Shown: positions 1-64,000 of the stretch, piece after piece | Numbering within the stretch: the first letter of the stretch is position 1 | Layout: every line of letters starts with the position of its first letter | Assembly: GCA_017519145.1 (NCBI GenBank) | Contig: JAFWTA010000022.1 | Span: 62,001-126,000, forward strand | DNA: 64,000 bases | Reading direction: 5' to 3' | Origin: Ruminococcus sp. | Lineage (GTDB): Bacteria > Bacillota > Clostridia > Oscillospirales > Ruminococcaceae | The notes under the pieces: model-generated | Told to the model about the DNA's origin: nothing | What the model saw: the letters and a program-made list of their open reading frames with translations, nothing else | Databases searched by the model: none | Program-made: the position numbers and the translations under genes

Positions 1-602
1 AGTCCCACAGCCTCGCACATCTTTCTTATCTGGCGGTTCCTGCCCTCCTTGATGGTCATGAGAAGAACCACTCTGCCCTCAGCCTTGTCCTTTACGACTA
101 CGGTTGCAGGGAGAGTTTTTTTGCTGTCTATCTCAACGCCCTCTGAGAGCCTTACCAGCTGCTCGTCGGTGATGTCGGGACGAACCGTAACGCGGTAGGT
201 CTTGGAGATATGGCGGCTGGGGTGCATGATGCTGTTGGCGAATTCGCCGTCGTTGGTAAAGAGAAGAAGTCCCTCCGAGTTCCTGTCAAGGCGTCCCACG
301 GGATAGACTCTCTCCTCCACATCCGTAAGGAGGTCCATGACGCAGCGCCTGTCCAGCTCGTCTGAAACGGTGGTGACATATCCTCTGGGCTTGTTCATCA
401 TAAGGTAGACGAAGCTGCGCTTCTTGGGCATATATATCTTCTCACCGTCAACGGTGATGAGATCCTTGAAGCCGCACTTATCGCCCAGCTTGACAGGGCG
501 GCCGTTTAGCTTTACCCTGCCCTGTGTTATGAGCTCCTCAGCTTTTCGGCGGGAGCATACGCCGCAGTCGGCGATCATTTTCTGAATTCTTATTTTTTCC
601 AA
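1..602 (-). CDS. rluB: 23S rRNA pseudouridine synthase, RluB/RsuA family (partial)
   Basis: The reading frame runs off the left edge of the window, so the C-terminus is missing. It begins with an S4-like RNA-binding segment (IADCGVCSRRKAEELI, then GRVKLNG), followed by the catalytic domain with the family signature VGRLDRNSEGLLLFTNDG, in which the Asp of GRLD is the expected nucleophile. The conserved KEGRNRQIRKM motif lies near the cut edge. Members isomerise a uridine in 23S rRNA (RluB) or 16S rRNA (RsuA). The start is a TTG at 602-600 preceded by an AGGATAGGA purine run. The carboxypeptidase gene ends 13 nt upstream, so the two are probably co-transcribed, as in the scp-dac-rluB region of other Firmicutes. 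RluB versus RsuA cannot be separated from the sequence alone. Confidence 0.9.
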   Translation of the reverse strand, partial: MEKIRIQKMIADCGVCSRRKAEELITQGRVKLNGRPVKLGDKCGFKDLITVDGEKIYMPKKRSFVYLMMNKPRGYVTTVSDELDRRCVMDLLTDVEERVYPVGRLDRNSEGLLLFTNDGEFANSIMHPSRHISKTYRVTVRPDITDEQLVRLSEGVEIDSKKTLPATVVVKDKAEGRVVLLMTIKEGRNRQIRKMCEAVG

Positions 603-615
603 AGTTATCCTATCC

Positions 616-1761
616 TTAATGGGAGAAAAAGCTCCCGATCTTATCCTTGATTTTCTGAAAAAGGCTTTTGCTTCGCGGCTTCACAGCCTTTGCGGACACA
701 TTCTCCGCTGCGAAAAGGTCTACCCTTTCCACCTCTCTGCCGAGGAAGCTGACCGACAGGCTCCCCACCTTATCCCCCTCATTTACGGGAGCGTACAGGA
801 AAGGACTGCCCATCACCGTAAAGGTGAAGTCCTCCTCATTTCCTGCGAGGGTGGTGACCGTGACAGTGTCCTTTTCGGGAACTATCCTGAGCCTTTCGGC
901 GTTTCCGCCCACAATATCCGCGGAGATATCCTGAGGCAGGCATATTTCCGCAAGCCTTACATTTTCAAAGCTGCTGTCATACAGCGCCATATGGTCGTTC
1001 CAGTCATTGCTGTCGCTGAGGGTCACGCAGATGAGGTCCCTGCCATCTCTTTCGCAGGCGGACACCAGACAGCGTCCCGCCTCGTCGGTAAAGCCCGTCT
1101 TAACGCCGTAAACTCCGTCGTACATACCGAGGAGCTTATTGGTGTTCCTCAGCCACCTGTCATAGGGCGGCGAGCCGAACTTCACCTTCATGCTGCTCTG
1201 TGAGCAGATACTGCGGAAGATATCGTTTCTCAGTGCCTCACGGGCAAGGAGCGCCATATCAGCCGCCGAGGAACCGTGTCCCTCGCCCTCAAGACCCGAG
1301 GGCGTGACGAAATAAGTCCTTGACAGTCCCATTTGTCGGGCGCGGTCGTTCATCATTTCCGCGAAGTCCTCAATGCTGCCTGCTATCCTTACGGCAGCAG
1401 CATTGGCAGCGTCATTCCCCGAGGGGAGCAGCATACCGCAGCACAGTGCATACTTTGTGACAGTGTCCCCCTCCTGCAAGCCCATAGACGAGCCTTCCAC
1501 CTTAATGGCATCGCTGTCCACGGTGAACTCCTCATAGAGTCCGCCGCTTTCGAGACAGAGCAGGGTCGTCATTATCTTTGTGGTGCTTGCCATGGGGAGC
1601 TTTTCGGAAGCGTTGACCGAGTGGACTATCTCACCTGTATCGGCAGATATGACCACTGCAGCCCTTGCGGATACCTGTGGATATTCGGCTCCGAGAGCAT
1701 TGAACGGACAGACCGCAGCAGCTATGACCGCTGCCGCAGATATAGAAACGAGCCATTTCAT
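616..1761 (-). CDS. D-alanyl-D-alanine carboxypeptidase (PBP5/DacF type, peptidase S11)
   Basis: This secreted serine D,D-carboxypeptidase removes the terminal D-Ala of peptidoglycan stem peptides. A signal peptide covers about residues 1-24 (MKWLVSISAAAVIAAAVCPF, then ALGA). All three penicillin-binding motifs are present: STTK (in MASTTKIMTTLL), SGN (in LLPSGNDAANA) and KTG (in GVKTGFTDEAGRCLVS). A beta-rich C-terminal domain follows and ends in a basic amphipathic tail (KSLFQKIKDKIGSFF), typical of PBP5-like membrane anchoring. The length of 381 aa fits the family. GGAGGT lies 6 nt before the ATG. Its position after ytfJ and before rluB matches the dacF/dacB neighbourhood of sporulating Firmicutes, but a vegetative role is equally possible. 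Confidence 0.93.
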   Translation of the reverse strand: MKWLVSISAAAVIAAAVCPFNALGAEYPQVSARAAVVISADTGEIVHSVNASEKLPMASTTKIMTTLLCLESGGLYEEFTVDSDAIKVEGSSMGLQEGDTVTKYALCCGMLLPSGNDAANAAAVRIAGSIEDFAEMMNDRARQMGLSRTYFVTPSGLEGEGHGSSAADMALLAREALRNDIFRSICSQSSMKVKFGSPPYDRWLRNTNKLLGMYDGVYGVKTGFTDEAGRCLVSACERDGRDLICVTLSDSNDWNDHMALYDSSFENVRLAEICLPQDISADIVGGNAERLRIVPEKDTVTVTTLAGNEEDFTFTVMGSPFLYAPVNEGDKVGSLSVSFLGREVERVDLFAAENVSAKAVKPRSKSLFQKIKDKIGSFFSH

Positions 1762-1819
1762 GGGCGCACCTCCGTATATTGATATACTAAAGGTTATGCC
1801 CGAGGCTTATTATTTATTC

Positions 1820-2254
1820 TCAGTTAAGGGGAACAGACTCGTCTGTGATACCGCCTGCGGCAGTGTCGTCGGAGCCGCCCTTTCTCTTGCTGATAAAGCC
1901 GCTTACCTTGTCGATGATGCCGGGCATCTTCTCGATAGCAGCACTGATGGGATCGCTTGAGCCCTCCATAGTTACCATCTTTGCGGAACCGTCGGGAGAG
2001 ATAACGAGGAAGCCCTCGGGCTTGATGGAAACTCCTGCTCCTGCACCGCCTCCGAAGAGGTCCTTGTCATACTTTGAGGGCAGGTCCGAGCCGCCCGAAG
2101 CGAAGCCGTAGCTCACCTTTGATACGGGAATGATGGTAGTACCGTCGGGAAGCTTTATGGGCTCACCGATAATAGCGTTTACGTCAGCCATCTCCTTGAT
2201 CTTTTCAATGGAAATACCTAAGAGATCGCTTACTGGTGTGTTGTTTGCACTCAT
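1820..2254 (-). CDS. ytfJ: GerW/YtfJ family spore-type protein
   Basis: A 144-aa protein with the YtfJ core: an N-terminal helix with LLGISIEKIKEMADVNAIIG, a motif around GTTIIPVSKVSYGFASGG, a Gly-rich stretch (FGGGAGAGVSIKPEGFLV) and a C-terminal part near the family's usual end. In Bacillus YtfJ (GerW) is a forespore protein needed for germination; its biochemistry is not established. The gene sits 10 nt downstream of the DUF2953 gene, the same pairing as ytfI-ytfJ in Bacillus. The presence of this pair in a Ruminococcus-like genome is either a remnant or a sign of a sporulation programme. GAGG lies 8 nt before the ATG. Confidence 0.88.
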   Translation of the reverse strand: MSANNTPVSDLLGISIEKIKEMADVNAIIGEPIKLPDGTTIIPVSKVSYGFASGGSDLPSKYDKDLFGGGAGAGVSIKPEGFLVISPDGSAKMVTMEGSSDPISAAIEKMPGIIDKVSGFISKRKGGSDDTAAGGITDESVPLN

Positions 2255-2264
2255 GATTTATACC

Positions 2265-3224
2265 TCACTTCTGCCTTGCGGCGGATTTTTTCAATTTGCG
2301 TTTTCTCAGCTTTCCGGGAATGAAAGTCCTGAAAATATATGTCATCAGGAACCATGCTCCTGCAATGACCACTGTACCGAGACGGAAGGAAAGCTTTCCT
2401 GCGGCGTCCCAGCGTCCTTTGGACACGCCGAACTGAGGGTGAACATCGATAGTTTTCAGCCTTACGGTAAATAGCTGGCTGAAGAAGGCTATGCCGTTGT
2501 ATACCAGAGCGGAGTACTTGCCGTACTTCATGGCGCAGTCATAGGCGTCCTCGTCGGCGATAACGAAATCGATATACAGATCCCTGAGCTTGAAGCCCTT
2601 GAATATCTTCAGCAGGGGGCGCTGAGCGCTCTCCCAGATGCCGACTATGAACTCTATCTTGTCGCTGAGGGACTTTTTGTCCTCGTCCTGAGACTTGTCA
2701 GCGCTGTCATCATCTTCATCGAAGAAGTCCTCGTCAAGATCCTCGTCCTTATTCTTTTTCTTCTTTTTGTCCTTTTTCTTCTTGGGAGCTTCCTCCTCAC
2801 CGGCTTCATCTGAAAGGCTGTCGGTGTGGTCTGTTTCCTCAGCCGAGGAAGCTGTGCTGTCCTGTGAAGCAGTCTCTGCAGGGAGCATATCCGCCTCGGG
2901 ATCGTTTATGGGAATATCGTCAAGCTCCTTTTCCCACTCATACCCGTCCCGTTCCTTCTTCTTTTTGCGGGACTTCTTCTCCTTGACGGGCTTTTCCTTT
3001 TTCGGCTTCTTGGGCTTGTCTGCCTTGGCAGCCTTCCGCTTTTTCCACCAATTATAAAGACCGCCGCCGTCGGAGTCCATGATGTTGATTATCCACAGCT
3101 TGACTTTATAGCTGAATTTGCCGTCGATGTAGCTGAGCTCGCCTCCCGCAGGAGTGATGAGCACAAGAAGTATGATGCCTAAAACGGCAAGAAGTATATA
3201 TAGCAGTATTTTCAGTACGATCAA
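2265..3224 (-). CDS. DUF2953 membrane protein (YtfI-like)
   Basis: The N-terminus is one hydrophobic segment (about residues 3-25) followed by a short conserved domain (GGELSYIDGKFSYKVKLWII) typical of DUF2953. A long low-complexity charged region spans about residues 60-185 and alternates poly-Lys blocks (KKKKDKKKKKNKDED) with acidic blocks (EDFFDEDDD). The C-terminal part carries the second DUF2953 segment (LRDLYIDFVIADEDAYDCAMKYG) and another membrane helix near residues 283-305. The start is a TTG with AAGGAG 8 nt upstream. The gene lies between scpB and ytfJ in one operon. No biochemical function is known for the family. The insert is unusually long and charged; it may be a flexible cytoplasmic linker. 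Confidence 0.82.
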   Translation of the reverse strand: MIVLKILLYILLAVLGIILLVLITPAGGELSYIDGKFSYKVKLWIINIMDSDGGGLYNWWKKRKAAKADKPKKPKKEKPVKEKKSRKKKKERDGYEWEKELDDIPINDPEADMLPAETASQDSTASSAEETDHTDSLSDEAGEEEAPKKKKDKKKKKNKDEDLDEDFFDEDDDSADKSQDEDKKSLSDKIEFIVGIWESAQRPLLKIFKGFKLRDLYIDFVIADEDAYDCAMKYGKYSALVYNGIAFFSQLFTVRLKTIDVHPQFGVSKGRWDAAGKLSFRLGTVVIAGAWFLMTYIFRTFIPGKLRKRKLKKSAARQK

Positions 3225-3245
3225 TCCTGCGGCTCCTTTCGGTGA

Positions 3246-3827
3246 TTATTGGGTCTGCTGAGCCTCTGCCAGCTCTCTGTCCACGAACTCCTCCTCTGTC
3301 TCAAGGACAAGGTCGCTCTGTCCGGGGAGGGGCGGCAGGTCTGCCACGGAGCTGAGTCCGAAGCTTCTCAGGAACACCGCCGTAGTTCTGTACACTATGG
3401 GCTTTCCGGGGACGTCAAGACGTCCTGCTTCCTCCACCAGTCCCTTTTCCACAAGGTTGTTGATGACAGAGGAGCTGTCTATTCCGCGGACGTTCTCCAC
3501 GAAGCCCTTTGAAACGGGCTGATTATATGCGATTATGGTAAGAGCCTCCATAGCTGCATTTGAGAGAGGAGCCGTTCTCTTTGTTTCGAGAGCCGCCCTG
3601 ACCTGAGGAGCGAACTCCTCACGGGTACACATCTGGAAGCTGCTGTCCAGCTTTTTTATGCAGATACCGCTGCCGCAGTCCTCATAGCGCTCATTGAGCA
3701 GCCTTATCATGGAAGGCAGTGTGCCTGCGTCAACTCCGCTTGCCTCCGAGAGGCGGTATATCTCAATAGGCTCGCCGCTTGCAAATAGAATAGCCTCTAT
3801 TGCTCCGAGCTTGTCTTTGATCTCCAA
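3246..3827 (-). CDS. scpB: Segregation and condensation protein B
   Basis: ScpB is a winged-helix (kite) subunit that dimerises and binds ScpA in the Smc-ScpAB condensin complex on the chromosome. The N-terminal winged helix opens with KLGAIEAILFASGEPIEI, and the second contains the hallmark PLSNAAMEALTIIAYNQPVS followed by RGIDSSSVINNLVEKGLVEE. The length of 193 aa is normal. The start codon lies inside the end of scpA (31-nt overlap), implying translational coupling and balanced synthesis of the two subunits. Confidence 0.95.
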   Translation of the reverse strand: MEIKDKLGAIEAILFASGEPIEIYRLSEASGVDAGTLPSMIRLLNERYEDCGSGICIKKLDSSFQMCTREEFAPQVRAALETKRTAPLSNAAMEALTIIAYNQPVSKGFVENVRGIDSSSVINNLVEKGLVEEAGRLDVPGKPIVYRTTAVFLRSFGLSSVADLPPLPGQSDLVLETEEEFVDRELAEAQQTQ

Positions 3828-4552
3828 GATCTATCCACTCCGTTCTTTCTTCCCTTGAAGAATATCATGGTATTATCGTCGCTAATGGTGATACGTCCGT
3901 GTCTGGTGAGCTCCAGCACCGCAAGGAATGTAGCCACTCTTGCCGAGCGGTCGGTTACTCCCTCATAGAGCCTGTCCATATAGACCTCTCCCGAGTCATA
4001 GAGCTGGCGCAGGATATGTACCACCTTTGTCATAACGGAAACGATACGCCGCTTCACCACTGAGTTTATCTTGTTCTCAACGTGGAGCTTTGCGTGTTCC
4101 GACTTTATATTTTTCAGTGAGATCGCGCTGTAAGCGACAGCCAGTCTCTCGGGCTCATGGACCAGTGTATAGGTCATATCCGCCTTTATCTTCATGGGGC
4201 TTCTCACGAAGATATTGCCGCCGATAAAGGCGTCCGCCAGATTTTTTGCGGCTATCTTGCAGAGAGAGTACTCAATGAGAGCGCCCTCCAGCTCGCGCTT
4301 CATCTGTTCAGCCTCCTCGGGCTGCGGCAGAAGTGAAGCGGTCTTGATATAAATGAGTCTTGCAGCCATTTCGAGGAATTCCCCTGCAAGCTCAAGATTC
4401 TGCTCATGAGCCTGATCTATATAGAGCAGGTACTGCTCCAGCAGCTTTGATATTTCGATATCGCAGATATTCAGCTTATGCTTTGCGATAAGGCTGAGGA
4501 GGAGGTCCAGAGGTCCCTCAAACACCTCAAGCTTGAAAGAAATGGTCTCCAT
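3797..4552 (-). CDS. scpA: Segregation and condensation protein A
   Basis: ScpA is the kleisin subunit that bridges the Smc head domains. The N-terminal signature FKLEVFEGPLDLLLSLIAKH and the helix DIEISKLLEQYL are diagnostic. A helical central region follows, then a C-terminal winged helix (RSARVATFLAVLELTRHGRI). The length of 251 aa is typical. The gene begins 3 nt after the degenerate M50 gene and overlaps scpB by 31 nt, so the M50-M50-scpA-scpB block is probably one transcript. Confidence 0.95.
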   Translation of the reverse strand: METISFKLEVFEGPLDLLLSLIAKHKLNICDIEISKLLEQYLLYIDQAHEQNLELAGEFLEMAARLIYIKTASLLPQPEEAEQMKRELEGALIEYSLCKIAAKNLADAFIGGNIFVRSPMKIKADMTYTLVHEPERLAVAYSAISLKNIKSEHAKLHVENKINSVVKRRIVSVMTKVVHILRQLYDSGEVYMDRLYEGVTDRSARVATFLAVLELTRHGRITISDDNTMIFFKGRKNGVDRSWRSKTSSEQ

Positions 4553-4555
4553 ATA

Positions 4556-5287
4556 TCACTCCAGATAGAAAAAGTTGTATCCGAACACGACCTTCAGGAT
4601 ATTGGCAGTTATCTCTCCGATATTAACATGGAAGAATACCAGTCGGTCGAGCACAGCCCAGCGCCACAGGTCAGCAAGCCAGCCAATGACAGATATCTCG
4701 CCGTCGGTGATGATGGCAAGAAGGAAAATGCCGTAGAGGATGTACTGCGACCACTTCATTATCTGCTTGTAGTGGCTGAAGTACCATCTTCTGAACTTTG
4801 GCCATGAGAACTGGTAGAATATCTGGAAGCCGTCCAGAGGAGGCAGCGGAAGCAGGTCGATGACTCCGAAGCAGAGCCCCGTGTAAGCCGCTCCCCTGAG
4901 TATCCTGAAAAGGCTTGCCAGAAGTATGGAATCGGGAGCCAGTCCGTAGAGGGCGCCCGAGAGATTGTATATAAGAATGTATGACACAAAGTATGTCAGC
5001 GGAGCCGCCAGCGAGATGAGGGTGATATCGCGCTTCATGTGTTTCAGGTTTGAGACATCGTAGTTCATCTCCCTGCTCCAGCCGAAGCCCAGAATAAGGG
5101 TCGTCAGCATTCCCTGACGGTCCATGTGCTTTCTGAAGTCCAGACTGAGCCTGCCGTTCAGCTTCGGAGTATCGTCCCCGAGAAGATGAGCAGCGCCCGC
5201 CTTGACGAAGGCTGCCAGCGGCATGAGTCCCACCATGAGAAGGGCTCTGCTTATGAGTATGAGTAAAAATCTGTAAAATGCGCTCAT
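4556..5287 (-). CDS. Degenerate M50 (site-2 protease family) membrane protein lacking HExxH
   Basis: A 243-aa multi-spanning protein that aligns along its length with the intact M50 protein immediately upstream (5322-6020): both share LLGDDT / WLGDDT, a G-R-L/I-S/T-L element, a GFGW / GVGW element, an SLAAP / SLAGP element and PLPPLDGF / PLPPMDGF. At the place where the intact copy has the zinc motif HESAH, this one reads AAFVK (residues 25-29), so both His ligands and the catalytic Glu are missing. The C-terminal Asp-Gly motif survives. It is therefore probably a non-proteolytic paralogue, perhaps a partner or substrate adaptor of the intact copy. The C-terminus carries an extra hydrophobic extension. 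Confidence 0.8.
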   Translation of the reverse strand: MSAFYRFLLILISRALLMVGLMPLAAFVKAGAAHLLGDDTPKLNGRLSLDFRKHMDRQGMLTTLILGFGWSREMNYDVSNLKHMKRDITLISLAAPLTYFVSYILIYNLSGALYGLAPDSILLASLFRILRGAAYTGLCFGVIDLLPLPPLDGFQIFYQFSWPKFRRWYFSHYKQIMKWSQYILYGIFLLAIITDGEISVIGWLADLWRWAVLDRLVFFHVNIGEITANILKVVFGYNFFYLE

Positions 5288-5321
5288 ATTATAATAAAAC
5301 CTTTCGGGAGATGTTATGATA

Positions 5322-6020
5322 TCACTTGAAGAGTAAAGGTATCCATGAAACAGACATCCAGATCAGCCACTGCACGATATTGTAAATGAACGCGAATACC
5401 ATTCTCACCTGCCAGATATGGCTTCCTATGATGATGATACCGAAGAAAACAGTGCTGAGAACGCGCTGATTGCGGAACACCCAGTTATCGAAGCTTGCAG
5501 GCATGAAAGCCCTGAGGAAGTTGAATCCGTCCATAGGCGGCAGGGGTACGAGGTTGAACAGAGCCAGCATCACGTTGATGCTGACAAAATTCATCAGCAG
5601 AGTGAATATCGCCTGCTGTACCTGAGTGCCCTGAATATAGTCCCAATTATCCGCGCCGAAGAGCAGACACGAGGATATGACAAATATAAGACAGCCGATA
5701 AATGCTGCGATAAAGTTTGAGACAGGTCCTGCCAGCGACACCAGCGCGTATCCCAGACGGCGGTGCTTGAATTTTGATGGGTCCACAGGCACGGGCTTTG
5801 CCCAGCCGACACCCAGCGCCAGCATCATTATGAAGCCCAGCGGATCGATGTGAGCAAAGGGATTGAGAGTGATGCGTCCCTGTTTTTTTGCGGTATCATC
5901 TCCCAGCCAGCCCGCAACGATACCGTGTGCCGACTCGTGTATTGGTATTACCAGCAGGAACGTGATAGCTCTTGCCGCTATCATCATTATAAGATCTATA
6001 TCTATTCCGCTACCTATCAT
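5322..6020 (-). CDS. Site-2 protease family zinc metalloprotease (M50)
   Basis: An intramembrane metalloprotease of the compact M50 type. The zinc motif HESAH (residues 28-32) lies in the first membrane helix, with the third ligand in LVPLPPMDGFNFL further on. Four to six hydrophobic segments are visible. An ATG at 6020 is preferred over an in-frame one 51 nt upstream because GGAAAGGA lies 5 nt before it. Members cleave membrane-embedded regulators or leader peptides; no substrate is suggested here. The next gene is a catalytically dead paralogue, followed by scpAB. Related rhomboid/M50 genes often neighbour scpAB in Firmicutes. Confidence 0.9.
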   Translation of the reverse strand: MIGSGIDIDLIMMIAARAITFLLVIPIHESAHGIVAGWLGDDTAKKQGRITLNPFAHIDPLGFIMMLALGVGWAKPVPVDPSKFKHRRLGYALVSLAGPVSNFIAAFIGCLIFVISSCLLFGADNWDYIQGTQVQQAIFTLLMNFVSINVMLALFNLVPLPPMDGFNFLRAFMPASFDNWVFRNQRVLSTVFFGIIIIGSHIWQVRMVFAFIYNIVQWLIWMSVSWIPLLFK

Positions 6021-6161
6021 AAAAATCCTTTCCCCGTCGGAGCAGACTCTCCGACAATAGTTATACAACATATATTATACTACAAAGCGGCATATATTTC
6101 AAGTAAAAACAGACATTTTCGGGGGCAGAAAAAATTTTTTTTGATTTTTTTTAAAAAACAC

Positions 6162-6190
6162 TTGCTTTTTTTCTGATTATGTGTTAAAAT
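6162..6190 (+). promoter_or_regulatory. Sigma-A promoter of rpmB
   Basis: TTGCTT (6162-6167), 17-nt spacer, TAAAAT (6185-6190), 45 nt upstream of the L28 start codon. A T-rich run lies directly upstream. Confidence 0.65.
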
Positions 6191-6234
6191 AATCATGTTG
6201 TATTTTTACAGGTTAGTTAAGGAGGTGCAACCTA

Positions 6235-6420
6235 ATGGCAAAATGTGATATCTGCGGAAAGGGCGTGACCTTTGGAATCAAGGTTTCCCACTCACACAGA
6301 CGTTCCAACAGAACATGGAAGCCTAACGTAAAGCGTGTAAAGGCTATCGTCAAGGGTACTCCTTGTCATATCTACGCTTGCTCAAGATGCCTGCGTTCAG
6401 GCAAGGTTGAGAGAGCTTGA
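6235..6420 (+). CDS. rpmB: Large-subunit ribosomal protein L28
   Basis: L28 is a small zinc-ribbon-type protein of the 50S subunit. The 61-aa sequence begins MAKCDICGKGVTFGIKVSHS and includes RRSNRTWKPNVKRV and CSRCLRSGKV. Cysteine pairs CDIC and CSRC are both present, so this is the zinc-binding (C+) form. GGAGGTGCAA precedes the ATG. It is a single-gene unit with its own promoter and terminator, divergent from the M50-scp operon. Confidence 0.97.
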   Translation: MAKCDICGKGVTFGIKVSHSHRRSNRTWKPNVKRVKAIVKGTPCHIYACSRCLRSGKVERA

Positions 6421-6440
6421 TCATCTTTGCATGATAAAAA

Positions 6441-6471
6441 CGGAGCGTTCCGAATGGAGCGCTCTTTTTTT
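6441..6471 (+). terminator. Intrinsic terminator of rpmB
   Basis: An inverted repeat GGAGCGTTCC / GGAGCGCTC with one G-U wobble is followed by seven T residues, 20 nt after the rpmB stop codon. Confidence 0.8.
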
Positions 6472-6531
6472 GTGCCCTGACGCCTGTTTCGCGGCAAAGC
6501 CGTCCGCAAGGCATCTTTTTCTCCGCGTTCC

Positions 6532-6560
6532 TTGCTATTCGTCGAAATATATGTTATAAT
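6532..6560 (+). promoter_or_regulatory. Promoter of the amino-acid ABC transporter operon
   Basis: TTGCTA (6532-6537), 17-nt spacer and TATAAT (6555-6560), 55 nt upstream of the permease start. Confidence 0.65.
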
Positions 6561-6614
6561 TGATATCGGCATTGTATCGTGATAAATTATTAATATGGTA
6601 AAGGCGGTATTATT

Positions 6615-7319
6615 ATGACAAAAGAACAGATCGGGAACCTGTTCAGGCTCATGCTTGAATATATCCCACCGACACTGAAGATATTCGGATTTACCCTGCT
6701 GTGGTCAATACCACTGGGAATGATAGTGGCACTGCTGAAAATGTGCAAATTCAAACCCATAAGCTGGCTCACAAACATATACATACTGATAATGCGAGGA
6801 ACTCCCCTGCTCCTCCAGCTCATAGTCGCACAGTATTCGGTGCCCTATCTGCTGAAATGGGAGGGCTGCCCCTCATTTATCCACAGTCTTCTCGACGGTG
6901 TTGATATACGAAGCGCAAGCTATACATTCAATATGCTGCTCATCGCATTCGTACTGAACTACGCCGCCTACTTCGCGGAGATATTCCGCGGCGGCATCGA
7001 GGCTATCCCCAAGGGACAGTATGAAGCCGCCGGAGCACTGGGCTTCAGCCGCATACAGACCTTCTTCCGCATAATCCTTCCACAGGTCATAAAGAGAGTA
7101 GTCCCCGCCAGCTCAAACGAAATAATCACCCTCGTCAAGGACACCTCTCTCGCCTCGGCCATCCCCTACATGGAGATAATGTACATCGCCAAGAAGCAGG
7201 TGCCCACCTATGCTTCTCTCCTGCCCCTTTTCATGGCAGGCGTGTTCTATTTCGCATTTGCAACAGTGCTGACGCTTTTATTCGGATTTATCGAGAAAAA
7301 GCTCAACTACTACAAATAA
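6615..7319 (+). CDS. Polar amino-acid ABC transporter permease (HisM/GlnP type)
   Basis: A 234-aa membrane permease of the His/Glu/Gln/Arg/opine family. It has five or so hydrophobic segments, the family start region (TLLWSIPLGMIVALLKM), MRGTPLLLQL and the cytoplasmic coupling loop EIFRGGIEAIPKGQYEAAGALGF (EAA motif). It would form a homodimeric channel with the ATPase encoded 15 nt downstream. No substrate-binding protein is encoded in either direction, so the binding partner must lie elsewhere. The exact substrate cannot be read from the sequence. Confidence 0.92.
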   Translation: MTKEQIGNLFRLMLEYIPPTLKIFGFTLLWSIPLGMIVALLKMCKFKPISWLTNIYILIMRGTPLLLQLIVAQYSVPYLLKWEGCPSFIHSLLDGVDIRSASYTFNMLLIAFVLNYAAYFAEIFRGGIEAIPKGQYEAAGALGFSRIQTFFRIILPQVIKRVVPASSNEIITLVKDTSLASAIPYMEIMYIAKKQVPTYASLLPLFMAGVFYFAFATVLTLLFGFIEKKLNYYK

Positions 7320-7334
7320 GGAGGTGCAGCTGTT

Positions 7335-8096
7335 ATGTCAATGCTTGAAGTAAAGAACCTTTCAAAGAGCTTCGGTGACCTTGAGGTGCTGAAGGACATC
7401 TCCTTCAATGTTGAAAAGGGAGAGGTAGTCGCAGTCATCGGGCCCTCGGGAAGCGGCAAATCCACGCTGCTCCGCTGCATCAACCAGCTTGAACGCGCAG
7501 ACGGCGGAGTCATCAATGTCTGTGGCACGGATATGCTCATAAAGAACTCCCGCGGCAGGACTGTCTATGCCGACACAAAGACTCTCCGCGCCATAAGACT
7601 GAAAACAGGACTGGTGTTCCAGAACTTCAATCTCTTTCCTCACATGACCGTTCTCCGCAACATCACAGAGGCTCCCGTGTGTGTACTCAAGGAGGACAAA
7701 GCCAAGGCAAAGGAAAAGGCTATGGCTCTGCTGAAGAAAATGGGACTTGAAAGCAAGGACAAGTCCTATCCCTGTGAGCTTTCGGGAGGTCAGCAGCAGC
7801 GTGTCTCCATCGCAAGAGCTCTTGCCCTCAATCCCGATATCCTCTTTTTCGACGAGCCCACCTCAGCCCTTGACCCCGAGCTTACGGGAGAGATACTCAA
7901 AGTCATCAAGGAGCTTGCCGCAGAGGGCATGACTATGGTCATAGTAACTCATGAGATGGCTTTTGCAAGGGACGTTGCTGACAAGGTCATCTTCATGGAG
8001 AACGGCTACATCGTTGAAATGGGAGCTCCCCGGCAGCTTTTCGGCGAGAACGCCTCCGACCGAGTACAGCAGTTCCTGAAGCGCTTCAACAGCTGA
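7335..8096 (+). CDS. Polar amino-acid ABC transporter ATP-binding protein (GlnQ type)
   Basis: The motor ATPase that partners the preceding permease. Walker A is GPSGSGKST, the Q-loop lies in FQNFNLFPHMTV, the ABC signature is LSGGQQQR, Walker B is ILFFDEPTSALDPE and the switch His is in VTHEMAFARDVAD. The HMTV stretch and the spacing are typical of the GlnQ/HisP subgroup. At 253 aa it is full length. GGAGGTGCAG lies just upstream of the ATG. About 300 nt follow before the next gene, with no evident terminator. Confidence 0.95.
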   Translation: MSMLEVKNLSKSFGDLEVLKDISFNVEKGEVVAVIGPSGSGKSTLLRCINQLERADGGVINVCGTDMLIKNSRGRTVYADTKTLRAIRLKTGLVFQNFNLFPHMTVLRNITEAPVCVLKEDKAKAKEKAMALLKKMGLESKDKSYPCELSGGQQQRVSIARALALNPDILFFDEPTSALDPELTGEILKVIKELAAEGMTMVIVTHEMAFARDVADKVIFMENGYIVEMGAPRQLFGENASDRVQQFLKRFNS

Positions 8097-8246
8097 TATC
8101 AGCTTAAACAAATAGAAAGGCGCTTAAAAACCGAGCACATTCAATAATTAGTCATACCAATTTTATTGCGATTTGTACAAAACTTTAATAAACCACGGCA
8201 AAAATCGCGCCGTTTTCGGCATTTGTACGATTTTTCCGAAAAAACA

Positions 8247-8276
8247 TTGCCTTTCAAGCTTTTTCTGTGATATAAT
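8247..8276 (+). promoter_or_regulatory. Promoter of the MATE exporter gene
   Basis: TTGCCT (8247-8252), 18-nt spacer, TATAAT (8271-8276). It leaves a leader of about 115 nt before the ATG. The preceding 8097-8246 is AT-rich and shows no gene. Confidence 0.6.
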
Positions 8277-8295
8277 TAGTTCATGGATATGAGAC

Positions 8296-8388
8296 AGATG
8301 ACAGTACAGGACGTTTTCTGAGTCCGCTCCGTACTGACATCTATGTTGACGCTTCTTGGTTACGAAGAGCGCCGATATTATTGGGGGG
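8296..8388 (+). promoter_or_regulatory. Structured leader of the MATE gene; candidate guanidine-IV (mepA) riboswitch
   Basis: The leader folds into a long interrupted hairpin: AGATG/CATCT (8296-8300 with 8338-8342), CAGTAC/GTACTG (8302-8307 with 8331-8336), GGAC/GTCC (8309-8312 with 8322-8325). A second hairpin follows, CTTC-loop-GAAG (8352-8367, loop TTGGTTAC), and then a GGGGGG run at 8383-8388, 11 nt before the ATG, which can serve as the ribosome site. Two hairpins upstream of a MepA-like MATE gene recall the guanidine-IV class. I match it by layout and context, not by a verified consensus, so the class assignment is tentative; the structure itself is clear. Confidence 0.45.
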
Positions 8389-8399
8389 CATAAAATTTA

Positions 8400-9743
8400 A
8401 TGGATAAAAAACCAATACGGCTTGTGTTTTTCAAGTACATATTGGCGAATGTTATCAGCTCTTTAGGTGTATCGGTATATATTCTTATCGATACACTTTT
8501 TATTTCTAAGGGGATGGGGTCTGAAGGACTTGCCGCACTTAACCTGTCACTGCCTGTTTTCAACTTTCTGAACGGTTTCGGACTGATGCTGGGAATGGGC
8601 GGCGGAAGCAAGTTCTCCATGCTTTACTGTCGAACGGAACGGAAAGAGACCGATGCTGTCTACACAAATGCCTTCTTTGCCATGCTTGCCATTGCGGCAG
8701 TCTTTGAGATACTGGGAATATTCTTCTCAAAGCAGGTCACACGTCTGCTGGGAGCGGACGCAAGTATCTTCGCAATGTCTCACAGCTACATAAAGAAGGT
8801 CCTTCTCTTTTCACCCGCTTTTCTTATGAATAACCTCATAGCCTGCTTCATGCGCAACGACAGCGCACCGAGGCTGGCTATGCTGGGACTGCTGAGCGGT
8901 AGCCTTGTCAATGTCATACTTGATTACGTCTTTATTTTCCGCCTTGATATGGGAATGAGCGGCGCAGCTCTTGCGACCTGCATCGCACCCTTTGTCAGCA
9001 TGGCGGTGATGAGCATACACGTTATAACGGGCTGGAATGCATTCAGTCTCAGAGCGATGCTTCCGTCCATTGGCACTATAAAAGAGATAGTCTCACTGGG
9101 GCTTCACTCCTTCCTGTCCGAGGTATCTGGCGGAGTTGTCATAATGATATTCAACTTCGTCATCTACCGTATCTCAGGCAATACGGGTATAGCCGCATAC
9201 GGAGTCATTGCCAACACGGCAATAGTTTTCACAGCCATATTCGCAGGCATCGCCAGCGGTATCCAGCCGCTGATGTGCCGATATCACGGACGCAATGACA
9301 GTCAGGCGATAAGCTATGTACTGCGTCTCGCCATGACTACAGCGCTTATATTCTCTGTTCTGGCATATGCCGCTGTATTTCTGGGCACCTCCCGCATCGT
9401 GGGAGCATTCAACAGCGAGAGCCATGAGGGCTTCAGGAGCATAGCCGAAAAGGGACTGCGCGAATACTTCCTGTTCATGCCGTTCATGGGAGTCAATTCA
9501 ATATTCTCAATTTACTTCACATCTATGGAAAAGCCGGGACGGGCACAGATGATCTCCCTGCTCCGCGGAACAGTGCTGGTGATACCCATAGCAATTACCG
9601 CATACATACTCCGCAGCATGACATGGGTGTGGGCAACGGTACCCGCTGCGGAAGCTATAACAGCTGTAGTCGGAATAACCATGTTTGTGCTGAGCGTGAG
9701 AAAAAAATGGACGGAGACTCTGAGTCCCCTTCCCACAAGATAA
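8400..9743 (+). CDS. MATE family multidrug exporter (MepA-like)
   Basis: A 447-aa protein with about twelve hydrophobic segments in two homologous MatE halves. Recognisable elements are VSVYILIDTLFISKGMG, AALNLSLPVFNFLNGFGLMLGMGGGSKFS in the first half, CFMRNDSAPRLAML after it and GIASGIQPLMCRYHGR in the second half. MATE proteins expel cationic drugs or dyes, or small endogenous amines, in exchange for Na+ or H+. A structured leader with its own promoter precedes it and an intrinsic terminator follows, so it is a single-gene unit. If the leader is a guanidine sensor, guanidinium would be a natural substrate. Confidence 0.9.
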   Translation: MDKKPIRLVFFKYILANVISSLGVSVYILIDTLFISKGMGSEGLAALNLSLPVFNFLNGFGLMLGMGGGSKFSMLYCRTERKETDAVYTNAFFAMLAIAAVFEILGIFFSKQVTRLLGADASIFAMSHSYIKKVLLFSPAFLMNNLIACFMRNDSAPRLAMLGLLSGSLVNVILDYVFIFRLDMGMSGAALATCIAPFVSMAVMSIHVITGWNAFSLRAMLPSIGTIKEIVSLGLHSFLSEVSGGVVIMIFNFVIYRISGNTGIAAYGVIANTAIVFTAIFAGIASGIQPLMCRYHGRNDSQAISYVLRLAMTTALIFSVLAYAAVFLGTSRIVGAFNSESHEGFRSIAEKGLREYFLFMPFMGVNSIFSIYFTSMEKPGRAQMISLLRGTVLVIPIAITAYILRSMTWVWATVPAAEAITAVVGITMFVLSVRKKWTETLSPLPTR

Positions 9744-9748
9744 AAACA

Positions 9749-9777
9749 GCCCCGAAGCATTTCGCCTCGGGGCATTT
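9749..9777 (+). terminator. Intrinsic terminator of the MATE gene
   Basis: GCCCCGA / TCGGGGC stem followed by ATTTTA, beginning 6 nt after the stop codon. Confidence 0.75.
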
Positions 9778-9928
9778 TACACAGCAGCTAAGACTAATCG
9801 TAATTCAGCGCAAGCGTTAACAGTGAAAAGTGAATATTGAATAGTGAATAGTTACTGTGTTCGCTTCGCTCACAATATTTGAATATTGTTGCCGCAGGCG
9901 ACACCATAACTCTCAGCTAAATCAGCTG

Positions 9929-10324
9929 TTACAGTACGCTCTCGCCCTCGCCCATAACGGGGATGATAACAGCCTTTGCGTCCTCAAGACGGAATATCAT
10001 CATCTTGTTTCCTGTCTTGTCGTTGTAAATGTCTCTGAGGTGAGGAGCACCCTCCAGAGCAGCCTCTGCGTACTTGGGGTCAGTCTCAAATACAGCCTTT
10101 CCTGTGTAGCGCAGCCACTTTCCGTCAGGCTTGCAGGCAGCTATCTCGCAGAGGGGCGAAGCAACGAGCTGCTTGTATACGTCCTTGAAGTCTCCCACGC
10201 CGAAAAGAACCTTTCCGTCCATTTCCATATGTAGACCGAGGGGCCTCAGCTTAGGCTGGTCGCCGTCCTTTGTAGCAAGGAAGAAAACTCCTGCTTCGGT
10301 GAGAAAATCGTTGAGTTTGCTCAT
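9929..10324 (-). CDS. Pyridoxamine 5'-phosphate oxidase-fold (flavin-binding) protein
   Basis: A 131-aa split-barrel protein of the PPOX superfamily. It has the usual start (LNDFLTEAGVFFLATKDG), the P-R-P-L element (KLRPLGLHMEMDGKVLFG), and the strand WLRYTGKAVFETDP. Such small proteins bind FMN or F420/heme and are often annotated as NimA-like reductases; the substrate is unknown. The ATG at 10324 is chosen because AAGGAGGT lies 7 nt upstream; an earlier in-frame ATG overlaps this site. It lies 33 nt after cysK on the same strand. Confidence 0.82.
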   Translation of the reverse strand: MSKLNDFLTEAGVFFLATKDGDQPKLRPLGLHMEMDGKVLFGVGDFKDVYKQLVASPLCEIAACKPDGKWLRYTGKAVFETDPKYAEAALEGAPHLRDIYNDKTGNKMMIFRLEDAKAVIIPVMGEGESVL

Positions 10325-10357
10325 AATATATACCTCCTTATGCACATTTCGTGCTTA

Positions 10358-11287
10358 TTAATCCTCGAAAAGGGGTGTAGAGAAGTATCTCTCGGCAGTA
10401 TCGGGAAGGATGGTAACGACAGTCTTTCCCTCGCCCAGCTTCTCGGCAAGCTTCAGAGCTGCCGCAACATTTGTGCCGCTGGAGATACCGCACATTATTC
10501 CCTCCTTGGAAGCCAAGTCCTTAGCGGTCTGGATAGCCTCCTCGTCGGTAACTATATATATGTCGTCGTAAATGCTCTGATTGAGGATATCGGGAATGAT
10601 ACCGTCGCCAATGCCCATCTGGAGATGAGTACCGATGTTTCCGCCTGCAAGGATAGCAGCATTCTCGGGTTCAACAGCCCATATGACCATATCGGGGTAC
10701 TGAGCCTTGAGAGCCTCGCCGATACCTGTGATAGTACCGCCTGTGCCGATTCCCGAGCAGAAGCCGTCTATCTTCACCGCAGACTGCTCCAGAATTTCAA
10801 GGGCTGTGTGGTACTTATGTGCGCCGATATTGTTAACATTGGCGAACTGCTGGGGCACGAACACGTTCTCGTCCTCCTCAGCCATTCTAAGGGCAGTATC
10901 AAGGCACTCCTGAATGCACTTGCCGATATCGCCGTCATCATGGATGAGCTTTACCTCTGCACCGTAGTGGTTGACCAGCTTACGGCGCTCCTCGCTGACG
11001 GAATCGGGCATGATGATAATTGTCCTGTATCCCTTGACAGCTCCCACAAGAGCGAGACCTATGCCCTGATTGCCGCTGGTAGGCTCAACGATTATGGTAT
11101 TCTCGTTGATCTTTCCCTCCATTTCGGCATGACGTATCATATTGTAAGCGGTACGGGTCTTAATGGAGCCGCCCACGTTGAGTCCCTCGAACTTTACGAG
11201 TACGTCGGCATTTCCCTTTTTGTTCATGCGGTTGAGCTTTATCATGGGCGTATGACCCATTGCTTCAAGAATATTATTGTATATCAT
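10358..11287 (-). CDS. cysK: PLP-dependent cysteine synthase family protein
   Basis: A fold-type II PLP enzyme that would replace the acetyl group of O-acetylserine with sulfide. The PLP lysine is K43 in GGSIKTRTAYNMI, the substrate loop is EPTSGNQGIG, the phosphate-binding loop is GIGTGGTITG and the C-terminal Ser-binding loop is GISSGTNVAAAL. The common bacterial motif is SVKDR; here it is SIKTR, a variant I associate with a Clostridia subgroup, so an alternative beta-replacement substrate is possible. At 309 aa it is full length. It has its own promoter and may read through into the PPOX gene. Confidence 0.9.
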   Translation of the reverse strand: MIYNNILEAMGHTPMIKLNRMNKKGNADVLVKFEGLNVGGSIKTRTAYNMIRHAEMEGKINENTIIVEPTSGNQGIGLALVGAVKGYRTIIIMPDSVSEERRKLVNHYGAEVKLIHDDGDIGKCIQECLDTALRMAEEDENVFVPQQFANVNNIGAHKYHTALEILEQSAVKIDGFCSGIGTGGTITGIGEALKAQYPDMVIWAVEPENAAILAGGNIGTHLQMGIGDGIIPDILNQSIYDDIYIVTDEEAIQTAKDLASKEGIMCGISSGTNVAAALKLAEKLGEGKTVVTILPDTAERYFSTPLFED

Positions 11288-11337
11288 TTCAGTTCTCCTT
11301 AGATGGCTTTACAGCCTTTTAGTCACATAACATTACT

Positions 11338-11366
11338 ATTATACAATAAATCCGACTAAAACGCAA
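11338..11366 (-). promoter_or_regulatory. Promoter of cysK
   Basis: On the minus strand TTGCGT (11366-11361), 17-nt spacer, TATAAT (11343-11338), about 50 nt before the start codon. An 8-bp inverted repeat TTTTAGTC / GACTAAAA brackets the -10 element, and a DtxR-like palindrome (11404-11417) lies 38 nt upstream of the -35. Confidence 0.7.
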
Positions 11367-11428
11367 GGACTTTTTATTTCCCGAAAAACAGGTACAAATT
11401 GAGTTAGTTTAGCCTAACATTTATTATT

Positions 11429-12223
11429 TCATTCATACTGCTTTTCCTCAATGGAAGCCAAAAGACCCGAGTGCTTATAGAGCCTGACGATGTAGGTCTT
11501 TTCGCGGTCAAGAGTTCCTTCAAGCTCCTTCCCCTCCTTTTCCGAGACCTGAACAATATTTTCATAGCTGCTGTCCTCCAGCACACTGAACCTGTAGGTC
11601 AGACTGCTATGCCTTCTGCTGTTATAGCGTCTGCTCGTTATAGCGTAGGAGATGGAGTCAGTACCGATATGTGCGCCGCTAACCTCCACAGCAACGGTCT
11701 CACCCTCGGTCATATCCATAAATGTGCTGCCCATAAAAGATACGTAGGACAGATTGTCAAACTTGGAAAATCCCATGATATTGCGCTGGGAATGCAGAGC
11801 CGTTTCCCTTACGCCGAAGGACATATACATCAGAAACAGGAAACCGTAGAGCAGCACGAAGCCGGCGATCCTGCCTGCCTTGCTCTGCTTTTTCTTCTTT
11901 TTACGGGAGCCGTACTTCTTATCCATAGTATCTGCCGCAGTCACAAGGGGCTCACTGCGCTTTATGAGCATTATCCTTCCCAGAGCCACTCCGAAGGACA
12001 CCTCTGCCGCCAGTCCAAGTATTATGCGAAGCAGTGAGAACAGGAACACTGCCCTTAGACCCTTCTCCCCCGTCATGACGTCGGGCTTGAAAAGAACTCT
12101 GTGCAGGATAGAGACAATGAATGCTGCCACCGCAGCAATAAAGGCGAGCTTATCCCGCTTCCAGATCTTTTCTTCGCGCTCAAAAGCCTTTCTTCTTGCC
12201 TCAGCTGCCTCTTTATTGCTCAT
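11429..12223 (-). CDS. Membrane protein of unknown function
   Basis: A 264-aa protein that I cannot place in a family. It opens with a charged amphipathic segment (KEAAEARRKAFEREEKIWKR), then a membrane helix near residues 27-44, a second near 60-85 and a third near 120-140 (GFVLLYGFLFLMYMSFG). Between the second and third helices is a lysine cluster (RKKKKKQSK). The C-terminal half, about residues 145-264, is polar, probably extracytoplasmic and beta-rich. It follows metG on the same strand after a 65-nt gap containing a hairpin. Confidence 0.65.
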   Translation of the reverse strand: MSNKEAAEARRKAFEREEKIWKRDKLAFIAAVAAFIVSILHRVLFKPDVMTGEKGLRAVFLFSLLRIILGLAAEVSFGVALGRIMLIKRSEPLVTAADTMDKKYGSRKKKKKQSKAGRIAGFVLLYGFLFLMYMSFGVRETALHSQRNIMGFSKFDNLSYVSFMGSTFMDMTEGETVAVEVSGAHIGTDSISYAITSRRYNSRRHSSLTYRFSVLEDSSYENIVQVSEKEGKELEGTLDREKTYIVRLYKHSGLLASIEEKQYE

Positions 12224-12252
12224 ATCAGTCCCCCATTTCCTCAGTTAACAGT

Positions 12253-12278
12253 AAGGAACGCCGAAAAAGGCGTTCCTT
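12253..12278. terminator. Hairpin after metG
   Basis: AAGGAACGCC / GGCGTTCCTT perfect 10-bp stem with a short A/T loop, 10 nt after the metG stop. No long U run follows on the minus strand, so it may attenuate rather than fully stop transcription. Confidence 0.5.
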
Positions 12279-12288
12279 ATGATACTTA

Positions 12289-14298
12289 TTATTCCTCAGC
12301 CGCAGCGAACTGGCTCTCGTGACGGGTGAAGAAATCCGTTCTGGGAGGCAGGAACTTCAGCTTGTGGTTCTCGCCTGTGAAGTAGTTCACAGGCTCAAGG
12401 ATAGTATCCCATGACCAGATACGCTCATCGACTTCCAGATACTCGCGGAGCTTCTCTGTGCCGAAAGGAGCCATTGGGTGCAGGAGCACACCTGCTATCC
12501 TTATCATGTAGAACAGGTTCGCAAGGGACTGCTTCAGCACTTCCTTGTCGGGATAGTCGCCTGTGAGAGCCTTAGCCATGTACTTGCTGCCGTTGCGGAT
12601 ATAGCTGTCCAGAACGTAGGTACACTGGTGGAATGCGAACTTGGACATATGCCTCTCGTAGTCAAGCACAGCCTTCTTTGCCTCCTCGCGGAACTTCTCC
12701 TCGGGAGCGTTATCGGGCATGATGCCGTCCAGCTCCTTCTGAGCGGTATAGAAAGCAGTTCTTATCATACGGTTGTATACATTTGAGAGAAGCAGACCGT
12801 CCTTAACAACAGGATCCGCGTCCTCGGGCTTGGCGTCGGGATTGTAGGGCTTGGGCATGAAGCTTACGGAGCGCTGACCCAGACCGAGTCCCAGCCAGTG
12901 CATACGGAGCTGCTCGGGAGTATAGTGCCTGAGCAGGTCATCAGCCATAGGCGGCTTTACAGCACCCGAGCTGGAAGCCTTCTTGTCAAGGAAAAGAATG
13001 TGGTGATTTGCCACGATAACAGGCATCTGGAGCTCTCCCTCGGCAGGATCGGCAGTCTTTGTATCGCTCTCCTGCTGAGCCATCCACATAGCAGGCTCGG
13101 CAATGCCGTAGAAGTAGATGTTATCCTGACCTATGAACTGATATACAGTGGAGTCCTTGCTGCACCAGTAGTCCTTCCACTCGTTAGTGTCATGGCCGAT
13201 GGACTCCAGATATGTCTCTGTGAATGAGATAGGAGCCCACAGCGACTCAGGCCATACCCATACGGTAAGACCGTCAACGCCGTCCATTACGGGAGCGGGA
13301 ACGCCCCACTCGATATTGCCCGTAAGGCGGAAAGGAACGAGTGTCTTTCCGGTACGATAGCGGATGCCGTTCTCGGTGAGTATGCGGCAGGCTTCATCGC
13401 AGTCTGAAAGCTTTGTGAATTCTATGGTAAATGAAGGCTTTTTAGGCTCCTCAAGGTACTCATGTGCAGGCATGGAGTCTTTCAGCTCCATGTACTTTTC
13501 CTCGAACTCGCGCTTTATGTAGATAACGGGGTTCTTGAGGAACTCGTCAATGGTCTTCCACACAACGGGACGGATGTCCTTGCGCTTTTTGAGCTCCTCC
13601 ACCCAGTCCTTCATGAGCTGTTCGTAGTCGCGGAGCCTGAAGTACCAGTTGGTAACGGGCTTCATTGTGGGAGTCTCACCTGTCAGGGTGCTGACGGGGT
13701 TGATGAGGTTCTCGGGCATATACTGATGGCCCATATCGCATTCGTCTGCGTAGCCCTTTTCGGAGGTACAGCCGTCAACGGGACACTTTCCGATTACCTG
13801 TCTGCCGTTGAGGAACACACCTGCCTTCTCGTCGAAGAACTGCATGGTGGTTATGCGGTCCAGCTGTCCCTTCTTGTGAAGAGAGCTGATAAAGCGGTCG
13901 GTGACCGATGCGTGTATCTCCTTGGAGCGTCCCAGACCGGAAGCTGCGAACAGATTGGGAGAGATACCGTAAGCATCGAGAGTCTCCTGCTGCTTGTCGT
14001 GGTTTCTCTGAACGAAATCCTCAAGTGAGCCCTCGAACTCGCCGTTCTTGACCTTGACGCGCCAGCCCTCTGCAATGGGAGAGCCGTAGCAGTCTGTACC
14101 GCCCACGAAGATAACGTTGTCCTTGCCTATACGGTCGCGCATGAAGCGGGCGAAGGTGTCCGCGAAAACGAACATACCGCCAACATGACCGAAGTGGAGC
14201 TCCTTATTGCCGTATGGCATACCGCCTGTGACGATACATCTTTTCGGGAACACAGGACGGGGTATCTCAAAATTCTTCTTTTCCTTTTTTTCTGACAT
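12289..14298 (-). CDS. metG: Methionine-tRNA ligase (class I), with altered KMSKS loop
   Basis: A class I aminoacyl-tRNA synthetase that would charge tRNA-Met. The HIGH motif is HFGH (residues 35-38) in TGGMPYGNKELHFGHVGG. A zinc-binding insertion follows (GKCPVDGC and ADECDMGHQYMPENLINP) whose layout fits the E. coli type of MetRS. The KMSKS loop reads KASSS (residues 440-444 in FLDKKASSSG), so the second Lys is absent. Helical anticodon-binding domain follows; there is no C-terminal EMAP/Trbp111 domain. The ATG at 14298 has GAGGAT upstream; a start further upstream would fall in the palindromic repeat at 14337-14413. Length 669 aa fits the family. Confidence 0.87.
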   Translation of the reverse strand: MSEKKEKKNFEIPRPVFPKRCIVTGGMPYGNKELHFGHVGGMFVFADTFARFMRDRIGKDNVIFVGGTDCYGSPIAEGWRVKVKNGEFEGSLEDFVQRNHDKQQETLDAYGISPNLFAASGLGRSKEIHASVTDRFISSLHKKGQLDRITTMQFFDEKAGVFLNGRQVIGKCPVDGCTSEKGYADECDMGHQYMPENLINPVSTLTGETPTMKPVTNWYFRLRDYEQLMKDWVEELKKRKDIRPVVWKTIDEFLKNPVIYIKREFEEKYMELKDSMPAHEYLEEPKKPSFTIEFTKLSDCDEACRILTENGIRYRTGKTLVPFRLTGNIEWGVPAPVMDGVDGLTVWVWPESLWAPISFTETYLESIGHDTNEWKDYWCSKDSTVYQFIGQDNIYFYGIAEPAMWMAQQESDTKTADPAEGELQMPVIVANHHILFLDKKASSSGAVKPPMADDLLRHYTPEQLRMHWLGLGLGQRSVSFMPKPYNPDAKPEDADPVVKDGLLLSNVYNRMIRTAFYTAQKELDGIMPDNAPEEKFREEAKKAVLDYERHMSKFAFHQCTYVLDSYIRNGSKYMAKALTGDYPDKEVLKQSLANLFYMIRIAGVLLHPMAPFGTEKLREYLEVDERIWSWDTILEPVNYFTGENHKLKFLPPRTDFFTRHESQFAAAEE

Positions 14299-14336
14299 TT
14301 TTTTATCCTCTTTTTCGTTAATGTTCGAAAATGATT

Positions 14337-14413
14337 GTAGGGAACGCCGCCCTCGGCGTTCCACGATAAATAATTATGTATATTGACGGAACGGCGAGGG
14401 CGCCGTTCCCTAC
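14337..14413. repeat. Palindromic MITE-like repeat
   Basis: Two 26-nt arms, 14337-14362 and 14388-14413, are inverted copies with only a couple of mismatches (left starts GTAGGGAACGCCGCCC, right ends GGGCGCCGTTCCCTAC), separated by a 25-nt AT-rich spacer. The element lies between gltX and metG. Short AATTCATAATT and ATTATGCATT repeats follow in the adjacent 14415-14516, which has no gene. It resembles a non-autonomous palindromic intergenic element. Confidence 0.7.
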
Positions 14414-14516
14414 TTTATATAATTCATAATTAAGAATTCATAATTCATAATTGTGGTGTCCGCTATCGCGGACGGATTTGAATACTTTCAGGCGCCCATT
14501 AATTATGCATTATGCA

Positions 14517-16157
14517 TTAAGCAAACGCTTCCAGTCTTCTGCGTGTTATCTCCTCGCCGAGAACATGGCTGACTTCCCAGATATCGGGAGCATTAGCGTG
14601 TCCCGTGAGAGCGATACGGAGCATATTTGTAATATGGACTATGCTTCCCCTGAACTGGTCGGGGTTCTTCTTGTAGTCCTTGGGCTTTACAGCGAAGCCC
14701 ATTTCCTCGGTGATAGCCTTTACCTTGTCGAACCATGCGGCGGAGTCGTCGCTGTGGTCATAAGCTGCAAGGTACTTGCCGAAGAACTCCTTAACGGTTG
14801 CCTCGTCGCACTCCTCGGGCATAGAGTCTGTAACCTTGAAGGTCTCATCATAGTAGAAACTCATGAAGTCACAAGCCTGCTTCCATGTTTCGATATCACG
14901 TCTGGGCTTTGCACCGCCTCTGCCAACATTGAGTGCGGCAAGAGTTCTCTCGGGGTACTTCTTTATAAGACCTGCGTACTCGTCATTGTACTCCTCACAC
15001 CACTCAAGCCAGCCGTCACAGACCTGCTGTGCAGGCATACGGCAGATAACATTCTTAGAGATATCGCGGAGCTTGTCAAGGTCGACCAGAGCGCCCGAAA
15101 CGGACATCTTGTCCAGCGCATAGGGGAAGTCATGGTAGTCAGCCTCAGGGTTGGCGATACGCCACTCCTCGTAATTGGAATTGAGGAGAGTGAGCAGGAA
15201 CTCCCAGATAGCGTCTCTGCTTATTCCCTCCTGCTGATAGTAAGCCAGTGCCAGCTCGGGGTCCTTACGCTTTGAGAGCTTGCGCTTGCCGCCAGTCTCG
15301 CCGTCTATCTTCATAAGAGTAGCTGTGTGGCAGTATATGGGCTGCTTCCAGCCGAGAGTATTGAACAGCTCAACGTGCATAGGCAGGGAGGAGATCCACT
15401 CCTCGCCGCGGATAACATGAGTCGAGCGCATGAAATGGTCATCTATAACGTGGGCAAAATGGTATGTGGGGATACCGTCGCTCTTGAGGAGGACGAAGTC
15501 CATATTGTTTCTGGGCATTTCCAGCTTTCCGCGGATAGCGTCCTCAACAGCGATGGTCTCGCCTGTCTCCTGACCTCTGAAGCGGAGCACCCACTCCCTG
15601 CCCTCGGCAATATTTGCCTTTACCTCGTCAATGGTAAGATCACGGCACTTTGCATACTTACCGTAAACACCGGGATTTTCCTTGTTAGCGGTCTGCTGCT
15701 CGCGGACAGCCTCTATCTCCTCCGCTGTCATGAAGCAGGGATAAGCCAGACCTCTCTCGGTGAGGAGCTTTGCGAAAACGTGGTATATCTCCTTACGCTG
15801 ACGCTGTCTGTAAGGACCGTAGTTTCCGTTGTCGCCCTCGGCAGTAGCACCCTCGTCGAAGTGAACACCGAAGTAGTCCATAGCGTTGATGACTGTCTCA
15901 ACAGCGCCCTCCACCTCACGCTTGTTGTCGGTATCCTCTATTCTGAGGTAGAAAACACCATTTGACTGGTGAGCGATACGCTCACCGATGATGGCATTAT
16001 AGAGGTTGCCGAGGTGAACGAAGCCCGTAGGACTGGGACCTATACGGGTAACGCAGGCGCCCTCGGGGAGCTGCCTTTCGGGGAAACGCGCGTCGATATC
16101 CTCGGGAGTTTCCCTGACATCGGGGAAAAGAAGTTCTGCAAGTGCCTTAAAATCCAT
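14517..16157 (-). CDS. gltX: Glutamate-tRNA ligase
   Basis: A class I synthetase that charges tRNA-Glu. The HIGH motif is HLGN in RIGPSPTGFVHLGNLYNAI and KMSKS is KLSKR in GGKRKLSKRKDPE. The 4-thiouridine-side loop and the C-terminal helical anticodon domain are recognisable. At 546 aa it is longer than the common ~480-aa enzyme, owing to an N-terminal extension of about 37 residues before the catalytic domain (FPDVRETPEDIDARFPERQL) and a longer C-terminal domain, a pattern I would expect in Clostridia. Discriminating or non-discriminating charging cannot be told. No T-box leader is visible upstream. Confidence 0.93.
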   Translation of the reverse strand: MDFKALAELLFPDVRETPEDIDARFPERQLPEGACVTRIGPSPTGFVHLGNLYNAIIGERIAHQSNGVFYLRIEDTDNKREVEGAVETVINAMDYFGVHFDEGATAEGDNGNYGPYRQRQRKEIYHVFAKLLTERGLAYPCFMTAEEIEAVREQQTANKENPGVYGKYAKCRDLTIDEVKANIAEGREWVLRFRGQETGETIAVEDAIRGKLEMPRNNMDFVLLKSDGIPTYHFAHVIDDHFMRSTHVIRGEEWISSLPMHVELFNTLGWKQPIYCHTATLMKIDGETGGKRKLSKRKDPELALAYYQQEGISRDAIWEFLLTLLNSNYEEWRIANPEADYHDFPYALDKMSVSGALVDLDKLRDISKNVICRMPAQQVCDGWLEWCEEYNDEYAGLIKKYPERTLAALNVGRGGAKPRRDIETWKQACDFMSFYYDETFKVTDSMPEECDEATVKEFFGKYLAAYDHSDDSAAWFDKVKAITEEMGFAVKPKDYKKNPDQFRGSIVHITNMLRIALTGHANAPDIWEVSHVLGEEITRRRLEAFA

Positions 16158-16270
16158 ATTATCAATCCTTTTGTAAATTCTGAGCCCGTAAAAGGTACAG
16201 GCAATATTTATTTAATTATACCACATAGCACCGCCAAAGTCAATGACTAAAAACCGCTGCCGAAACCCAC

Positions 16271-16299
16271 TTGACAACGGGCTGAATTGACGGTATAAT
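16271..16299 (+). promoter_or_regulatory. Promoter of the small membrane protein gene
   Basis: Consensus TTGACA (16271-16276), 17-nt spacer, TATAAT (16294-16299), 53 nt before the ATG. Confidence 0.75.
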
Positions 16300-16352
16300 A
16301 AAGATCAATAACAGTTCCGCTATCAGATACACTAAAAAGGAAAGGGATAAAA

Positions 16353-16604
16353 ATGTTTGATCCTTATAGACATAATAAACGCAGATTTACCTGGCAGCAG
16401 GATAAGATACTTGACATCAAGCTCGACCTTATCTGGATCGTCGGTCTTGTAGCATCGCTGTTCATTTCAAAATTTCTGGCCGTTATCATCGGAATAGTTC
16501 TTGTAATACTGAGTGTAAGGCGCTATATAAACAGTGAGCATCACAGCTTCGACAATTACGACAACGAACACAGATACTATGATGATGACGATGATGAATA
16601 TTAA
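16353..16604 (+). CDS. Small membrane protein of unknown function
   Basis: An 83-aa protein: a basic aromatic N-terminus (FDPYRHNKRRFTWQQDK), a hydrophobic hairpin of one or two helices at about residues 28-55 (LIWIVGLVASLFISKFLAVI, then IGIVLVILSV) and a very acidic, Tyr-rich tail (RYYDDDDDEY). No family is recognised. AAAGGGA lies upstream of the ATG, a consensus promoter precedes it and a bidirectional terminator follows, so it is a genuine monocistronic gene. Confidence 0.75.
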   Translation: MFDPYRHNKRRFTWQQDKILDIKLDLIWIVGLVASLFISKFLAVIIGIVLVILSVRRYINSEHHSFDNYDNEHRYYDDDDDEY

Positions 16605-16606
16605 AG

Positions 16607-16644
16607 CATAAAAAAGCTCCCCATTTCTCAGGGGAGCTTTTGAA
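16607..16644. terminator. Bidirectional terminator, copy 1 of a 38-nt repeat
   Basis: AGCTCCCC / GGGGAGCT stem with A-run on one side and T-run on the other. It serves the converging genes 16353-16604 and 16666-17226. The 38 nt here are identical to 17329-17366. Confidence 0.85.
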
Positions 16645-16665
16645 CATATTAAAGCTTTAAGGGCA

Positions 16666-17226
16666 TCAGCCTGTGCAGGGAACGTACTCGGTACCGTCAC
16701 TGTCAACACAGCACACCCATCTTGAGCAGCTGCTGTTGATAGCGCCCCAGAAGCGGCCTGCGCCGTCAATGCTTACCTTGTAGATCTTCACCTTGGTACC
16801 GTTTGACAGAGCACCGTCCTTTTTACCGTTGATGCTGGGAGACTTTCTTACGTTGACTCCGCTCTTTGTGCAAACCTGTGCAGGGCAGGTAGTCTTTGTG
16901 AAATAGTCCATGCAAACCCATACCTGACTCTTGCTTCCTGAGGGAGAGAGTCTTCCCCATTTACCGCTTATCTGGTAAACGATAACTCTGTCGCCGCCGC
17001 AAACAAGGCCGACCTTTTTGTAATTGGTGCCGGGTCCTGATCTTTCGTTTACGTTGGTATTGGCAACATAGAAGGTGTAGGTCTCATTGGCTGCACTTGC
17101 TTCTACAGCATTGATGATAGAGATGTTTGTTGCGGGAAGTTTTGCTGTTGACGGAAGAACTGCGCAGGTACACATTGCAGCTGCCGCCATAGTGGTGCAT
17201 ATGAGTTTTTTGATGTTGTGGTTCAT
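16666..17226 (-). CDS. Secreted bacterial SH3-domain protein
   Basis: A 186-aa exported protein. The signal peptide covers about residues 1-30 (LICTTMAAAAMCTCAVLP), followed by a short linker and two SH3b-like modules: one at YVANTNVNERSGPGTNYKKVG and one at VCTKSGVNVRKSPSINGKKDG, both with the typical N-V-R-x-x-P/G signature. It has many cysteines (in WVCMDYFTKTTCPAQVC and CSRWVCCVD), which may form disulfides. SH3b domains often bind cell-wall peptide. The ATG at 17226 is chosen because an ATG 12 nt upstream overlaps the AAAGGA ribosome site. Promoter, 5' hairpin and terminator are shared with the neighbouring small secreted gene. Confidence 0.82.
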   Translation of the reverse strand: MNHNIKKLICTTMAAAAMCTCAVLPSTAKLPATNISIINAVEASAANETYTFYVANTNVNERSGPGTNYKKVGLVCGGDRVIVYQISGKWGRLSPSGSKSQVWVCMDYFTKTTCPAQVCTKSGVNVRKSPSINGKKDGALSNGTKVKIYKVSIDGAGRFWGAINSSCSRWVCCVDSDGTEYVPCTG

Positions 17227-17254
17227 TGATTGATACATCCTTTACTATATATTT

Positions 17255-17307
17255 AAGGTCATACGACCTTATGAGCTGAGTATAACATAATACTTTTCAT
17301 CTGTCAA
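17255..17307 (-). promoter_or_regulatory. Promoter plus 5'-terminal stem-loop of the SH3 gene
   Basis: Minus strand: TTGACA (17307-17302), 17-nt spacer, TATACT (17284-17279), then a perfect palindrome AAGGTCGTATGACCTT (17270-17255) that would sit at the very start of the mRNA. The linker TAAATATATAGTAAAGGA follows. The same arrangement precedes the genes ending at 17394 and 24239. Confidence 0.8.
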
Positions 17308-17328
17308 GTGTTCTGAAACAGAGCCGTC

Positions 17329-17366
17329 CATAAAAAAGCTCCCCATTTCTCAGGGGAGCTTTTGAA
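17329..17366. terminator. Terminator, copy 2 of the 38-nt repeat
   Basis: Identical over 38 nt to 16607-16644: AGCTCCCC / GGGGAGCT stem with A-run, acting on the minus-strand gene 17394-17648. Confidence 0.85.
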
Positions 17367-17393
17367 TTCTTTATCGGACTTCACCGACTGTCA

Positions 17394-17648
17394 TCACTTG
17401 TGATGAGTCTGATCAAGGCATGCGTAGTATGAACCGCAGCTGCACTTGTAGTAGGTGTAGCAGTAAACATAGTCACCGCGCACCTCTGAGCCGCGCTTCC
17501 AGTATTTCCAGTTGTGCACATGTGATGCTGCGCTTGCTGAGATAGTGTTGTCTGTCTTGGGTGAAACTGTTTTGGCAACTGTTGATCCTGCGCCGAGAAG
17601 AGTGAATGCCATTGCGATTACTGAGATTTTTTTGATGATGTTTTTCAT
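17394..17648 (-). CDS. Small secreted Cys/His/Tyr-rich protein
   Basis: An 84-aa precursor. A signal peptide (about residues 1-26, KISVIAMAFTLLGAGSTVA) is followed by TVSPKTDNTISASA and then a mature part of about 45 residues rich in His, Cys, Tyr and Trp, with CYTYYKCSCGSYYACLD near the end. The signal and the TVSPKxDNT linker are nearly the same as in 24239-24493, while the mature part differs, so the two are paralogues with a changed payload. The function is unknown; extracellular metal binding or a peptide role is possible. Confidence 0.78.
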   Translation of the reverse strand: MKNIIKKISVIAMAFTLLGAGSTVAKTVSPKTDNTISASAASHVHNWKYWKRGSEVRGDYVYCYTYYKCSCGSYYACLDQTHHK

Positions 17649-17675
17649 GATTTTAGCGTCCTTTACATATTATTT

Positions 17676-17730
17676 AAGGGTTCCGGAGTCCTTATGCATA
17701 TATTGTACATCTTTTATTCACAGCTGTCAA
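17676..17730 (-). promoter_or_regulatory. Promoter plus 5' stem-loop of the small secreted gene
   Basis: Minus strand: TTGACA (17730-17725), 17-nt spacer, TACAAT (17707-17702), then an AAGG...CCTT stem-loop (17693-17676) and the linker TTAAATAATATGTAAAGGA. Confidence 0.75.
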
Positions 17731-17865
17731 TAGTCATTATGTATTTGCAACAAAGAACAATTGCTCAAATGAGCGAATATTCAAGCATTTCCGAAAATTA
17801 TTAACAGATTGTAAATTTTATTTCATTCCGTCTTATATACGTTTCTCTGTAATAATGGCAAAAAA

Positions 17866-17984
17866 GCCGCCTTTAGTTAGCTCCCTTTAACGAAAAATGT
17901 GGTTTTCCGAGCCCGTAATCATATGCCCGGTAATTTTATACCACGATCTCGTCGGAGGGAGCTCCCTTTAACGGCGGCTCACAT
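17866..17984 (-). ncRNA. Structured RNA element with terminator, copy 1
   Basis: Reading the minus strand from 17984 to 17866: closing stem AGCCGCC / GGCGGCT, then AGCTCCCT / AGGGAGCT, ACGA / TCGT, GTGG / CCAC and an apical CCGGGC / GCTCGG hairpin, with a conserved unpaired TATAAAATTA on the 5' side. It ends in seven U residues. It lies 16 nt after the stop of the O-antigen-ligase-like gene, on the same strand. A diverged copy is at 32756-32877. It may act as terminator, 3'-UTR element or source of a small RNA. The rest of 17731-18000 shows no gene. Confidence 0.7.
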
Positions 17985-18000
17985 TCTCATGCTTTTATTG

Positions 18001-19386
18001 TTAATTTTTTTCGTTTTTCTTTGTCTTTGAATGTCCGAGAGGGCGCTGGTTCTTCTTAGTGAGCAGCATACCTACGGTGATCCAGAAATAAGGCACCACG
18101 TTGACCACACTGCTGTTGAAGAATGCCTGTGCGGTATATCCGAAGAACATACCCATGAGTATCCAGTTGAGATATCTCTCCTCCTTGTCCTCGCTGCGGA
18201 TAACGCTTTTTACGCCTGTAACGGCTGTATAGATAAGGAGAGTGAGATATGTGATGAGCTGGAAAACGCCCTGTGTGACAAGGTAGTGTATGTACTCGTT
18301 GTGTCCCTTGCCCTGAGTGAACAGACCGTCAAAATTGGGGTCCGAGAGGAACACATCCCTGTAATTGTCAAGTCCGATACCGAAAGCCCAGTGCTCGGGA
18401 ACTGATTTAAGTCCCTGCTTCCAGATATATACTCTGCCGGAGCCCATACCGTCTCGTCCCATGTTAATGAAGCCGTCCCCTGACATTTCCGTCTTTGTCT
18501 GCTGAACTCTCTCGATTATCCTGCCGAAGAATACTATGGCGATGACCGTAACCACAGCCATACCCAGCAGCAGTACCAGCAGGCGCTTGATTATGCTCAT
18601 GAGCTTTTCTTTTTCGAGTCCTTTACGCTTCATGACTATAATGGACACCACAAGGAAGAGCATATAGCCGAAAACGCCCACCCATGCAAGACGGGCTTCC
18701 GCGGATATGAGCGTATAGAAGCAGATGACCGAAATGATATAGCAGGCATTTCTCATGACCTTATTCTGCGTGTACAGAAAGGCTCCCGATGTGCAGGCAA
18801 ACAGCAGAACAGTGAGACCGCCGTACCAGTTAGAGTGCTGGATAAGACCGTAGCTGCGCTTTGCCTTCATGATTATCTCCGTATCGAAATAGCAGTCTCT
18901 GAGGCTGATGCCGAAGGTCTGGAAAACGCCGAAAGACACCTGTATCACGGTGACGAGTATGAATATATTGATGAGCTTCTTTCTGAGCTGCTTGTCCTGT
19001 ATCATGGTGCCTGCCAGCATAAGGCTGAAATATCCCACGAAATTGAACAGCCATTCATCATAATAGAAGCCGTGGAAGGTGTCATACTTGTTCTGTGAGA
19101 GCACTGCCGACAGCACCGCAAACACGAACAGCAGGAAGTAAAGCAGGTCCGAGAGATAATACTTTATTCCCTGATGCTTCAGGAAGTGGACCGCAAAGAC
19201 AAAAATACCGAAGTAGCCTGCCATTTCCACTATTATGGGCTGGCTGGCGAACACCATGGAGTGGAGCTCGTCAAATATCTCCGTAACGGGCAGAGCTATC
19301 ATCACAAAGGCGATGAAATAGAAAAAGAACCGCTCCGACGTTATCAACTCAAAAAAACCCGATATTCGCTTTTTTATCTGCTCCAT
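18001..19386 (-). CDS. O-antigen ligase-like (Wzy/WaaL family) membrane protein
   Basis: A 461-aa protein with ten or more hydrophobic segments. The large periplasmic-type loop typical of the Wzy_C/O-antigen ligase family lies in the C-terminal half (GSGRVYIWKQGLKSVPEHWAFG, followed by KGHNEYIHYLVTQGVFQLITY), where the Arg and His of the ligase motif (R in GSGRVYIW, H in GHNEYIH) are present. Members transfer or polymerise lipid-linked glycans outside the membrane. It is divergent from the GT4 operon at 19.7 kb and shares its surface-glycan theme. The exact glycan is unknown. The terminator element at 17866-17984 follows. Confidence 0.85.
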   Translation of the reverse strand: MEQIKKRISGFFELITSERFFFYFIAFVMIALPVTEIFDELHSMVFASQPIIVEMAGYFGIFVFAVHFLKHQGIKYYLSDLLYFLLFVFAVLSAVLSQNKYDTFHGFYYDEWLFNFVGYFSLMLAGTMIQDKQLRKKLINIFILVTVIQVSFGVFQTFGISLRDCYFDTEIIMKAKRSYGLIQHSNWYGGLTVLLFACTSGAFLYTQNKVMRNACYIISVICFYTLISAEARLAWVGVFGYMLFLVVSIIVMKRKGLEKEKLMSIIKRLLVLLLGMAVVTVIAIVFFGRIIERVQQTKTEMSGDGFINMGRDGMGSGRVYIWKQGLKSVPEHWAFGIGLDNYRDVFLSDPNFDGLFTQGKGHNEYIHYLVTQGVFQLITYLTLLIYTAVTGVKSVIRSEDKEERYLNWILMGMFFGYTAQAFFNSSVVNVVPYFWITVGMLLTKKNQRPLGHSKTKKNEKN

Positions 19387-19482
19387 GGCAAGACCTCCGT
19401 ATATTAGATTATCCGCATAATAAAGCGGCTTATAGTATTATACCCCATATACCTGAAAGTGTCAAGCGGCGCATGGTCATTA

Positions 19483-19512
19483 TTGACAAAACGAGGGGCA
19501 ATGTATTATAAT
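19483..19512 (+). promoter_or_regulatory. Promoter of the glycan operon
   Basis: TTGACA (19483-19488), 18-nt spacer, TATAAT (19507-19512), giving a leader of about 150 nt before the first gene. Confidence 0.7.
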
Positions 19513-19524
19513 TAATGTGTACTC

Positions 19525-19568
19525 AATAACCACCTTTAGGAGGTTATTGCCCCGAACGACCTTCGGGG
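19525..19568 (+). promoter_or_regulatory. Two-hairpin leader of the glycan operon
   Basis: Two adjacent stem-loops in the 5' leader: AATAACC / GGTTATT with an inner CCT/AGG pair (19525-19548), and CCCCGAA / TTCGGGG (19550-19568). A TTTTT run follows 13 nt later, so the second could be an attenuator. The remaining 100 nt to the start codon show nothing recognisable. Confidence 0.5.
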
Positions 19569-19667
19569 AGCGCAAATTCTTTTTAAATCGAGAAATTTTC
19601 CATCACATTTTGCCATTTCGGTCAAAACAATGTGTAAATATAAATTATCATAAGGGGGGCGGAGCTA

Positions 19668-20786
19668 TTGGCAGGAAAACTCAGGATAGCCATGTTCGGA
19701 CACAAGAGGATACCGAGCCGCGAGGGCGGCGTAGAGGTGGTAGTGGAGGAGCTTGCCACAAGGATGGCTGCTCTCGGACACAGCGTCACCTGCTATAACA
19801 GGTCGGGACATCATGTCTCGGGAAAAGCCTTTGACGGCAGCAATGGCCGCAGTCTGAAAGGCGTAAGGATAAAAAAAGTCCCCACACTTGACAAGAAAGG
19901 GCTTGCCGCACTGACCTCATCATTTTTTGCTTCTCTTGCCTGTGCATTCGGCAGATACGATGCCGTACACATACACGCCGAGGGACCTGCTGCGATGTGC
20001 CTCCTTCCCAAGCTTACGGGAAAAAAGGTAGTTGTCACAGTCCACGGTCTTGACTGGGCAAGAGCCAAATGGAGCGGAGCCGCCTCAGCTTACATAAAAT
20101 TCGGCGAGAGACAGGCTGTCAGACACGCCGACCACATCATCGTCCTCAGCCGCGACGTAAAGAACTACTTTATGGAGACCTACGGCAGAAAGACCATATT
20201 CATCCCCAACGGTGCCACCCGTCCCGAAAGACGCGAGCCTGACCTCATAAGGCAGTGGGGACTGGAAAAGGGCTCATATGTGCTGTTCCTCGGGAGGATA
20301 GTCCCCGAAAAGGGCATATCCTACCTCATCGAGGCATGGAAAGGCATCTCCACCGACAAGAAGCTGGTCATAACAGGAGGAAGCTCCGACACAGAGGACT
20401 ACATGAACGAAATGAAGCGCCTTGCAGGCGATAATGTCATCTTTACAGGATTTCAGCAGGGAGAGGTGCTGGACGAGCTCTACTCCAACTGCTATATCTA
20501 CTGCCTGCCCTCAGACCTTGAGGGAATGCCCCTTAGCCTTCTTGAAGCCATGAGCTACGGCTGCTGCTGTCTGGTGTCGGATATTCCCGAGTGTACCGAG
20601 GTAGTGGGCGATAAAGCCGCAGTTTTCAGAAAGGGCAGCACAGCTGACCTTCGCGAAAATCTCAGGGAACTCATTGAAAATGAGGAGCTTGCAGAACACT
20701 ATCGTAAAGGCGCTGCGGACTATATACTGAAAAAATACGACTGGGACAAAATAACCGGAAAGACCCTGTCGCTGTATACAAAATAA
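19668..20786 (+). CDS. Glycosyltransferase family 4 protein
   Basis: A GT-B fold retaining glycosyltransferase of 372 aa. The N-terminal Rossmann domain begins with LRIAMFGHKRIPSREGGVE, containing the acceptor-side Gly-Gly loop. The C-terminal nucleotide-sugar domain has LFLGRIVPEKGISYLIEAW and the E-x7-E motif in DLEGMPLSLLEAMSYG. The sequence resembles the DUF1972/rhamnosyltransferase subgroup. The start is TTG at 19668 with GGGGGGCGGAG upstream. It is the first gene of an operon with the radical SAM-GT4 and WbsX-like genes; donor and acceptor are unknown. Confidence 0.9.
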   Translation: MAGKLRIAMFGHKRIPSREGGVEVVVEELATRMAALGHSVTCYNRSGHHVSGKAFDGSNGRSLKGVRIKKVPTLDKKGLAALTSSFFASLACAFGRYDAVHIHAEGPAAMCLLPKLTGKKVVVTVHGLDWARAKWSGAASAYIKFGERQAVRHADHIIVLSRDVKNYFMETYGRKTIFIPNGATRPERREPDLIRQWGLEKGSYVLFLGRIVPEKGISYLIEAWKGISTDKKLVITGGSSDTEDYMNEMKRLAGDNVIFTGFQQGEVLDELYSNCYIYCLPSDLEGMPLSLLEAMSYGCCCLVSDIPECTEVVGDKAAVFRKGSTADLRENLRELIENEELAEHYRKGAADYILKKYDWDKITGKTLSLYTK

Positions 20787-20808
20787 CGAGTATGGGAGCT
20801 GCTGAAAA

Positions 20809-23091
20809 ATGTCAGGAATAAAAAAACTAAACGGAACGGTCATAGTCACCTACCGCTGCAACGCGCGATGCTCCATGTGCAGCCGTTATAAAGCCCCCTC
20901 AAAGCCCGAGGAGGAGCTGAGTATAGAGACCATAAAAAAGCTTCCGCCGATGTACTTCACCAACATCACAGGCGGAGAGCCCTTTATACGCACAGACCTG
21001 CCCGACATCGTAAGGGAGCTGTACAAGAAGTCCGACCGTATCGTCATCAGCACCAACGGCTTCTTCACAGACAGGATAATCGCTCTTGCAAAGGAGTTTC
21101 CAAAGATAGGCATACGCATTTCAATAGAGGGACTGGAAAAGACCAATAACGAGATAAGAGGTCTCGAAAACGGCTTTCAGCGCGGCTATCGCACACTGCT
21201 GAAGCTTAAAAAAATGGGGCTTGAGGACATAGGCTTCGGCATGACAGTACAGGACAGGAACGCTCCCGACCTTGTGCCCCTTTACAATATCTCCGACAAG
21301 CTGGGCATGGAATTTGCCACAGCCAGTCTCCACAACAGCTTCTACTTCGTGGAGAGCAGGAACATTATCCACGACCGCCCCATGGTAGCGGCTAACTTTG
21401 AGAAGCTCATCAACAGGCTGCTGAAGTCCAAAAGCCCGAAAAAGTGGTTCAGAGCCTACTTCAACCACGGACTCATCAACTACATCTACGGACAGCCGCG
21501 GCTTCTCCCCTGTGATATGTCCTTTGACACCTTCTTCATCGACCCCTACGGCAATGTCATGCCCTGCAACGGCACCAAGGACAGGGAGATAATGGGCAAC
21601 CTCAACGAGCAGTCGTGGAAGGAGCTCTGGAACAGTCCGCAGGCTGAGGAAGTCAGAAAAAAGGTAAGGCACTGCGACAGGCAGTGCTGGATGATAGGCT
21701 CCGTGTCCCCTGCCATGCACAAGTACATATGGAAGCCTGCATGGTGGGTATTCACCCATAAGCTTCGCAGCTTTTTCACTGACAAGCCCTATTCCATGTA
21801 CGAGAACCCCATCTGCCGTAAGCTCAGGGACGGCAAAGTCACAAAGGCAGAGCTTGATGCCTGCAGCACCTGCGATATGAACGCAGACGCCTGCAACGGT
21901 CTCGGCAGAGCCGCAGGAAAGCCTGCTCCGGGAAAGCTCCGCGGACGCAGAAAAAAAGCGGTAGTCAGCGGCTACGTCGGCAAAAAGGTCACGGGCATAG
22001 GCAGGAACCTGCTGAGTATGCTCAACAACGCCGACAGCGGCATGGAATACATCGTCTACACCAACGAGGACATGAAGGAGGATATGCAGTTCACAAATCC
22101 CAATGTCACCGTAAAGACCTATCCCGTCAGCAAGAACAGCTCCATGGGCAATCTGCTGTGGAATACCTTTGTATTCCCTCTCATGGTAAAGAAAGAGCGC
22201 GCGGACATCGCACTTATCCCCAACTTCACCCTGCTGCTTTTCAAGGCAGCTCCCACGGCGATAATCATGCACGACCTCATAGAATTCAACGTCCCCGACA
22301 AGTTCTCGAAGCTGAGGATGTTTTACAGGACAAAGATAGCCGACCCCATAACTGCACGCAGAGCCGACAGGATCGTTACCGATTCTCAAAGTTCAAAGCT
22401 GGATATAATGAAATATCTCCATATCAGGGAAGATAAGATAGCTATGGTATACTGCGGTGCCGACAGAGAAAAGTTCAGCAGGATGGACGCTTGCCGCGCA
22501 AGGGAGATACTGACGGCAAGAGGGCTCCCCACTGAGTTCATACTCTACACAGGCACAGTGGACCACCCGGGCAAGAACTCCATGACTCTCATAAAGGCAT
22601 TCGAGAGCCTGAAACGCTCGGGCAGATACGACGGAAGCCTCATCATCGCAGGTATGCCGGGAAGCGGCTACGAAACCGTTAAGGACTACGCCGACCGCTC
22701 TCCTTTTGCAGCCGATATATACTTTGCAGGCTTCGTCACCGACGAGGAGCTGATAGCACTCTATTCATTATGCTCCGCCTTTGTACTTGTATCGCTGTAC
22801 GAGGGCTTTGGACTGCCTCCTCTTGAAGCCATATCATGCGGCGCAAGAGTAGTCGTGTCCAACACCTCCTCACTTCCGGAGGTTGTGGGCGATCTGGGAC
22901 TTACAGTCCCTCCAACGGACACCGAAGCAGTTGCCGATGCCATATACGAATGTACACAGCACAGCGCAGACGAGGACTACCTCCGCGCAGTGGACGCACA
23001 CATGAAGAAGTTTGACTGGAAGGACCTGAGCCGACAGCTTGAATCGCAGCTTTTCAGGACTATGCGAAAAAAGGGGAAACGCAATGGATAA
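20809..23091 (+). CDS. Radical SAM/SPASM - glycosyltransferase family 4 fusion protein
   Basis: A 760-aa two-enzyme fusion. The N-terminal half is a radical SAM enzyme: the cluster motif C17-x3-C21-x2-C24 (YRCNARCSMC), GGEP in NITGGEPFIRTDL, and a SPASM-like region with CDMSFDTFFIDPYGNVMPCNG (about residue 235) and RHCDRQCW (about 288). A further cysteine-rich stretch (ACSTCDMNADAC) lies at about 350-362. The C-terminal half from about residue 378 is a GT4 enzyme: GYVGKKVTGIGRNLL, LYTGTVDHPGKNS and the E-x7-E motif (E665, E673) in YEGFGLPPLEAIS. It is 22 nt after a GT4 gene and overlaps the WbsX-like gene by 8 nt. The reading frame is continuous, with no sign of a sequencing fusion. The substrate is unknown. 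Confidence 0.9.
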   Translation: MSGIKKLNGTVIVTYRCNARCSMCSRYKAPSKPEEELSIETIKKLPPMYFTNITGGEPFIRTDLPDIVRELYKKSDRIVISTNGFFTDRIIALAKEFPKIGIRISIEGLEKTNNEIRGLENGFQRGYRTLLKLKKMGLEDIGFGMTVQDRNAPDLVPLYNISDKLGMEFATASLHNSFYFVESRNIIHDRPMVAANFEKLINRLLKSKSPKKWFRAYFNHGLINYIYGQPRLLPCDMSFDTFFIDPYGNVMPCNGTKDREIMGNLNEQSWKELWNSPQAEEVRKKVRHCDRQCWMIGSVSPAMHKYIWKPAWWVFTHKLRSFFTDKPYSMYENPICRKLRDGKVTKAELDACSTCDMNADACNGLGRAAGKPAPGKLRGRRKKAVVSGYVGKKVTGIGRNLLSMLNNADSGMEYIVYTNEDMKEDMQFTNPNVTVKTYPVSKNSSMGNLLWNTFVFPLMVKKERADIALIPNFTLLLFKAAPTAIIMHDLIEFNVPDKFSKLRMFYRTKIADPITARRADRIVTDSQSSKLDIMKYLHIREDKIAMVYCGADREKFSRMDACRAREILTARGLPTEFILYTGTVDHPGKNSMTLIKAFESLKRSGRYDGSLIIAGMPGSGYETVKDYADRSPFAADIYFAGFVTDEELIALYSLCSAFVLVSLYEGFGLPPLEAISCGARVVVSNTSSLPEVVGDLGLTVPPTDTEAVADAIYECTQHSADEDYLRAVDAHMKKFDWKDLSRQLESQLFRTMRKKGKRNG

Positions 23092-24184
23092 AGTAAAGGT
23101 TTTCGCCATGTATCTTCCTCAGTACCACGAGACGGAGGAGAACAACATGTTCTGGGGCAATGGCTTTTCGGACTGGGTATCGGTAAAAAAGGCAGCTCCC
23201 CTGTTCGATGGTCATGACCAGCCAAAAAAGCCGCTGAACGGCTATTACTATGACCTTTCAAAGAAAGAGGACATAGCCCGTCAGGCAGAGCTTGCAAAAA
23301 AATACGGTGTATCCGGCTTCGGCATATACCACTACTGGTTCAGCAGCGAAAAACAGGCTCTTACAAAACCTGCCGGGATAATACTCGAAAACAAAGATAT
23401 TGATGTACCGTTCTTCTTCGCTTGGGACAACGCCAGCTGGAAGCGCACATGGAGCAGCGTCAAGGGCAACGACTGGTCACCGCTCATGGACGAAAAAAAG
23501 GGAGCCGCAGAGAGCGGTCCCGAGATACTCATAGAGTACAAGGCAGGCACGGAAAAGGACTGGAAGAAGCATTTCGACTTCCTGCTCCCCTACTTCCGTG
23601 ATGAAAGGTATGTCAAGGACGGCGGAAAGCCGCTTTTCCTCATATACAACTACTCTCCCGACATCGAGAAAATGGCGGCATACTGGAACAAACTGGCTGT
23701 CGGCGAGGGCTTTGCGGGAGTTGAGGTGATCTACAGCTACAATCCCTTTCACGGTATTCCCTCAACGGCAAAGAAGTTCAGATACGAGCCGCTGTACTCG
23801 GGCTGGGGACGGTTCATCGACCGCCTCGGCAGGCTTCTCCGCAGACACAGGGTACAGACCGAAGTAAAGACCTACTCCTACGATGATGTATGGAAGAGGA
23901 TAATCGCAAACGCAAAGCGCTGCCGCGACAGTAACACATACTACGGAGCCTTTGTCAGCTATGACGATACACCGCGGCGTGGCAGCAAGGGAAAAGCTGT
24001 CCTCGGAGCCACTCCGAAAAAGTTCTGCGGCTATCTCCGCAGACTCAGGGAAATATGCAGCAGTCAGGGCAAGAAATACATCTTTCTCACTGCATGGAAC
24101 GAATGGGGCGAGGGAGCATATCTCGAACCGGATTCCGTCACGGGATACGGCTATCTTGAAGCATACCGAAGATCAACAGAATAA
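23084..24184 (+). CDS. WbsX-like (GH99-type) glycan enzyme
   Basis: A 366-aa protein of the Glyco_tran_WbsX family, which shares the GH99 endo-mannosidase-type barrel. The start VFAMYLPQYHETEENNMFWG with the F-S-D-W-V-S-V continuation, GVSGFGIYHYWF, FFFAWDNASWKRTW and the C-terminal LTAWNEWGEGAYLEPD are all family hallmarks. These proteins occur in O-antigen and capsule clusters and are thought to process or transfer glycan. The ATG at 23084 overlaps the stop codon of the fusion gene by 8 nt, so translation is coupled. A strong terminator follows. Confidence 0.88.
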   Translation: MDKVKVFAMYLPQYHETEENNMFWGNGFSDWVSVKKAAPLFDGHDQPKKPLNGYYYDLSKKEDIARQAELAKKYGVSGFGIYHYWFSSEKQALTKPAGIILENKDIDVPFFFAWDNASWKRTWSSVKGNDWSPLMDEKKGAAESGPEILIEYKAGTEKDWKKHFDFLLPYFRDERYVKDGGKPLFLIYNYSPDIEKMAAYWNKLAVGEGFAGVEVIYSYNPFHGIPSTAKKFRYEPLYSGWGRFIDRLGRLLRRHRVQTEVKTYSYDDVWKRIIANAKRCRDSNTYYGAFVSYDDTPRRGSKGKAVLGATPKKFCGYLRRLREICSSQGKKYIFLTAWNEWGEGAYLEPDSVTGYGYLEAYRRSTE

Positions 24185-24190
24185 AACAGC

Positions 24191-24224
24191 AGGAGCCTTC
24201 GGCGAATACCGAAGGCTCCTTTTC
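24191..24224. terminator. Terminator of the glycan operon
   Basis: A 12-bp stem AGGAGCCTTCGG / CCGAAGGCTCCT followed by TTTT; the A-rich left side may also serve the converging gene at 24239. Confidence 0.85.
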
Positions 24225-24238
24225 TTATCGTCGGAATA

Positions 24239-24493
24239 TCAGTGTCCGAAATGTACTCCTAATGTCTTACCGCAAAGGCCGCAGTACTCCTCGTAAATGT
24301 AGCCGCCAAAGCAGGGCTCTATGAATCTGGTCCTGATATAATAGCTGCCTCCGTGGCAGTTATTGCAGGTGGTAGCGTATGCAGTCAGAGTGTTATCCGA
24401 TTTTGGTGAGACAGTTCTGGTCAATACCGATCCCACACCGAGGATAGTGAATGCCAGTGCGAAAGCTGAGAATTTTTTGAGGATGTGTTTCAT
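24239..24493 (-). CDS. Small secreted Cys/His-rich protein, paralogue of 17394-17648
   Basis: An 84-aa precursor. The signal region (KFSAFALAFTILGVGSVLT) and the linker TVSPKSDNTLTAYA match the protein at 17394-17648 almost residue for residue. The mature part (about 45 residues) differs: CNNCHGGSYY and YCGLCGKTLGVHFGH form two CxxC pairs, suggesting a zinc-ribbon-like or disulfide-bonded fold. It has the same promoter and 5' stem-loop as its relatives. Function unknown. Confidence 0.78.
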   Translation of the reverse strand: MKHILKKFSAFALAFTILGVGSVLTRTVSPKSDNTLTAYATTCNNCHGGSYYIRTRFIEPCFGGYIYEEYCGLCGKTLGVHFGH

Positions 24494-24521
24494 AGTGTAC
24501 CAAGTCCTTTACAATATATTT

Positions 24522-24574
24522 AAGGTCATGCGACCTTATGAGCAGAGTATAGCACATAATTTTAAGACTGTCAA
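24522..24574 (-). promoter_or_regulatory. Promoter plus 5' stem-loop, third copy
   Basis: Minus strand: TTGACA (24574-24569), 17-nt spacer, TATACT (24551-24546), then AAGGTCGCATGACCTT (24537-24522) and the linker TAAATATATTGTAAAGGA. It matches the module at 17255-17307 closely. Confidence 0.8.
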
Positions 24575-24612
24575 CAGTTTCAGCTTATTTCAGCCAAAAA
24601 GGAACATATCCG

Positions 24613-24646
24613 CAAAAAAACAGGCACTCCTGAGAGTACCTGTTTT
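24613..24646 (-). terminator. Terminator of the 24657-26975 gene
   Basis: Minus strand ACAGGTACTC / GAGTGCCTGT stem followed by a run of seven T residues. Confidence 0.75.
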
Positions 24647-24656
24647 ATTATTTCTG

Positions 24657-26975
24657 TTACTGCCAGAAAGCAACTATCCTGCTGAACTTTTCGCTGAGCT
24701 CGGGGAAGTAGTCTCTGGGGCACATAACGCCGAATACCATAGGGGCGTTCAGCACAACCGCCACAACAGCAGCTGCTGCCATGAACCACTTGAACTGATT
24801 CTTATGAGTCTCATTCTTGCTTCTGTTATAGAGGAAGAAGAGTATGCACAGACCGCCGAAGAGCATCTCCCATGCGAAGTCTGCCAGATATCTTACAGCA
24901 TATCCGCTCTCCCAGATGGAGCATATGATGATGATGGGCATTACCAGACAGGGCAGTCCAACACCCAGCAGAGCTCTTATGCGAGCCTTTCTGTCGGGGA
25001 GTGCTCTGAGAGCCTTTCTTGAGAACAGGAAGCCCAGAGTAGGCATTGCGAGGAAGATTATACCTGCCGCAGTCTCGGGGCAGCGGTAGTAGTAGCCGTT
25101 TATTCCGAACTGGCTGAAATCGTTGGTGATATAGGGGTAAGTTCCCTTCAGCATAGGCGGAGCTATGAGGTAGTAGAACAGTCCAAGGAGCATGAAGTTT
25201 ATGTGGAATTCGGAGTGTGTGAAGTCGTTGATGGTAAGTGAGTACTGTATACCGAAATCGAAGGGAGAACCGAAACGAGCGTAGTTGTACGCCATCTGGC
25301 AGATACCCAGTATCGCCAGCGGAAGTGCTCCGCAGAGGGCATAATATATCCTGCGCTTCTTATTGCTCTTGTCAGCGCTGATGAAGTCAACCTGCTTGAG
25401 GTGCATACCGTAGATGATGTAAGCGCAGATAGCGTATACCGCAAGAGTAGGTCGGCACATTACCGCGATGCCGAAGAACAGTGACGAAAGGGCTGTGCGG
25501 GGCAGCGAGAGCTTGTCCTTTGTGAAAACGCCCGAGGTGAGCAGGAAGTAAACCGCCGCAGTCATGGCTGCGAAGCCTGCCGAGATAGCCGCCTCATAGA
25601 AGATAGGCTGACAGGTGTTGAACCAGATACCGCAGGATGCCAGCATGGTCACATGACCTGCAACAGCGCAGCCCACAGGTATCTTGCCGAAGAACTTCTT
25701 CACAAAGACGTAGTACGCCATGCTCAGCAGTACCAGACCGATTATGGTGAATATCATTATCGCCGAGACCTGAGTCATGAACTTGCCCGTCAGCTTGTGG
25801 AACGGCAGGTATACAAGTATTACCGGAGCTATTCCGTAATAGGAGTAATATTTTCCGTCATAGAGCAGGTGGTCCCACTCATAGATGATGCCGTCTCTTG
25901 CATCCCACTGATAGGGATTTTCCAGAGCAGTAAGCTCAGATGAAACATTGACGTCGATATCAAGTCTGCCGTTCTCGAAGGACTCAACCAGCTGCTGAGA
26001 GAGCTGATCTCCGATGTCGCCCTTGAAGAAGTGCTTCATATTGCTTGAATGAGCGATAGCCACACACATGAGCACAGCAACGGTAACAGCTGCGATGGTG
26101 AGCTCGATGACATAGAGTCTGAAAGTGCCCTTCTTCTCCTCAACGGACTTCTGCATCACCTTAGCACCTGTTACAGCGATCACCAGAGCAGCAAAGGCAA
26201 CGATGAGGAAAAATCTTATAAGGCTTCCCTCGAAAGGCATGGGAGCATTTATGATGATCCCTGTGACAGCAGTCTCGCCGCTGGAATACTGGAACTTGCA
26301 GTCGATGAGGAGCCTCTCGACGTCGCCCGACACTGAGCACTGGATATACTGGCTCTCGTCAACGCCGCGGACAACTCTGCCTGTGGCGATCCCGCTTCTC
26401 AGAGTGGATACTGTCTGATCCTTCAGGCTGATGGAGGCGTCCATGTACTTGACCGACTCGGGGAGCCTTGTCTCGATCTTCACCGAGCCGACGGGACACT
26501 TCATCTTGTTGTATTCGAGAGTGATGATATCGGAGCCGCCTGTCCTGATGCCGTCCTGAGGATTATTCGCATCATAGTAGCCGTTTCCGACGATAGTATC
26601 GGCAATATTCACCTCAACGGGCTTGTACTTACCGATAAAGTTTGTCGGGATGGAAGGTATCTGAAAGACAATGAGCTCCAGCAGAAGTGCTGCTATGACA
26701 GCCTTTGAGATACGGTTGAAGGTAGGCTTGTCGCTGCTTTTGAGCTTTACAAAGAAAAGCAGGAGCTGAAGAGCGGAAGCCGCTCCCATAACAGCGAATG
26801 TGCTGTGGAAGGACGAATCGTCCATAGCGCCGAAAAGGTCGGCACAGCCGAGGATTATGGCAATGACGAAGCCGACACTGCCAAAGTAGAACTTACTGCC
26901 TTTTTTATCCGATCTTATCATGAAAACGGATGAAACTACCGTTACAGCAAGCATTAACAGGAATAAAAACTTCAT
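24657..26975 (-). CDS. Large multi-spanning membrane protein, possibly glycosyltransferase-like
   Basis: A 772-aa protein with three hydrophobic helices at the N-terminus (to about residue 112), an extracytoplasmic domain (about 115-245, with VEVNIADTIVGNGYYDANNP), a further pair of helices and then a second extracytoplasmic loop and about nine helices (from about 380). The segment around YEWDHLLYDGKYYSYYGIAP followed by LVYLPFHKLTGK recalls the catalytic-loop layout of polyprenyl-sugar GT-C enzymes. I cannot name a family with certainty. It is transcribed alone from a consensus promoter and ends in a terminator. Adjacent genes suggest a role in surface glycan export or decoration. Confidence 0.6.
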   Translation of the reverse strand: MKFLFLLMLAVTVVSSVFMIRSDKKGSKFYFGSVGFVIAIILGCADLFGAMDDSSFHSTFAVMGAASALQLLLFFVKLKSSDKPTFNRISKAVIAALLLELIVFQIPSIPTNFIGKYKPVEVNIADTIVGNGYYDANNPQDGIRTGGSDIITLEYNKMKCPVGSVKIETRLPESVKYMDASISLKDQTVSTLRSGIATGRVVRGVDESQYIQCSVSGDVERLLIDCKFQYSSGETAVTGIIINAPMPFEGSLIRFFLIVAFAALVIAVTGAKVMQKSVEEKKGTFRLYVIELTIAAVTVAVLMCVAIAHSSNMKHFFKGDIGDQLSQQLVESFENGRLDIDVNVSSELTALENPYQWDARDGIIYEWDHLLYDGKYYSYYGIAPVILVYLPFHKLTGKFMTQVSAIMIFTIIGLVLLSMAYYVFVKKFFGKIPVGCAVAGHVTMLASCGIWFNTCQPIFYEAAISAGFAAMTAAVYFLLTSGVFTKDKLSLPRTALSSLFFGIAVMCRPTLAVYAICAYIIYGMHLKQVDFISADKSNKKRRIYYALCGALPLAILGICQMAYNYARFGSPFDFGIQYSLTINDFTHSEFHINFMLLGLFYYLIAPPMLKGTYPYITNDFSQFGINGYYYRCPETAAGIIFLAMPTLGFLFSRKALRALPDRKARIRALLGVGLPCLVMPIIIICSIWESGYAVRYLADFAWEMLFGGLCILFFLYNRSKNETHKNQFKWFMAAAAVVAVVLNAPMVFGVMCPRDYFPELSEKFSRIVAFWQ

Positions 26976-27007
26976 GATGTCCTCCGTATAAATTTATTGA
27001 CTCTCCT

Positions 27008-27036
27008 ATTATAATACTATCGGGAAGAATTGTCAA
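27008..27036 (-). promoter_or_regulatory. Promoter of the 24657-26975 gene
   Basis: Minus strand TTGACA (27036-27031), 17-nt spacer, TATAAT (27013-27008). Both hexamers are perfect consensus. Confidence 0.8.
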
Positions 27037-27127
27037 GGAATAACAGCTGACGAAACGGCAAATGACCGGCAGAAGTTACCCCACAGGAATTAGACGCACG
27101 AAGTCTCCTCATCTCTCACCGGTAATG

Positions 27128-27162
27128 AAAAAAGACCGCATGACCTTGTTCATGCAGTCTTT
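27128..27162 (-). terminator. Terminator of the peptidoglycan-binding operon
   Basis: AAAGAC-GCATGA / TCATGC-GTCTTT stem (one mismatch) with an A-run on the left, which reads as a U-run on the minus strand. Confidence 0.7.
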
Positions 27163-27170
27163 AGTCTCTG

Positions 27171-27677
27171 TTATGCTTTTGTCTCAAGGAACTGCACAAG
27201 CATATTCCAAGTGGTGCAGTCCAGACATCCGCTGTCGGGAAGACCGCAGCAGCTCCTGAACACTCTTACAGCTTCGGCAGTCTCCTCCCCGAACTCTCCG
27301 CTGACGGCTATCCTCGGCATATTGTCATACCACGCCGAAGCTCTCCACAGCATGGCCTGAACGATGTACACCAGTTCTCCGCTGTCTCCCACAGAAAGTG
27401 TATAGCTTTTCGACGGGAATGCGTGGTACGCAGCAGGCTCTCCCTCGGTCAGCTCTCTGTATACCTCCGCTATCATGTTCCATGTGTCGGAGTCCGTGTC
27501 ACCCGTGACGGGAAGCCCGTACTCCTGCTGGAAGGCTTCCACCGCCTCTCTGGTGTCTTTGTCGTAGACTCCGTCGGGCAGCACCTGCGGTATCTTTTTT
27601 CCCAGAACGGCAATACCGCACAGCATTTTCTGAAGCTCGCGGATATGTTCCTTTCTCTGCTCATCTGTGTATGGCAT
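27171..27677 (-). CDS. Peptidoglycan-binding protein with two PG_binding_1 domains
   Basis: A 168-aa protein made of two PG_binding_1 repeats: the first with LPDGVYDKDTREAVEAFQQE and GLPVTGDTDSDTWNMI, the second with VSGEFGEETAEAVRVFRS and GLPDSGCLDCTTWNML. There is no signal peptide, which is also true of the next gene upstream. Such proteins bind the glycan or peptide of the cell wall. It is the last gene of a three-gene operon; the gap to the preceding gene is 70 nt. Confidence 0.85.
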   Translation of the reverse strand: MPYTDEQRKEHIRELQKMLCGIAVLGKKIPQVLPDGVYDKDTREAVEAFQQEYGLPVTGDTDSDTWNMIAEVYRELTEGEPAAYHAFPSKSYTLSVGDSGELVYIVQAMLWRASAWYDNMPRIAVSGEFGEETAEAVRVFRSCCGLPDSGCLDCTTWNMLVQFLETKA

Positions 27678-27747
27678 ATCTTCCTCCCTTTATCATTGCG
27701 TAATTATTGTTGCCCCCCTGCTTCGGTAGATCACGGACGGCTAAGGG

Positions 27748-29139
27748 CTATTTTATGGTGTAGCCGGGGTTCTGGTAGGGACGCTTGTCGAAGCCGAAGC
27801 GCAGGTCGGAGTAGACTCCTGCTATCCTGTCCCATGTGACAGCTCCCACGATACCCGAGGGTTCAATACCGAACTGCCGCTGGAATGCGGTGACGGACTG
27901 CCTTGTGAGGGGGCCGAAATAGCCTGTATCGCTGACAGCGGGGATATCGGGGTAGCTCCTGTTAATGTAGGTGAGATACTGCTGGATAGTTCTTACGGAG
28001 TCCCCTCTTGCTCCCTCGCGGAGAACAGTACCGGGATAGAGGGCGACAGCGGTATACTGCGAGGGAACGGACTCCGCAATGCCCTCATAGGCTCGGTACA
28101 GGTCATTCCTTGTGGCTCTGTCCACCACACCCGTCTGCGGAAGCCCGAACACTCTCTGGAAGGACTTTACGGAGCGCTCTGTCTGCTCGCCGAAATATCC
28201 TGTTATCTCCACGGGGATGACCGCCTCGTAGTAGGCGCCGATGACAGCAAGGTAGTACTGGAGCATACTCACCTCGATGGACTGCATACCGATGCGGAGC
28301 TCCTCTGCGAACTGAGGTGATATCTCCTCGAAGCGCACACCCTCGGAGTCCAGCTCAGCAAGCCGTTTTACGCTGGTGTAGATGTAGGTTATCCTGTACC
28401 ATGTGGCAGCGTTGACGACACCTGTGACCTCCAGTCCGAATACCTGCTGGAACTTCCTTACCGCTGCCTCGGTGGCGCTGTCGAAAATACCGTCGGCGGC
28501 AGGTATCTTGGGTATCGCAGGGAAGTTTCCCGAGATGCGGTTGAGCCATACCTGAATGTACTTCACATCGTTGCCGAAAGAGCCGTTTTTCAGCTCCGTA
28601 TCGGGGAATGACGGCATTGCAGTCTGAACAGGCGCATTTTTCACGATGTCGATATCCTCGCCGTAGTAGTACTGCAAAATCTCATAGGGAGTATAACCTC
28701 GGTTGGCAAGAGCCACCGTGCCCCACTGTGACAGCCCTGCGCAGGTGGTAGTGGTACCGTTGCAGAAAGCGGTGAACAGGGGCTCCACCCTGCCCTGCCG
28801 CCGCACATAGTCGTTGAAAAGCTCGTCGGCAAGGTAGCTGATATTCTCGAAGTACTCCCTGCCGTTTATGAACTTCTGGTCGAACTGAGTCGTGGCGGTT
28901 ATGTCAAAGCTGTATCCCCGTGAGCGGTACCACTCCGTATAGATACGGTTGAGAGCAAAGGAAACAATGGCGTAGATATTGGCGCGGAGAGCGCTCTCGG
29001 GCCATGTGGGATATATCTCGCTGGAAGCCACATTCTTGACATATGAGGCAAAGCCGACTGTCACATCGGGCGCCTCAGAGTCGGGGAAGCCGAGATGAAC
29101 GGTGATAGTCTCGGGGATAAAGGGCGTACCTGTAAGCAT
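27748..29139 (-). CDS. SpoIID-like domain protein with three peptidoglycan-binding repeats
   Basis: A 463-aa protein. Residues about 1-160 resemble a SpoIID/stage II sporulation D-like domain: an N-terminal segment with ALRANIYAIVSFALNRIY, then CAGLSQWGTVALANRGYTPYEILQYYYG, which matches the G-x-SQ-x-G...Y-x-x-ILxxYY ending of that family. Three PG_binding_1 repeats follow (ATEAAVRKFQQVFGL, QTERSVKSFQRVFGL, LTRQSVTAFQRQFGI). SpoIID-type proteins cleave denuded glycan strands in engulfment; here a catalytic Glu cannot be assigned. No signal peptide is present. The start is 3 nt after the stop of the 29143 gene. Confidence 0.82.
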   Translation of the reverse strand: MLTGTPFIPETITVHLGFPDSEAPDVTVGFASYVKNVASSEIYPTWPESALRANIYAIVSFALNRIYTEWYRSRGYSFDITATTQFDQKFINGREYFENISYLADELFNDYVRRQGRVEPLFTAFCNGTTTTCAGLSQWGTVALANRGYTPYEILQYYYGEDIDIVKNAPVQTAMPSFPDTELKNGSFGNDVKYIQVWLNRISGNFPAIPKIPAADGIFDSATEAAVRKFQQVFGLEVTGVVNAATWYRITYIYTSVKRLAELDSEGVRFEEISPQFAEELRIGMQSIEVSMLQYYLAVIGAYYEAVIPVEITGYFGEQTERSVKSFQRVFGLPQTGVVDRATRNDLYRAYEGIAESVPSQYTAVALYPGTVLREGARGDSVRTIQQYLTYINRSYPDIPAVSDTGYFGPLTRQSVTAFQRQFGIEPSGIVGAVTWDRIAGVYSDLRFGFDKRPYQNPGYTIK

Positions 29140-29142
29140 AGG

Positions 29143-29847
29143 TCACTCCTTTCCGCCGCCGAAGCTTGGCTCCGCGTTGTAGTAGGTCACGGTCTCATCG
29201 GAGCTGTCCATCATCAGGGGCAGTGGTATGAGATTGAAGTTCTGCACCGAGGTGATACCCGAGAATACGGGAACATCAACGCTCCTTGCGCGGAAAAAGC
29301 CCTCTGCGGACACGCTTACATCGAAGAGATTATAGGGACGCTCCTCGGGAGATGGCTCCTGAGAATATTCGCGGTCGGGCACAGGAAGCGAGAACTTCGG
29401 TGAAACGCCGCTTTCATCGGTGACGCCCGAGGCGAGCGCCAGTCTTTTGCCGTCAACGATGGCAGTTACGGCAATGAAGGCTCCTGCCACAGCCGAGGAG
29501 TTGTCACCCGTCCGCACATTCACAAGGATATAGCCTTTTTCCGTCCCGAGAAGCTCGCTGTCGTATTCGGGTGGCACATCGTCCTCGGCGGAATGTGAGC
29601 CGAAGTCCGTATCCAGCTCCGAAAGGTCGGGCTCGGGGAAGCGGCTGTTGTAGTCCTCCTCTGCACCGTTTGAGTCCTCCGCGGTATGCTCGGCATATAC
29701 CGTATCATCGGAAGCCTCCGTATCGGTGGCATTTATCTCCTCGGGAACAGGCTCCGTTACCTGTTTTTCCTCAGCCGAGGTGCTTCTGCTGTAGAGCCTC
29801 ATGAGCTCCTGCTTATATTTTTCTGTATCGAGATTTCCGTTTGGCAT
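29143..29847 (-). CDS. Acidic protein with C-terminal beta-sandwich (carboxypeptidase-regulatory-like) domain
   Basis: A 234-aa protein. Residues about 1-95 are acidic and low in hydrophobic residues (EINATDTEASDDTVYAEHT), probably disordered. Residues about 100-215 look like a carboxypeptidase-regulatory/Cna-B-like beta-sandwich (YILVNVRTGDNSSAVAGAFI, DVSVSAEGFFRARSVDVPVF). It is the first gene of the operon with the SpoIID-like and PG-binding genes and has no signal peptide. It may be an accessory protein of an assembly that acts on the wall. Family assignment is from fold pattern only. Confidence 0.62.
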   Translation of the reverse strand: MPNGNLDTEKYKQELMRLYSRSTSAEEKQVTEPVPEEINATDTEASDDTVYAEHTAEDSNGAEEDYNSRFPEPDLSELDTDFGSHSAEDDVPPEYDSELLGTEKGYILVNVRTGDNSSAVAGAFIAVTAIVDGKRLALASGVTDESGVSPKFSLPVPDREYSQEPSPEERPYNLFDVSVSAEGFFRARSVDVPVFSGITSVQNFNLIPLPLMMDSSDETVTYYNAEPSFGGGKE

Positions 29848-29897
29848 AATATCTCCTCCCGATAAATTCTATGCGGACTTCCGCAGCAGTATACCTC

Positions 29898-29926
29898 TTT
29901 ACAAAATGACAGCCTTGTGATATAAT
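29898..29926 (+). promoter_or_regulatory. Promoter of the 30011 gene
   Basis: TTTACA (29898-29903), 17-nt spacer, TATAAT (29921-29926), 85 nt before the ATG. Confidence 0.65.
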
Positions 29927-30010
29927 TCTTTTTGTGGCAATGCCGATGGGGTAAACTTCATTGTATGATGAAAACGGCAATGCAAAAATGATAAAAAGGG
30001 GTAAAATCAA

Positions 30011-31060
30011 ATGGACGAACACTTTGAAAGAGTAATGGATCTTGCCTCGCAGGGCAGATTTGAAGAAGCAAGGAAATACATACAGGAGTTGGACATTCCC
30101 CCCCAGCAGAAGGCGCGGTACAATATGTCGCTGTGGAGCTTGGAGAATAACAACATGAAGTATACTCCCCCACAGACCGACGTACCAAAGCTGCCTGTGA
30201 TATCAATGATACTGGGCTTCGTACTGATAATAACCGCATTCTTTTTAAGCGGAGATGCCCAGACCGCCTTGATAGTCATCGGACTTATTATGGCAGCCGC
30301 CATCCCTGCGGTCTACGCATTCAGGGAGAAAAAGCAGACCGACACGGAACACGACACCCGTAAGGAAATGGCGCTAAGGTACACAGACGGTGAAGCAGAT
30401 ATGAACTTCCCGTGGCAGGTGCCCAACGCAAGGGTGGTCGTTATCACTATCATCGGTATCGTACTGCTGGCAGTATCGGCATATTCATACGACAAAACCG
30501 CCAAGGACCTGACCATCATAACTTCACTTGTACTTGCCGTGGCAGGCTGTGCAGTCATGACATTGTCAAGAGCACTCGCCAACAGCTTCAACGGAGTCAT
30601 CATGTGGGGCACATTTGCAGTCAGCGCAGTGTTCATCTCTGCAACAGCGGCAAGCGCTGAGCTATTTGAAGGTCATGTGGCTGTGACCGCCGCCTTTGCG
30701 ATCATCAGTGCCCTTGTCCTGCTGCTGTATCCCCTCTGGTTCACCATCCTGAAGAAGATGGTCTGCAAAGAGAAAGTCGATGCGGAATGTGTGGACATAC
30801 AGACCATTTTCGGACGAAAGAACTACCGCCCCAGATACCGCGCCATATGGAAGTACGAGTACAACGGCACCACCTATATCCACAGGGATATGACAAGCTA
30901 CAAGAGTCCTGTCTACAATGAACGGCGCATAATAGGCATCTCGCCGCGTTATCCCCACAACATCTATACGGGGAAGCTCCCCGTGTACACATTCTTTATC
31001 TCGGCGGCAGGCATATTCATACTGTTATTCCTGCTGTCCTTCCTTATGCCTCTGATTTAA
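30011..31060 (+). CDS. Membrane protein, DUF3592-like C-terminus
   Basis: A 349-aa protein with a short soluble N-terminal helical part (FERVMDLASQGRFEEARKYI), six or seven membrane helices and a cytoplasmic or extracellular soluble segment between the last two (about residues 250-320) with CVDIQTIFGRKNYRPRYRAI and WKYEYNGTTYIHRDM, which resembles DUF3592. AAGGGG lies upstream of the ATG. No function is known. Confidence 0.65.
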   Translation: MDEHFERVMDLASQGRFEEARKYIQELDIPPQQKARYNMSLWSLENNNMKYTPPQTDVPKLPVISMILGFVLIITAFFLSGDAQTALIVIGLIMAAAIPAVYAFREKKQTDTEHDTRKEMALRYTDGEADMNFPWQVPNARVVVITIIGIVLLAVSAYSYDKTAKDLTIITSLVLAVAGCAVMTLSRALANSFNGVIMWGTFAVSAVFISATAASAELFEGHVAVTAAFAIISALVLLLYPLWFTILKKMVCKEKVDAECVDIQTIFGRKNYRPRYRAIWKYEYNGTTYIHRDMTSYKSPVYNERRIIGISPRYPHNIYTGKLPVYTFFISAAGIFILLFLLSFLMPLI

Positions 31061-31122
31061 AAGGCGCAGTACAGCTTTTCTGCAACGATCAAGGATCACA
31101 AATCAAATCATCAGGAGATAAT

Positions 31123-32745
31123 ATGAAAAACAAAAACTCAAAGGCGGCTGAAAAGAAGCCCCTTCCCCGAATACTGAAAAACAAATGGTACCTTTATATG
31201 ACAGAATTCTTTGCAGGAATGTCCGTCATGGCAGTGGAGCTGGGCGCAAGCAGGCTTCTTGCCCCATATTTCAGCTCCTCCCAGATAGTCTGGACCATCA
31301 TCATCGGCACGATCATGATAGCCATGGCTCTGGGAAACATCTACGGCGGCAGGAGTGCCGACAAGAACCCCGACCCCGACAAGCTCTACGGCAGGATACT
31401 CATTGCGGCAGTGTGGATAGCGGCAGTCCCCTTTATCGGAAAGCTTGCCATCGCAGGCATAGCAGGACTCCTCGTGGTCACCATAAACACCAACTTCCTC
31501 ATATGGGCAGCCTTCATCACCTGCATGGTGGTGTTCGTCTATCCTCTTTTCCTGCTTGGGACCGTCACCCCATCACTGGTTAAGTACACCGTTGACTCCC
31601 TTGACGACAGCGGCAGGACAGTGGGAACTCTGGGAGCTGCAAACACCATCGGCTCCATTATCGGAACCTTCGTCCCCACATTCATCTCTATCCCCGCGGT
31701 GGGAACAGCCGTGACATTCCTCATCTTCGCAGGAATAATGCTTGTTATAGGACTGGTCTACTTCATAAGTTCAAAACGCGGCGCAGCCAAGACAGCCACA
31801 GCCTCGGTGCTGTTCATCGTCTGCTGCTTTGCATCGCCGTCCATGGGCTTTGCATTCTGGGAAAAGGGGCTCACCTATGAGGGAGAGTCCGTATACAACT
31901 ATCTTCAGGTCAAGGACGATGACGAAAACACCTACCTTTCCACCAATGTACTGTTCGGAGTCCAGTCCGTCTATGTCAAGTCCGGAGAGCTTTCGGATAT
32001 GTACTATGACTACGCCATGGCAGCTCCTCTTATGACAGAGAGTCCCGACACAGCGGATATACTGGTGCTGGGCATGGGAACAGGCACCTACGCCAAGCAG
32101 TGTCTCAGGTACTTCAGCGGCGCAAAAGCCGAGGGAGTTGAGATAGACGAGAAGATAACCGACCTTGCACACAGTTATTTCGAGCTTCCCGAGGATATAA
32201 ATGTGACCACCTACGACGGACGGGCCTTTCTCGCTGCCTGTGACAAAAAGTATGACGTCATCATGGTTGACGCCTATCAGGATATAACCATTCCCTTTCA
32301 GATGTCCTCAGTGGAGTTCTTCACCCTTGTAAAGGAACACCTCAACGAGGGCGGTGTCATGGTAGTCAACATGAATATGCGCTCCGAGAGCGCCGACGGC
32401 ATAAACAGCTGTCTTGCGGACACTATCTCCTCGGTATTTGACAATGTAGTGACAGTTGACGTTGAATACTCCACAAACAGGGAGCTTTTCGCCACTGACA
32501 GCGACGAGTTCATGGACAGATTTGAAGCCAACACCGCAGCGCTGAAGCAGGAGGACCTGTGCCGCATGATGCAGATGGTCCGCCCCGAGCTTGAGCCGTA
32601 CACAGCAGGTGACCACATACTCACCGATGACAAGGCTCCCGTAGAGCTGCTTGGCATGAAGGTCATCGACGACATCATACAGGACGAGCTTGTGTACTAC
32701 AAGGAGGCATTCAAGGAAAAAGGCATCAAGGGACTGCTTGAATAA
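31123..32745 (+). CDS. Fused MFS-type membrane / spermidine synthase-like protein
   Basis: A 540-aa protein. The N-terminal half has about seven membrane helices (MAVELGASRLLAPYFSSSQI, GTVTPSLVKYTVDSLDDSGR). The C-terminal half is a spermidine-synthase-like methyltransferase fold with the nucleotide loop VLGMGTGTYAKQCLRYF, an acidic residue at GVEIDEKI and the VDAYQDITIPFQMSS loop where the catalytic Asp (VDAY) is placed. Real spermidine synthases use decarboxylated AdoMet and putrescine; the fusion family's substrate is uncertain. CAGGAGATA precedes the ATG. A structured terminator element follows 10 nt after the stop. Confidence 0.87.
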   Translation: MKNKNSKAAEKKPLPRILKNKWYLYMTEFFAGMSVMAVELGASRLLAPYFSSSQIVWTIIIGTIMIAMALGNIYGGRSADKNPDPDKLYGRILIAAVWIAAVPFIGKLAIAGIAGLLVVTINTNFLIWAAFITCMVVFVYPLFLLGTVTPSLVKYTVDSLDDSGRTVGTLGAANTIGSIIGTFVPTFISIPAVGTAVTFLIFAGIMLVIGLVYFISSKRGAAKTATASVLFIVCCFASPSMGFAFWEKGLTYEGESVYNYLQVKDDDENTYLSTNVLFGVQSVYVKSGELSDMYYDYAMAAPLMTESPDTADILVLGMGTGTYAKQCLRYFSGAKAEGVEIDEKITDLAHSYFELPEDINVTTYDGRAFLAACDKKYDVIMVDAYQDITIPFQMSSVEFFTLVKEHLNEGGVMVVNMNMRSESADGINSCLADTISSVFDNVVTVDVEYSTNRELFATDSDEFMDRFEANTAALKQEDLCRMMQMVRPELEPYTAGDHILTDDKAPVELLGMKVIDDIIQDELVYYKEAFKEKGIKGLLE

Positions 32746-32755
32746 ACAAACCGCA

Positions 32756-32877
32756 GGGACGCCCAAGGGGAGCCCCCTTTGGCGGAATCGTGGCATAAAA
32801 TTACCGAGCCCATAATTTCAGGCTCGGTAACCCACTTTTTCCGTTAAGGGAAGCTGACTAATGGGCGTCCTTTTTTT
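32756..32877 (+). ncRNA. Structured RNA element with terminator, copy 2
   Basis: Begins 10 nt after the stop of the fused spermidine-synthase-like gene. Closing stem GGACGCCC / GGGCGTCC, internal AGC...CCTTT / AAGGG...GCT, CGGA / TCCG, GTGG / CCAC and an apical TTACCGAGCC / GGCTCGGTAA hairpin, with CATAAAA unpaired on the 5' side, ending in TTTTTTT. Compared with copy 1 (17866-17984), the stems change on both sides while pairing is kept. About 115 nt of unexplained sequence (32878-32992) follow before the next promoter. Confidence 0.72.
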
Positions 32878-32992
32878 GCCTCAGCACCTTGCCTGCGCTC
32901 ATTTTTTCAACCATCGGTTGTGTTCTCTCAACTGCCTCTTGCCGACACTCAACTCAGTGTACAGCCGTTTACCGCTATTTTACAAAAAGTTA

Positions 32993-33021
32993 TTGATTTG
33001 CCCCGAAACACGGTGTATAAT
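32993..33021 (+). promoter_or_regulatory. Promoter of the CE2-type esterase gene
   Basis: TTGATT (32993-32998), 17-nt spacer, TATAAT (33016-33021), 34 nt before the ATG. Confidence 0.65.
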
Positions 33022-33054
33022 AGTAGTATAATACTTCTTTAAGGAGCTGAGAAC

Positions 33055-34779
33055 ATGAAAAAAATAATAGCATCTCTCATGGCAGCTCTTGCTGTCACAG
33101 CCGCAGGCACATCGGCTTATGCAGCAAAGGCATGGGCTCCTGCTGACCTGAAGTCTCTGGGCAGCTTTCTCCTCGGAGCATCCGACACAGGCAGCGCAGA
33201 CCTTAATGACGATAATGTCAGCGACATTTTCGACATGATAGCCATGAGAAAAAGCCTCATCTCCTCTGTGGGCGACTACAAAGAGACAACAGTTCCCGCA
33301 ACGGAGGAATATGTGAAGCTTATCAACCGCAACGTCATATCTGACGGAGTAACATGGCTGGTACAGAGCGGTGCAGCCACAGAGTTCAGCGTTGCAAGGG
33401 CAAAGACTGTATCCATAACCATTAAGGGCGACGGCTCGGTAAACAACGGCGAGGAGCACCGTCCCAGATACGCCGTGCTTGTAAACGATGAGCCTGTACT
33501 GACCGAGTGCCTTTCCGAAAAGGAAAAGACAGTAAAGGTGCTGGACTCTGACACACCAACAGATGCGGTCATAAAGGTGATCCACCTCTCCGAAGCAAAC
33601 AACGGTCCTGTGGGAGTAGGCTCCATAACAGTGGGCTCCGACTCCGCACTCCCCATTATCCCCACAAGTCAGAAGCCCCTGCACATCGAATTCGTAGGCG
33701 ACTCCATAACCTGTGCATACGGAGTTGAGGGCAAGGACCAGTACGAGAACTTCAAGACCACCACCGAGAACTTCCTGAAGTCATATGCATATCTGACCGC
33801 AAAGAAGCTGGACGCAGATTACAGCACAGCCTGCTACAGCGGCTACGGAGTCATCTCATCCTATTCCTCTGACGGAAGCAGGAACACAAGCGGGCTCCTC
33901 GGCGACCACTATGACAATGCAGCTGCAAATGCTCCCTATAATATCCCATGGGATCACAGCACCACACCTGTTGACGTTACCGTGGTAAATCTCGGCACCA
34001 ACGACAATACCTACTGCAGCAAGGACTACGAGACCCGCGGTCCCGAGTTCACAAAGGCTTATGTGGAGCTTCTCGGCAAGATACACAAGGCTCACCCCGA
34101 CGCAGCTATAATCTGCACCGTAGGCACCATGGGCTGTGCAGAGATGTACCCCTATATCGAGGAAGCTGTTGAGCAGTTCAGAAAGTCCTCGGGCATGGGC
34201 GATAAGATAATGTGCTATCAGTCGGCACAGCAGGACATGAACAATGACGGTCTCGGCTCCGACTGGCACCCCTCATATACGACCCATCAGAAGTCCGCAG
34301 CAGTTCTCTCCGACAAGATATGCACCATGCTTGGACTGGAGTCCGATCAGGTCGGCATAGACGTAGCAGCCGATGCCAAGTACGAGGTATCCCTCAATAA
34401 GGATTCAGGCGCCGATGCAGCCACCTACTTCTCCGACTTTGACAAGTCCTTCTGGGTAAATGTAGTCACAGGCGGCAAGGAGCAGAGCGACGTTCAGTCT
34501 GTAGTATCCCCCATCGGTCTGAAAAAAGGCGGCACATACAAGCTCACCTTCAAGGCGACCGCTCCCGAGGGAAGCAAGCTCCCCGTACAGATAAGGAGCA
34601 AGGACGGCAAAACAGTATACTGCAGCGAGACCTTCACAGCCAAGGGCGAAAAGACGCCATTTGAAACAGAATTTACAGTGACAGCCGACGACCCGTCAGC
34701 AGAATTTGCCATAATGTTCGGCGGCAAGGACTACTCCTCGGTAACGCTATATGAGCTCCATCTTGTAAAGACAGCCTGA
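33055..34779 (+). CDS. Secreted CE2-type acetylesterase with N-terminal dockerin-like segment
   Basis: A 574-aa exported enzyme that would remove acetyl groups from xylan, glucomannan or related glycans. A signal peptide (residues 1-23, ending SAYA) is followed by a dockerin-like segment with one F-hand (DLNDDNVSDIFDMIAMRKSL). A CE2-type jelly-roll and SGNH hydrolase domain follows: S217 in FVGDSITCAYG, LGTND, and D403/H405 in DWHP. Residues about 445-574 form a CBM4/9-like beta-sandwich. The dockerin piece appears to lack the calcium loop of its first repeat. AAGGAGCTGAG precedes the ATG. Confidence 0.85.
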   Translation: MKKIIASLMAALAVTAAGTSAYAAKAWAPADLKSLGSFLLGASDTGSADLNDDNVSDIFDMIAMRKSLISSVGDYKETTVPATEEYVKLINRNVISDGVTWLVQSGAATEFSVARAKTVSITIKGDGSVNNGEEHRPRYAVLVNDEPVLTECLSEKEKTVKVLDSDTPTDAVIKVIHLSEANNGPVGVGSITVGSDSALPIIPTSQKPLHIEFVGDSITCAYGVEGKDQYENFKTTTENFLKSYAYLTAKKLDADYSTACYSGYGVISSYSSDGSRNTSGLLGDHYDNAAANAPYNIPWDHSTTPVDVTVVNLGTNDNTYCSKDYETRGPEFTKAYVELLGKIHKAHPDAAIICTVGTMGCAEMYPYIEEAVEQFRKSSGMGDKIMCYQSAQQDMNNDGLGSDWHPSYTTHQKSAAVLSDKICTMLGLESDQVGIDVAADAKYEVSLNKDSGADAATYFSDFDKSFWVNVVTGGKEQSDVQSVVSPIGLKKGGTYKLTFKATAPEGSKLPVQIRSKDGKTVYCSETFTAKGEKTPFETEFTVTADDPSAEFAIMFGGKDYSSVTLYELHLVKTA

Positions 34780-34786
34780 ACTGCCC

Positions 34787-34815
34787 TTGACTTTTTCTCC
34801 ATATTGGATTATAAT
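34787..34815 (+). promoter_or_regulatory. Promoter of the 34858 gene
   Basis: TTGACT (34787-34792), 17-nt spacer, TATAAT (34810-34815). Confidence 0.7.
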
Positions 34816-34857
34816 AATATGTAAACATTTTCAGCTCAGCTGAGAAAGGAGGACAAT

Positions 34858-35316
34858 ATGGAGAAAGGCAGGATAATAGGACTTGCTATCGCCTGCGTAG
34901 TATGTCTGCTCATAATGATGGCTACAAAGTCATGTATGGAAAGCGCCATAAAGGCACAGAAGGAATCCCGTGAAAAAGCATCCTCAACCACCAGAGAGGT
35001 ACATCTTATCACAGAGACCGATCCTCCCGAGACAACTATAAACGAGCATCCTCACCTTATAGAGGACGACGCGGAATATACCACTGAGCGCGAATATGAA
35101 ACAGTTACAAATATTTTCGGCAGCGTAGTGGAGACTATCCCTGTTACAACTCCCGAGGAGGCTAATATGCCCACGACCACACTGTCCATACTGGAGGAGT
35201 ACAGAAGGAATTCACATAAGAACGATCCACAGGTAACGCCCGATACCCCCGACGAAGAGGAAGAGACCACAAGGTACATCGAGCCAAAGACCGATATCGT
35301 ACTTGTAATTGATTAA
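34858..35316 (+). CDS. Membrane-anchored Thr-rich protein of unknown function
   Basis: A 152-aa protein with a short cytoplasmic N-terminus, one membrane helix at about residues 6-22 (IGLAIACVVCLLIMMAT) and an outward, Thr/Glu/Pro-rich domain (TETDPPETTINEHPHL, VVETIPVTTPEEANMPTT). It has no evident catalytic motif. AAAGGAGG precedes the ATG. It lies 15 nt upstream of the cyclophilin gene and is probably co-transcribed with it. Confidence 0.68.
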   Translation: MEKGRIIGLAIACVVCLLIMMATKSCMESAIKAQKESREKASSTTREVHLITETDPPETTINEHPHLIEDDAEYTTEREYETVTNIFGSVVETIPVTTPEEANMPTTTLSILEEYRRNSHKNDPQVTPDTPDEEEETTRYIEPKTDIVLVID

Positions 35317-35331
35317 CGGAGGATAAAAATT

Positions 35332-35802
35332 ATGGTAATCATCGAAATGGAAAACGGCAAGAAGATAAAGATCGAGCTCTATCCCGAAATCGCTCCCATC
35401 TCATGCGAGAATTTCGAGAAGCTGGTAAAGCAGGGCTTCTATGACGGACTCACCTTCCACAGAGTTATTCCCGGATTTATGATACAGGGCGGCTGCCCCA
35501 ACGGCACAGGCACAGGCGGTCCCGGCTGGACCATCAAGGGCGAGTTCTCATCAAACGGCGTAAAGAACGACCTGAAGCACACCAGAGGAGTACTTTCCAT
35601 GGCACGTTCAATGATGCCCAACTCAGCAGGCTCACAGTTCTTCATCATGCACGATGATGCTCCCCACCTTGACGGCAACTATGCAGCATTCGGCAAGGTA
35701 GTTGAGGGCATGGAAGTAGTTGACGAGATCGCAGAATGCGAAACAGATTACAGCGACAAGCCCACAACACCTCAGATAATGAAGAAAGTCACCATTGAAT
35801 AA
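35332..35802 (+). CDS. ppiB: Peptidyl-prolyl cis-trans isomerase, cyclophilin type
   Basis: A 156-aa cyclophilin that speeds up prolyl isomerisation during protein folding. The hallmarks are FHRVIPGFMIQGGCP (catalytic Arg in FHRV), GGPGWTIKGEF, RGVLSMARSMMPNSAGSQFFIM and HLDGNYAAFGKVVEGMEVV. There is no signal peptide, so it is cytoplasmic. GGAGGATAAAAATT precedes the ATG. A strong symmetric terminator follows. Confidence 0.95.
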   Translation: MVIIEMENGKKIKIELYPEIAPISCENFEKLVKQGFYDGLTFHRVIPGFMIQGGCPNGTGTGGPGWTIKGEFSSNGVKNDLKHTRGVLSMARSMMPNSAGSQFFIMHDDAPHLDGNYAAFGKVVEGMEVVDEIAECETDYSDKPTTPQIMKKVTIE

Positions 35803-35805
35803 AGC

Positions 35806-35833
35806 AAAAAAGTCGGCATAAGCCGACTTTTTT
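35806..35833 (+). terminator. Terminator of ppiB
   Basis: A-run, AGTCGGC / GCCGACT stem, T-run; can act in both directions. Confidence 0.85.
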
Positions 35834-35931
35834 ATGTATGGTTCATATTTCGTTATTATCGATCTGTTCCGGCAGAGCAAGATCAACATCACCGCATTCT
35901 GAAGCTTCACGAAAACATTATAACACAACAT

Positions 35932-35971
35932 AAAAAAGCAAGCCCGAAAACATTTATCATGTTTTCGGGCT
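35932..35971 (-). terminator. Terminator of the double-esterase gene
   Basis: Minus strand AGCCCGAAAACAT / ATGTTTTCGGGCT, a 13-bp stem, followed by a T-rich tract. It lies 22 nt past the stop codon. Confidence 0.8.
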
Positions 35972-35993
35972 CTGATAATGTTATCCAGAAAGC

Positions 35994-38900
35994 TTACTTG
36001 AGGTAGGGAGCAAGTCCGCTGATATTCTGCTTTCTCACCTCTCCTGCCACAAGACCCGCAACGATGTTTGCGCCTTTCTCGCAGAAGTGAGTACCGTCGG
36101 TAGAGCCTGCAACAGCCCCCATGAGGTGGTAGCTCTTTGCGGTATCATAGCCAACGGAGTTATAGTGGTTGACCATGAGGGTATTCAGGTCGATACAAGG
36201 AATGCTGTACTTCTTGGCGAGGTCGTAGCAAGCCTGATTGTAGTTGGTATAGCTGTTAACGAACTTGCCGCTTGAGTAAGCCTTCATACCGAGAGTAGTA
36301 GTCACCAGTATGGGAGTAGCTCCCTTTGCCTTTGTGGCATTGATGAACTGGGTCATATACCACTCGTATGAACCGCTTGAGGGATTATTGACATTTCCGC
36401 AGGTGGGAGCATATCTGTCCGCATTTGCAGCGCCTGCGTCATTGATGGCGAACTGTATCATAACGAAGTCGCCCTCTTTGAGGTTATTGGCGATGGCATC
36501 AAATCTGCCCTCATCGTAGAACTTCTTTGAGCTTCTTCCGGCGATGGAGTGGTTTACAACAGTGAGGTCACTGTTGAAGTAATCCTGCAAGTAGTAGCCC
36601 CAGCCCTGCTGAGGAGCTTTATCGGCGCGGTAGGACTGCACAGTGGAGTCGCCGGCGATATATAGAGCATGGCTGCCGCTTACGGTCTGCTGCTCCTGTG
36701 AAGGATCATAGTACTCGGCAAAGGGCTCATCGGTGATAAAGATCTCGATGTAATCCAGATTGGGACCGCCCTCCGACATAGCTGACTGCATGAGGATAGT
36801 GTTCCTGCCTGCATTGAGGGGAAGCACGATACCGTACTCAAGCCAGTCTGTCCATGTGCCCGAGCTGGGGAACGACTGCATCCAGCAGCGGTCAACATTG
36901 CCGTTTACAAAGAGCTTCATCTTTCTGTCGCTGGTGGATCCGTTTGCGAAGCGGATATGAGTCATATAGTTTCCTGCCTCGGGAACGTCCACAGTGAATG
37001 TTATATTGCTGTCGGTAGTATTGTCAAGATTTACATATCCGTCAGACCTTGTATATCCCGAGTTTGAAGTCTCGGTGACGCCGTTGTTCCACTGCTGGTC
37101 AACGGCGTAATATCTTACAAGAATGGTAGTTACAGTAGTTGTGACCATTTCAGAGGTTGTGGTAGTCACGGGTATCTCATATACCTTCTCAGGCAGTTCA
37201 GCCAGACCCAGCAGGCATCTCTGGATAAACAGAGCGTCATTGGAAGTGATACCCTCTACATTCTTGTCAACATCACCGTTGATCTTGCCCTGATCTGTGA
37301 TATGCAGAGGATCGCTGCCCTCTGAGCCGTATTTATCGGGGTTAGCCAGAGACTGCATGATGATTATAGCGTCTGCAAGCTCCACAACGCCGTCACAGTT
37401 TGCGTCACCGGGGAACACCTTCAGAACAGGCTCAGCAGGCGGAACCGCAGCGGTGGTGGTAGTTGTGGTTGTCACAGTTGTTGTAGTGGTAGTAGTGGGA
37501 ACAGTCACGACCAGATCATCCACCTCGATCATCTGCCACTTCTGGCAGTTATGACCGTTTACCTCCCACTGCTGGATATTGGCGCCGTTGTTGGTATAGG
37601 CACTTGCCACCTCAACAGCCGCCGCATCGCGTGAAGCTCTTGTGAGGAAGGTAACAGTGCCGTCGCCGTTGTCGCGTATCCTGAAGAACTGGTCACTGTA
37701 GCCGTTTTTCTCGGCAACAACGATGTTACCGCCGTTTTCCTTGCTTCCGTTCTCCACATAGAGGTACAGGTCGGCATTCTGGGGCTTGATATAGAAGTAA
37801 TCACCTGTAGCCTGAACGAATTTCCATGTATTATGGGGCTGAGAGCTGTCTGCACCCCACTGCTGAACATTTGCACCGCTTGCAGTGCTTCCGTCGGCGA
37901 CTTCCATATAGAGACCGCTGTTGACGTTTTTGAACATATAAGTCACAGACTCATCGGGGTGGATAAAAGCACTTCCGAGGGCGAGCTCCTCCTGCATCAT
38001 CTCAGCCAGCTTCTGAGCGCCCTTTTTGCTCTGGTGGAGATCGTCAGCCGAACCGTCAGCCTTAGTAGCGTAGTAGGAAAGCATACCGTCATAGCCCACT
38101 GAGAAGCCAAAATCCTGCCACTTTGTAAACAGGTCTATGACTCTGACGCTCTGCTCCGAGCCTATCTTATCAAGAGCACCGCCGTACCAGCGTCCGGGCA
38201 GCTTAGGATTACGGGTAAGGTCGCCGCGTCTGCCCTGCTGCTTTACAAGGACAACGTCCATGCCCTTAGCCTTTGCTTTTTTCACCATATCGGTGACAGT
38301 GTTGTAGTACTCTGTCTCATTTGAGTAATTGATATCGTTGATACCGATGGAGATAACATAAACATCTCCCGACTTGCCGTAGTACTCGATGGGAGTGAAC
38401 TGACCTGCGTCCACGAAGCCCTTGGCGTACTGACCGCTTGCAGCCAGATTGCGGACATCGTACTTGCCGCCGTCGAAGAACTGCCCCCAGCCGTGCTGAG
38501 CGGTATCGGCAGTATTATAGTAATTGGCAACGGTAGAGTCGCCGCATATCCATACAGTAGGCGGCATCTCGCCGGTGTCGTTGAGCTTTTTTATCTCCAC
38601 TGCGGAGATAGACTGCTCTCTTTTGGACATACCCTCCACAGCCTGAATATTGAGCTGACCGTCGGTAACGGGTATCTTGATGGTCTCGGAAGCACCTCTG
38701 CCCGTGAGATTTATCATCTGGAGCATACCTTCCATTTTAATGGTAGTTCTGGGCGCATTGCCGATAGTGACCTTGACCTGATACAGACCCTTAGGCAGGT
38801 CGACGTTAAAGGTGTTTGACGCACTGCCGTCGTTGAATTTTACCGCGTCGGCGAGCACACCGCTTCCGCCCGCGCTGACGTTTTCCACGTTCCATGTCTG

Positions 38901-39116
38901 AGCGAAGCCGTATCCCCTGCCCGAATTATAGCCGTCTGCCGCAGAGACAGCGGTAAAACCGTTAGCAGCTCCGCTTCCGCCGAAGTCGAAGTTCCAGTCA
39001 GACTGAGCCGCATATGCCGATATAGGCTTGATCTGCTCTGCCGCGCCAAGACCTGTTACAGCCGAGAGCGAAAGAGCGAGGGAGGTCAGTCCGCCAAGCA
39101 GTTTCCTGATCTTCAT
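35994..39116 (-). CDS. Cellulosomal double CE12-type esterase: CE12 - CBM13 - dockerin - CBM35 - CE12
   Basis: A 1040-aa secreted multi-domain enzyme. Modules in order: signal peptide; carbohydrate-associated beta-domain (to about residue 180); SGNH esterase of the CE12 (rhamnogalacturonan/pectin acetylesterase) type with S194 in ICGDSTV, SIGIND and DDLHQS; ricin-B/CBM13 lectin domain (about 395-530); Thr linker (TTTTTTTVTTTTTTT); dockerin at about 565-645, with GDANCDGVVELADAIIIMQS and GDVDKNVEGITSNDALFIQR; second Thr linker; CBM35-like domain (about 670-800); second CE12-type esterase with S824 in IAGDSTV, FAIND and DGTHFCEKGA. It would be attached to the cellulosome scaffold through the dockerin. 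GGAGGAG precedes the ATG. Pectin-side acetyl groups are the likely target, by family. Confidence 0.88.
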   Translation of the reverse strand: MKIRKLLGGLTSLALSLSAVTGLGAAEQIKPISAYAAQSDWNFDFGGSGAANGFTAVSAADGYNSGRGYGFAQTWNVENVSAGGSGVLADAVKFNDGSASNTFNVDLPKGLYQVKVTIGNAPRTTIKMEGMLQMINLTGRGASETIKIPVTDGQLNIQAVEGMSKREQSISAVEIKKLNDTGEMPPTVWICGDSTVANYYNTADTAQHGWGQFFDGGKYDVRNLAASGQYAKGFVDAGQFTPIEYYGKSGDVYVISIGINDINYSNETEYYNTVTDMVKKAKAKGMDVVLVKQQGRRGDLTRNPKLPGRWYGGALDKIGSEQSVRVIDLFTKWQDFGFSVGYDGMLSYYATKADGSADDLHQSKKGAQKLAEMMQEELALGSAFIHPDESVTYMFKNVNSGLYMEVADGSTASGANVQQWGADSSQPHNTWKFVQATGDYFYIKPQNADLYLYVENGSKENGGNIVVAEKNGYSDQFFRIRDNGDGTVTFLTRASRDAAAVEVASAYTNNGANIQQWEVNGHNCQKWQMIEVDDLVVTVPTTTTTTTVTTTTTTTAAVPPAEPVLKVFPGDANCDGVVELADAIIIMQSLANPDKYGSEGSDPLHITDQGKINGDVDKNVEGITSNDALFIQRCLLGLAELPEKVYEIPVTTTTSEMVTTTVTTILVRYYAVDQQWNNGVTETSNSGYTRSDGYVNLDNTTDSNITFTVDVPEAGNYMTHIRFANGSTSDRKMKLFVNGNVDRCWMQSFPSSGTWTDWLEYGIVLPLNAGRNTILMQSAMSEGGPNLDYIEIFITDEPFAEYYDPSQEQQTVSGSHALYIAGDSTVQSYRADKAPQQGWGYYLQDYFNSDLTVVNHSIAGRSSKKFYDEGRFDAIANNLKEGDFVMIQFAINDAGAANADRYAPTCGNVNNPSSGSYEWYMTQFINATKAKGATPILVTTTLGMKAYSSGKFVNSYTNYNQACYDLAKKYSIPCIDLNTLMVNHYNSVGYDTAKSYHLMGAVAGSTDGTHFCEKGANIVAGLVAGEVRKQNISGLAPYLK

Positions 39117-39163
39117 AAAACTCCTCCAATTCCGTACAAAATATGTACAATTTGTGTATTTTA

Positions 39164-39192
39164 ATTATAACACGTCACCAACATTAAGTCAA
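39164..39192 (-). promoter_or_regulatory. Promoter of the double-esterase gene
   Basis: Minus strand TTGACT (39192-39187), 17-nt spacer, TATAAT (39169-39164). The 5' UTR contains two GTAC elements (39134-39147, GTACAAAATATGTAC) that could be an operator. Confidence 0.7.
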
Positions 39193-39327
39193 TATGTCTA
39201 ATATGCAGTTTTGAAGCATAATTATGAACTTTTCCTGCATTTTCCACACAGTCTGCTGCAAATAATCTCCTTATAAAAGACTATTTTCAATATAATTCAA
39301 TTCTACGGGCACGGAGAAAAAGATTTT

Positions 39328-39404
39328 TAGTACCATAAGGCGCTAAAACCAACATTTCACATCTCTGATATGGTAAAGTCAATAGTACCGATAGGTTCTA
39401 AAAC
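39328..39404 (+). promoter_or_regulatory. Two operator-like dyads upstream of the Xre gene
   Basis: A 22-nt motif occurs twice, 55 nt apart, at 39328-39349 (TAGTACCATAAGGCGCTAAAAC) and 39383-39404, with the shared pattern TAGTACC-N-ATA/GATA-GG-NN-CTAAAAC. The first has the outer dyad TTTTAG / CTAAAA and inner CC/GG, so each copy is a symmetric site. They lie just upstream of the Xre regulator and are plausible binding sites for it. Confidence 0.55.
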
Positions 39405-39437
39405 TGTCGGATTTCAGACATGATTGGAGCTTATAAT

Positions 39438-39665
39438 ATGTACTTTCAGCGGCTGAGAGACCTCCGCGAGGACAAGGACATGAGCCAGACTCAGGTCGCG
39501 GAGCTTCTCCACACCAGTCAGACCGTGTATTCACGGTACGAAAGAGGCTACAGGACCATTCCTGTGGAGCATCTTATGATACTTGCAGACTTTTACGGCG
39601 TTTCCGTGGACTATATCCTCGGACGCACCAATGTCAGAGAGCTTGTCAGACCGCACAAGCCATGA
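39438..39665 (+). CDS. Xre-family helix-turn-helix regulator
   Basis: A 75-aa DNA-binding protein of the Cro/CI type. The HTH is clear (LREDKDMSQTQVAELLHTSQ, then TVYSRYERGYRTIPVEHLMILADFYGVSVDYILGRT). The ATG at 39438 is preferred over one 18 nt upstream because GGAG lies 10 nt before it. It is followed by two RadC-like genes 40 nt downstream. Two direct copies of an operator-like dyad lie upstream, so autoregulation is likely. Confidence 0.85.
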   Translation: MYFQRLRDLREDKDMSQTQVAELLHTSQTVYSRYERGYRTIPVEHLMILADFYGVSVDYILGRTNVRELVRPHKP

Positions 39666-39704
39666 CCATATACAGCCGTTTCCATTCTAAAAAGGGGGTT
39701 TTTA

Positions 39705-40388
39705 ATGGAAAACAAGCACGCACACGCGGGACACCGCGGCAGGCTCCGCAGGCGATTTCTCGCCTCGGGACACGAAGGACTCTACGAGCATGAGCTTCTG
39801 GAGCTCCTTCTTTTTTATGCCCGACCCGTGGTCAACACCAATGATATCGCCCACAGCCTGCTTGATAAGTTCGGCACTCTCGGCAAGGTCGTTTCCGCCG
39901 ACAGTGAAAGTCTCAGCGCCGTAAGCGGCGTGGGACAGAGCGGCGCACTTTTCCTCAGGCTTATGCACGATCTCGGCATAAGCAATATGCGTATCTCTCA
40001 CAGCTACGAAACTCTTTCAAAGCGGGCGCAGTTATGCAGCTGTCTCACGGAGCAGTTCGGCGGTATTGACGCAAAGATATGCAACATACTCTGTCTCAGC
40101 TCACGTTCCGAGCTGCTTGCCACAGTGACCCTGCCTGTGGAGAAGCTTCTTAGCGGCGGTATGACGCCCCGTGAGCTTGCGGCAGCCATACTGAAAAGCG
40201 GAGCCGCATCCGTATGTCTCGGTATAAATCACGGCACCGACCTTCCCCTGCCCCGTCCCGAGGACTTGGCTCTCGCCCGAATGGTGGGAGAGCTGTTGTC
40301 GGCGGTAGGAACAGGCTTCACAGACTGTATCATCTGCGGCGGCGGAAGAAGCTTTTCCATGCGCGGAAGCGGCGCATTTGCATTCTGA
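39705..40388 (+). CDS. RadC-family protein with broken JAMM site
   Basis: A 227-aa member of the RadC/DUF2466 family. The N-terminal helix-hairpin-helix-like part (HRGRLRRRFLASGHEGLYEHELLELLLFYARP, with GKVVSADSESLSAVSGVG) is intact, and the C-terminal JAB1/MPN part is recognisable. The metal motif, normally HNHPSGD-x5-S-x2-D, here reads INHGTDLPLPRPED: the first His and the Ser are lost, so it should not be a metalloprotease. Its downstream neighbour has an intact site. RadC proteins have no settled function. The start is an ATG with AAGGGGG upstream. Confidence 0.8.
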   Translation: MENKHAHAGHRGRLRRRFLASGHEGLYEHELLELLLFYARPVVNTNDIAHSLLDKFGTLGKVVSADSESLSAVSGVGQSGALFLRLMHDLGISNMRISHSYETLSKRAQLCSCLTEQFGGIDAKICNILCLSSRSELLATVTLPVEKLLSGGMTPRELAAAILKSGAASVCLGINHGTDLPLPRPEDLALARMVGELLSAVGTGFTDCIICGGGRSFSMRGSGAFAF

Positions 40389-40393
40389 GAACC

Positions 40394-41104
40394 ATGGCAG
40401 ACAACAAGAAGCTGCACAGGGAGCAGCTGATACATAAGTACGAGACAGATGGTTTTGGATCCCTGACTGAGCAGGAGCGGCTTGAGCTTCTGCTGTCATA
40501 CTCCTGCCGAGGAGAAACGAAGCAGCTTGCAGAGGATCTCCTCAGAGACTACGGCAGTGTAAACGCCCTTTCGCGGGCGGATTCGGGACTTCTCATGAAG
40601 GACCCGCGCATAAATGAGCAGACAGCGGTGCTGCTGCGGCTCATCCCCAGCGTCAGCCGTGCCCTTTACATGGAGCGTTTTTCCGTCCGCACACTCAGCA
40701 GCACAGATGCCGCCAAGACCTTCTTTGCCAGCCATTTCATCGGAGCGGTGGGTGAACAGCTGCTTATGACCTCGGTGAGCAAGCGTTTCCGCGCGGTGAA
40801 TACCAAGATACTTGCCTACGGAACTGCATCGCAGGTAATGGCGACATACAGAGACATAGCGGACTTCGCCATAAAAAGCGACTGCGGTATATTTTTCATT
40901 GCCCACAATCATCCACACGGCAGCGCACAGCCCTCTGACAGTGACATACTTCTTACGCGGAACGCAGCGTCTGCCCTGTCAAAGCTTGGAGCAGTTCTCG
41001 CCGACCACATAATAGTAGGTGACGAGGAGACATTTTCCTTCCGTGAAAGCGGACTTGTTCCCGAGCTGAGCGCATTCCCCCTCAGCGGCTACCGCATATC
41101 CTGA
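40394..41104 (+). CDS. RadC-family protein with intact JAMM site
   Basis: A 236-aa RadC-like protein. The N-terminal part has LTEQERLELLLSYSCRGETK and LSRADSGLLMKDPRIN. The metal site is intact in IAHNHPHGSAQPSDSD (H-x-H-x7-S-x2-D), followed by LADHIIVGDEETFSFRESG, the typical RadC ending. The ATG at 40394 lies 5 nt after the stop of the degenerate paralogue; no strong ribosome site is seen, so coupling is likely. The pair probably arose by tandem duplication. The molecular role is unknown. Confidence 0.85.
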   Translation: MADNKKLHREQLIHKYETDGFGSLTEQERLELLLSYSCRGETKQLAEDLLRDYGSVNALSRADSGLLMKDPRINEQTAVLLRLIPSVSRALYMERFSVRTLSSTDAAKTFFASHFIGAVGEQLLMTSVSKRFRAVNTKILAYGTASQVMATYRDIADFAIKSDCGIFFIAHNHPHGSAQPSDSDILLTRNAASALSKLGAVLADHIIVGDEETFSFRESGLVPELSAFPLSGYRIS

Positions 41105-41197
41105 CCATGATGACCTATATGCAGGGAAACTCCTCCCGGCAGCAAATCAAGAGCCAAAGCCTATTTCAGCAAGAAGATGAAGGACTGAACCATAAAA

Positions 41198-41237
41198 AAA
41201 GCCATAGTACTTCCAAATGCGGAAATACTATGGCTTT
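41198..41237 (-). terminator. Terminator of the metK operon
   Basis: Minus strand AAAGCCATAGTATTTCC / GGAAGTACTATGGCTTT stem (one mismatch) with a seven-T tail, 20 nt after the stop of the 41257 gene. Confidence 0.85.
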
Positions 41238-41256
41238 ATCTTTAATTATGAGCCAC

Positions 41257-41685
41257 TCAGCCGCGATCGGTATGGGTGGTCTTTGTTTTAGTCATGGTGA
41301 ACTCTGTATGGGTCTTAACTTTTTTCTCCGGATCGTCCTTGTTCGGAGCAAAAACGTCGATGGACATTTTCACCTCGCTGAATCCGTCAAGCACAGCAGG
41401 GAGCCTGTACAAGGTCTCGCGGAGGATATTGAGCTGATTAGCCATAAATATCCTGCCGATAGCCGACTTTGGATTGGTCTCGAAAAGCGCGTACATAAGA
41501 CTGAGCATCTGCTCGCAGCTTTTAGGCGGATCAATGACGCCGTTTATCATGAGATAGTCCAGCTCTACGGAGCCGTCGGGAGCGATGAACTCAGCCATTT
41601 CCGAATTTGAGGCATATCTGCCGAAAATTTCAATGAACAGCGCATTTGTAAACCTTATGCTGACCCTGTTCTCCTGTTCAGCCAT
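41257..41685 (-). CDS. Unknown protein co-transcribed with metK
   Basis: A 142-aa soluble protein with no family I recognise. It contains FTNALFIEIFGRYASNSEM, EQMLSLMYALFETNPKSAIG and NQLNILRETLYRLPAVLDG, predicted as helices, and a C-terminal beta segment rich in Lys and Thr. The ATG at 41685 is chosen because AAGGAGGT lies 6 nt before it; an ATG 6 nt earlier touches that site. metK ends 12 nt upstream, so both should be under the SAM-I riboswitch. Confidence 0.65.
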   Translation of the reverse strand: MAEQENRVSIRFTNALFIEIFGRYASNSEMAEFIAPDGSVELDYLMINGVIDPPKSCEQMLSLMYALFETNPKSAIGRIFMANQLNILRETLYRLPAVLDGFSEVKMSIDVFAPNKDDPEKKVKTHTEFTMTKTKTTHTDRG

Positions 41686-41697
41686 GACCATACCTCC

Positions 41698-42882
41698 TTA
41701 TGAAAGGGCAGCCTTGAGAGCCTCGACTCTGTCGGTCTTCTCCCATGCAACGCCCAGCTCCTCACGGCCCATGTGACCGTATGCAGCGAGCTGTCTGTAC
41801 TGAGGCTTTCTGAGGTCGAGCATCTCGATGATAGCAGTAGGACGGAGGTCGAACACCTTGTCAACAGCCTGTGAGAGCTTCTCCTCGTCTACCTTGCCTG
41901 TGCCGAATGTATCAACAAGGATAGAAATAGGCTTAGCAACGCCGATAGCGTAAGAGAGCTGTACCTCGCACTTGTCAGCGAGACCTGCCGCAACGATGTT
42001 CTTAGCGATATATCTTGCAGCGTAAGCAGCACTTCTGTCGACCTTCGTCGGATCCTTGCCGCTGAAAGCTCCGCCGCCGTGACGTGAGTAACCGCCGTAT
42101 GTATCAACGATGATCTTACGGCCTGTGAGACCGCTGTCGCCCTGAGGACCGCCTACAACGAAACGGCCGGTGGGGTTGATGAAGAACTTTGTATTCTCGT
42201 CCATAAGCTCAGCAGGGATAACAGCCTTGATAACGTACTCCTCGATGTCCTTGCGGAGCTGCTCAAGAGAAACGTCAGCGGAGTGCTGAGAAGAAACAAC
42301 AACAGCGTCAACTCTTACGGGCTTGCCGTCATCGTACTCGATAGTTACCTGAGACTTGCCGTCGGGACGGAGGTAACGTAGGGTGCCGTCCTTGCGGACC
42401 TCGGTGAGCTTGAGAGAAAGCTTGTGAGCGAGAGAGATAGGAAGGGGCATGAGCTCGGGAGTCTCATTGCAGGCATAGCCGAACATGATACCCTGATCTC
42501 CGGCACCGTTTGAAAGGCCGTCTGACTCGCTGTTTTCCTCTCTGTACTCAAAAGCCTCGTTAACGCCCATAGCGATATCGGGAGACTGCTCATCGATAGA
42601 AGTGAGAACAGCGCAGGTGTGGCCGTCGAAGCCGTACTTAGCTCTGTCGTAGCCGATATCGATGACCACCTGACGAGCGATCTTGGGGATGTCTATATCA
42701 GCCGATGTAGTGATCTCGCCCATACACAGCACCATACCTGTGGTAACGCAGGTCTCGCAGGCAACTCTGCCGAGCTTGTCCTGCTCGAGGATAGCGTCAA
42801 GAACAGCGTCTGAGATCTGGTCGCAGATCTTATCGGGATGTCCTTCGGTTACTGATTCTGAAGTGAAAAAGCATTTACTCAT
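41698..42882 (-). CDS. metK: S-adenosylmethionine synthase
   Basis: A 394-aa enzyme that makes AdoMet from methionine and ATP. The conserved motifs are [55 protein letters not shown] and [19 protein letters not shown]. These include the ATP-binding, P-loop-like and metal-binding residues of the family. It is preceded by a SAM-I riboswitch with a terminator, so transcription falls when AdoMet is plentiful. AGGAGGTTTTTTTTA precedes the ATG. Confidence 0.98.
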
Positions 42883-42904
42883 TAAAAAAAACCTCCTGAG
42901 AAAT

Positions 42905-42932
42905 AAAAAGGGCTCCTCATTCCGAGAAGCCT
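42905..42932 (-). terminator. Riboswitch-controlled terminator before metK
   Basis: Minus strand GGCTTCTC / GAGGAGCC stem followed by CTTTTTATTT. This is the expression platform of the SAM-I riboswitch. Confidence 0.85.
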
Positions 42933-42948
42933 TGATAACGATAAGTTC

Positions 42949-43045
42949 CTCATCTTTCGGATAAAACCGCAGGAATTAGCACCTTCGACTCATGGTCGGG
43001 TTGCCGGGCTTCACAGGTCCTGTTACCTCCGCCGCTCTTGATAAG
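42949..43045 (-). promoter_or_regulatory. SAM-I (S-box) riboswitch aptamer
   Basis: On the minus strand the aptamer starts CTTATCAAGAGCGGCGGAGG, continues with the conserved AAGCCCGGCAACC and GAAGGTGCTAATTCC segments and ends with GATGAG, which pairs with the opening CTTATC as P1. The class is defined by these core motifs. It would bind AdoMet and promote the terminator at 42905-42932. Confidence 0.95.
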
Positions 43046-43056
43046 GTTATGAGAGT

Positions 43057-43086
43057 ATTATACACCCAACACCGACATTTGTCAAT
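43057..43086 (-). promoter_or_regulatory. Promoter of the metK transcript
   Basis: Minus strand: TTGACA, 17-nt spacer, TATAAT (43062-43057). The -35 lies in ATTGACAAATG at about 43080-43085. Confidence 0.75.
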
Positions 43087-43122
43087 AGGTATTGCGCTTA
43101 TGCAACAAGATTTTTTTCTTAC

Positions 43123-43252
43123 AAAACAAATGAGCCTCCTTTTCAGGAAGCTCATCTGCCATGATATAGGGATTATTGGGGATTTAATAATTTAATGTTG
43201 GGGTAAACATTAAACTACCATGAAAATCAGCTTTGGGATCTTCTCCCTCAGC
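43123..43252 (-). ncRNA. Candidate small RNA with two CCCC hairpin loops
   Basis: Bounded on the minus strand by an extended -10 (TGC-TATAAT, 43264-43259) and an intrinsic terminator (ATGAGCTTCC / GGAGGCTCAT, one G-U wobble, then TTTGTTTT ending near 43123). Inside are GGGA-loop-TCCC, TTTAATGTT-TACCCC-AACATTAAA and ATTATT-AAATCCCC-AATAAT hairpins. No open reading frame of note is present. Single-stranded CCCC loops suit pairing to Shine-Dalgarno G-runs. It is not a recognisable 6S, SRP or tmRNA. The rest of 43265-43458 shows nothing recognisable. Confidence 0.55.
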
Positions 43253-43458
43253 AATTATATTATAGCATATGATTATGTATTTTTTGTGAAAAAACCAAAC
43301 GAGCGGCACACAATGTTTTAAACACTTATTTTGAGTTTTTGTGCAACACTAACAGCAAATCATAAGTTTGTCCACCTGTTTTATACAAGCTGTAATTTCG
43401 TAGCAACGAATTATCGCCTGTTATCACACTTCGTGCCATTACATAACTCTTTACAAGT

Positions 43459-44115
43459 TCACAGGAACGGAAACAGTTCCGTCAGAACTCCGACAGAGTT
43501 CACACCCTCGGGAACCTCCCTGCCGCCGCGGTTGAGCCAGACAGCTTTTATGCCTGCCGACTCCGCTCCTTTAACATCGCTGCTCAGCGAGTCGCCGACG
43601 TGAATAACTTCATGGGGAGCTAAACCCGTTTTATTCAGCGCATAAAGGAAAAGCTCCTTTCGCGGCTTATATGAACGTGCGTCCTCGCTTGTGAATATCC
43701 CCCGAGGCTTTACACCGATGTGATCGAGTGCCGACATAACATCACATGTGTCGATATTTGATACTATACAGACAGGAACGGGACATTTCTCAAAGAAAGG
43801 CAAGGTATCAGCGAACACAGGCGGCTTCTGCCAGTGACTGAACATAAGCTCGCTGAGCTTTCCTGCATCTGCTGTTGAACAGAAATGCTTTATCGTATCC
43901 TCAAGGGAAGTATACTCCAGTTCACGCTGAGTGCGGAAATCCTCACCGTAAGAGCTGCTGAACAGGCTTTGAAAGCTTTCCCACCAGTACGCACCAATAT
44001 CCGAAATGTCATCTGCCTTACCCGTATCGAATATTTCCTCGGATATCCTCTTTACGATCTCTCCGTCCTCATGAGCAAGAGTGCCGTAAAAATCGGTAAA
44101 AACCGCTTTAATCAT
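43459..44115 (-). CDS. HAD-superfamily hydrolase
   Basis: A 218-aa haloacid dehalogenase-like phosphatase. The nucleophile motif is FTDFYGTLAHEDG, in which the usual second Asp is replaced by Tyr, as in the L-2-haloacid dehalogenase-like group. Motif II is IVSNID, the Lys lies in SYKPRKELF, and motif IV is VGDSLSSDVKGAESAG. Its ATG overlaps the stop codon of the sensor kinase gene by 4 nt, so it belongs to that operon. The substrate is unknown. Confidence 0.87.
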   Translation of the reverse strand: MIKAVFTDFYGTLAHEDGEIVKRISEEIFDTGKADDISDIGAYWWESFQSLFSSSYGEDFRTQRELEYTSLEDTIKHFCSTADAGKLSELMFSHWQKPPVFADTLPFFEKCPVPVCIVSNIDTCDVMSALDHIGVKPRGIFTSEDARSYKPRKELFLYALNKTGLAPHEVIHVGDSLSSDVKGAESAGIKAVWLNRGGREVPEGVNSVGVLTELFPFL

Positions 44116-45554
44116 TTTTCTTTCACATCACTTATCTTGAACCAGAATGTGGAGCCTTTTCCCAGTGTACTGCGTACACCGTAGTCATAGTTGTGCATTT
44201 TCAGCACCGCCTTGACGATAGACAGCCCCAGACCCGTGCCCACGACCTCTCTCTTATGGTTCTCGGAGCGGTAGTACTTATCGAAGATGAGCTTTATCTT
44301 ATCTTCCTCGATACCGTCGCCGGTGTCCTCCACCTCGACGAGAACGCCGTCGGGCTGATTTATCTGGCGAACAAAGACCTGCTTGTCCTTGCCCGTGTAG
44401 TTTATAGCGTTATTGATAAGGTTATAGATGACCTGTTCTATCTTCACCACATCGCAGTAAACTATCCTCTCCTCATCGGGAGTGAAGTGTATCTGATAGC
44501 CGTTTTTCTCGGAAAGGCCCTTGAAGCGGTCCATTATCTCGCTCAGCTTTGCACTGATGTCGAATTCCGTAGGATTGAGCTTCTGCTTGCCGCTCTCCAG
44601 CTTGGAGAGGTCCAGCATATCATTTACGAGGAGAGCAAGACGGTCGGTCTCGCTGATGATTATTTCGAGGTGCTCATTGCGCTTCACGGGATTATCCCCC
44701 GAAAGGTCGCGTATCATTTCCGCATAGGCTTTCAGCATGGTCAGCGGAGTCCTCAGGTCGTGAGAAACATTTGCGATAAGGTCTCTCTGCATGGTATCCA
44801 CCTTAGAGAGCTCATTTTCCGCATAGATAAGAGCGTCCGCCAGCTGTTTCGCTTCGAGATAGCCTCTGCCGTCGAACTTTGTCTTGAAGTCGCCCTTAGC
44901 CAGCTGTTCTGCGGACTTGGTTATCCTGTCGATAGGCATAGCGATACGTCTTGCGAGGTAAAGTGACAGAATAAAGGCAAAAACTATAAGAATGAGAGTG
45001 ATTATCATGAGCTGGCGCTTGATGATATCCACCGTAGCTCCCACGGGAACGAGGACCGAGTTTATGAGCAGGTAGCCGTCCGTAGCACCGCCTGTTTCCA
45101 GTCTGCACCCATAGATGAGCATATTATAGCCGCTTCTGGGGTTTGTGTCCTTGAACCTGACCACACCATCCTTTGAATCATCGATCATCTGACACAGGGC
45201 GATATTCTCATTTCCCCTGTCGTGGATGATGCAGTCGCCGATAACGTGCTTTTTCTTGACGGGACGTCCGTACTTATCCAGCACAAGAACGCATATATCG
45301 TTATTTACAGCAGTCTCGTTCACAGTCTCATAGAATTCAGCCTTATCGTCATACTCGTATGACTCGGCAATTGTGTCCATACTTTTCGCCGCAGAGCGTA
45401 TCCTCATGCCCTCATAGAATTTTTCCAGAAAGAAGATCTGGAATATCCACAGCAGAGCGAAAACGATGATGGTAAAAAGCATAAAGTATATCCACACCGT
45501 AGCCTTCAGGGGCACCCTGCTGGGAAGATGTCTGAAAGGCTTAATTCGCTTCAA
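44112..45554 (-). CDS. Sensor histidine kinase (OmpR-partner type)
   Basis: A 480-aa membrane kinase. A first membrane helix (about residues 19-39), an extracytoplasmic sensor domain (about 40-180) and a second helix (about 182-204) are followed by a HAMP linker (PIDRITKSAEQLAKGDF). HisKA has the H-box in ANVSHDLRTPLTMLKAYAEM; the catalytic domain has the N-box (VIYNLINNAINYT), G1 (EDTGDGIEED) and G2 (GTGLGLSIVKAV). The gene overlaps the response-regulator gene by 14 nt. The stimulus is unknown. Confidence 0.95.
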   Translation of the reverse strand: MKRIKPFRHLPSRVPLKATVWIYFMLFTIIVFALLWIFQIFFLEKFYEGMRIRSAAKSMDTIAESYEYDDKAEFYETVNETAVNNDICVLVLDKYGRPVKKKHVIGDCIIHDRGNENIALCQMIDDSKDGVVRFKDTNPRSGYNMLIYGCRLETGGATDGYLLINSVLVPVGATVDIIKRQLMIITLILIVFAFILSLYLARRIAMPIDRITKSAEQLAKGDFKTKFDGRGYLEAKQLADALIYAENELSKVDTMQRDLIANVSHDLRTPLTMLKAYAEMIRDLSGDNPVKRNEHLEIIISETDRLALLVNDMLDLSKLESGKQKLNPTEFDISAKLSEIMDRFKGLSEKNGYQIHFTPDEERIVYCDVVKIEQVIYNLINNAINYTGKDKQVFVRQINQPDGVLVEVEDTGDGIEEDKIKLIFDKYYRSENHKREVVGTGLGLSIVKAVLKMHNYDYGVRSTLGKGSTFWFKISDVKEK

Positions 45555-46218
45555 ACTTATACCCCATTCCTCTCAGTGTAACGATGAATTTACGGTATTC
45601 TCCGAGGCTGTTGCGGAGCATTTTAATATGAGTATCAACGGTTCTGTCATCGCCGAAGAAGTCATAACCCCATACCTCCTCAAGGAGCTTGTCTCTTGAG
45701 AGGGCGATATTCTTGTTCTTGACAAGATAGAACAGCAGGTCGTATTCCTTGGGAGTCATTGAAGCCTTCTGGCCGTTTACATAGACCTCGCGTCCTGCGA
45801 TATCCACCTCAAGCCCCTCGAAAGCGAACTTATCCTGTGCCGCAGGAGCAGCAGGAGCGGCATTGCGCTTCAGCACCACCTTTACTCGCGCCATGAGCTC
45901 CTTGGGAGAGAAGGGCTTTACCACATAGTCGTCCACGCCGATCTCAAAGCCGAAGAGCTTGTCGTACTCCTCGCCTCTTGCAGAGAGCATGATAACGGGG
46001 ATGTTCTTGCTCTTATGTATCTCCTTACAGGCTGAATAGCCGTCCAGTCTGGGCATCATAACGTCCATGATAATGAGGTCGTAGTCATTGTCGTGGCAGA
46101 GGTTGACCGCCTCCATACCGTTTTCAGCCTCTGTGACCTCATAGCCCTCAAATTCCGCATATTCGCGGACAACCTTTCTGATATTAATTTCGTCGTCAAC
46201 AACAAGGATGTGTGCCAT
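45541..46218 (-). CDS. OmpR-family response regulator
   Basis: A 225-aa two-domain regulator. The receiver has the acidic pair in HILVVDDEINIRKVV, the phosphorylated Asp in YDLIIMDVMMPRLDG and the Lys in VDDYVVKPFSPKEL. The winged-helix domain (TPKEYDLLFYLVKNKNIALSRDKLLEEVWGYDFFGDDRTV, then GMGYKFEAN) binds DNA. The ATG at 46218 is chosen because GGAGGT lies 7 nt upstream; earlier in-frame ATGs lack this. It forms an operon with the kinase and the HAD gene. Confidence 0.95.
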   Translation of the reverse strand: MAHILVVDDEINIRKVVREYAEFEGYEVTEAENGMEAVNLCHDNDYDLIIMDVMMPRLDGYSACKEIHKSKNIPVIMLSARGEEYDKLFGFEIGVDDYVVKPFSPKELMARVKVVLKRNAAPAAPAAQDKFAFEGLEVDIAGREVYVNGQKASMTPKEYDLLFYLVKNKNIALSRDKLLEEVWGYDFFGDDRTVDTHIKMLRNSLGEYRKFIVTLRGMGYKFEAN

Positions 46219-46392
46219 AGTATCTACCTCCGTTTGATTCGGCATTATAAACATATTCAAAAAAAGAGCTGTCTGTCACCCATACTCCGTTTATATTATA
46301 ACATTATATCAGGGAAAAGTGTATATTCCGTGAAATTTTCTTGTAATTTTCCGTCAATTTTATCAAATTTGTTAGCAGTCTTGAATTTCCGA

Positions 46393-46421
46393 TTGACATT
46401 TTAGGCTATTTTTGCTATAAT
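46393..46421 (+). promoter_or_regulatory. Consensus promoter of the PAS-GGDEF-EAL gene
   Basis: TTGACA (46393-46398), 17-nt spacer, TATAAT (46416-46421), with TG two bases before the -10. Both hexamers are perfect. Confidence 0.85.
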
Positions 46422-46458
46422 GTATTTGGATATTTGTGTTTGAAGGGAGGCGGTTTCT

Positions 46459-48714
46459 ATGAAAAAAAGGTCCGGTTTTAAGAGACACTTCAATCCGCTT
46501 GCAGCTGCACTCATCATAGTTGCCGCAAGCTCGCTTGTCATAGGATACTGCATCATGAGACCGCAGTACGCGACGGAGACGCTTATCATATACTTATGCA
46601 CCATTGTATGCGCCACGCTGATACTTGCCCTCTCTACTTATATATATAAGAGCAAAAGAACATCCATCGACGAAAAGGACATCACCAAGATAATCGAGGA
46701 TCTGAATACCGAGATGATAATCTGGTCGGACAACTTCTCCTATGTATTTATAAATAAGAAGCTGCGCGACCTGCTTGGCATAACCGCCGACCGCTCCGAT
46801 AAGAAAGAGGCGGTATGGACGGCATTCGGCATCAACACTCCCGACGAGTCAGCGCTTATGAAGATAGCGGGCAGCAACTCCTACGAGTCCAGCTTCCGCA
46901 ACCCCAAGGGCACACTGGTCTCCATCGCATGGAGCACCTCCCCCGTAAAGAAGCTCCGCAAGCAGTCGGTATACCTGAGCACAGGCTTCAATCTCACCGA
47001 GCTGAAGAAGATGAGAGTAAATCTTGCCAGCGCCAACGACTTCTTCCACTCCTCCATGGAGCTTGCCGAGATCGGACTCATCATGAGCACCGACAGGAAG
47101 ATCTTCCGCGCATCACCCGAGCTCATGAGGATGCTCGGACTGAAAACGGGAACCATAAACATCAACGAATTCCGCTCGCTGGTACACCCCAACGACAGGA
47201 TACAGTTTGACGGAGCAGTCCGCAGTGAGGACCTCTCCGAGATAAAGAACATCGAGATCAGGCTCAGGAGCGCAGACGGCTCATACCGCTGGTACTCCTA
47301 CCGCTTCAAGTCGATAGCAGGAACAGGCAATACCCTGCCCCTGTTCGGAGGAGCAGTCATTGACGTAACTCAGGAGCACGAAAAGGACGTCCTTATCGAG
47401 AGACTGGCTTACATCGACGAGGTCACCGATATCGCCAACCGCAACAAGCTGGTGGGCACAGGTCAGGAGATATACGACTCATGTAAGGTACTGGGCTACT
47501 CCTTCTGGATGATAGTACTGGACATCGACCGCTTCCACATCATCAACGACACCATCGGCTACAACAACGGAAACTATGTGCTGAAGAATTTCGCGCACAT
47601 CCTCTATAAATTCGTAACTCCGGGAGGACTTGCAGCAAGAATAAGCGGCGACAATTTCGCTCTGCTGCTGAGAGACTACGGCGACGACGAAATGCCCACA
47701 AGGACCGTAAAGTCCATACAGGAAGAGTTTTCAAAGCTTGCAGTTGAGGAGCTGGCTTCCATCAGCCTTACCTGCTCGGCAGGCTACTCAAAAATGCCTG
47801 AGGACGGCAATTCCTTCCTCGACGTAATGGAGCACGCCGAGTTCGCCCTGAAGTCCAGCGACGGCACACAGGGCAGCGTCTGCGGCTATGAGCCCAGTAT
47901 GCATGACTCCATCATCGGCAACACCGAGCTTGAGAAGTCTCTGGCACTTGCCATCGACAACAACGAGCTCCAGCTTTTCTACCAGCCCAAGATAGATCTG
48001 GGAACAGGAAAGATAATGGGCGTAGAAGCGCTTATCCGCTGGATAAAGCCCGACGGCACCATAGTCAGACCCGACGACTTCGTCCCCATCGCCGAGAGCT
48101 CACACCTCATCGGACGCATAAGCGAATTCGTACTCAACGAGGGCTGCCGCCAGAACAAGCTCTGGCAGAAAATGGGCTATCCCAGCATAGTAATGTCCAT
48201 CAACTTCGCCTCCTCCGACTTCTACCAGACGGACCTGAAGGACAAGGTATTCGAAGCGCTGGCAAGATCGGGACTGGATCCTCAGTGGCTTGAGGTAGAG
48301 CTTACCGAGACCCTTGCCCTCAGCGACATAGACTTTGCAGTGGACCAGATGAACAAGCTCCGCGACCTTGGCGTAAAGCTGGCGATGGACGACTTCGGAA
48401 CGGGATACTCCTCACTGAGCTATCTCCAGATACTCCCCATCACCCTGCTGAAGCTGGACCGCTCGTTCATCACCGACATAGAGCACGACAACATTGCCTA
48501 TGAGATAGTTTCCGCGGTAATACGAATAGCAAAGTCCAAGAAGATAGAGACTATCGCAGAGGGTATCGAGAACAACGTGCAGGAGTCCATACTCAGGATG
48601 GCAGGCTGTGACTACGCACAGGGCTACCTCTACGGAAAGCCCATGCCCCCCGAGAAGATACAGGAATACTTCGACATGGACGAAAAAAGGGAGATTTCCC
48701 AGAAAAAGAGATAA
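46459..48714 (+). CDS. Membrane PAS-GGDEF-EAL cyclic-di-GMP phosphodiesterase
   Basis: A 751-aa protein with two membrane helices (about residues 15-35 and 41-63), two PAS domains (the second with VHPNDRIQFDGAVR), a GGDEF domain and an EAL domain. The GGDEF signature is degraded to SGDNF and the DxLT motif to DEVTD, so cyclase activity is unlikely. The EAL domain keeps its catalytic set: E523 in VEALIRW, N in SINFASSDF, E in ELTETLA, DD in MDDFGTGYSS, K in LKLDRSF, E in AEGIE and Q in YAQGYLYGKP. It would hydrolyse cyclic-di-GMP. GGGAGGCGG precedes the ATG. Confidence 0.93.
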   Translation: MKKRSGFKRHFNPLAAALIIVAASSLVIGYCIMRPQYATETLIIYLCTIVCATLILALSTYIYKSKRTSIDEKDITKIIEDLNTEMIIWSDNFSYVFINKKLRDLLGITADRSDKKEAVWTAFGINTPDESALMKIAGSNSYESSFRNPKGTLVSIAWSTSPVKKLRKQSVYLSTGFNLTELKKMRVNLASANDFFHSSMELAEIGLIMSTDRKIFRASPELMRMLGLKTGTININEFRSLVHPNDRIQFDGAVRSEDLSEIKNIEIRLRSADGSYRWYSYRFKSIAGTGNTLPLFGGAVIDVTQEHEKDVLIERLAYIDEVTDIANRNKLVGTGQEIYDSCKVLGYSFWMIVLDIDRFHIINDTIGYNNGNYVLKNFAHILYKFVTPGGLAARISGDNFALLLRDYGDDEMPTRTVKSIQEEFSKLAVEELASISLTCSAGYSKMPEDGNSFLDVMEHAEFALKSSDGTQGSVCGYEPSMHDSIIGNTELEKSLALAIDNNELQLFYQPKIDLGTGKIMGVEALIRWIKPDGTIVRPDDFVPIAESSHLIGRISEFVLNEGCRQNKLWQKMGYPSIVMSINFASSDFYQTDLKDKVFEALARSGLDPQWLEVELTETLALSDIDFAVDQMNKLRDLGVKLAMDDFGTGYSSLSYLQILPITLLKLDRSFITDIEHDNIAYEIVSAVIRIAKSKKIETIAEGIENNVQESILRMAGCDYAQGYLYGKPMPPEKIQEYFDMDEKREISQKKR

Positions 48715-48762
48715 TAAGTTCAGTATGAACTTCATATCATAAAGCAAACGGAGGTCATAAAC

Positions 48763-49845
48763 ATGAAAAGACGAATAGGAATCCTCACAAGCGGCGGCGA
48801 CTGCCCGGGACTCAACGCGACCATCAGAGGCGTGGCAAAGGCTTGCTACGAGCGTTTCGGCGAGGATAATGTGGAGATAGTAGGCATCTCCAACGGCTAC
48901 TACGGACTTATAAACAATCTCTGTAAGGACATGTCCCCTTCATCCTTCTCGGGAATACTGACACAGGGCGGAACTATCTTCGGCACCAAACGCCAGCCCT
49001 TCAAGATGATGCAGGTCATCGGCGAGGACAACATCGACAAGGTCAAGAACATGAAGGAGACCTACAAGAAGCAGAAGCTGGACTGCCTTCTGACCCTCGG
49101 CGGAAACGGCACACACAAGACCTCCAAGCTGCTGTCGGACGAGGGACTCAATGTAATAGGGCTCCCCAAGACCATCGACAATGATATCTACGGCACGGAC
49201 GTAACATTCGGCTTCCACACGGCAGTTGACATAGCAACCGACGTCCTTGACCGACTCCATACCACAGCCGCAAGCCACTCCAGAGTACTTCTCTGCGAGA
49301 TAATGGGCAACAAGGCAGGCTGGCTGACCCTCAATGCAGGTATTGCAGGCGGAGCTGATGTTATCATCATCCCCGAGATCCCCTATGATATCGACAAGAT
49401 CTGCGACGCAGTAATGGCAAGAAGCGCCAGCGGCAAGACCTTCTCAATAGTTGCCGTAGCAGAGGGAGCCTTTGACATCAACGAGGCAAAGATGAAGAAG
49501 AAGGAGCGCGCAAAGAAGCGTGCCGAGGCAGGCATACTCACCGCCACGAACCGCATTGCCGCTCAGATACAGTCCAACACAGGACTCGAAGCAAGAGTCT
49601 GCGTACCGGGACATATGCTGAGAGGCGGAGCTCCCAGTGCATACGACAGAGTGCTCTCCACCCAGTTCGGCGTACACGCAGCGTATCTCATCGCCAAGGA
49701 GCGCTACGGCAGAACAGTAGCCAAGATAGGCAACAAGATAACCTCAAACAAGCTTGAGGACATAGCAGGCAAGACCAAATTCGTAGACACCGAGAACCAC
49801 CTCGTTATCGCAGCCCGCGATATCGGAGTATCCTTCGGCGACTGA
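48763..49845 (+). CDS. pfkA: 6-phosphofructokinase
   Basis: A 360-aa enzyme of the PfkA family that phosphorylates fructose 6-phosphate. The nucleotide loop GILTSGGDCPGLNATIRG and the catalytic TIDNDIYGTD are intact, and HSRVLLCEIMGNKAGWL and PGHMLRGGAPSAYDR fit the family. The donor-deciding segment reads GGNGTHKTSKLL, then GLPKTIDND; typical ATP enzymes have GGDG and G, and PPi enzymes GGDD and K. This one combines G with K and has Asn (N115) where Asp is usual. Donor specificity cannot be assigned. GGAGGT precedes the ATG and a strong terminator follows. Confidence 0.92.
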   Translation: MKRRIGILTSGGDCPGLNATIRGVAKACYERFGEDNVEIVGISNGYYGLINNLCKDMSPSSFSGILTQGGTIFGTKRQPFKMMQVIGEDNIDKVKNMKETYKKQKLDCLLTLGGNGTHKTSKLLSDEGLNVIGLPKTIDNDIYGTDVTFGFHTAVDIATDVLDRLHTTAASHSRVLLCEIMGNKAGWLTLNAGIAGGADVIIIPEIPYDIDKICDAVMARSASGKTFSIVAVAEGAFDINEAKMKKKERAKKRAEAGILTATNRIAAQIQSNTGLEARVCVPGHMLRGGAPSAYDRVLSTQFGVHAAYLIAKERYGRTVAKIGNKITSNKLEDIAGKTKFVDTENHLVIAARDIGVSFGD

Positions 49846-49849
49846 TATA

Positions 49850-49883
49850 CCGCCCCGAAGCATTGCGCTTCGGGGCGGTTTTT
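49850..49883 (+). terminator. Terminator of pfkA
   Basis: An 11-bp CCGCCCCGAAG / CTTCGGGGCGG stem followed by TTTTT, 5 nt past the stop codon. The following 49884-50110 is AT-rich and has no gene; it holds a degenerate GTGAGCGAAGC stretch similar to 9860-9875. Confidence 0.85.
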
Positions 49884-50126
49884 GATGAAAGAGTAATTGC
49901 CTGCGGAAATATATATAAAACGTGAGCGAAGCAAAAACAATGATCCTCAATTCAAATGTGCCATATACCCAAAGTAATATATACATTTCATAATACGATC
50001 ATTAAAAAATGATATGCCGCTTGCAAAACGCCAGTTTATCGACCACATCCTCTAATTATGAACTTGTTAAATCATAAATTTTTTATCATTTTAAAAAAAG
50101 CTATTCCCAAAAGCGCCCAAATGTGC

Positions 50127-50132
50127 TATAAT
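50127..50132 (+). promoter_or_regulatory. Extended -10 promoter of the phosphohexomutase gene
   Basis: TGC-TATAAT (-10 at 50127-50132) with weak TTCCCA 17 nt upstream, 30 nt before the ATG. Confidence 0.5.
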
Positions 50133-50162
50133 AACTATATATCTGTTCAGGAGGTATTATTA

Positions 50163-51878
50163 ATGTCAGAAATGGAACTTTATGACCTTTGGTGCAAAAA
50201 CGCCAAGGAAGACCCCGACCTTAAAGCTGAGCTCGACAAGATAAAGGGCGACAGCGAAGCTATAAACGATAGATTTTACCGTGATCTGGAATTTGGTACA
50301 GGCGGTCTGAGAGGTGTTATCGGTGCAGGAACCAACCGTATGAATATTTACACCGTAAGACGCGCTACACAGGGCTTTGCGGACTACCTCAATCAGGAGT
50401 ACGACAAACCAAGCGTAGCTATCTCTTACGACAGCCGTATCAAGAGCGATGTGTTCTCAAAGGCTGCCGCAGAGGTACTTGCAGCAAACGGAATAAAGGT
50501 ACATATATATACAGAGCTTATGCCTACTCCCTGCCTTTCATGGGCGGTACGCGCACTGAAGTGTCAGGGCGGCATCATGGTAACAGCAAGCCACAATCCA
50601 GCAAAGTATAACGGTTACAAGGTATACGGCGAGGACGGCTGCCAGATCACACTCAGGGGCGCAGAGATCATCCTTGAGAAGATCAATTCCCTTGATGTAT
50701 TCACAGACGTAAAGACTTCCGACTTTGAGGAAGAGTTAGCCAAGGGCAACATTTCATACATCGGCGAGGACGTTATCGAGGACTTCTACAAGCACGTTCT
50801 TGCAGAGGGCATCAACACAGACCTCTGTCCCACCAGCGGACTCAAGGTGGTATACACTCCCCTCAACGGCACAGGAAACAAGCCTGTCCGCGAGATACTG
50901 AAGCGCATCGGCATCACCGACGTTACAGTAGTAAAGGAACAGGAGAACCCCGACGGCAACTTCACCACCTGCCCCTACCCGAACCCCGAGATACGCGAGG
51001 CACTTCAGGTAGGACTCAGCTACTGCGACAAGGTGCAGCCCGATCTTCTTCTTGCAACAGACCCCGACTGTGACCGTGTAGGCATCGCAGTTCCCGACGG
51101 CAAGGGCGGCTACGCACTGTTCTCGGGCAACGAGGTAGGCGCAATGCTCCTCGAGTACATCTGCGAGCAGCGCATCAAGAAGGGCACAATGCCCAAGGAC
51201 CCCATTGCGGTCAAGACCATCGTAACAACAGACATCGTAAACCTCATCGGCAAGGAATACGGTGTAGAGATAATCGACGTTCTCACAGGCTTCAAGTTCA
51301 TCGGCGAGCAGATCGGCTTCCTTGAGGCAAAGGGCGAGGAGAACCGCTATGTATTCGGCTTTGAGGAGAGCTACGGCTATCTTTCGGGCAGCTATGTAAG
51401 AGACAAGGATGCCGTTGACGCATCAATGCTCATCTGTGAGATGGCAGCATACTACCGCACACAGGGCATCACTCTCATGCAGGCAAGAGAGAATATGTAC
51501 AAGAAGTACGGAATGTTCCTCCAGACGCTTTACAGTTTCGAGTTCGAGGGCGAAAGCGGCATGAAGCACATGGAGGAGATAATGACAGGCCTCCGTGAGA
51601 ATCATCCCACAGCTATCGGCGGACTGAAGGTTGAGCGTTTCGAGGACTACAAGGCAAGCACCTCAAAGAACATCGCAACAGGCGAGGTCAAGGAGCTTAC
51701 ACTTCCCAAGTCCAATGTACTTGCATTCTATCTTGAGGGCGGCTGCAAGGCTATTGTTCGTCCCTCGGGAACAGAGCCCAAGATCAAGACATATATCACA
51801 GCCAAGGCACCTACAAGAGCCGAGGCAGAAGTCATCGAGCAGCAGATCTACGCTGACTTCACACAGAGCATGAAGTAA
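50163..51878 (+). CDS. Phosphoglucomutase / phosphomannomutase (alpha-D-phosphohexomutase)
   Basis: A 571-aa enzyme that moves the phosphate between C1 and C6 of a hexose. The phosphoserine loop is TASHNPAKYNGYK, the metal loop DPDCDRVGIA, the sugar loop GFEESYGYLSG and the phosphate loop RPSGTEPKIK. The N-terminus contains FGTGGLRGVIGAG. It is the eukaryotic-PGM2/PMM-like long form. The ATG at 50163 has AGGAGGTATTATTA upstream; an earlier in-frame ATG lacks it. It could supply glucose 1-phosphate for glycan synthesis or glycogen. Confidence 0.95.
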   Translation: MSEMELYDLWCKNAKEDPDLKAELDKIKGDSEAINDRFYRDLEFGTGGLRGVIGAGTNRMNIYTVRRATQGFADYLNQEYDKPSVAISYDSRIKSDVFSKAAAEVLAANGIKVHIYTELMPTPCLSWAVRALKCQGGIMVTASHNPAKYNGYKVYGEDGCQITLRGAEIILEKINSLDVFTDVKTSDFEEELAKGNISYIGEDVIEDFYKHVLAEGINTDLCPTSGLKVVYTPLNGTGNKPVREILKRIGITDVTVVKEQENPDGNFTTCPYPNPEIREALQVGLSYCDKVQPDLLLATDPDCDRVGIAVPDGKGGYALFSGNEVGAMLLEYICEQRIKKGTMPKDPIAVKTIVTTDIVNLIGKEYGVEIIDVLTGFKFIGEQIGFLEAKGEENRYVFGFEESYGYLSGSYVRDKDAVDASMLICEMAAYYRTQGITLMQARENMYKKYGMFLQTLYSFEFEGESGMKHMEEIMTGLRENHPTAIGGLKVERFEDYKASTSKNIATGEVKELTLPKSNVLAFYLEGGCKAIVRPSGTEPKIKTYITAKAPTRAEAEVIEQQIYADFTQSMK

Positions 51879-51887
51879 TACACAGGG

Positions 51888-51914
51888 GGGCGGACTTCAG
51901 TCCGCCCTTTATAT
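51888..51914 (+). terminator. Terminator after the phosphohexomutase gene
   Basis: GGGCGGACT / AGTCCGCCC stem followed by TTTATATT, 10 nt past the stop codon. Confidence 0.7.
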
Positions 51915-51932
51915 TGCAATAAGGAGCAGATC

Positions 51933-52403
51933 ATGACACAGGACGAAATAAGATCACTGATAGACCGCTCCCTCTTTGCCTCACTCGGATATACCGACGA
52001 AAACGGCAGACAGAACATCCGCCGCGTATTCTGTGTCCGGCACAAGGGACTGGGAACTCACCTTATATCCACCAACACAAGCTCCTCACACGTTCAGAGT
52101 CTCATGAAGAACGGCAACGCCTGCCTTTACTTCTCCGACGATGACAGCTTTGAAGCCGTATGCCTTTACGGAAAAGCCGAGATAAGCTGTGACAGAAAGC
52201 ACAAGGAGCTTCTGTGGAACGAGGGCGACGAGAAGTATTATCCCAATGGCATAGACGACGAGGACTACTCCGTGATAGTATTCACAGCCGACAGCGGCAG
52301 ATACTACCGTTTTGACGGCAAGGCAGACCTGACTTCCGACGAGATAAGCAGCTATGACAGCAGCTGCACATTAGAGAACGGCTACTCAAAAACACACAGA
52401 TAA
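51933..52403 (+). CDS. Pyridoxamine 5'-phosphate oxidase-fold protein
   Basis: A 156-aa split-barrel flavin protein. The usual start (IRSLIDRSLFASLGYTDENG, with the RRVFCVRHKG strand) and AVCLYGKAEISCDRKHKELLW are typical of pyridoxamine-5'-phosphate-oxidase-like proteins. It differs from the one at 9929-10324, so they are not recent duplicates. Substrate unknown. AAGGAGCAGATC precedes the ATG. Confidence 0.8.
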   Translation: MTQDEIRSLIDRSLFASLGYTDENGRQNIRRVFCVRHKGLGTHLISTNTSSSHVQSLMKNGNACLYFSDDDSFEAVCLYGKAEISCDRKHKELLWNEGDEKYYPNGIDDEDYSVIVFTADSGRYYRFDGKADLTSDEISSYDSSCTLENGYSKTHR

Positions 52404-52427
52404 AAAAAGAGCAACAGGAGAAAACAA

Positions 52428-54101
52428 ATGACAGAAAAACAGAAATCCATTACTTCACGGCTAATATTCCCCATAGGAGCTGTACTGGGAGCGCTGGTAT
52501 TCATCTGGATATTCGGCACAGCCATAATCGCACCGTCTAATACGGGCTGGATATTCGAGCACCCCGACGACACCACACAGCATCATCTGGGCTGGGTATT
52601 TTACAGGCATACGCCGTGGACATTCCCCATCTGCATGACAGACGGACTTACCTCGGACGGCGCGGTATCATGTATTTACACCGATTCACTGCCGCTGTTC
52701 GCCATATTCTTCAAGCTCCTCTCCCCCATCCTGCCCGAGACCTTTCAGTATTTCGGCATCTGGGGAGTCGTATGCTTCGCACTTAACGGCGGCTTCGGAG
52801 CACTTCTGCTGAGCCGCATAAAGAACAGCATCTTCTTCACATCGGCGGGCTCGCTGTTCTATTCCATGTTTTTCCCAAGCATAGCGCGAATAACCCACCA
52901 CAACTCTCTCGGCGCCATCTGGCTCATAATGATAGCCATGATACTGACGCTGGATCACAGCCGCAAATACAAGCGCAGCTTCACTCCCATAGTGCTGTGG
53001 ACGCTGACCTGCATGGCAGCAACGCTCATCCACATCTACTTCATCCCCATGGTGTACTTCGTCATGGCAGGCTATATCATACTGGTCTATTTCAGGGACA
53101 AAAAGCGCCTCAAAGCGGTGCTCACCTTCATGTCCTCCACAGTATTCTCACTGCTGACGCTCTACGTTATAGGTGCATTTGAGGGCGAGAGCAGCTATGT
53201 GGACGGCGGCTACGGAATATACTCCTCCAACCTCAACACCTTCTTCAACAGCATGGGGCACTCAAAGTATATCCGCCAGCTCAATACCACACAGGGACAG
53301 GGCGAGGGCTACGGCTATCTGGGACTTGGAATGCTGGTCTGCTGCTTCCTTGCCATAATTATAGCCATCACTCGGCTTGAGAGAAAAAACGGCTCCGTCA
53401 TAAAGAACGCCGCCGCATACATAAAGAAGCACCGTGTCGAAGCGGCAGCCTTCACATTGGTATTCATGGTAAGCTTCATGTGGGCAGTGACCACCACCGT
53501 CGCCTACAATCAGAAGGTTATCATAAGCATCCCCCTGCCGAGGGTCATCATCGGCGGACTTTCCATATTCAGAGCAACTGGCAGATTTATATGGTGTCCC
53601 TGCCTGATAGTGATGACAACGGCATTATGGCTTGTATCGAAGCTTGACAAAAAGGGCGCAGCCGCCGCACTTGTCATATGCGCATGGCTGCAATACATGG
53701 ACCTGCGCAATTACAGGTATGAGCTCCACGAAGCATACGGCACTGTAAAGGAGATACCCGAAAACATTCCGTCACAGGACTGGAAAAAGCTTTCGGAGGG
53801 CGTCAGCGAGATAGTCTTCCTCCCGCTGGAGCCAAATTACAGGGACGAGATGCAGCTTTATTTCGACCTTGGCAGGCTTGCCTCGGAAAGTGATATAAAG
53901 CTCAGCAGCTTCTATCTTGCACGTTCCGATTACTATTCCATAGCGCAGTACGCCGACGATCAGTACGAAATGCTGACCTCGGGCAGCGGACGCACCGACG
54001 CCCTCTATGTATTCTTCAAGGAGGAGACAGTTCCCGAAAAGCTTGACAACTTCGAGGTATACCATATCGGAGACTACATTTTCGGCAGAGTTAAAAAATA
54101 A
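52428..54101 (+). CDS. Multi-spanning membrane protein, GT-C/DUF6311-like
   Basis: A 557-aa membrane protein with about ten helices. The first outer loop carries HPDDTTQHHLGWVFYRHTPW, with acidic residues (Asp-Asp) in the position typical for GT-C glycosyltransferases, followed by TDSLPLFAIFFKLLSPILP. This pattern is found in DUF6311 and related mannosyltransferase-like families. The C-terminal 120 residues are soluble. It may transfer a sugar from a lipid carrier; this is inferred from layout only. AGGAG precedes the ATG. Confidence 0.65.
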   Translation: MTEKQKSITSRLIFPIGAVLGALVFIWIFGTAIIAPSNTGWIFEHPDDTTQHHLGWVFYRHTPWTFPICMTDGLTSDGAVSCIYTDSLPLFAIFFKLLSPILPETFQYFGIWGVVCFALNGGFGALLLSRIKNSIFFTSAGSLFYSMFFPSIARITHHNSLGAIWLIMIAMILTLDHSRKYKRSFTPIVLWTLTCMAATLIHIYFIPMVYFVMAGYIILVYFRDKKRLKAVLTFMSSTVFSLLTLYVIGAFEGESSYVDGGYGIYSSNLNTFFNSMGHSKYIRQLNTTQGQGEGYGYLGLGMLVCCFLAIIIAITRLERKNGSVIKNAAAYIKKHRVEAAAFTLVFMVSFMWAVTTTVAYNQKVIISIPLPRVIIGGLSIFRATGRFIWCPCLIVMTTALWLVSKLDKKGAAAALVICAWLQYMDLRNYRYELHEAYGTVKEIPENIPSQDWKKLSEGVSEIVFLPLEPNYRDEMQLYFDLGRLASESDIKLSSFYLARSDYYSIAQYADDQYEMLTSGSGRTDALYVFFKEETVPEKLDNFEVYHIGDYIFGRVKK

Positions 54102-54119
54102 AAATAAATCACATAGCCC

Positions 54120-54148
54120 TTGACACACACGGGACAGTGTGATATAAT
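54120..54148 (+). promoter_or_regulatory. Promoter of rpmE
   Basis: TTGACA (54120-54125), 17-nt spacer, TATAAT (54143-54148). The leader is about 80 nt long. Confidence 0.8.
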
Positions 54149-54235
54149 TAATTACTGTAATGTATATTCGGCACTACTGTCTAAAGGAAATGATGGGCTG
54201 CACGATCTACAAATTATTGTAAAGAGGTGAAAATC

Positions 54236-54439
54236 GTGAAAGAGGGAATCCATCCTGAGTTCAAGAAGACCACAATTACCTGCCACTGCGGTAACGTGAT
54301 CGAGACTATGTCTACAAAGGAAAACATCAAGGTTGAAATCTGCTCAAAGTGCCATCCTTTCTATACCGGTAAGCAGAAGCTTGTTGATACAGGCGGACGC
54401 GTTGACAGATTCAAGAAGCGTTTCAATATGGACAAATAA
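54236..54439 (+). CDS. rpmE: Large-subunit ribosomal protein L31
   Basis: A 67-aa 50S protein. The sequence reads [16 protein letters not shown] from its GTG start and contains CHCGNV and [11 protein letters not shown], so it is the zinc-binding (C+) form. GTG at 54236 is chosen; an in-frame GTG 9 nt upstream lies inside the AAAGAGGTG ribosome site. It is a single-gene unit with promoter and terminator. Confidence 0.95.
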
Positions 54440-54447
54440 GTCACAAG

Positions 54448-54470
54448 GCCCCGTCAATGACGGGGCTTTT
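54448..54470 (+). terminator. Terminator of rpmE
   Basis: GCCCCGTCA / TGACGGGGC stem followed by TTTT. Confidence 0.75.
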
Positions 54471-54489
54471 CGTACATAGGTAAGTATTT

Positions 54490-55137
54490 ATGAACTATCT
54501 GACAATTTCCGAAAATGCCAAGGCTTCGTTCATTGAGAAGCGTTCGGAGTTCATCGGCTATATCGCCCCCGTAAAGACAAACGACGAGGCAGTAGCCTTT
54601 ATAAACTCCATAAAGGCAGAGCACCGCAAGGCGCGTCACAATGTATACGCCTACATACTCCGCGAGGACAACATTTCCCGATATTCCGACGACGGTGAGC
54701 CTCAGGGCACCGCAGGCGTCCCCGTGCTCGACGTACTGAAAAAGCGCGGACTCACCGATGTTTGCGTGGTAGTCACCCGTTATTTCGGCGGCATACTGCT
54801 TGGCGGCGGCGGACTGGTGCGAGCCTATTCCCACGCTGCATCCCTTGCCTGTGACGCAGCCCATATCATGGATATGTGTCTCTGTCACCGTCTGAAAATA
54901 ACCGCAGACTACGGTATGTACGGCAAGATATCCTATCTGCTGCCCAATTTTGACACTATCACGGTGAACTCGGATTTCGGCAGCGATGTAACACTTGATA
55001 TACTCGTTCTCTCCGAAAGGCTCGACGCACTGAAAAAAGAGCTTACGGAAGCCACAAACGGCACCGCCGCCATAGAGGACTGCGGAGAGCTTTATGAGGA
55101 TTTTTCTTCGGTGAAAAAAAATTCCGAAGAAAAATAA
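54490..55137 (+). CDS. YigZ/IMPACT-family protein
   Basis: A 215-aa cytoplasmic protein of the UPF0029/Impact family. The N-terminal domain contains HRKARHNVYAYILREDN and DDGEPQGTAGVPVLDVL, and TRYFGGILLGGGGLVRAYS is the hallmark segment. The C-terminal DUF1949 domain is ferredoxin-like. Eukaryotic IMPACT inhibits Gcn2; the bacterial protein is possibly linked to translation or proline-peptide handling, but its role is unsettled. It lies between rpmE and the dGTPase-like gene. Confidence 0.92.
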   Translation: MNYLTISENAKASFIEKRSEFIGYIAPVKTNDEAVAFINSIKAEHRKARHNVYAYILREDNISRYSDDGEPQGTAGVPVLDVLKKRGLTDVCVVVTRYFGGILLGGGGLVRAYSHAASLACDAAHIMDMCLCHRLKITADYGMYGKISYLLPNFDTITVNSDFGSDVTLDILVLSERLDALKKELTEATNGTAAIEDCGELYEDFSSVKKNSEEK

Positions 55138-55190
55138 AGGGTTTTTTGTCCCGATTTAGTATAAGTATATAGAGGCAGTTTTAAGGCTGT

Positions 55191-55229
55191 CCGTGTGTAC
55201 AGTGGAGAATTTCGCTGTACACGGTTTTT
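55191..55229 (+). terminator. Terminator/attenuator before the dGTPase-like gene
   Basis: CCGTGTGTACAG / CTGTACACGG stem (2-nt bulge) followed by TTTTTC, 54 nt past the yigZ stop codon and 41 nt before the next start. Confidence 0.7.
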
Positions 55230-55269
55230 CACTGCATTTTTTCCAATAAACAGTCAGGGAGGAGATAGT

Positions 55270-56265
55270 ATGACAGTCCGCGAACAGATAGAGATCAGCG
55301 AAGCAGGCATTCTCAGCAAGTACGCCTGTGCCAGCGTTGACGAGGTCGGCACCAAGCGCGACCGCTACGAGGAAAAGTGCCCCTACCGCACGGAATTCCA
55401 GCGTGACCGCGACCGCATACTGCACTGCAATTCCTTCCGACGGCTGAAGCGTAAAACGCAGGTATTCCTCTCCCCCGTGGGCGACCATTACAGGACCCGT
55501 CTCACCCACACTCTTGAGGTAGCACAGATAGCGAGGACTATTTCCCGCGGTATGCGGCTCAACGAGGATCTCACCGAGGCAATAGCCTTAGGCCATGATC
55601 TGGGGCACTCACCCTTCGGTCACTGCGGAGAGAAGACTCTCAACGAGATCTGTCCCCACGGCTTCAAGCATTACGAGCAGAGTCTCCGTGTAGTTGAGGT
55701 AGTGGAAAAAAAGGGCAAGGGACTCAATCTCACCTACGCGGTCCGCAACGGCATACTCTGCCATACCAACATGACAGCGGACACCAAGGAGGGCAATATA
55801 GTCCGACTTGCCGACACCATCGCCTACATAAACCACGACATCGAGGACTCTATCCGCGCAGGTATCCTCAGCAATGATGACCTGCCGAGAGACTGCGTAA
55901 GGACGCTGGGCAGAACCAAGACACAGCGCATCACCACTCTCATCGCCTCTGTCATAGAGCACGGAGCGGTGGATATAGACTTTGCACCCAATATCCGCAA
56001 GGCGCACGACGACCTCAAGCGCTTCATGTTTGAGAAGGTCTACACCAATCCTGCCGCAAAGCAGGAGGAGGGCAAGGCTGAGCAGCTGGTGAGGAAGCTT
56101 TACGCTTACTTCATCGAGCACAGCGACAAGCTCCCCGATGAGTACCGCAATATAATGAAAAACACCGACGCAGACAGAGCGGTCTGCGACTATATCTCGG
56201 GTATGAGCGACGAATACGCAGTCGATCTGTACACCGAGCTGTTCGTCCCGAAATTCTGGAAGTGA
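55270..56265 (+). CDS. Deoxyguanosinetriphosphate triphosphohydrolase-like protein
   Basis: A 331-aa HD-domain protein of the dGTPase family. The metal site has H and D residues in THTLEVAQ and GHDLGHSPFGHCGE. The front segment FQRDRDRILHCNSFRRLKRKTQVFLSP is a family hallmark. Known members split dNTPs to deoxynucleoside and triphosphate. The ATG at 55270 has GGGAGGAGATAGT upstream; an earlier GTG-initiated frame contains the terminator stem and is not coding. The gene is 7 nt before dnaG, an arrangement found in many Firmicutes. Confidence 0.9.
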   Translation: MTVREQIEISEAGILSKYACASVDEVGTKRDRYEEKCPYRTEFQRDRDRILHCNSFRRLKRKTQVFLSPVGDHYRTRLTHTLEVAQIARTISRGMRLNEDLTEAIALGHDLGHSPFGHCGEKTLNEICPHGFKHYEQSLRVVEVVEKKGKGLNLTYAVRNGILCHTNMTADTKEGNIVRLADTIAYINHDIEDSIRAGILSNDDLPRDCVRTLGRTKTQRITTLIASVIEHGAVDIDFAPNIRKAHDDLKRFMFEKVYTNPAAKQEEGKAEQLVRKLYAYFIEHSDKLPDEYRNIMKNTDADRAVCDYISGMSDEYAVDLYTELFVPKFWK

Positions 56266-56272
56266 GGGAAAT

Positions 56273-58009
56273 ATGCCCCGTAACGATGAATTTCTCTACA
56301 ATCTGCGAAATGCCAACCCCATAGAAACGGTCATGGGCGGCTATGTGAACCTGATAAGGCGAGGGCGGAACTATGTCTGCTCCTGCCCCTTTCACTCGGA
56401 AAAGACTCCCTCCTGCACCATATTCACCGACACCCAGAGCTTCTACTGCTTCGGCTGCGGCGCAGGCGGTGACGTTATAACCTTCACCATGAAGATCGAA
56501 AATCTGGACTTTTCCGAAGCCGTCAAGCTCCTCGCCCAGCGCTCGGGCATGGAGGTGCCCGAATACGGACAGAAGGACAGCGGCTACGCAAAGCGCAAGA
56601 CCCGTATCTACGAGATGAACCGCCTTGCCGCCAACTACTTCTACACCAACCTGTTCAAGGGCCCCGACAAGACGGGTCTGCAGTATTTCGCAAGCCGAAA
56701 GCTCACTCCCCAGACCATAAAGAAGTACGGTCTCGGATATGCCTCGGACTCATGGAACGATCTCACAGATCATCTCCGCTCCAAGGGCTACACCGATGAA
56801 GAGATCGTGGATGCATGGCTGGCAGGAAGCAAGAACGGCAGAACATTCGATATGTTCCGCAAGAGGGTCATGTTCCCTATCATTGACCTTCGCGGCAATA
56901 TAATAGGCTTCGGCGGACGAGTCCTTGACGACTCTCAGCCAAAGTACCTGAACACGGGAAAAACCCCCGTCTTTGACAAGGGCTCCAACCTTTTCTCCAT
57001 GAACTTCGCCAAGAATTCAAACGCCAAGCGTCTGATACTCTGTGAGGGCTACATGGACGTCATCGCCGTAAATCAGGCAGGCTTCGACAACGTGGTAGCC
57101 ACGCTGGGAACCGCTATAACTCCCGATCAGGCGCGGCTCATAAGCCATTACGCCGAGGAGGTCATAGTTGCCTACGACAGCGACGGCGCAGGACAAAAGG
57201 CGACCCAGAAAGCCATAAACCACTTCGCTGATGTGGGACTGCGCACAAAGATAATCCACATGGAGGGCGCCAAGGACCCCGACGAGTTCATAAAGAAGTT
57301 CGGCAGAGACCGCTTCCGTATGCTCCTTGACGGCTCCAACGACGCCAACGACTTCATGCTGGACAAGTGCGAGGACGGCCTTGACCTTACCACGGACATA
57401 GGCAGAGTGGAGCTGCTGAAGCGCACCTCTAAGGTGCTTGCTGGCATAGAATCGCCTCTGGAGCGAGAGGTCTACATCTCCCGAACGTCCAAGAAGTGTG
57501 ACATACCCGTGCAGGTGCTGAAGACCCACATCGACGCCATGCTGAAAAAGAACAGCAGCAGTGCCAAGAAGAACGAATGGCGCAATATCAAGGCAAAGAC
57601 CTCATACATACGCGATGATATCAACCCCGATGCCGTCAGCAACAAGAAGCAGGCGCGCGCCGAGGAGACTATAATAAGCTATCTGCTCATGCGTCCTCAG
57701 GAATACGAGGACGTTGAGAAGCTTGCTCCCGCAGAGTGCTTCGTGACCGCCTTCAACAAGAAGGTCTACAGAGCGCTGCTGGAGCGCATGAAAAATTCCG
57801 ACAAGTTCTCCATTTCCCTGCTCTCGGACGAATTTTCCACGGAGGAAATGGGAAGAATAAGCGGAATAGCAGCAAAAAAGCGCGAAGTAGCCGTAACGCT
57901 GGACGTTGTGGCAGACTGCGCAAAGGTGCTGAAAGAAAACAGACCCGCGGCTGACGGAGAGCTTAGCAACGACGAGCTGCTCGAGCTTTTCCGTTCCAAA
58001 AATAAATAG
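56273..58009 (+). CDS. dnaG: DNA primase
   Basis: A 578-aa primase that makes RNA primers at the replication fork. The zinc finger is visible in [13 protein letters not shown] and [13 protein letters not shown] (CHC2 type). The TOPRIM core has [17 protein letters not shown] and [11 protein letters not shown], and [15 protein letters not shown] is the RNA polymerase-like motif. The C-terminal helicase-binding domain is helical. It lies between the dGTPase-like gene and rpoD, the classic macromolecular-synthesis operon. Confidence 0.97.
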
Positions 58010-58023
58010 GAGGATATAAGATT

Positions 58024-59103
58024 ATGGAAAAGAAGAACACCATCGAAGCCCTGATGGAACAGGGCAAGACCAACGGCAAGCTCACCACAAAGGAGATAAC
58101 CGATGCACTGGAGGAGCTTGATTTTGACGTTGATCAGATCAATACCTTCTATGACAACTGTGAAAACCTCAACATCGAGATCGTCGAGGACATGAACCTT
58201 GACGCCGACCTGAAGATAGGTCTCGACTCAAATATGACAGACGACCTTGAAATGGCACTTTCCACCGAGGGTATCGCCATTGATGACCCTGTAAAGATCT
58301 ACCTCAAGGAGATCGGACGAGTTCCCCTGCTCACCACCGAGGAGGAGATCGAGCTGGCACAGAGAATGGCAAAGGGCGATCCCTACGCAAAGAAGCGCCT
58401 TTCGGAAGCAAACCTCCGACTGGTAGTATCCATCGCCAAGAAGTATGTGGGCAGAGGAATGCAGTTCCTCGACCTTATACAGGAGGGAAATCTCGGACTT
58501 ATCAAGGCTGTTGAAAAGTTCGACTACACCAAGGGCTTCAAGTTCTCCACATATGCAACATGGTGGATACGTCAGGCTATCACCCGTGCTATCGCCGATC
58601 AGGCAAGGACCATCCGTATCCCCGTACACATGGTAGAGACCATCACCAAGGTAAAGAAGGTGTCCAGCCAGCTTCTCCATGAGAACGGCCATGACCCCAG
58701 CCCCGAGGAGATCGCGGACAAGCTCAATATGCCTGTGGACAAGGTACGCGAGATCATGCGTGTAGCTCAGGATCCCGTATCTCTTGAAACTCCTATCGGT
58801 GAGGAGGAGGACAGCCATCTCGGCGACTTCATCCCCGACGATGACGCTCCCGCACCTGCTGAGGCAGCTTCACATACACTTCTGAAGGAGCAGCTCAACG
58901 AGGTACTCTCCACACTTACAGACCGTGAGGCAAAGGTGCTGAAGCTCCGTTTCGGTCTTGAGGACGGCAAGTCCCGTACCCTTGAGGAAGTAGGTCAGCG
59001 CTTTGACGTTACCCGTGAGCGTATCCGCCAGATAGAGGCAAAAGCTCTCAGAAAGCTCCGTCACCCCAGCAGAAGCAAGAAGGTCAAGGACTTCCTCGAC
59101 TGA
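58024..59103 (+). CDS. rpoD: RNA polymerase primary sigma factor (sigma-A/RpoD)
   Basis: A 359-aa housekeeping sigma factor. It has a short region 1.1-like start, region 1.2 ([17 protein letters not shown]), region 2 ([29 protein letters not shown] and [18 protein letters not shown]), region 3 and region 4 ([19 protein letters not shown], then [20 protein letters not shown]). This reads the TTGACA/TATAAT promoters seen through the window. It follows dnaG by 14 nt. A perfect terminator hairpin follows. Confidence 0.98.
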
Positions 59104-59118
59104 TAGCACAACACTCAT

Positions 59119-59146
59119 AAAGCCGCCTTTAAAGGCGGCTTTTTTA
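59119..59146 (+). terminator. Terminator of the dgt-dnaG-rpoD operon
   Basis: Perfect palindrome AAGCCGCCTTTAAAGGCGGCTT followed by TTTT. Confidence 0.85.
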
Positions 59147-59175
59147 TTGACATTCAGCCTCCGATGTAGTATAAT
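59147..59175 (+). promoter_or_regulatory. Promoter of the EAL-repeat protein gene
   Basis: TTGACA (59147-59152), 17-nt spacer, TATAAT (59170-59175), starting right after the rpoD terminator. Confidence 0.85.
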
Positions 59176-59201
59176 AAAATTGTATAAATATGTACGTTAT
59201 C

Positions 59202-59274
59202 ACGGTCACCTGCTGACCGTTCAAAAAGCAGGTACACAAGGGGAAAACAAGCTGCGGCATAGCGCTGCAGCCCC
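59202..59274 (+). promoter_or_regulatory. Structured leader with candidate pseudoknot
   Basis: ACGGTC (59202-59207) pairs with GACCGT (59215-59220); the 7-nt loop ACCTGCT is exactly complementary to AGCAGGT at 59227-59233, giving a possible H-type pseudoknot with a TCAAAA linker. A second stem GGGG-GCTGC / GCAGC-CCC (59240-59274) has AAAACAA on one side, and the ribosome site AAGGAG follows. It lacks the conserved core of the cyclic-di-GMP-I riboswitch. It may regulate translation; its ligand, if any, is unknown. Confidence 0.5.
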
Positions 59275-59292
59275 AAGGTATAAGGAGCGAGC

Positions 59293-62031
59293 ATGAGTAT
59301 ATTTGATTTTAGCAAAACTCCTCCCGCGCTGAGCCATGACTGGCAGGTATTCCAGCAGTTTGTAGGCAATATAGGTGCGTTTACCTACATCGCAAAGGAA
59401 AAGGCAGCCTATCTTGATGCCGCCGCCTGTCATATGCTCGGATGCCCGAGTGAAAAGATCAATGAATTCGAGTTCTTCAACCTTCTTGAAAGGATATCGA
59501 AAAGCCCTGTTGAAGGACAGAAGCATATATATAAATTCACCGACGGAAGCACTTCACGCTACATAAAAATGAACATCTATGAGAGCAGCGACGAGTGGCT
59601 GGGCTTCGTTCAGGACTTCACACGCCAGATAACCGATATCAACGAGCGGCAGTCCTTCGTGGAGTACGACCCCATCACCAGACTTCCCTCCTATCCGTCC
59701 TTCTCACAGAAGATAAAGAAGATACTTCCCGAGATACAGCACGCCTGCCTCGCCACTATCTACATAAACGGCATAGACAAGCTGGGCTCTTACCTCACCG
59801 TTGACAACACCAACAGCTGTATCACATCTGTGGCGGAGGCACTGAAGAGCTTCGCCAGCGATACGCTCATAATCGGCTCAAAGTCCAACTATGAGATATG
59901 CGTTTTCTTCTGCGACTGCGACAAGATGAGCATTTACAACATCCTCAACAGCATGGACGAGGCTGTACAGAACTGCATACTCACCGATGACTTCGGCGAG
60001 ATAATAGATATTTCCGACAAGAGCCGCATAAGCCTGTCCATAGGCTGTGCCTCCTTCCCCGAAGAGGCTTCCGACTTCAATATGCTGGTGAACTATTCCG
60101 AGTTCGCCCTCTTTGAAGCCAGAACAGACAAGCGCTCTGTCATCAACTGGTTCTCCGAGGAGAACTACGTCCGCGAAAAGGACTCATACCGCAATGCACA
60201 GACCTTCTCGCGCATAGTACAGGAAAATCTGCTCACCTACTACCTCCAGCCTATCGTGGAGACCCAGACAGGTGAGATCGTTGCCTACGAGGCTCTAATG
60301 AGAACTGTGGGCGATATAAAAATGGCTCCGAAGCAGATACTCAAGATCGGCGAGGCTCAGAACGACCTCTATGCTATCGAGAAGCTCACATTCTTCAATA
60401 CCATGAAACTTCTCAGCGACAATCAGCAGATCTTCGAGAACAGAAAGCTGTTCATAAACTGCCTGCCCAATCACCTTCTCACCGACGAGGACTTCAACGA
60501 ACTTTACCTTACCTACGGCGAGCTCCTTGAAAAGACCGTCATCGAGATCGTGGAGGAATCCGCTTCCTCAGCAAAGGGTATAGAAACGCTGAAAAAGCGC
60601 TGCGGCTTTGCCAGAGCCATGCTTGCCATCGACGACTACGGCACGGGCTATTCCAACAGCTCAAACCTGCTGCACTACTCACCCGATTACATCAAGATAG
60701 ACCGCTCTCTCATCAGTGATATACACAACGATCTGAAAAAGCAGCAGCTGGTCACATCTGTAATCGAGTTCTGTCACGATAATCAGCTGAAATCTCTGGC
60801 AGAGGGAGTTGAGACACTTCAGGAGCTGAAAACCGTTATCCGTCTCGGAGTTGATCTGGTTCAGGGCTACTACACTTCAAAGCCAAAGCCTCTGTTCCTC
60901 AACAGCATCTCCGCCGACATCAAGGACGAGATAATCAGGACCAACCTTGAGACCCGTCCCGAGGGCGTAAAGAAGATATACGCTGCTCAGAATGACACAG
61001 AGCTTGATCTTCTCAAGCTGGCACTTGAAAAATATACCGATATACACGTTTATCAGAGCAAGCTCACCATCGTCGGTGACCCTGACAAGCCCGTGAAGAT
61101 GAACATTTCCATCATGGATAACCACAGCTGTGAGCTTACACTGAAAAACTGCAATATAACCAGCGGCAACAGCAAGCCCACTATCTCTGTGGGCGAATAC
61201 GCAAGACTGGTGCTCACCGTTGTAAAGGCGAACAAGCTGGGCTACTCGGGAATTTACGTCCCCATGGGATCACAGTTCGAGCTGAGCGGCAAGGGCAGTC
61301 TCACCATCGACTGCTATGCCTCGGAAGGTATCGGCATAGGAAACGACTACGATCACGGCTACGGCGATATCACGGTGGACTTCAGCGGTACTCTCGAGAT
61401 AATCTCAAACAGCGTTGAATCCATGTGTATCGGCGGCGGCTATAACGATGATGATTCTGAGATAAACCTCCGCTCGGGCAAGATAAAGATCTATATGTAC
61501 TCCCACAACGGTCTTGCCGTGGGAAGCTTCAACGGCGACGCAAATGTGGATATCGGCGAGGACTGCTCAATGGATATAACCATCTCGGGCAACCGCGTAA
61601 CAGGTATCGGAAGCTGCAAGGGCATTGCCACTATCAGCTCCGGTGCTGATATAGTAATGACCTGCACAGGCGCTCAGGCTGTGGGTATAGGCGTTCTTGA
61701 GGACGGCGAGGGCAGTATCTACATCAAAAACGGCAAGATCGAGATGAAGATGCGCTCCGCAAAGCACTCCGCTATCGGCGCCATGAAGGGCAGCGTCAAC
61801 ACCAAGATAAGGGACGCTGTTATCTCCATCGACTCCGAGGGCGACGACGTTACAGGTATCGGCGATGCCTCGGGAACAGGAAATGTCACCATCATCGACT
61901 CTCAGGTATCACTGGTAGTCAATGCCGGCAATCCCAAGGATATCGGCACGGAAAACGGCGATGTCCAGATACAGAACTCCAACGTAAGCTCGCTGGTAAA
62001 CAACAAGCGTACAACTTACGCAAGCAACTAA
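59293..62031 (+). CDS. EAL-domain protein with N-terminal PAS-like part and C-terminal repeat (solenoid-like) domain
   Basis: A 912-aa soluble protein. Residues about 1-110 look like a PAS fold; about 115-290 resemble a GGDEF domain with no GGDEF signature; about 310-560 form an EAL domain with the catalytic set intact (E333 in AYEALMR, N in FINCLPN, EIVEES, D447-D448 in IDDYGTGYSN, IKIDRSL, LAEGVE, VQGYY). From about residue 600 to 905 the sequence is built of beta-rich repeats of about 27-31 residues, each with an IG or VG step (GIGIGN, MCIGGG, LAVGSF, TGIGSC, AVGIGV, SAIGAM, TGIGDA, KDIGTE). Such arrays form solenoids or cradles in surface proteins, yet there is no signal peptide or membrane helix. 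The frame is continuous. Confidence 0.88.
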   Translation: MSIFDFSKTPPALSHDWQVFQQFVGNIGAFTYIAKEKAAYLDAAACHMLGCPSEKINEFEFFNLLERISKSPVEGQKHIYKFTDGSTSRYIKMNIYESSDEWLGFVQDFTRQITDINERQSFVEYDPITRLPSYPSFSQKIKKILPEIQHACLATIYINGIDKLGSYLTVDNTNSCITSVAEALKSFASDTLIIGSKSNYEICVFFCDCDKMSIYNILNSMDEAVQNCILTDDFGEIIDISDKSRISLSIGCASFPEEASDFNMLVNYSEFALFEARTDKRSVINWFSEENYVREKDSYRNAQTFSRIVQENLLTYYLQPIVETQTGEIVAYEALMRTVGDIKMAPKQILKIGEAQNDLYAIEKLTFFNTMKLLSDNQQIFENRKLFINCLPNHLLTDEDFNELYLTYGELLEKTVIEIVEESASSAKGIETLKKRCGFARAMLAIDDYGTGYSNSSNLLHYSPDYIKIDRSLISDIHNDLKKQQLVTSVIEFCHDNQLKSLAEGVETLQELKTVIRLGVDLVQGYYTSKPKPLFLNSISADIKDEIIRTNLETRPEGVKKIYAAQNDTELDLLKLALEKYTDIHVYQSKLTIVGDPDKPVKMNISIMDNHSCELTLKNCNITSGNSKPTISVGEYARLVLTVVKANKLGYSGIYVPMGSQFELSGKGSLTIDCYASEGIGIGNDYDHGYGDITVDFSGTLEIISNSVESMCIGGGYNDDDSEINLRSGKIKIYMYSHNGLAVGSFNGDANVDIGEDCSMDITISGNRVTGIGSCKGIATISSGADIVMTCTGAQAVGIGVLEDGEGSIYIKNGKIEMKMRSAKHSAIGAMKGSVNTKIRDAVISIDSEGDDVTGIGDASGTGNVTIIDSQVSLVVNAGNPKDIGTENGDVQIQNSNVSSLVNNKRTTYASN

Positions 62032-62042
62032 AAGCTATTTCT

Positions 62043-62062
62043 CCCCGCCTTTATCGGCGGGG
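62043..62062 (+). terminator. Hairpin before ychF
   Basis: CCCCGCC / GGCGGGG stem without a following U-run, 11 nt past the stop codon and 31 nt before ychF. Weak evidence for termination. Confidence 0.4.
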
Positions 62063-62092
62063 AAACATATGATATGAAAGGTAAGAATAAAT

Positions 62093-63187
62093 ATGAAACT
62101 TGGTATGGTAGGTCTGCCCAACGTGGGCAAAAGCACTCTTTTCAACGCTCTCACCAATGCAGGTGCGGAGTCGGCAAACTATCCCTTCTGCACTATCGAA
62201 AAGAACGTGGGTATAGTTTCCGTCCCCGATGAGAGACTGGACAAGCTGGCTGAAATGTATGAGCCCGATAAGTTCACTCCCGCTACTCTCGAATTCGTTG
62301 ACATCGCAGGTCTCGTAAAGGGAGCTTCAAAGGGCGAAGGTCTGGGAAATAAGTTCCTTGCGGATATCCGTGAGGTGGACGCCATCGTTCACGTTGTAAG
62401 ATGCTTCGAGGACCCCAATATCATCCACGTTGACGGAAGCATCAATCCTCTCCGCGACATCGAGACCATCAATCTGGAGCTTATCTTCTCCGATATCGAA
62501 ATGGTGGACAGACGTATCGACCGCGCCAAGAAGGCTGCAAAGGGCGATAAGAAGTACCTTGCTGAGATAGACTTCCTCGAGAGACTGAAGTCCCACCTCG
62601 AAAACGGCAAGTCCGCAAGAGGCTTCGACTTCACAGACGAGGAGAGAGAGCTTATAAAGTCAACTCCCCTGCTGTCCGCTAAGCCCGTCATCTATGCGGC
62701 TAACCTCAGCGAGGATGACTTCACAAACAATATCGACACTAACGAGAACTACAAGGCTGTCTGCAAGCTTGCAGAGGAGGAGCACTCCGCTGTTCTGCCT
62801 ATCTGCGCTCAGATAGAGGCTGAGATCTCGGACATGGGCGACGAGGACAAGGCTATGTTCCTCAGCGAACTGGGTCTGGAAGTATCCGGTCTCAACCGTA
62901 TCATCAAGGAGGGCTATGCGCTCCTCGGTCTTATCTCCTACCTCACCGCAGGCAAGCAGGAGGTCCGCGCATGGACTATTACCAAGGGCACTAAGGCTCC
63001 TCAGGCAGCAGGTAAGATACATACCGACTTCGAGAAGGGCTTTATCCGTGCAGAGGTCATCTCCTACGACGACCTTATGGCTTGCGGAAGCATGGCTGCC
63101 GCCAAGGAGAAGGGTCTTGTGCGCCTCGAGGGCAAGGAGTACGTTATGCAGGACGGAGATATAGTTCTCTTCCGTTTCAATGTATAA
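62093..63187 (+). CDS. ychF: Ribosome-binding ATPase YchF
   Basis: A 364-aa P-loop NTPase of the Obg group that prefers ATP. The P-loop is GLPNVGKSTLFNALTNAG, G3 is VDIAGLVKGASKGEGLGNKF, and the G4 region NLSED replaces the NKxD of GTP-specific members, as usual for YchF. The C-terminal TGS domain contains GLISYLTAGKQEVRAWTI and GFIRAEVISYDDL. It binds the ribosome and is linked to oxidative-stress response. AAAGGTAAG precedes the ATG. Confidence 0.97.
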   Translation: MKLGMVGLPNVGKSTLFNALTNAGAESANYPFCTIEKNVGIVSVPDERLDKLAEMYEPDKFTPATLEFVDIAGLVKGASKGEGLGNKFLADIREVDAIVHVVRCFEDPNIIHVDGSINPLRDIETINLELIFSDIEMVDRRIDRAKKAAKGDKKYLAEIDFLERLKSHLENGKSARGFDFTDEERELIKSTPLLSAKPVIYAANLSEDDFTNNIDTNENYKAVCKLAEEEHSAVLPICAQIEAEISDMGDEDKAMFLSELGLEVSGLNRIIKEGYALLGLISYLTAGKQEVRAWTITKGTKAPQAAGKIHTDFEKGFIRAEVISYDDLMACGSMAAAKEKGLVRLEGKEYVMQDGDIVLFRFNV

Positions 63188-63221
63188 GTCACAGCAATAA
63201 AACCGCAGCAGGAGGGATAGA

Positions 63222-64000
63222 ATGCAGGATAATACCGTGAATAACACTCCCGATCAGCAGCAGGCTGACAGAATAAGAAAGGCTGAAGCAAAGGTTGCAG
63301 CTATGTTCGCAAATGCCAAGTCAAAAAACAAGCGTCCTGTAAAAAAGCGCAGCTCCCGCTCTGAGGACACGGCTCCTGTTCTGCCCTTTGTTCCGCCTGT
63401 CAGGCAGGAAAGCAAAGTGCCTGAGGACACATCTCCCCGTGAGGAAAATGTTCCTGCGGAAACGGAAAAAGCAGTCCCCGAAACAGCCGCAGATATCACG
63501 TCGGATATCAGAAACGATGCCGCCGAAGCCGTCAGCGAGACCGACAAGGTCTCGGAAGCTGAGGCAAAAGTTGCGGCTATGTTCGCAAGTGCTAAATCCA
63601 AGAGCAAGGCTCCAAGCAAACTCACCCGCGATATTTTCGCCGATAAAAAGGCAGAGACTACCAGTGATGCCGAAATATCACAGGAGCTGAAAACCGCTGA
63701 GGACAAGCTGGACGCTCTCTTTGCCGATGCACAGGCTCAGAATGCCAATGAGAAAAAAGACGGTGACCTTGCGAGACTGGTCACGGAGGTCATGATACTT
63801 GAGTTCATCGGGCTCTTTATCCTGTTTGCCGCACTTCACTCCAGCGTTCCCGGCTTTTCCATCGTGGGCGTTATCATGCCTGCCACTGTGGGCATACTCT
63901 ACAGAATGTACGCCAAACAGCTGACTCTCATGGAAGCTGTCTCAAAATGCAAGCTCCACATCTTCATTTCCCTTTTTATATTTGTGTGTGCTATGCTTTC
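63222..64000 (+). CDS. Membrane protein with internal AEAKVAAMFA repeats (partial)
   Basis: The gene starts at an ATG with AGGAGGGATAGA upstream and runs past the right edge, so the C-terminus is missing. A short motif occurs three times in the soluble N-terminal part: AEAKVAAMFANAKSK, AEAKVAAMFASAKSK and AEDKLDALFADAQAQ, separated by acidic, low-complexity stretches. From about residue 185, three membrane helices follow (MILEFIGLFILFAALHSS, IVGVIMPATVGILY, LHIFISLFIFVCAML). No family is recognised. The repeat may be a helical protein-interaction motif. Confidence 0.65.
   Translation, partial: MQDNTVNNTPDQQQADRIRKAEAKVAAMFANAKSKNKRPVKKRSSRSEDTAPVLPFVPPVRQESKVPEDTSPREENVPAETEKAVPETAADITSDIRNDAAEAVSETDKVSEAEAKVAAMFASAKSKSKAPSKLTRDIFADKKAETTSDAEISQELKTAEDKLDALFADAQAQNANEKKDGDLARLVTEVMILEFIGLFILFAALHSSVPGFSIVGVIMPATVGILYRMYAKQLTLMEAVSKCKLHIFISLFIFVCAML

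What the first reader, a model, noticed from the sequence alone, without database searches (positions are those of the whole stretch)
32756..32877. A two-copy structured RNA element with covarying stems (copy downstream of the spermidine-synthase-like gene)
The element folds as closing stem GGACGCCC/GGGCGTCC, inner AGC..CCTTT/AAGGG..GCT, CGGA/TCCG, GTGG/CCAC and an apical TTACCGAGCC/GGCTCGGTAA hairpin, ending in T7. A homologue at 17866-17984 has different bases in the closing stem (AGCCGCC/GGCGGCT) and the middle stem (ACGA/TCGT), but pairing is kept on both sides. The unpaired segment ATAAAATTACCG is conserved in sequence. Covarying stems plus a conserved bulge are what a selected RNA shows. 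I know no named motif with this layout, but I could not search.
Basis: partly seen in the sequence, partly recalled or inferred. Interest (0 to 1): 0.75.

Follow-up and report, generated by a model that had tools for sequence, protein, structure and literature searches.

The report
Mobile repeat inside transcription-terminator loops
What looked like a new structured RNA is a 95-base mobile DNA repeat of rumen Ruminococcus bacteria that inserts into the tip of the hairpins that end transcription, leaving both sides of the hairpin in place.

Summary
The two window copies (32756-32877 +; the other on the MINUS strand, 17860-17979) share a ~95-bp core. Their "covarying" closing stems are not homologous: each is the host's own terminator. 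At the spermidine-synthase site, relatives lacking the core carry the same terminator with a 3-nt loop (CGCCC-ATA-GGGCG then a T run); the window has 95 bp more, inside that loop. Of 15 sites compared, 9 have a clean empty counterpart, and a contig comparison added a tenth; net gain is 94-95 bp at nine of the ten. The family occurs in 40 of 125 genomes of the genus (table rows sum to 310 copies) and, by BLAST, in none of 39 order-level relatives. Eleven copies at ten different terminators share an identical 95-nt interior, so movement is recent. Both orientations to genes occur. No Rfam match. The mobilising enzyme was not found: IS1182-type transposases, Y1 transposases and reverse transcriptases each give no match in some copy-rich genomes. 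A second, unrelated miniature element also sits in terminator loops. Best reading: a non-autonomous, MITE-like element that targets terminator hairpin loops; a new variant of a known kind.

The parts
32756..32764 (+). 5' arm of the host intrinsic terminator (GGGACGCCC)
   Evidence: Same arm (one or two bases different in some) without the element in relatives G126, G047, G045; outside the homology between copies.
32766..32860 (+). Mobile element, copy A (95 bp, AGGGGAGCC...GACTA; type 1); ends uncertain by 1-2 nt because the loop is A-rich
   Evidence: Net gain 95 bp against the empty site; homology boundary; CM score 122 bits.
32863..32870 (+). 3' arm of the host terminator (GGGCGTCC)
   Evidence: Retained in the empty sites.
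32871..32877 (+). T7 tract of the host terminator
   Evidence: Sequence; T tract also at the empty sites.
17874..17968 (-). Mobile element, copy B (95 bp, type 1)
   Evidence: 88.5 bits.
17973..17979 (-). 5' arm of copy B's terminator (AGCCGCC)
   Evidence: Sequence and fold; no alignable empty site found.
17865..17871 (-). 3' arm of copy B's terminator (GGCGGCT), followed by a T run at 17860-17865
   Evidence: Sequence and fold.
31123..32745 (+). Gene ended by the terminator of copy A: spermine/spermidine-synthase-domain protein, 540 aa
   Evidence: PF01564 E 4.7e-14.
18001..19386 (-). Gene ended by the terminator of copy B: O-antigen-ligase (Wzy_C) protein, 461 aa
   Evidence: PF04932 E 5.1e-17.

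Best explanation
It is a non-autonomous, MITE-like mobile DNA element of about 95 bp (94 in a variant one base shorter) with no coding capacity, confined as far as searched to the Ruminococcus flavefaciens-type genus. It inserts into the apical loop (3-7 nt in the empty sites) of intrinsic terminator hairpins, mostly at or next to an A in the loop, in either orientation and without a recognisable target duplication. Both terminator arms and the A/T tracts remain. The element is an imperfect palindrome, so after insertion it folds on itself and the terminator arms can still meet; that termination still works, and that this makes the site harmless, is inference. Shown here: multi-copy dispersal, empty and filled orthologous sites, position in the loop, both orientations, identical copies in different terminators. 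Inferred: DNA-level transposition by an enzyme supplied in trans that recognises the hairpin or cruciform rather than a sequence. That enzyme is not identified.
For: Empty sites: copy A against G126, G047 and G045; eight more sites (lengths); a tenth from a contig comparison (GGGGCTGCC-AAC-GGCAGCCCC). Net gain is 95 (94 for shorter cores or one-base loop differences) at nine of these ten. Arms directly flanking the core pair over >=6 uninterrupted Watson-Crick pairs in 89 of 132 distinct copies, against mean 16.8 (max 28) of 132 with 3' flanks dealt among copies and 7.3% of 20,000 random intergenic positions. Eleven copies with an identical 95-nt interior (4 genomes, ten sites: L148 and L156 are one site in sister species), and four with an identical 94-nt interior in 4 genomes, lie in different terminators. 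Copies per genome 1 to at least 33 in 40 of 125 genus genomes, 40 in one genome when more candidates are scored at E<=1e-4. Of 121 copies with both neighbours assigned, 112 lie 3' of at least one gene; codirectional cases split 25 sense, 45 antisense; 5 of 129 overlap an ORF of 90 aa or more. Tandem units have a 95-96 bp period.
Against: No mobilising enzyme and no autonomous copy sharing the ends was found. Terminal inverted repeats are imperfect and there is no clear target duplication, unlike a classical MITE. 43 of 132 copies miss the strict 6-pair criterion (many have one mismatch, are tandem, or are old). The site at L139 gives net 98, not 95. Five of the 15 sites compared gave no clean empty site (L004, L146, L150, L151, L153; L150 only a similar terminator), and at L007 the relatives are also filled. 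Modest covariation inside the core leaves room for a function of the fold. No transcription or transposition data exist.
Confidence: 0.87

Rival explanations
1. A selected structured RNA (cis-regulator or sRNA ending in its own terminator) whose stems covary.
For: Very stable folds; inner stems show more double changes than shuffles (51 vs 31.8 +/- 4.0).
Against: Closing stems are pre-existing host terminators; both orientations to genes; identical cores at different sites; no BLAST match in 39 relatives outside the genus.
Confidence: 0.06
2. A mobile element whose insertion is not hairpin-targeted: it lands in A-rich intergenic DNA, and only insertions inside terminator loops survive because the fold keeps the terminator working.
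For: Most copies are intergenic and 3' of genes; most empty loops are A-rich.
Against: Insertions elsewhere in 3' intergenic DNA should be as harmless, yet by eye all 15 copies of the two largest identical groups have pairing arms (L019 with extra sequence between, L028 and L146 with mismatches), against 7.3% of random intergenic positions by the strict test.
Confidence: 0.12
3. A reverse-transcriptase-driven element: a UG26-type RT with its small partner protein and structured RNA copies the repeat into terminator loops.
For: The RT is commoner in element-bearing genomes: 13 of 40 versus 4 of 85 (Fisher p 7e-5). I assigned these 17 from score and length; 12 of them (all element-bearing) cluster by BLAST and two were matched to the UG26 model at >600 bits.
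Against: G008, G009, G128, G116 and G004 (the last 74% complete) show 10 to at least 33 copies and no RT match at 1e-10; the window's genome has only a retron-type RT; the RT's RNA is unlike the element; related genomes share both traits by descent.
Confidence: 0.06

Closest known systems
IS1272 / TnSha1 (IS1182 family by my recall; staphylococci; PMC4923244, passages read)
   Same: Inserts into hairpins, several of them confirmed terminators, without primary sequence specificity, without target duplication and in either orientation.
   Different: An IS with its own transposase that deletes part of the stem-loop by blunt cuts; here the arms are kept and the insert is in the loop. PF13751, which I took as the family's transposase domain from recall, has no match at 1e-6 in G101, G140, G008, G137 or the window's genome.
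YPAL / RU-2 of Yersinia (168 bp; PMC2229807, passages read)
   Same: Short palindromic non-autonomous repeat with empty/filled sites and targets spanning or next to dyad symmetry.
   Different: Target duplications of 3-26 bp are reported; none is evident here. Host and strict loop position differ; sequences not compared here.
Bacterial-C (group IIC) introns (PMC8919778, passages read)
   Same: Use intrinsic terminators as insertion sites with little harm to the host.
   Different: They insert just after the terminator and are ribozymes with an RT; here 95 bp inside the loop.
REP / REPIN with TnpA-REP (PMC8266576 and PMC3116915, search listing and start of abstract only)
   Same: Short intergenic palindromes proposed to move in trans.
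   Different: No Y1 transposase match at 1e-6 in G140, G126, G008, G137 or the window's genome.
SPRITE, RUP and BOX of pneumococcus (PMC10969869, passages read)
   Same: Small structured intergenic repeats, some inserted in one another or terminator-like.
   Different: SPRITE is described as terminator-like itself; here the terminator belongs to the host.

Membership tests
MITE (miniature inverted-repeat element) | Short, non-coding, dispersed in many copies | tested here: met
   95 bp; 40 of 125 genomes.
MITE (miniature inverted-repeat element) | Past mobility (empty and filled sites) | tested here: met
   Ten sites.
MITE (miniature inverted-repeat element) | Terminal inverted repeats | tested here: inconclusive
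   The whole element is an imperfect palindrome; the very ends (AGGGG / CTA) do not match well.
MITE (miniature inverted-repeat element) | Target-site duplication | tested here: not met
   No consistent duplication; 0-2 A residues are ambiguous.
MITE (miniature inverted-repeat element) | Parental IS with the same ends | tested here: not met
   Ends-only BLAST in four genomes (G101, G140, G126, G137): the lone-end hits that I opened were ordinary copies or a deletion derivative; some weak hits (E 0.19 and above) were not opened.
IS1182 / IS1272 hairpin-targeting group | Transposase of this family in genomes with young copies | tested here: not met
   PF13751 in 17 of 125; no match in G101, G140, G008, G137. 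It is present in G126, which also has young copies.
IS1182 / IS1272 hairpin-targeting group | Partial deletion of the target hairpin | tested here: not met
   Both arms retained.
REP / TnpA-REP | Y1 (RAYT) transposase partner | tested here: not met
   PF01797 in 32 of 125, 12 of them element-bearing; no match in G140, G126, G008, G137, though G101 has 12 (mostly fragments).
Group IIC intron | Insertion after the terminator stem | tested here: not met
   Insertion is in the loop.
Rfam families | Match to any of 4227 models | tested here: not met
   Window at gathering scores; copy A region at E<=10 gave two hits far below their gathering scores.
Selected structured RNA | Stem covariation among homologous positions | tested here: inconclusive
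   Closing stem: not homologous. Inner stems: 51 vs 31.8 +/- 4.0 double-changed cells.

The most novel reading that the evidence does not exclude
Terminator hairpin loops are a general landing pad in this genus: at least two sequence-unrelated miniature elements (the 95-bp family and a TA-ended family with 23-bp terminal inverted repeats) enter them, which implies one or more integration enzymes that recognise an extruded hairpin loop itself rather than a sequence and leave the stem intact; no such enzyme is described in the papers that my searches found.
Probability: 0.4. Interest if true: 0.75.

Novelty: new variant of a known kind. Interest (0 to 1): 0.6.

Why it matters
It gives a clear case in which different but pairing closing stems arise from a mobile element nesting in different terminators, a trap for any covariation screen of bacterial RNAs. 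It also points to a mode of integration, into the loop of a hairpin with both arms preserved, that would offer harmless and plentiful sites next to genes. Many recent insertions with empty counterparts, some in cultured R. flavefaciens strains, make the enzyme findable.

Tried and rejected
Covarying RNA: rejected as the main reading because closing arms are host terminators. Rfam at gathering and permissive thresholds: no real match. An automatic consensus fold of 32 cores gave only 13 weak pairs, so I wrote the structure by hand from single folds; the pair counts on A2 and A3 therefore lean towards it.

Mobiliser search: PF13751, Y1 and RT families over 125 genomes; none is matched in all genomes with young copies. 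UG26 membership for the association test was assigned by me from score and length; 12 of the 17 were fetched and cluster together, two were checked with PADLOC. Ends-only search for a larger relative in four genomes led to one deletion derivative (16 nt left in a loop, L248) and to ordinary copies (L249, L251, L252; L416, L417); some weaker hits were not opened.

Replication-strand bias in G035: 11 copies, 6 against 5 by my reading of the skew; no support for lagging-strand insertion, but few copies. Viral contigs (2 stretches) and two non-Ruminococcus hits (L107, L112): chance 19-mers.

Sites with no clean empty counterpart: copy B, L146, L151, L153; L150 only a similar terminator in G035 and G041; L007 filled in three relatives. 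Searches used wrong coordinates and are not used.

Absence from print rests in an open-licence library only.

Full report
CHECK OF THE OBSERVATION. The fold at 32756-32877 is real (-62.4 kcal/mol, z -6.0) and the second copy folds with a like z-score (-6.05), but that copy is read on the minus strand. Rfam has no match for either copy at gathering scores, and for copy A nothing meaningful at E<=10. Beyond the window, the own genome has 8 full copies and some degenerate ones. By BLAST in 99 genomes, own included, 23 have matches at E<=1e-3, all among the 60 of the same genus; none of the 39 others, all of the same order. A covariance model (R1, 32 cores) finds copies in 40 of 125 genomes of the genus at E<=1e-6. 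The row counts add to 310 (recounted), with at most 33 candidates scored per genome. With up to 150 scored at E<=1e-4, G038 has 40, G008 36, G101 15, G035 11. An exact 19-mer pattern in named genomes gave 37 stretches: two are chance matches (L107, L112); the other 35 hold the element or duplicate a locus that does and lie in records named R. flavefaciens or Ruminococcus sp., or in a few with broader or other names. I link handles to strain names by equal contig lengths: G101 = MA2007, G126 = SAb67, G038 = YRD2003, G008 = 'Anaerotruncus sp. MC2020'.

WHERE THE ELEMENT ENDS. Aligned copies share a sharp-edged core, AGGGGAGCC...GACTA(A), window 32766-32861; outside it the sequences have little in common except that the two sides of most sites pair. 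Two subfamilies differ in the centre (ATAAAATTACCGAGCC versus CGCAGGTTACCAAATATGAGCC) and share both ends.

EMPTY SITES. Downstream of the orthologous spermidine-synthase-like gene, G126 (98% protein identity) reads CAGGGGCGCCC-ATA-GGGCGTCC followed by a T run; G047 and G045 read alike, all without the core. I then compared flanks of 13 further copies with relatives (read) and copy B through its neighbour gene: 15 sites in all. Nine have a clean empty counterpart: L001, L145, L152, L149, L140, L105, L006, L003, L139. L150 has only a similar terminator; L007 is filled in all three relatives; L004 (copy B), L146, L151 and L153 have no alignable counterpart. A contig comparison of G101 and G140 (HSPs summing to 82 kb, 13 indels listed) added a tenth site, AAC in the loop. 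Measured net gain: 95 at L001, L145, L152, L149 and L140 (94 against one of three relatives), 94 at L105, L006 and L003, 98 at L139, and 95 at the tenth by reading (the script's gap difference was 93 because repeats at the edges align). Empty loops measured are 3-7 nt: ATA, AAAA, AAG, GAAT, GTAAAA, ATAAAA, TGAGTAA, TGATA, AAA, TTGC, AAATATC, AAC. No consistent target duplication is visible.

STATISTICS. From 211 table rows I kept 132 distinct copies (E<=1e-6, nearly full length, 30 nt of flank; orthologous insertions in different species are counted apart). 89 of 132 have >=6 uninterrupted Watson-Crick pairs between directly flanking arms; dealing the 3' flanks among copies gives mean 16.8, maximum 28 in 200 shuffles. 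Random intergenic positions of the loaded G101 and G140 contigs reach this in 7.3% of 20,000. A runs of 4 or more occur in the 5' flank of 97 copies and T runs in the 3' flank of 64. Of 129 copies with enough flank, 121 have both neighbours: 25 codirectional sense, 45 codirectional antisense, 42 convergent, 9 divergent; 3 lack one neighbour and 5 overlap an ORF. Copies thus sit mostly at 3' ends of genes in either orientation, with a lean to antisense.

RECENT MOVEMENT. Eleven copies with an identical 95-nt interior (genomes G101, G140, G008, G004) lie at ten different sites (L148 and L156 are one insertion in sister species), and four with an identical 94-nt interior (G045, G008, G038, G126) at four. 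Tandem head-to-tail units occur with a 95-96 bp period, the same length as the net insertion. One loop in G101 keeps only the last 16 nt, as expected from deletion between the repeats AAGGGGAGC at both ends (inference).

MECHANISM. A DNA-level mobile element entering hairpin loops, enzyme supplied in trans, explains loop position, both orientations, absence of coding sequence and sharp ends. The palindromic core refolds, so host arms can still meet; survival of termination is inferred. Inner stems: 51 double-changed cells against 31.8 +/- 4.0 in shuffles and 14-33 with partners slid, 81.5% of cells paired, 97 distinct rows of an alignment fitted to the structure, so fold maintenance is possible. 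I looked for an enzyme: PF13751 in 17 of 125 (7 element-bearing), Y1 in 32 of 125 (12 element-bearing), RT in 62 of 125. None is matched in all genomes with young copies. A UG26 RT cassette is enriched (13 of 40 against 4 of 85) but not matched in several copy-rich genomes, and confounded by descent.

A SECOND FAMILY. The contig comparison exposed another miniature element (109-338 bp, ends TAACC..GGTTA, 23-bp inverted repeats, longest open stretch 79 codons). Of 15 copies with both ends found in the loaded DNA, 10 reach the strict 6-pair criterion, and by eye four more have interrupted arms (in L158 and the G140 copy near 19,266 the 95-bp element or its remnant lies between the arms); only the copy at 49,412 of G101 C1 shows none. 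A few lone ends were not assessed. One empty/filled pair is GGCAGTCC-GTAT-GGACTGCC. Two unrelated families in the same peculiar site suggest that the site, not the element, is special.

KNOWN RELATIVES. IS1272 enters terminator hairpins but deletes part of the stem (PMC4923244, passages); YPAL targets dyad symmetry with duplications (PMC2229807, passages); bacterial-C group II introns insert just after terminators (PMC8919778, passages). No paper on this repeat was found, in an open-licence library only. Verdict: a new variant of a known kind, with a target preference that deserves an experiment.

Noticed in passing
G101 C1 (L377-L395) and G140 C5 (L396-L415), also L158, L212, L366: A second, sequence-unrelated miniature element (109-338 bp, 23-bp TIR TAACCRYRAYACTYATATAGAAG, TA at both ends, no ORF over 79 codons) also in terminator loops: 10 of 15 copies by the strict arm test, four more with interrupted arms by eye.
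   Followed up: partly
L363, L365-L370, L372-L376: UG26-type reverse transcriptase (12 loci): 10 of 12 with a recognised upstream ~175-aa protein (three tested: PADLOC RTasCOG2852), 11 of 12 with a conserved ~165-190 nt intergenic stretch upstream of the RT gene that folds strongly in the one tested (L366); flanking genes differ between most genomes.
   Followed up: partly
L364 (own genome, contig C38 61360-61926): Retron Ec107-like reverse transcriptase, 325 aa.
   Followed up: no
G038 C13:132705-132897, C15:108947-109139, C23:84194-84386, C29:159606-159798; L030, L108, L124, L137: Tandem head-to-tail copies, with a 95-96 bp period in the four G038 cases; in L030 two units appear to lie inside one terminator stem.
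   Followed up: partly
L248 near 2535-2550; L250: A terminator loop holding only the last 16 nt of the element in G101; in G140 the second miniature element has inserted next to it.
   Followed up: partly
window 42947-43047 -: SAM (S box) riboswitch, 84.4 bits.
   Followed up: no
   Followed up: no
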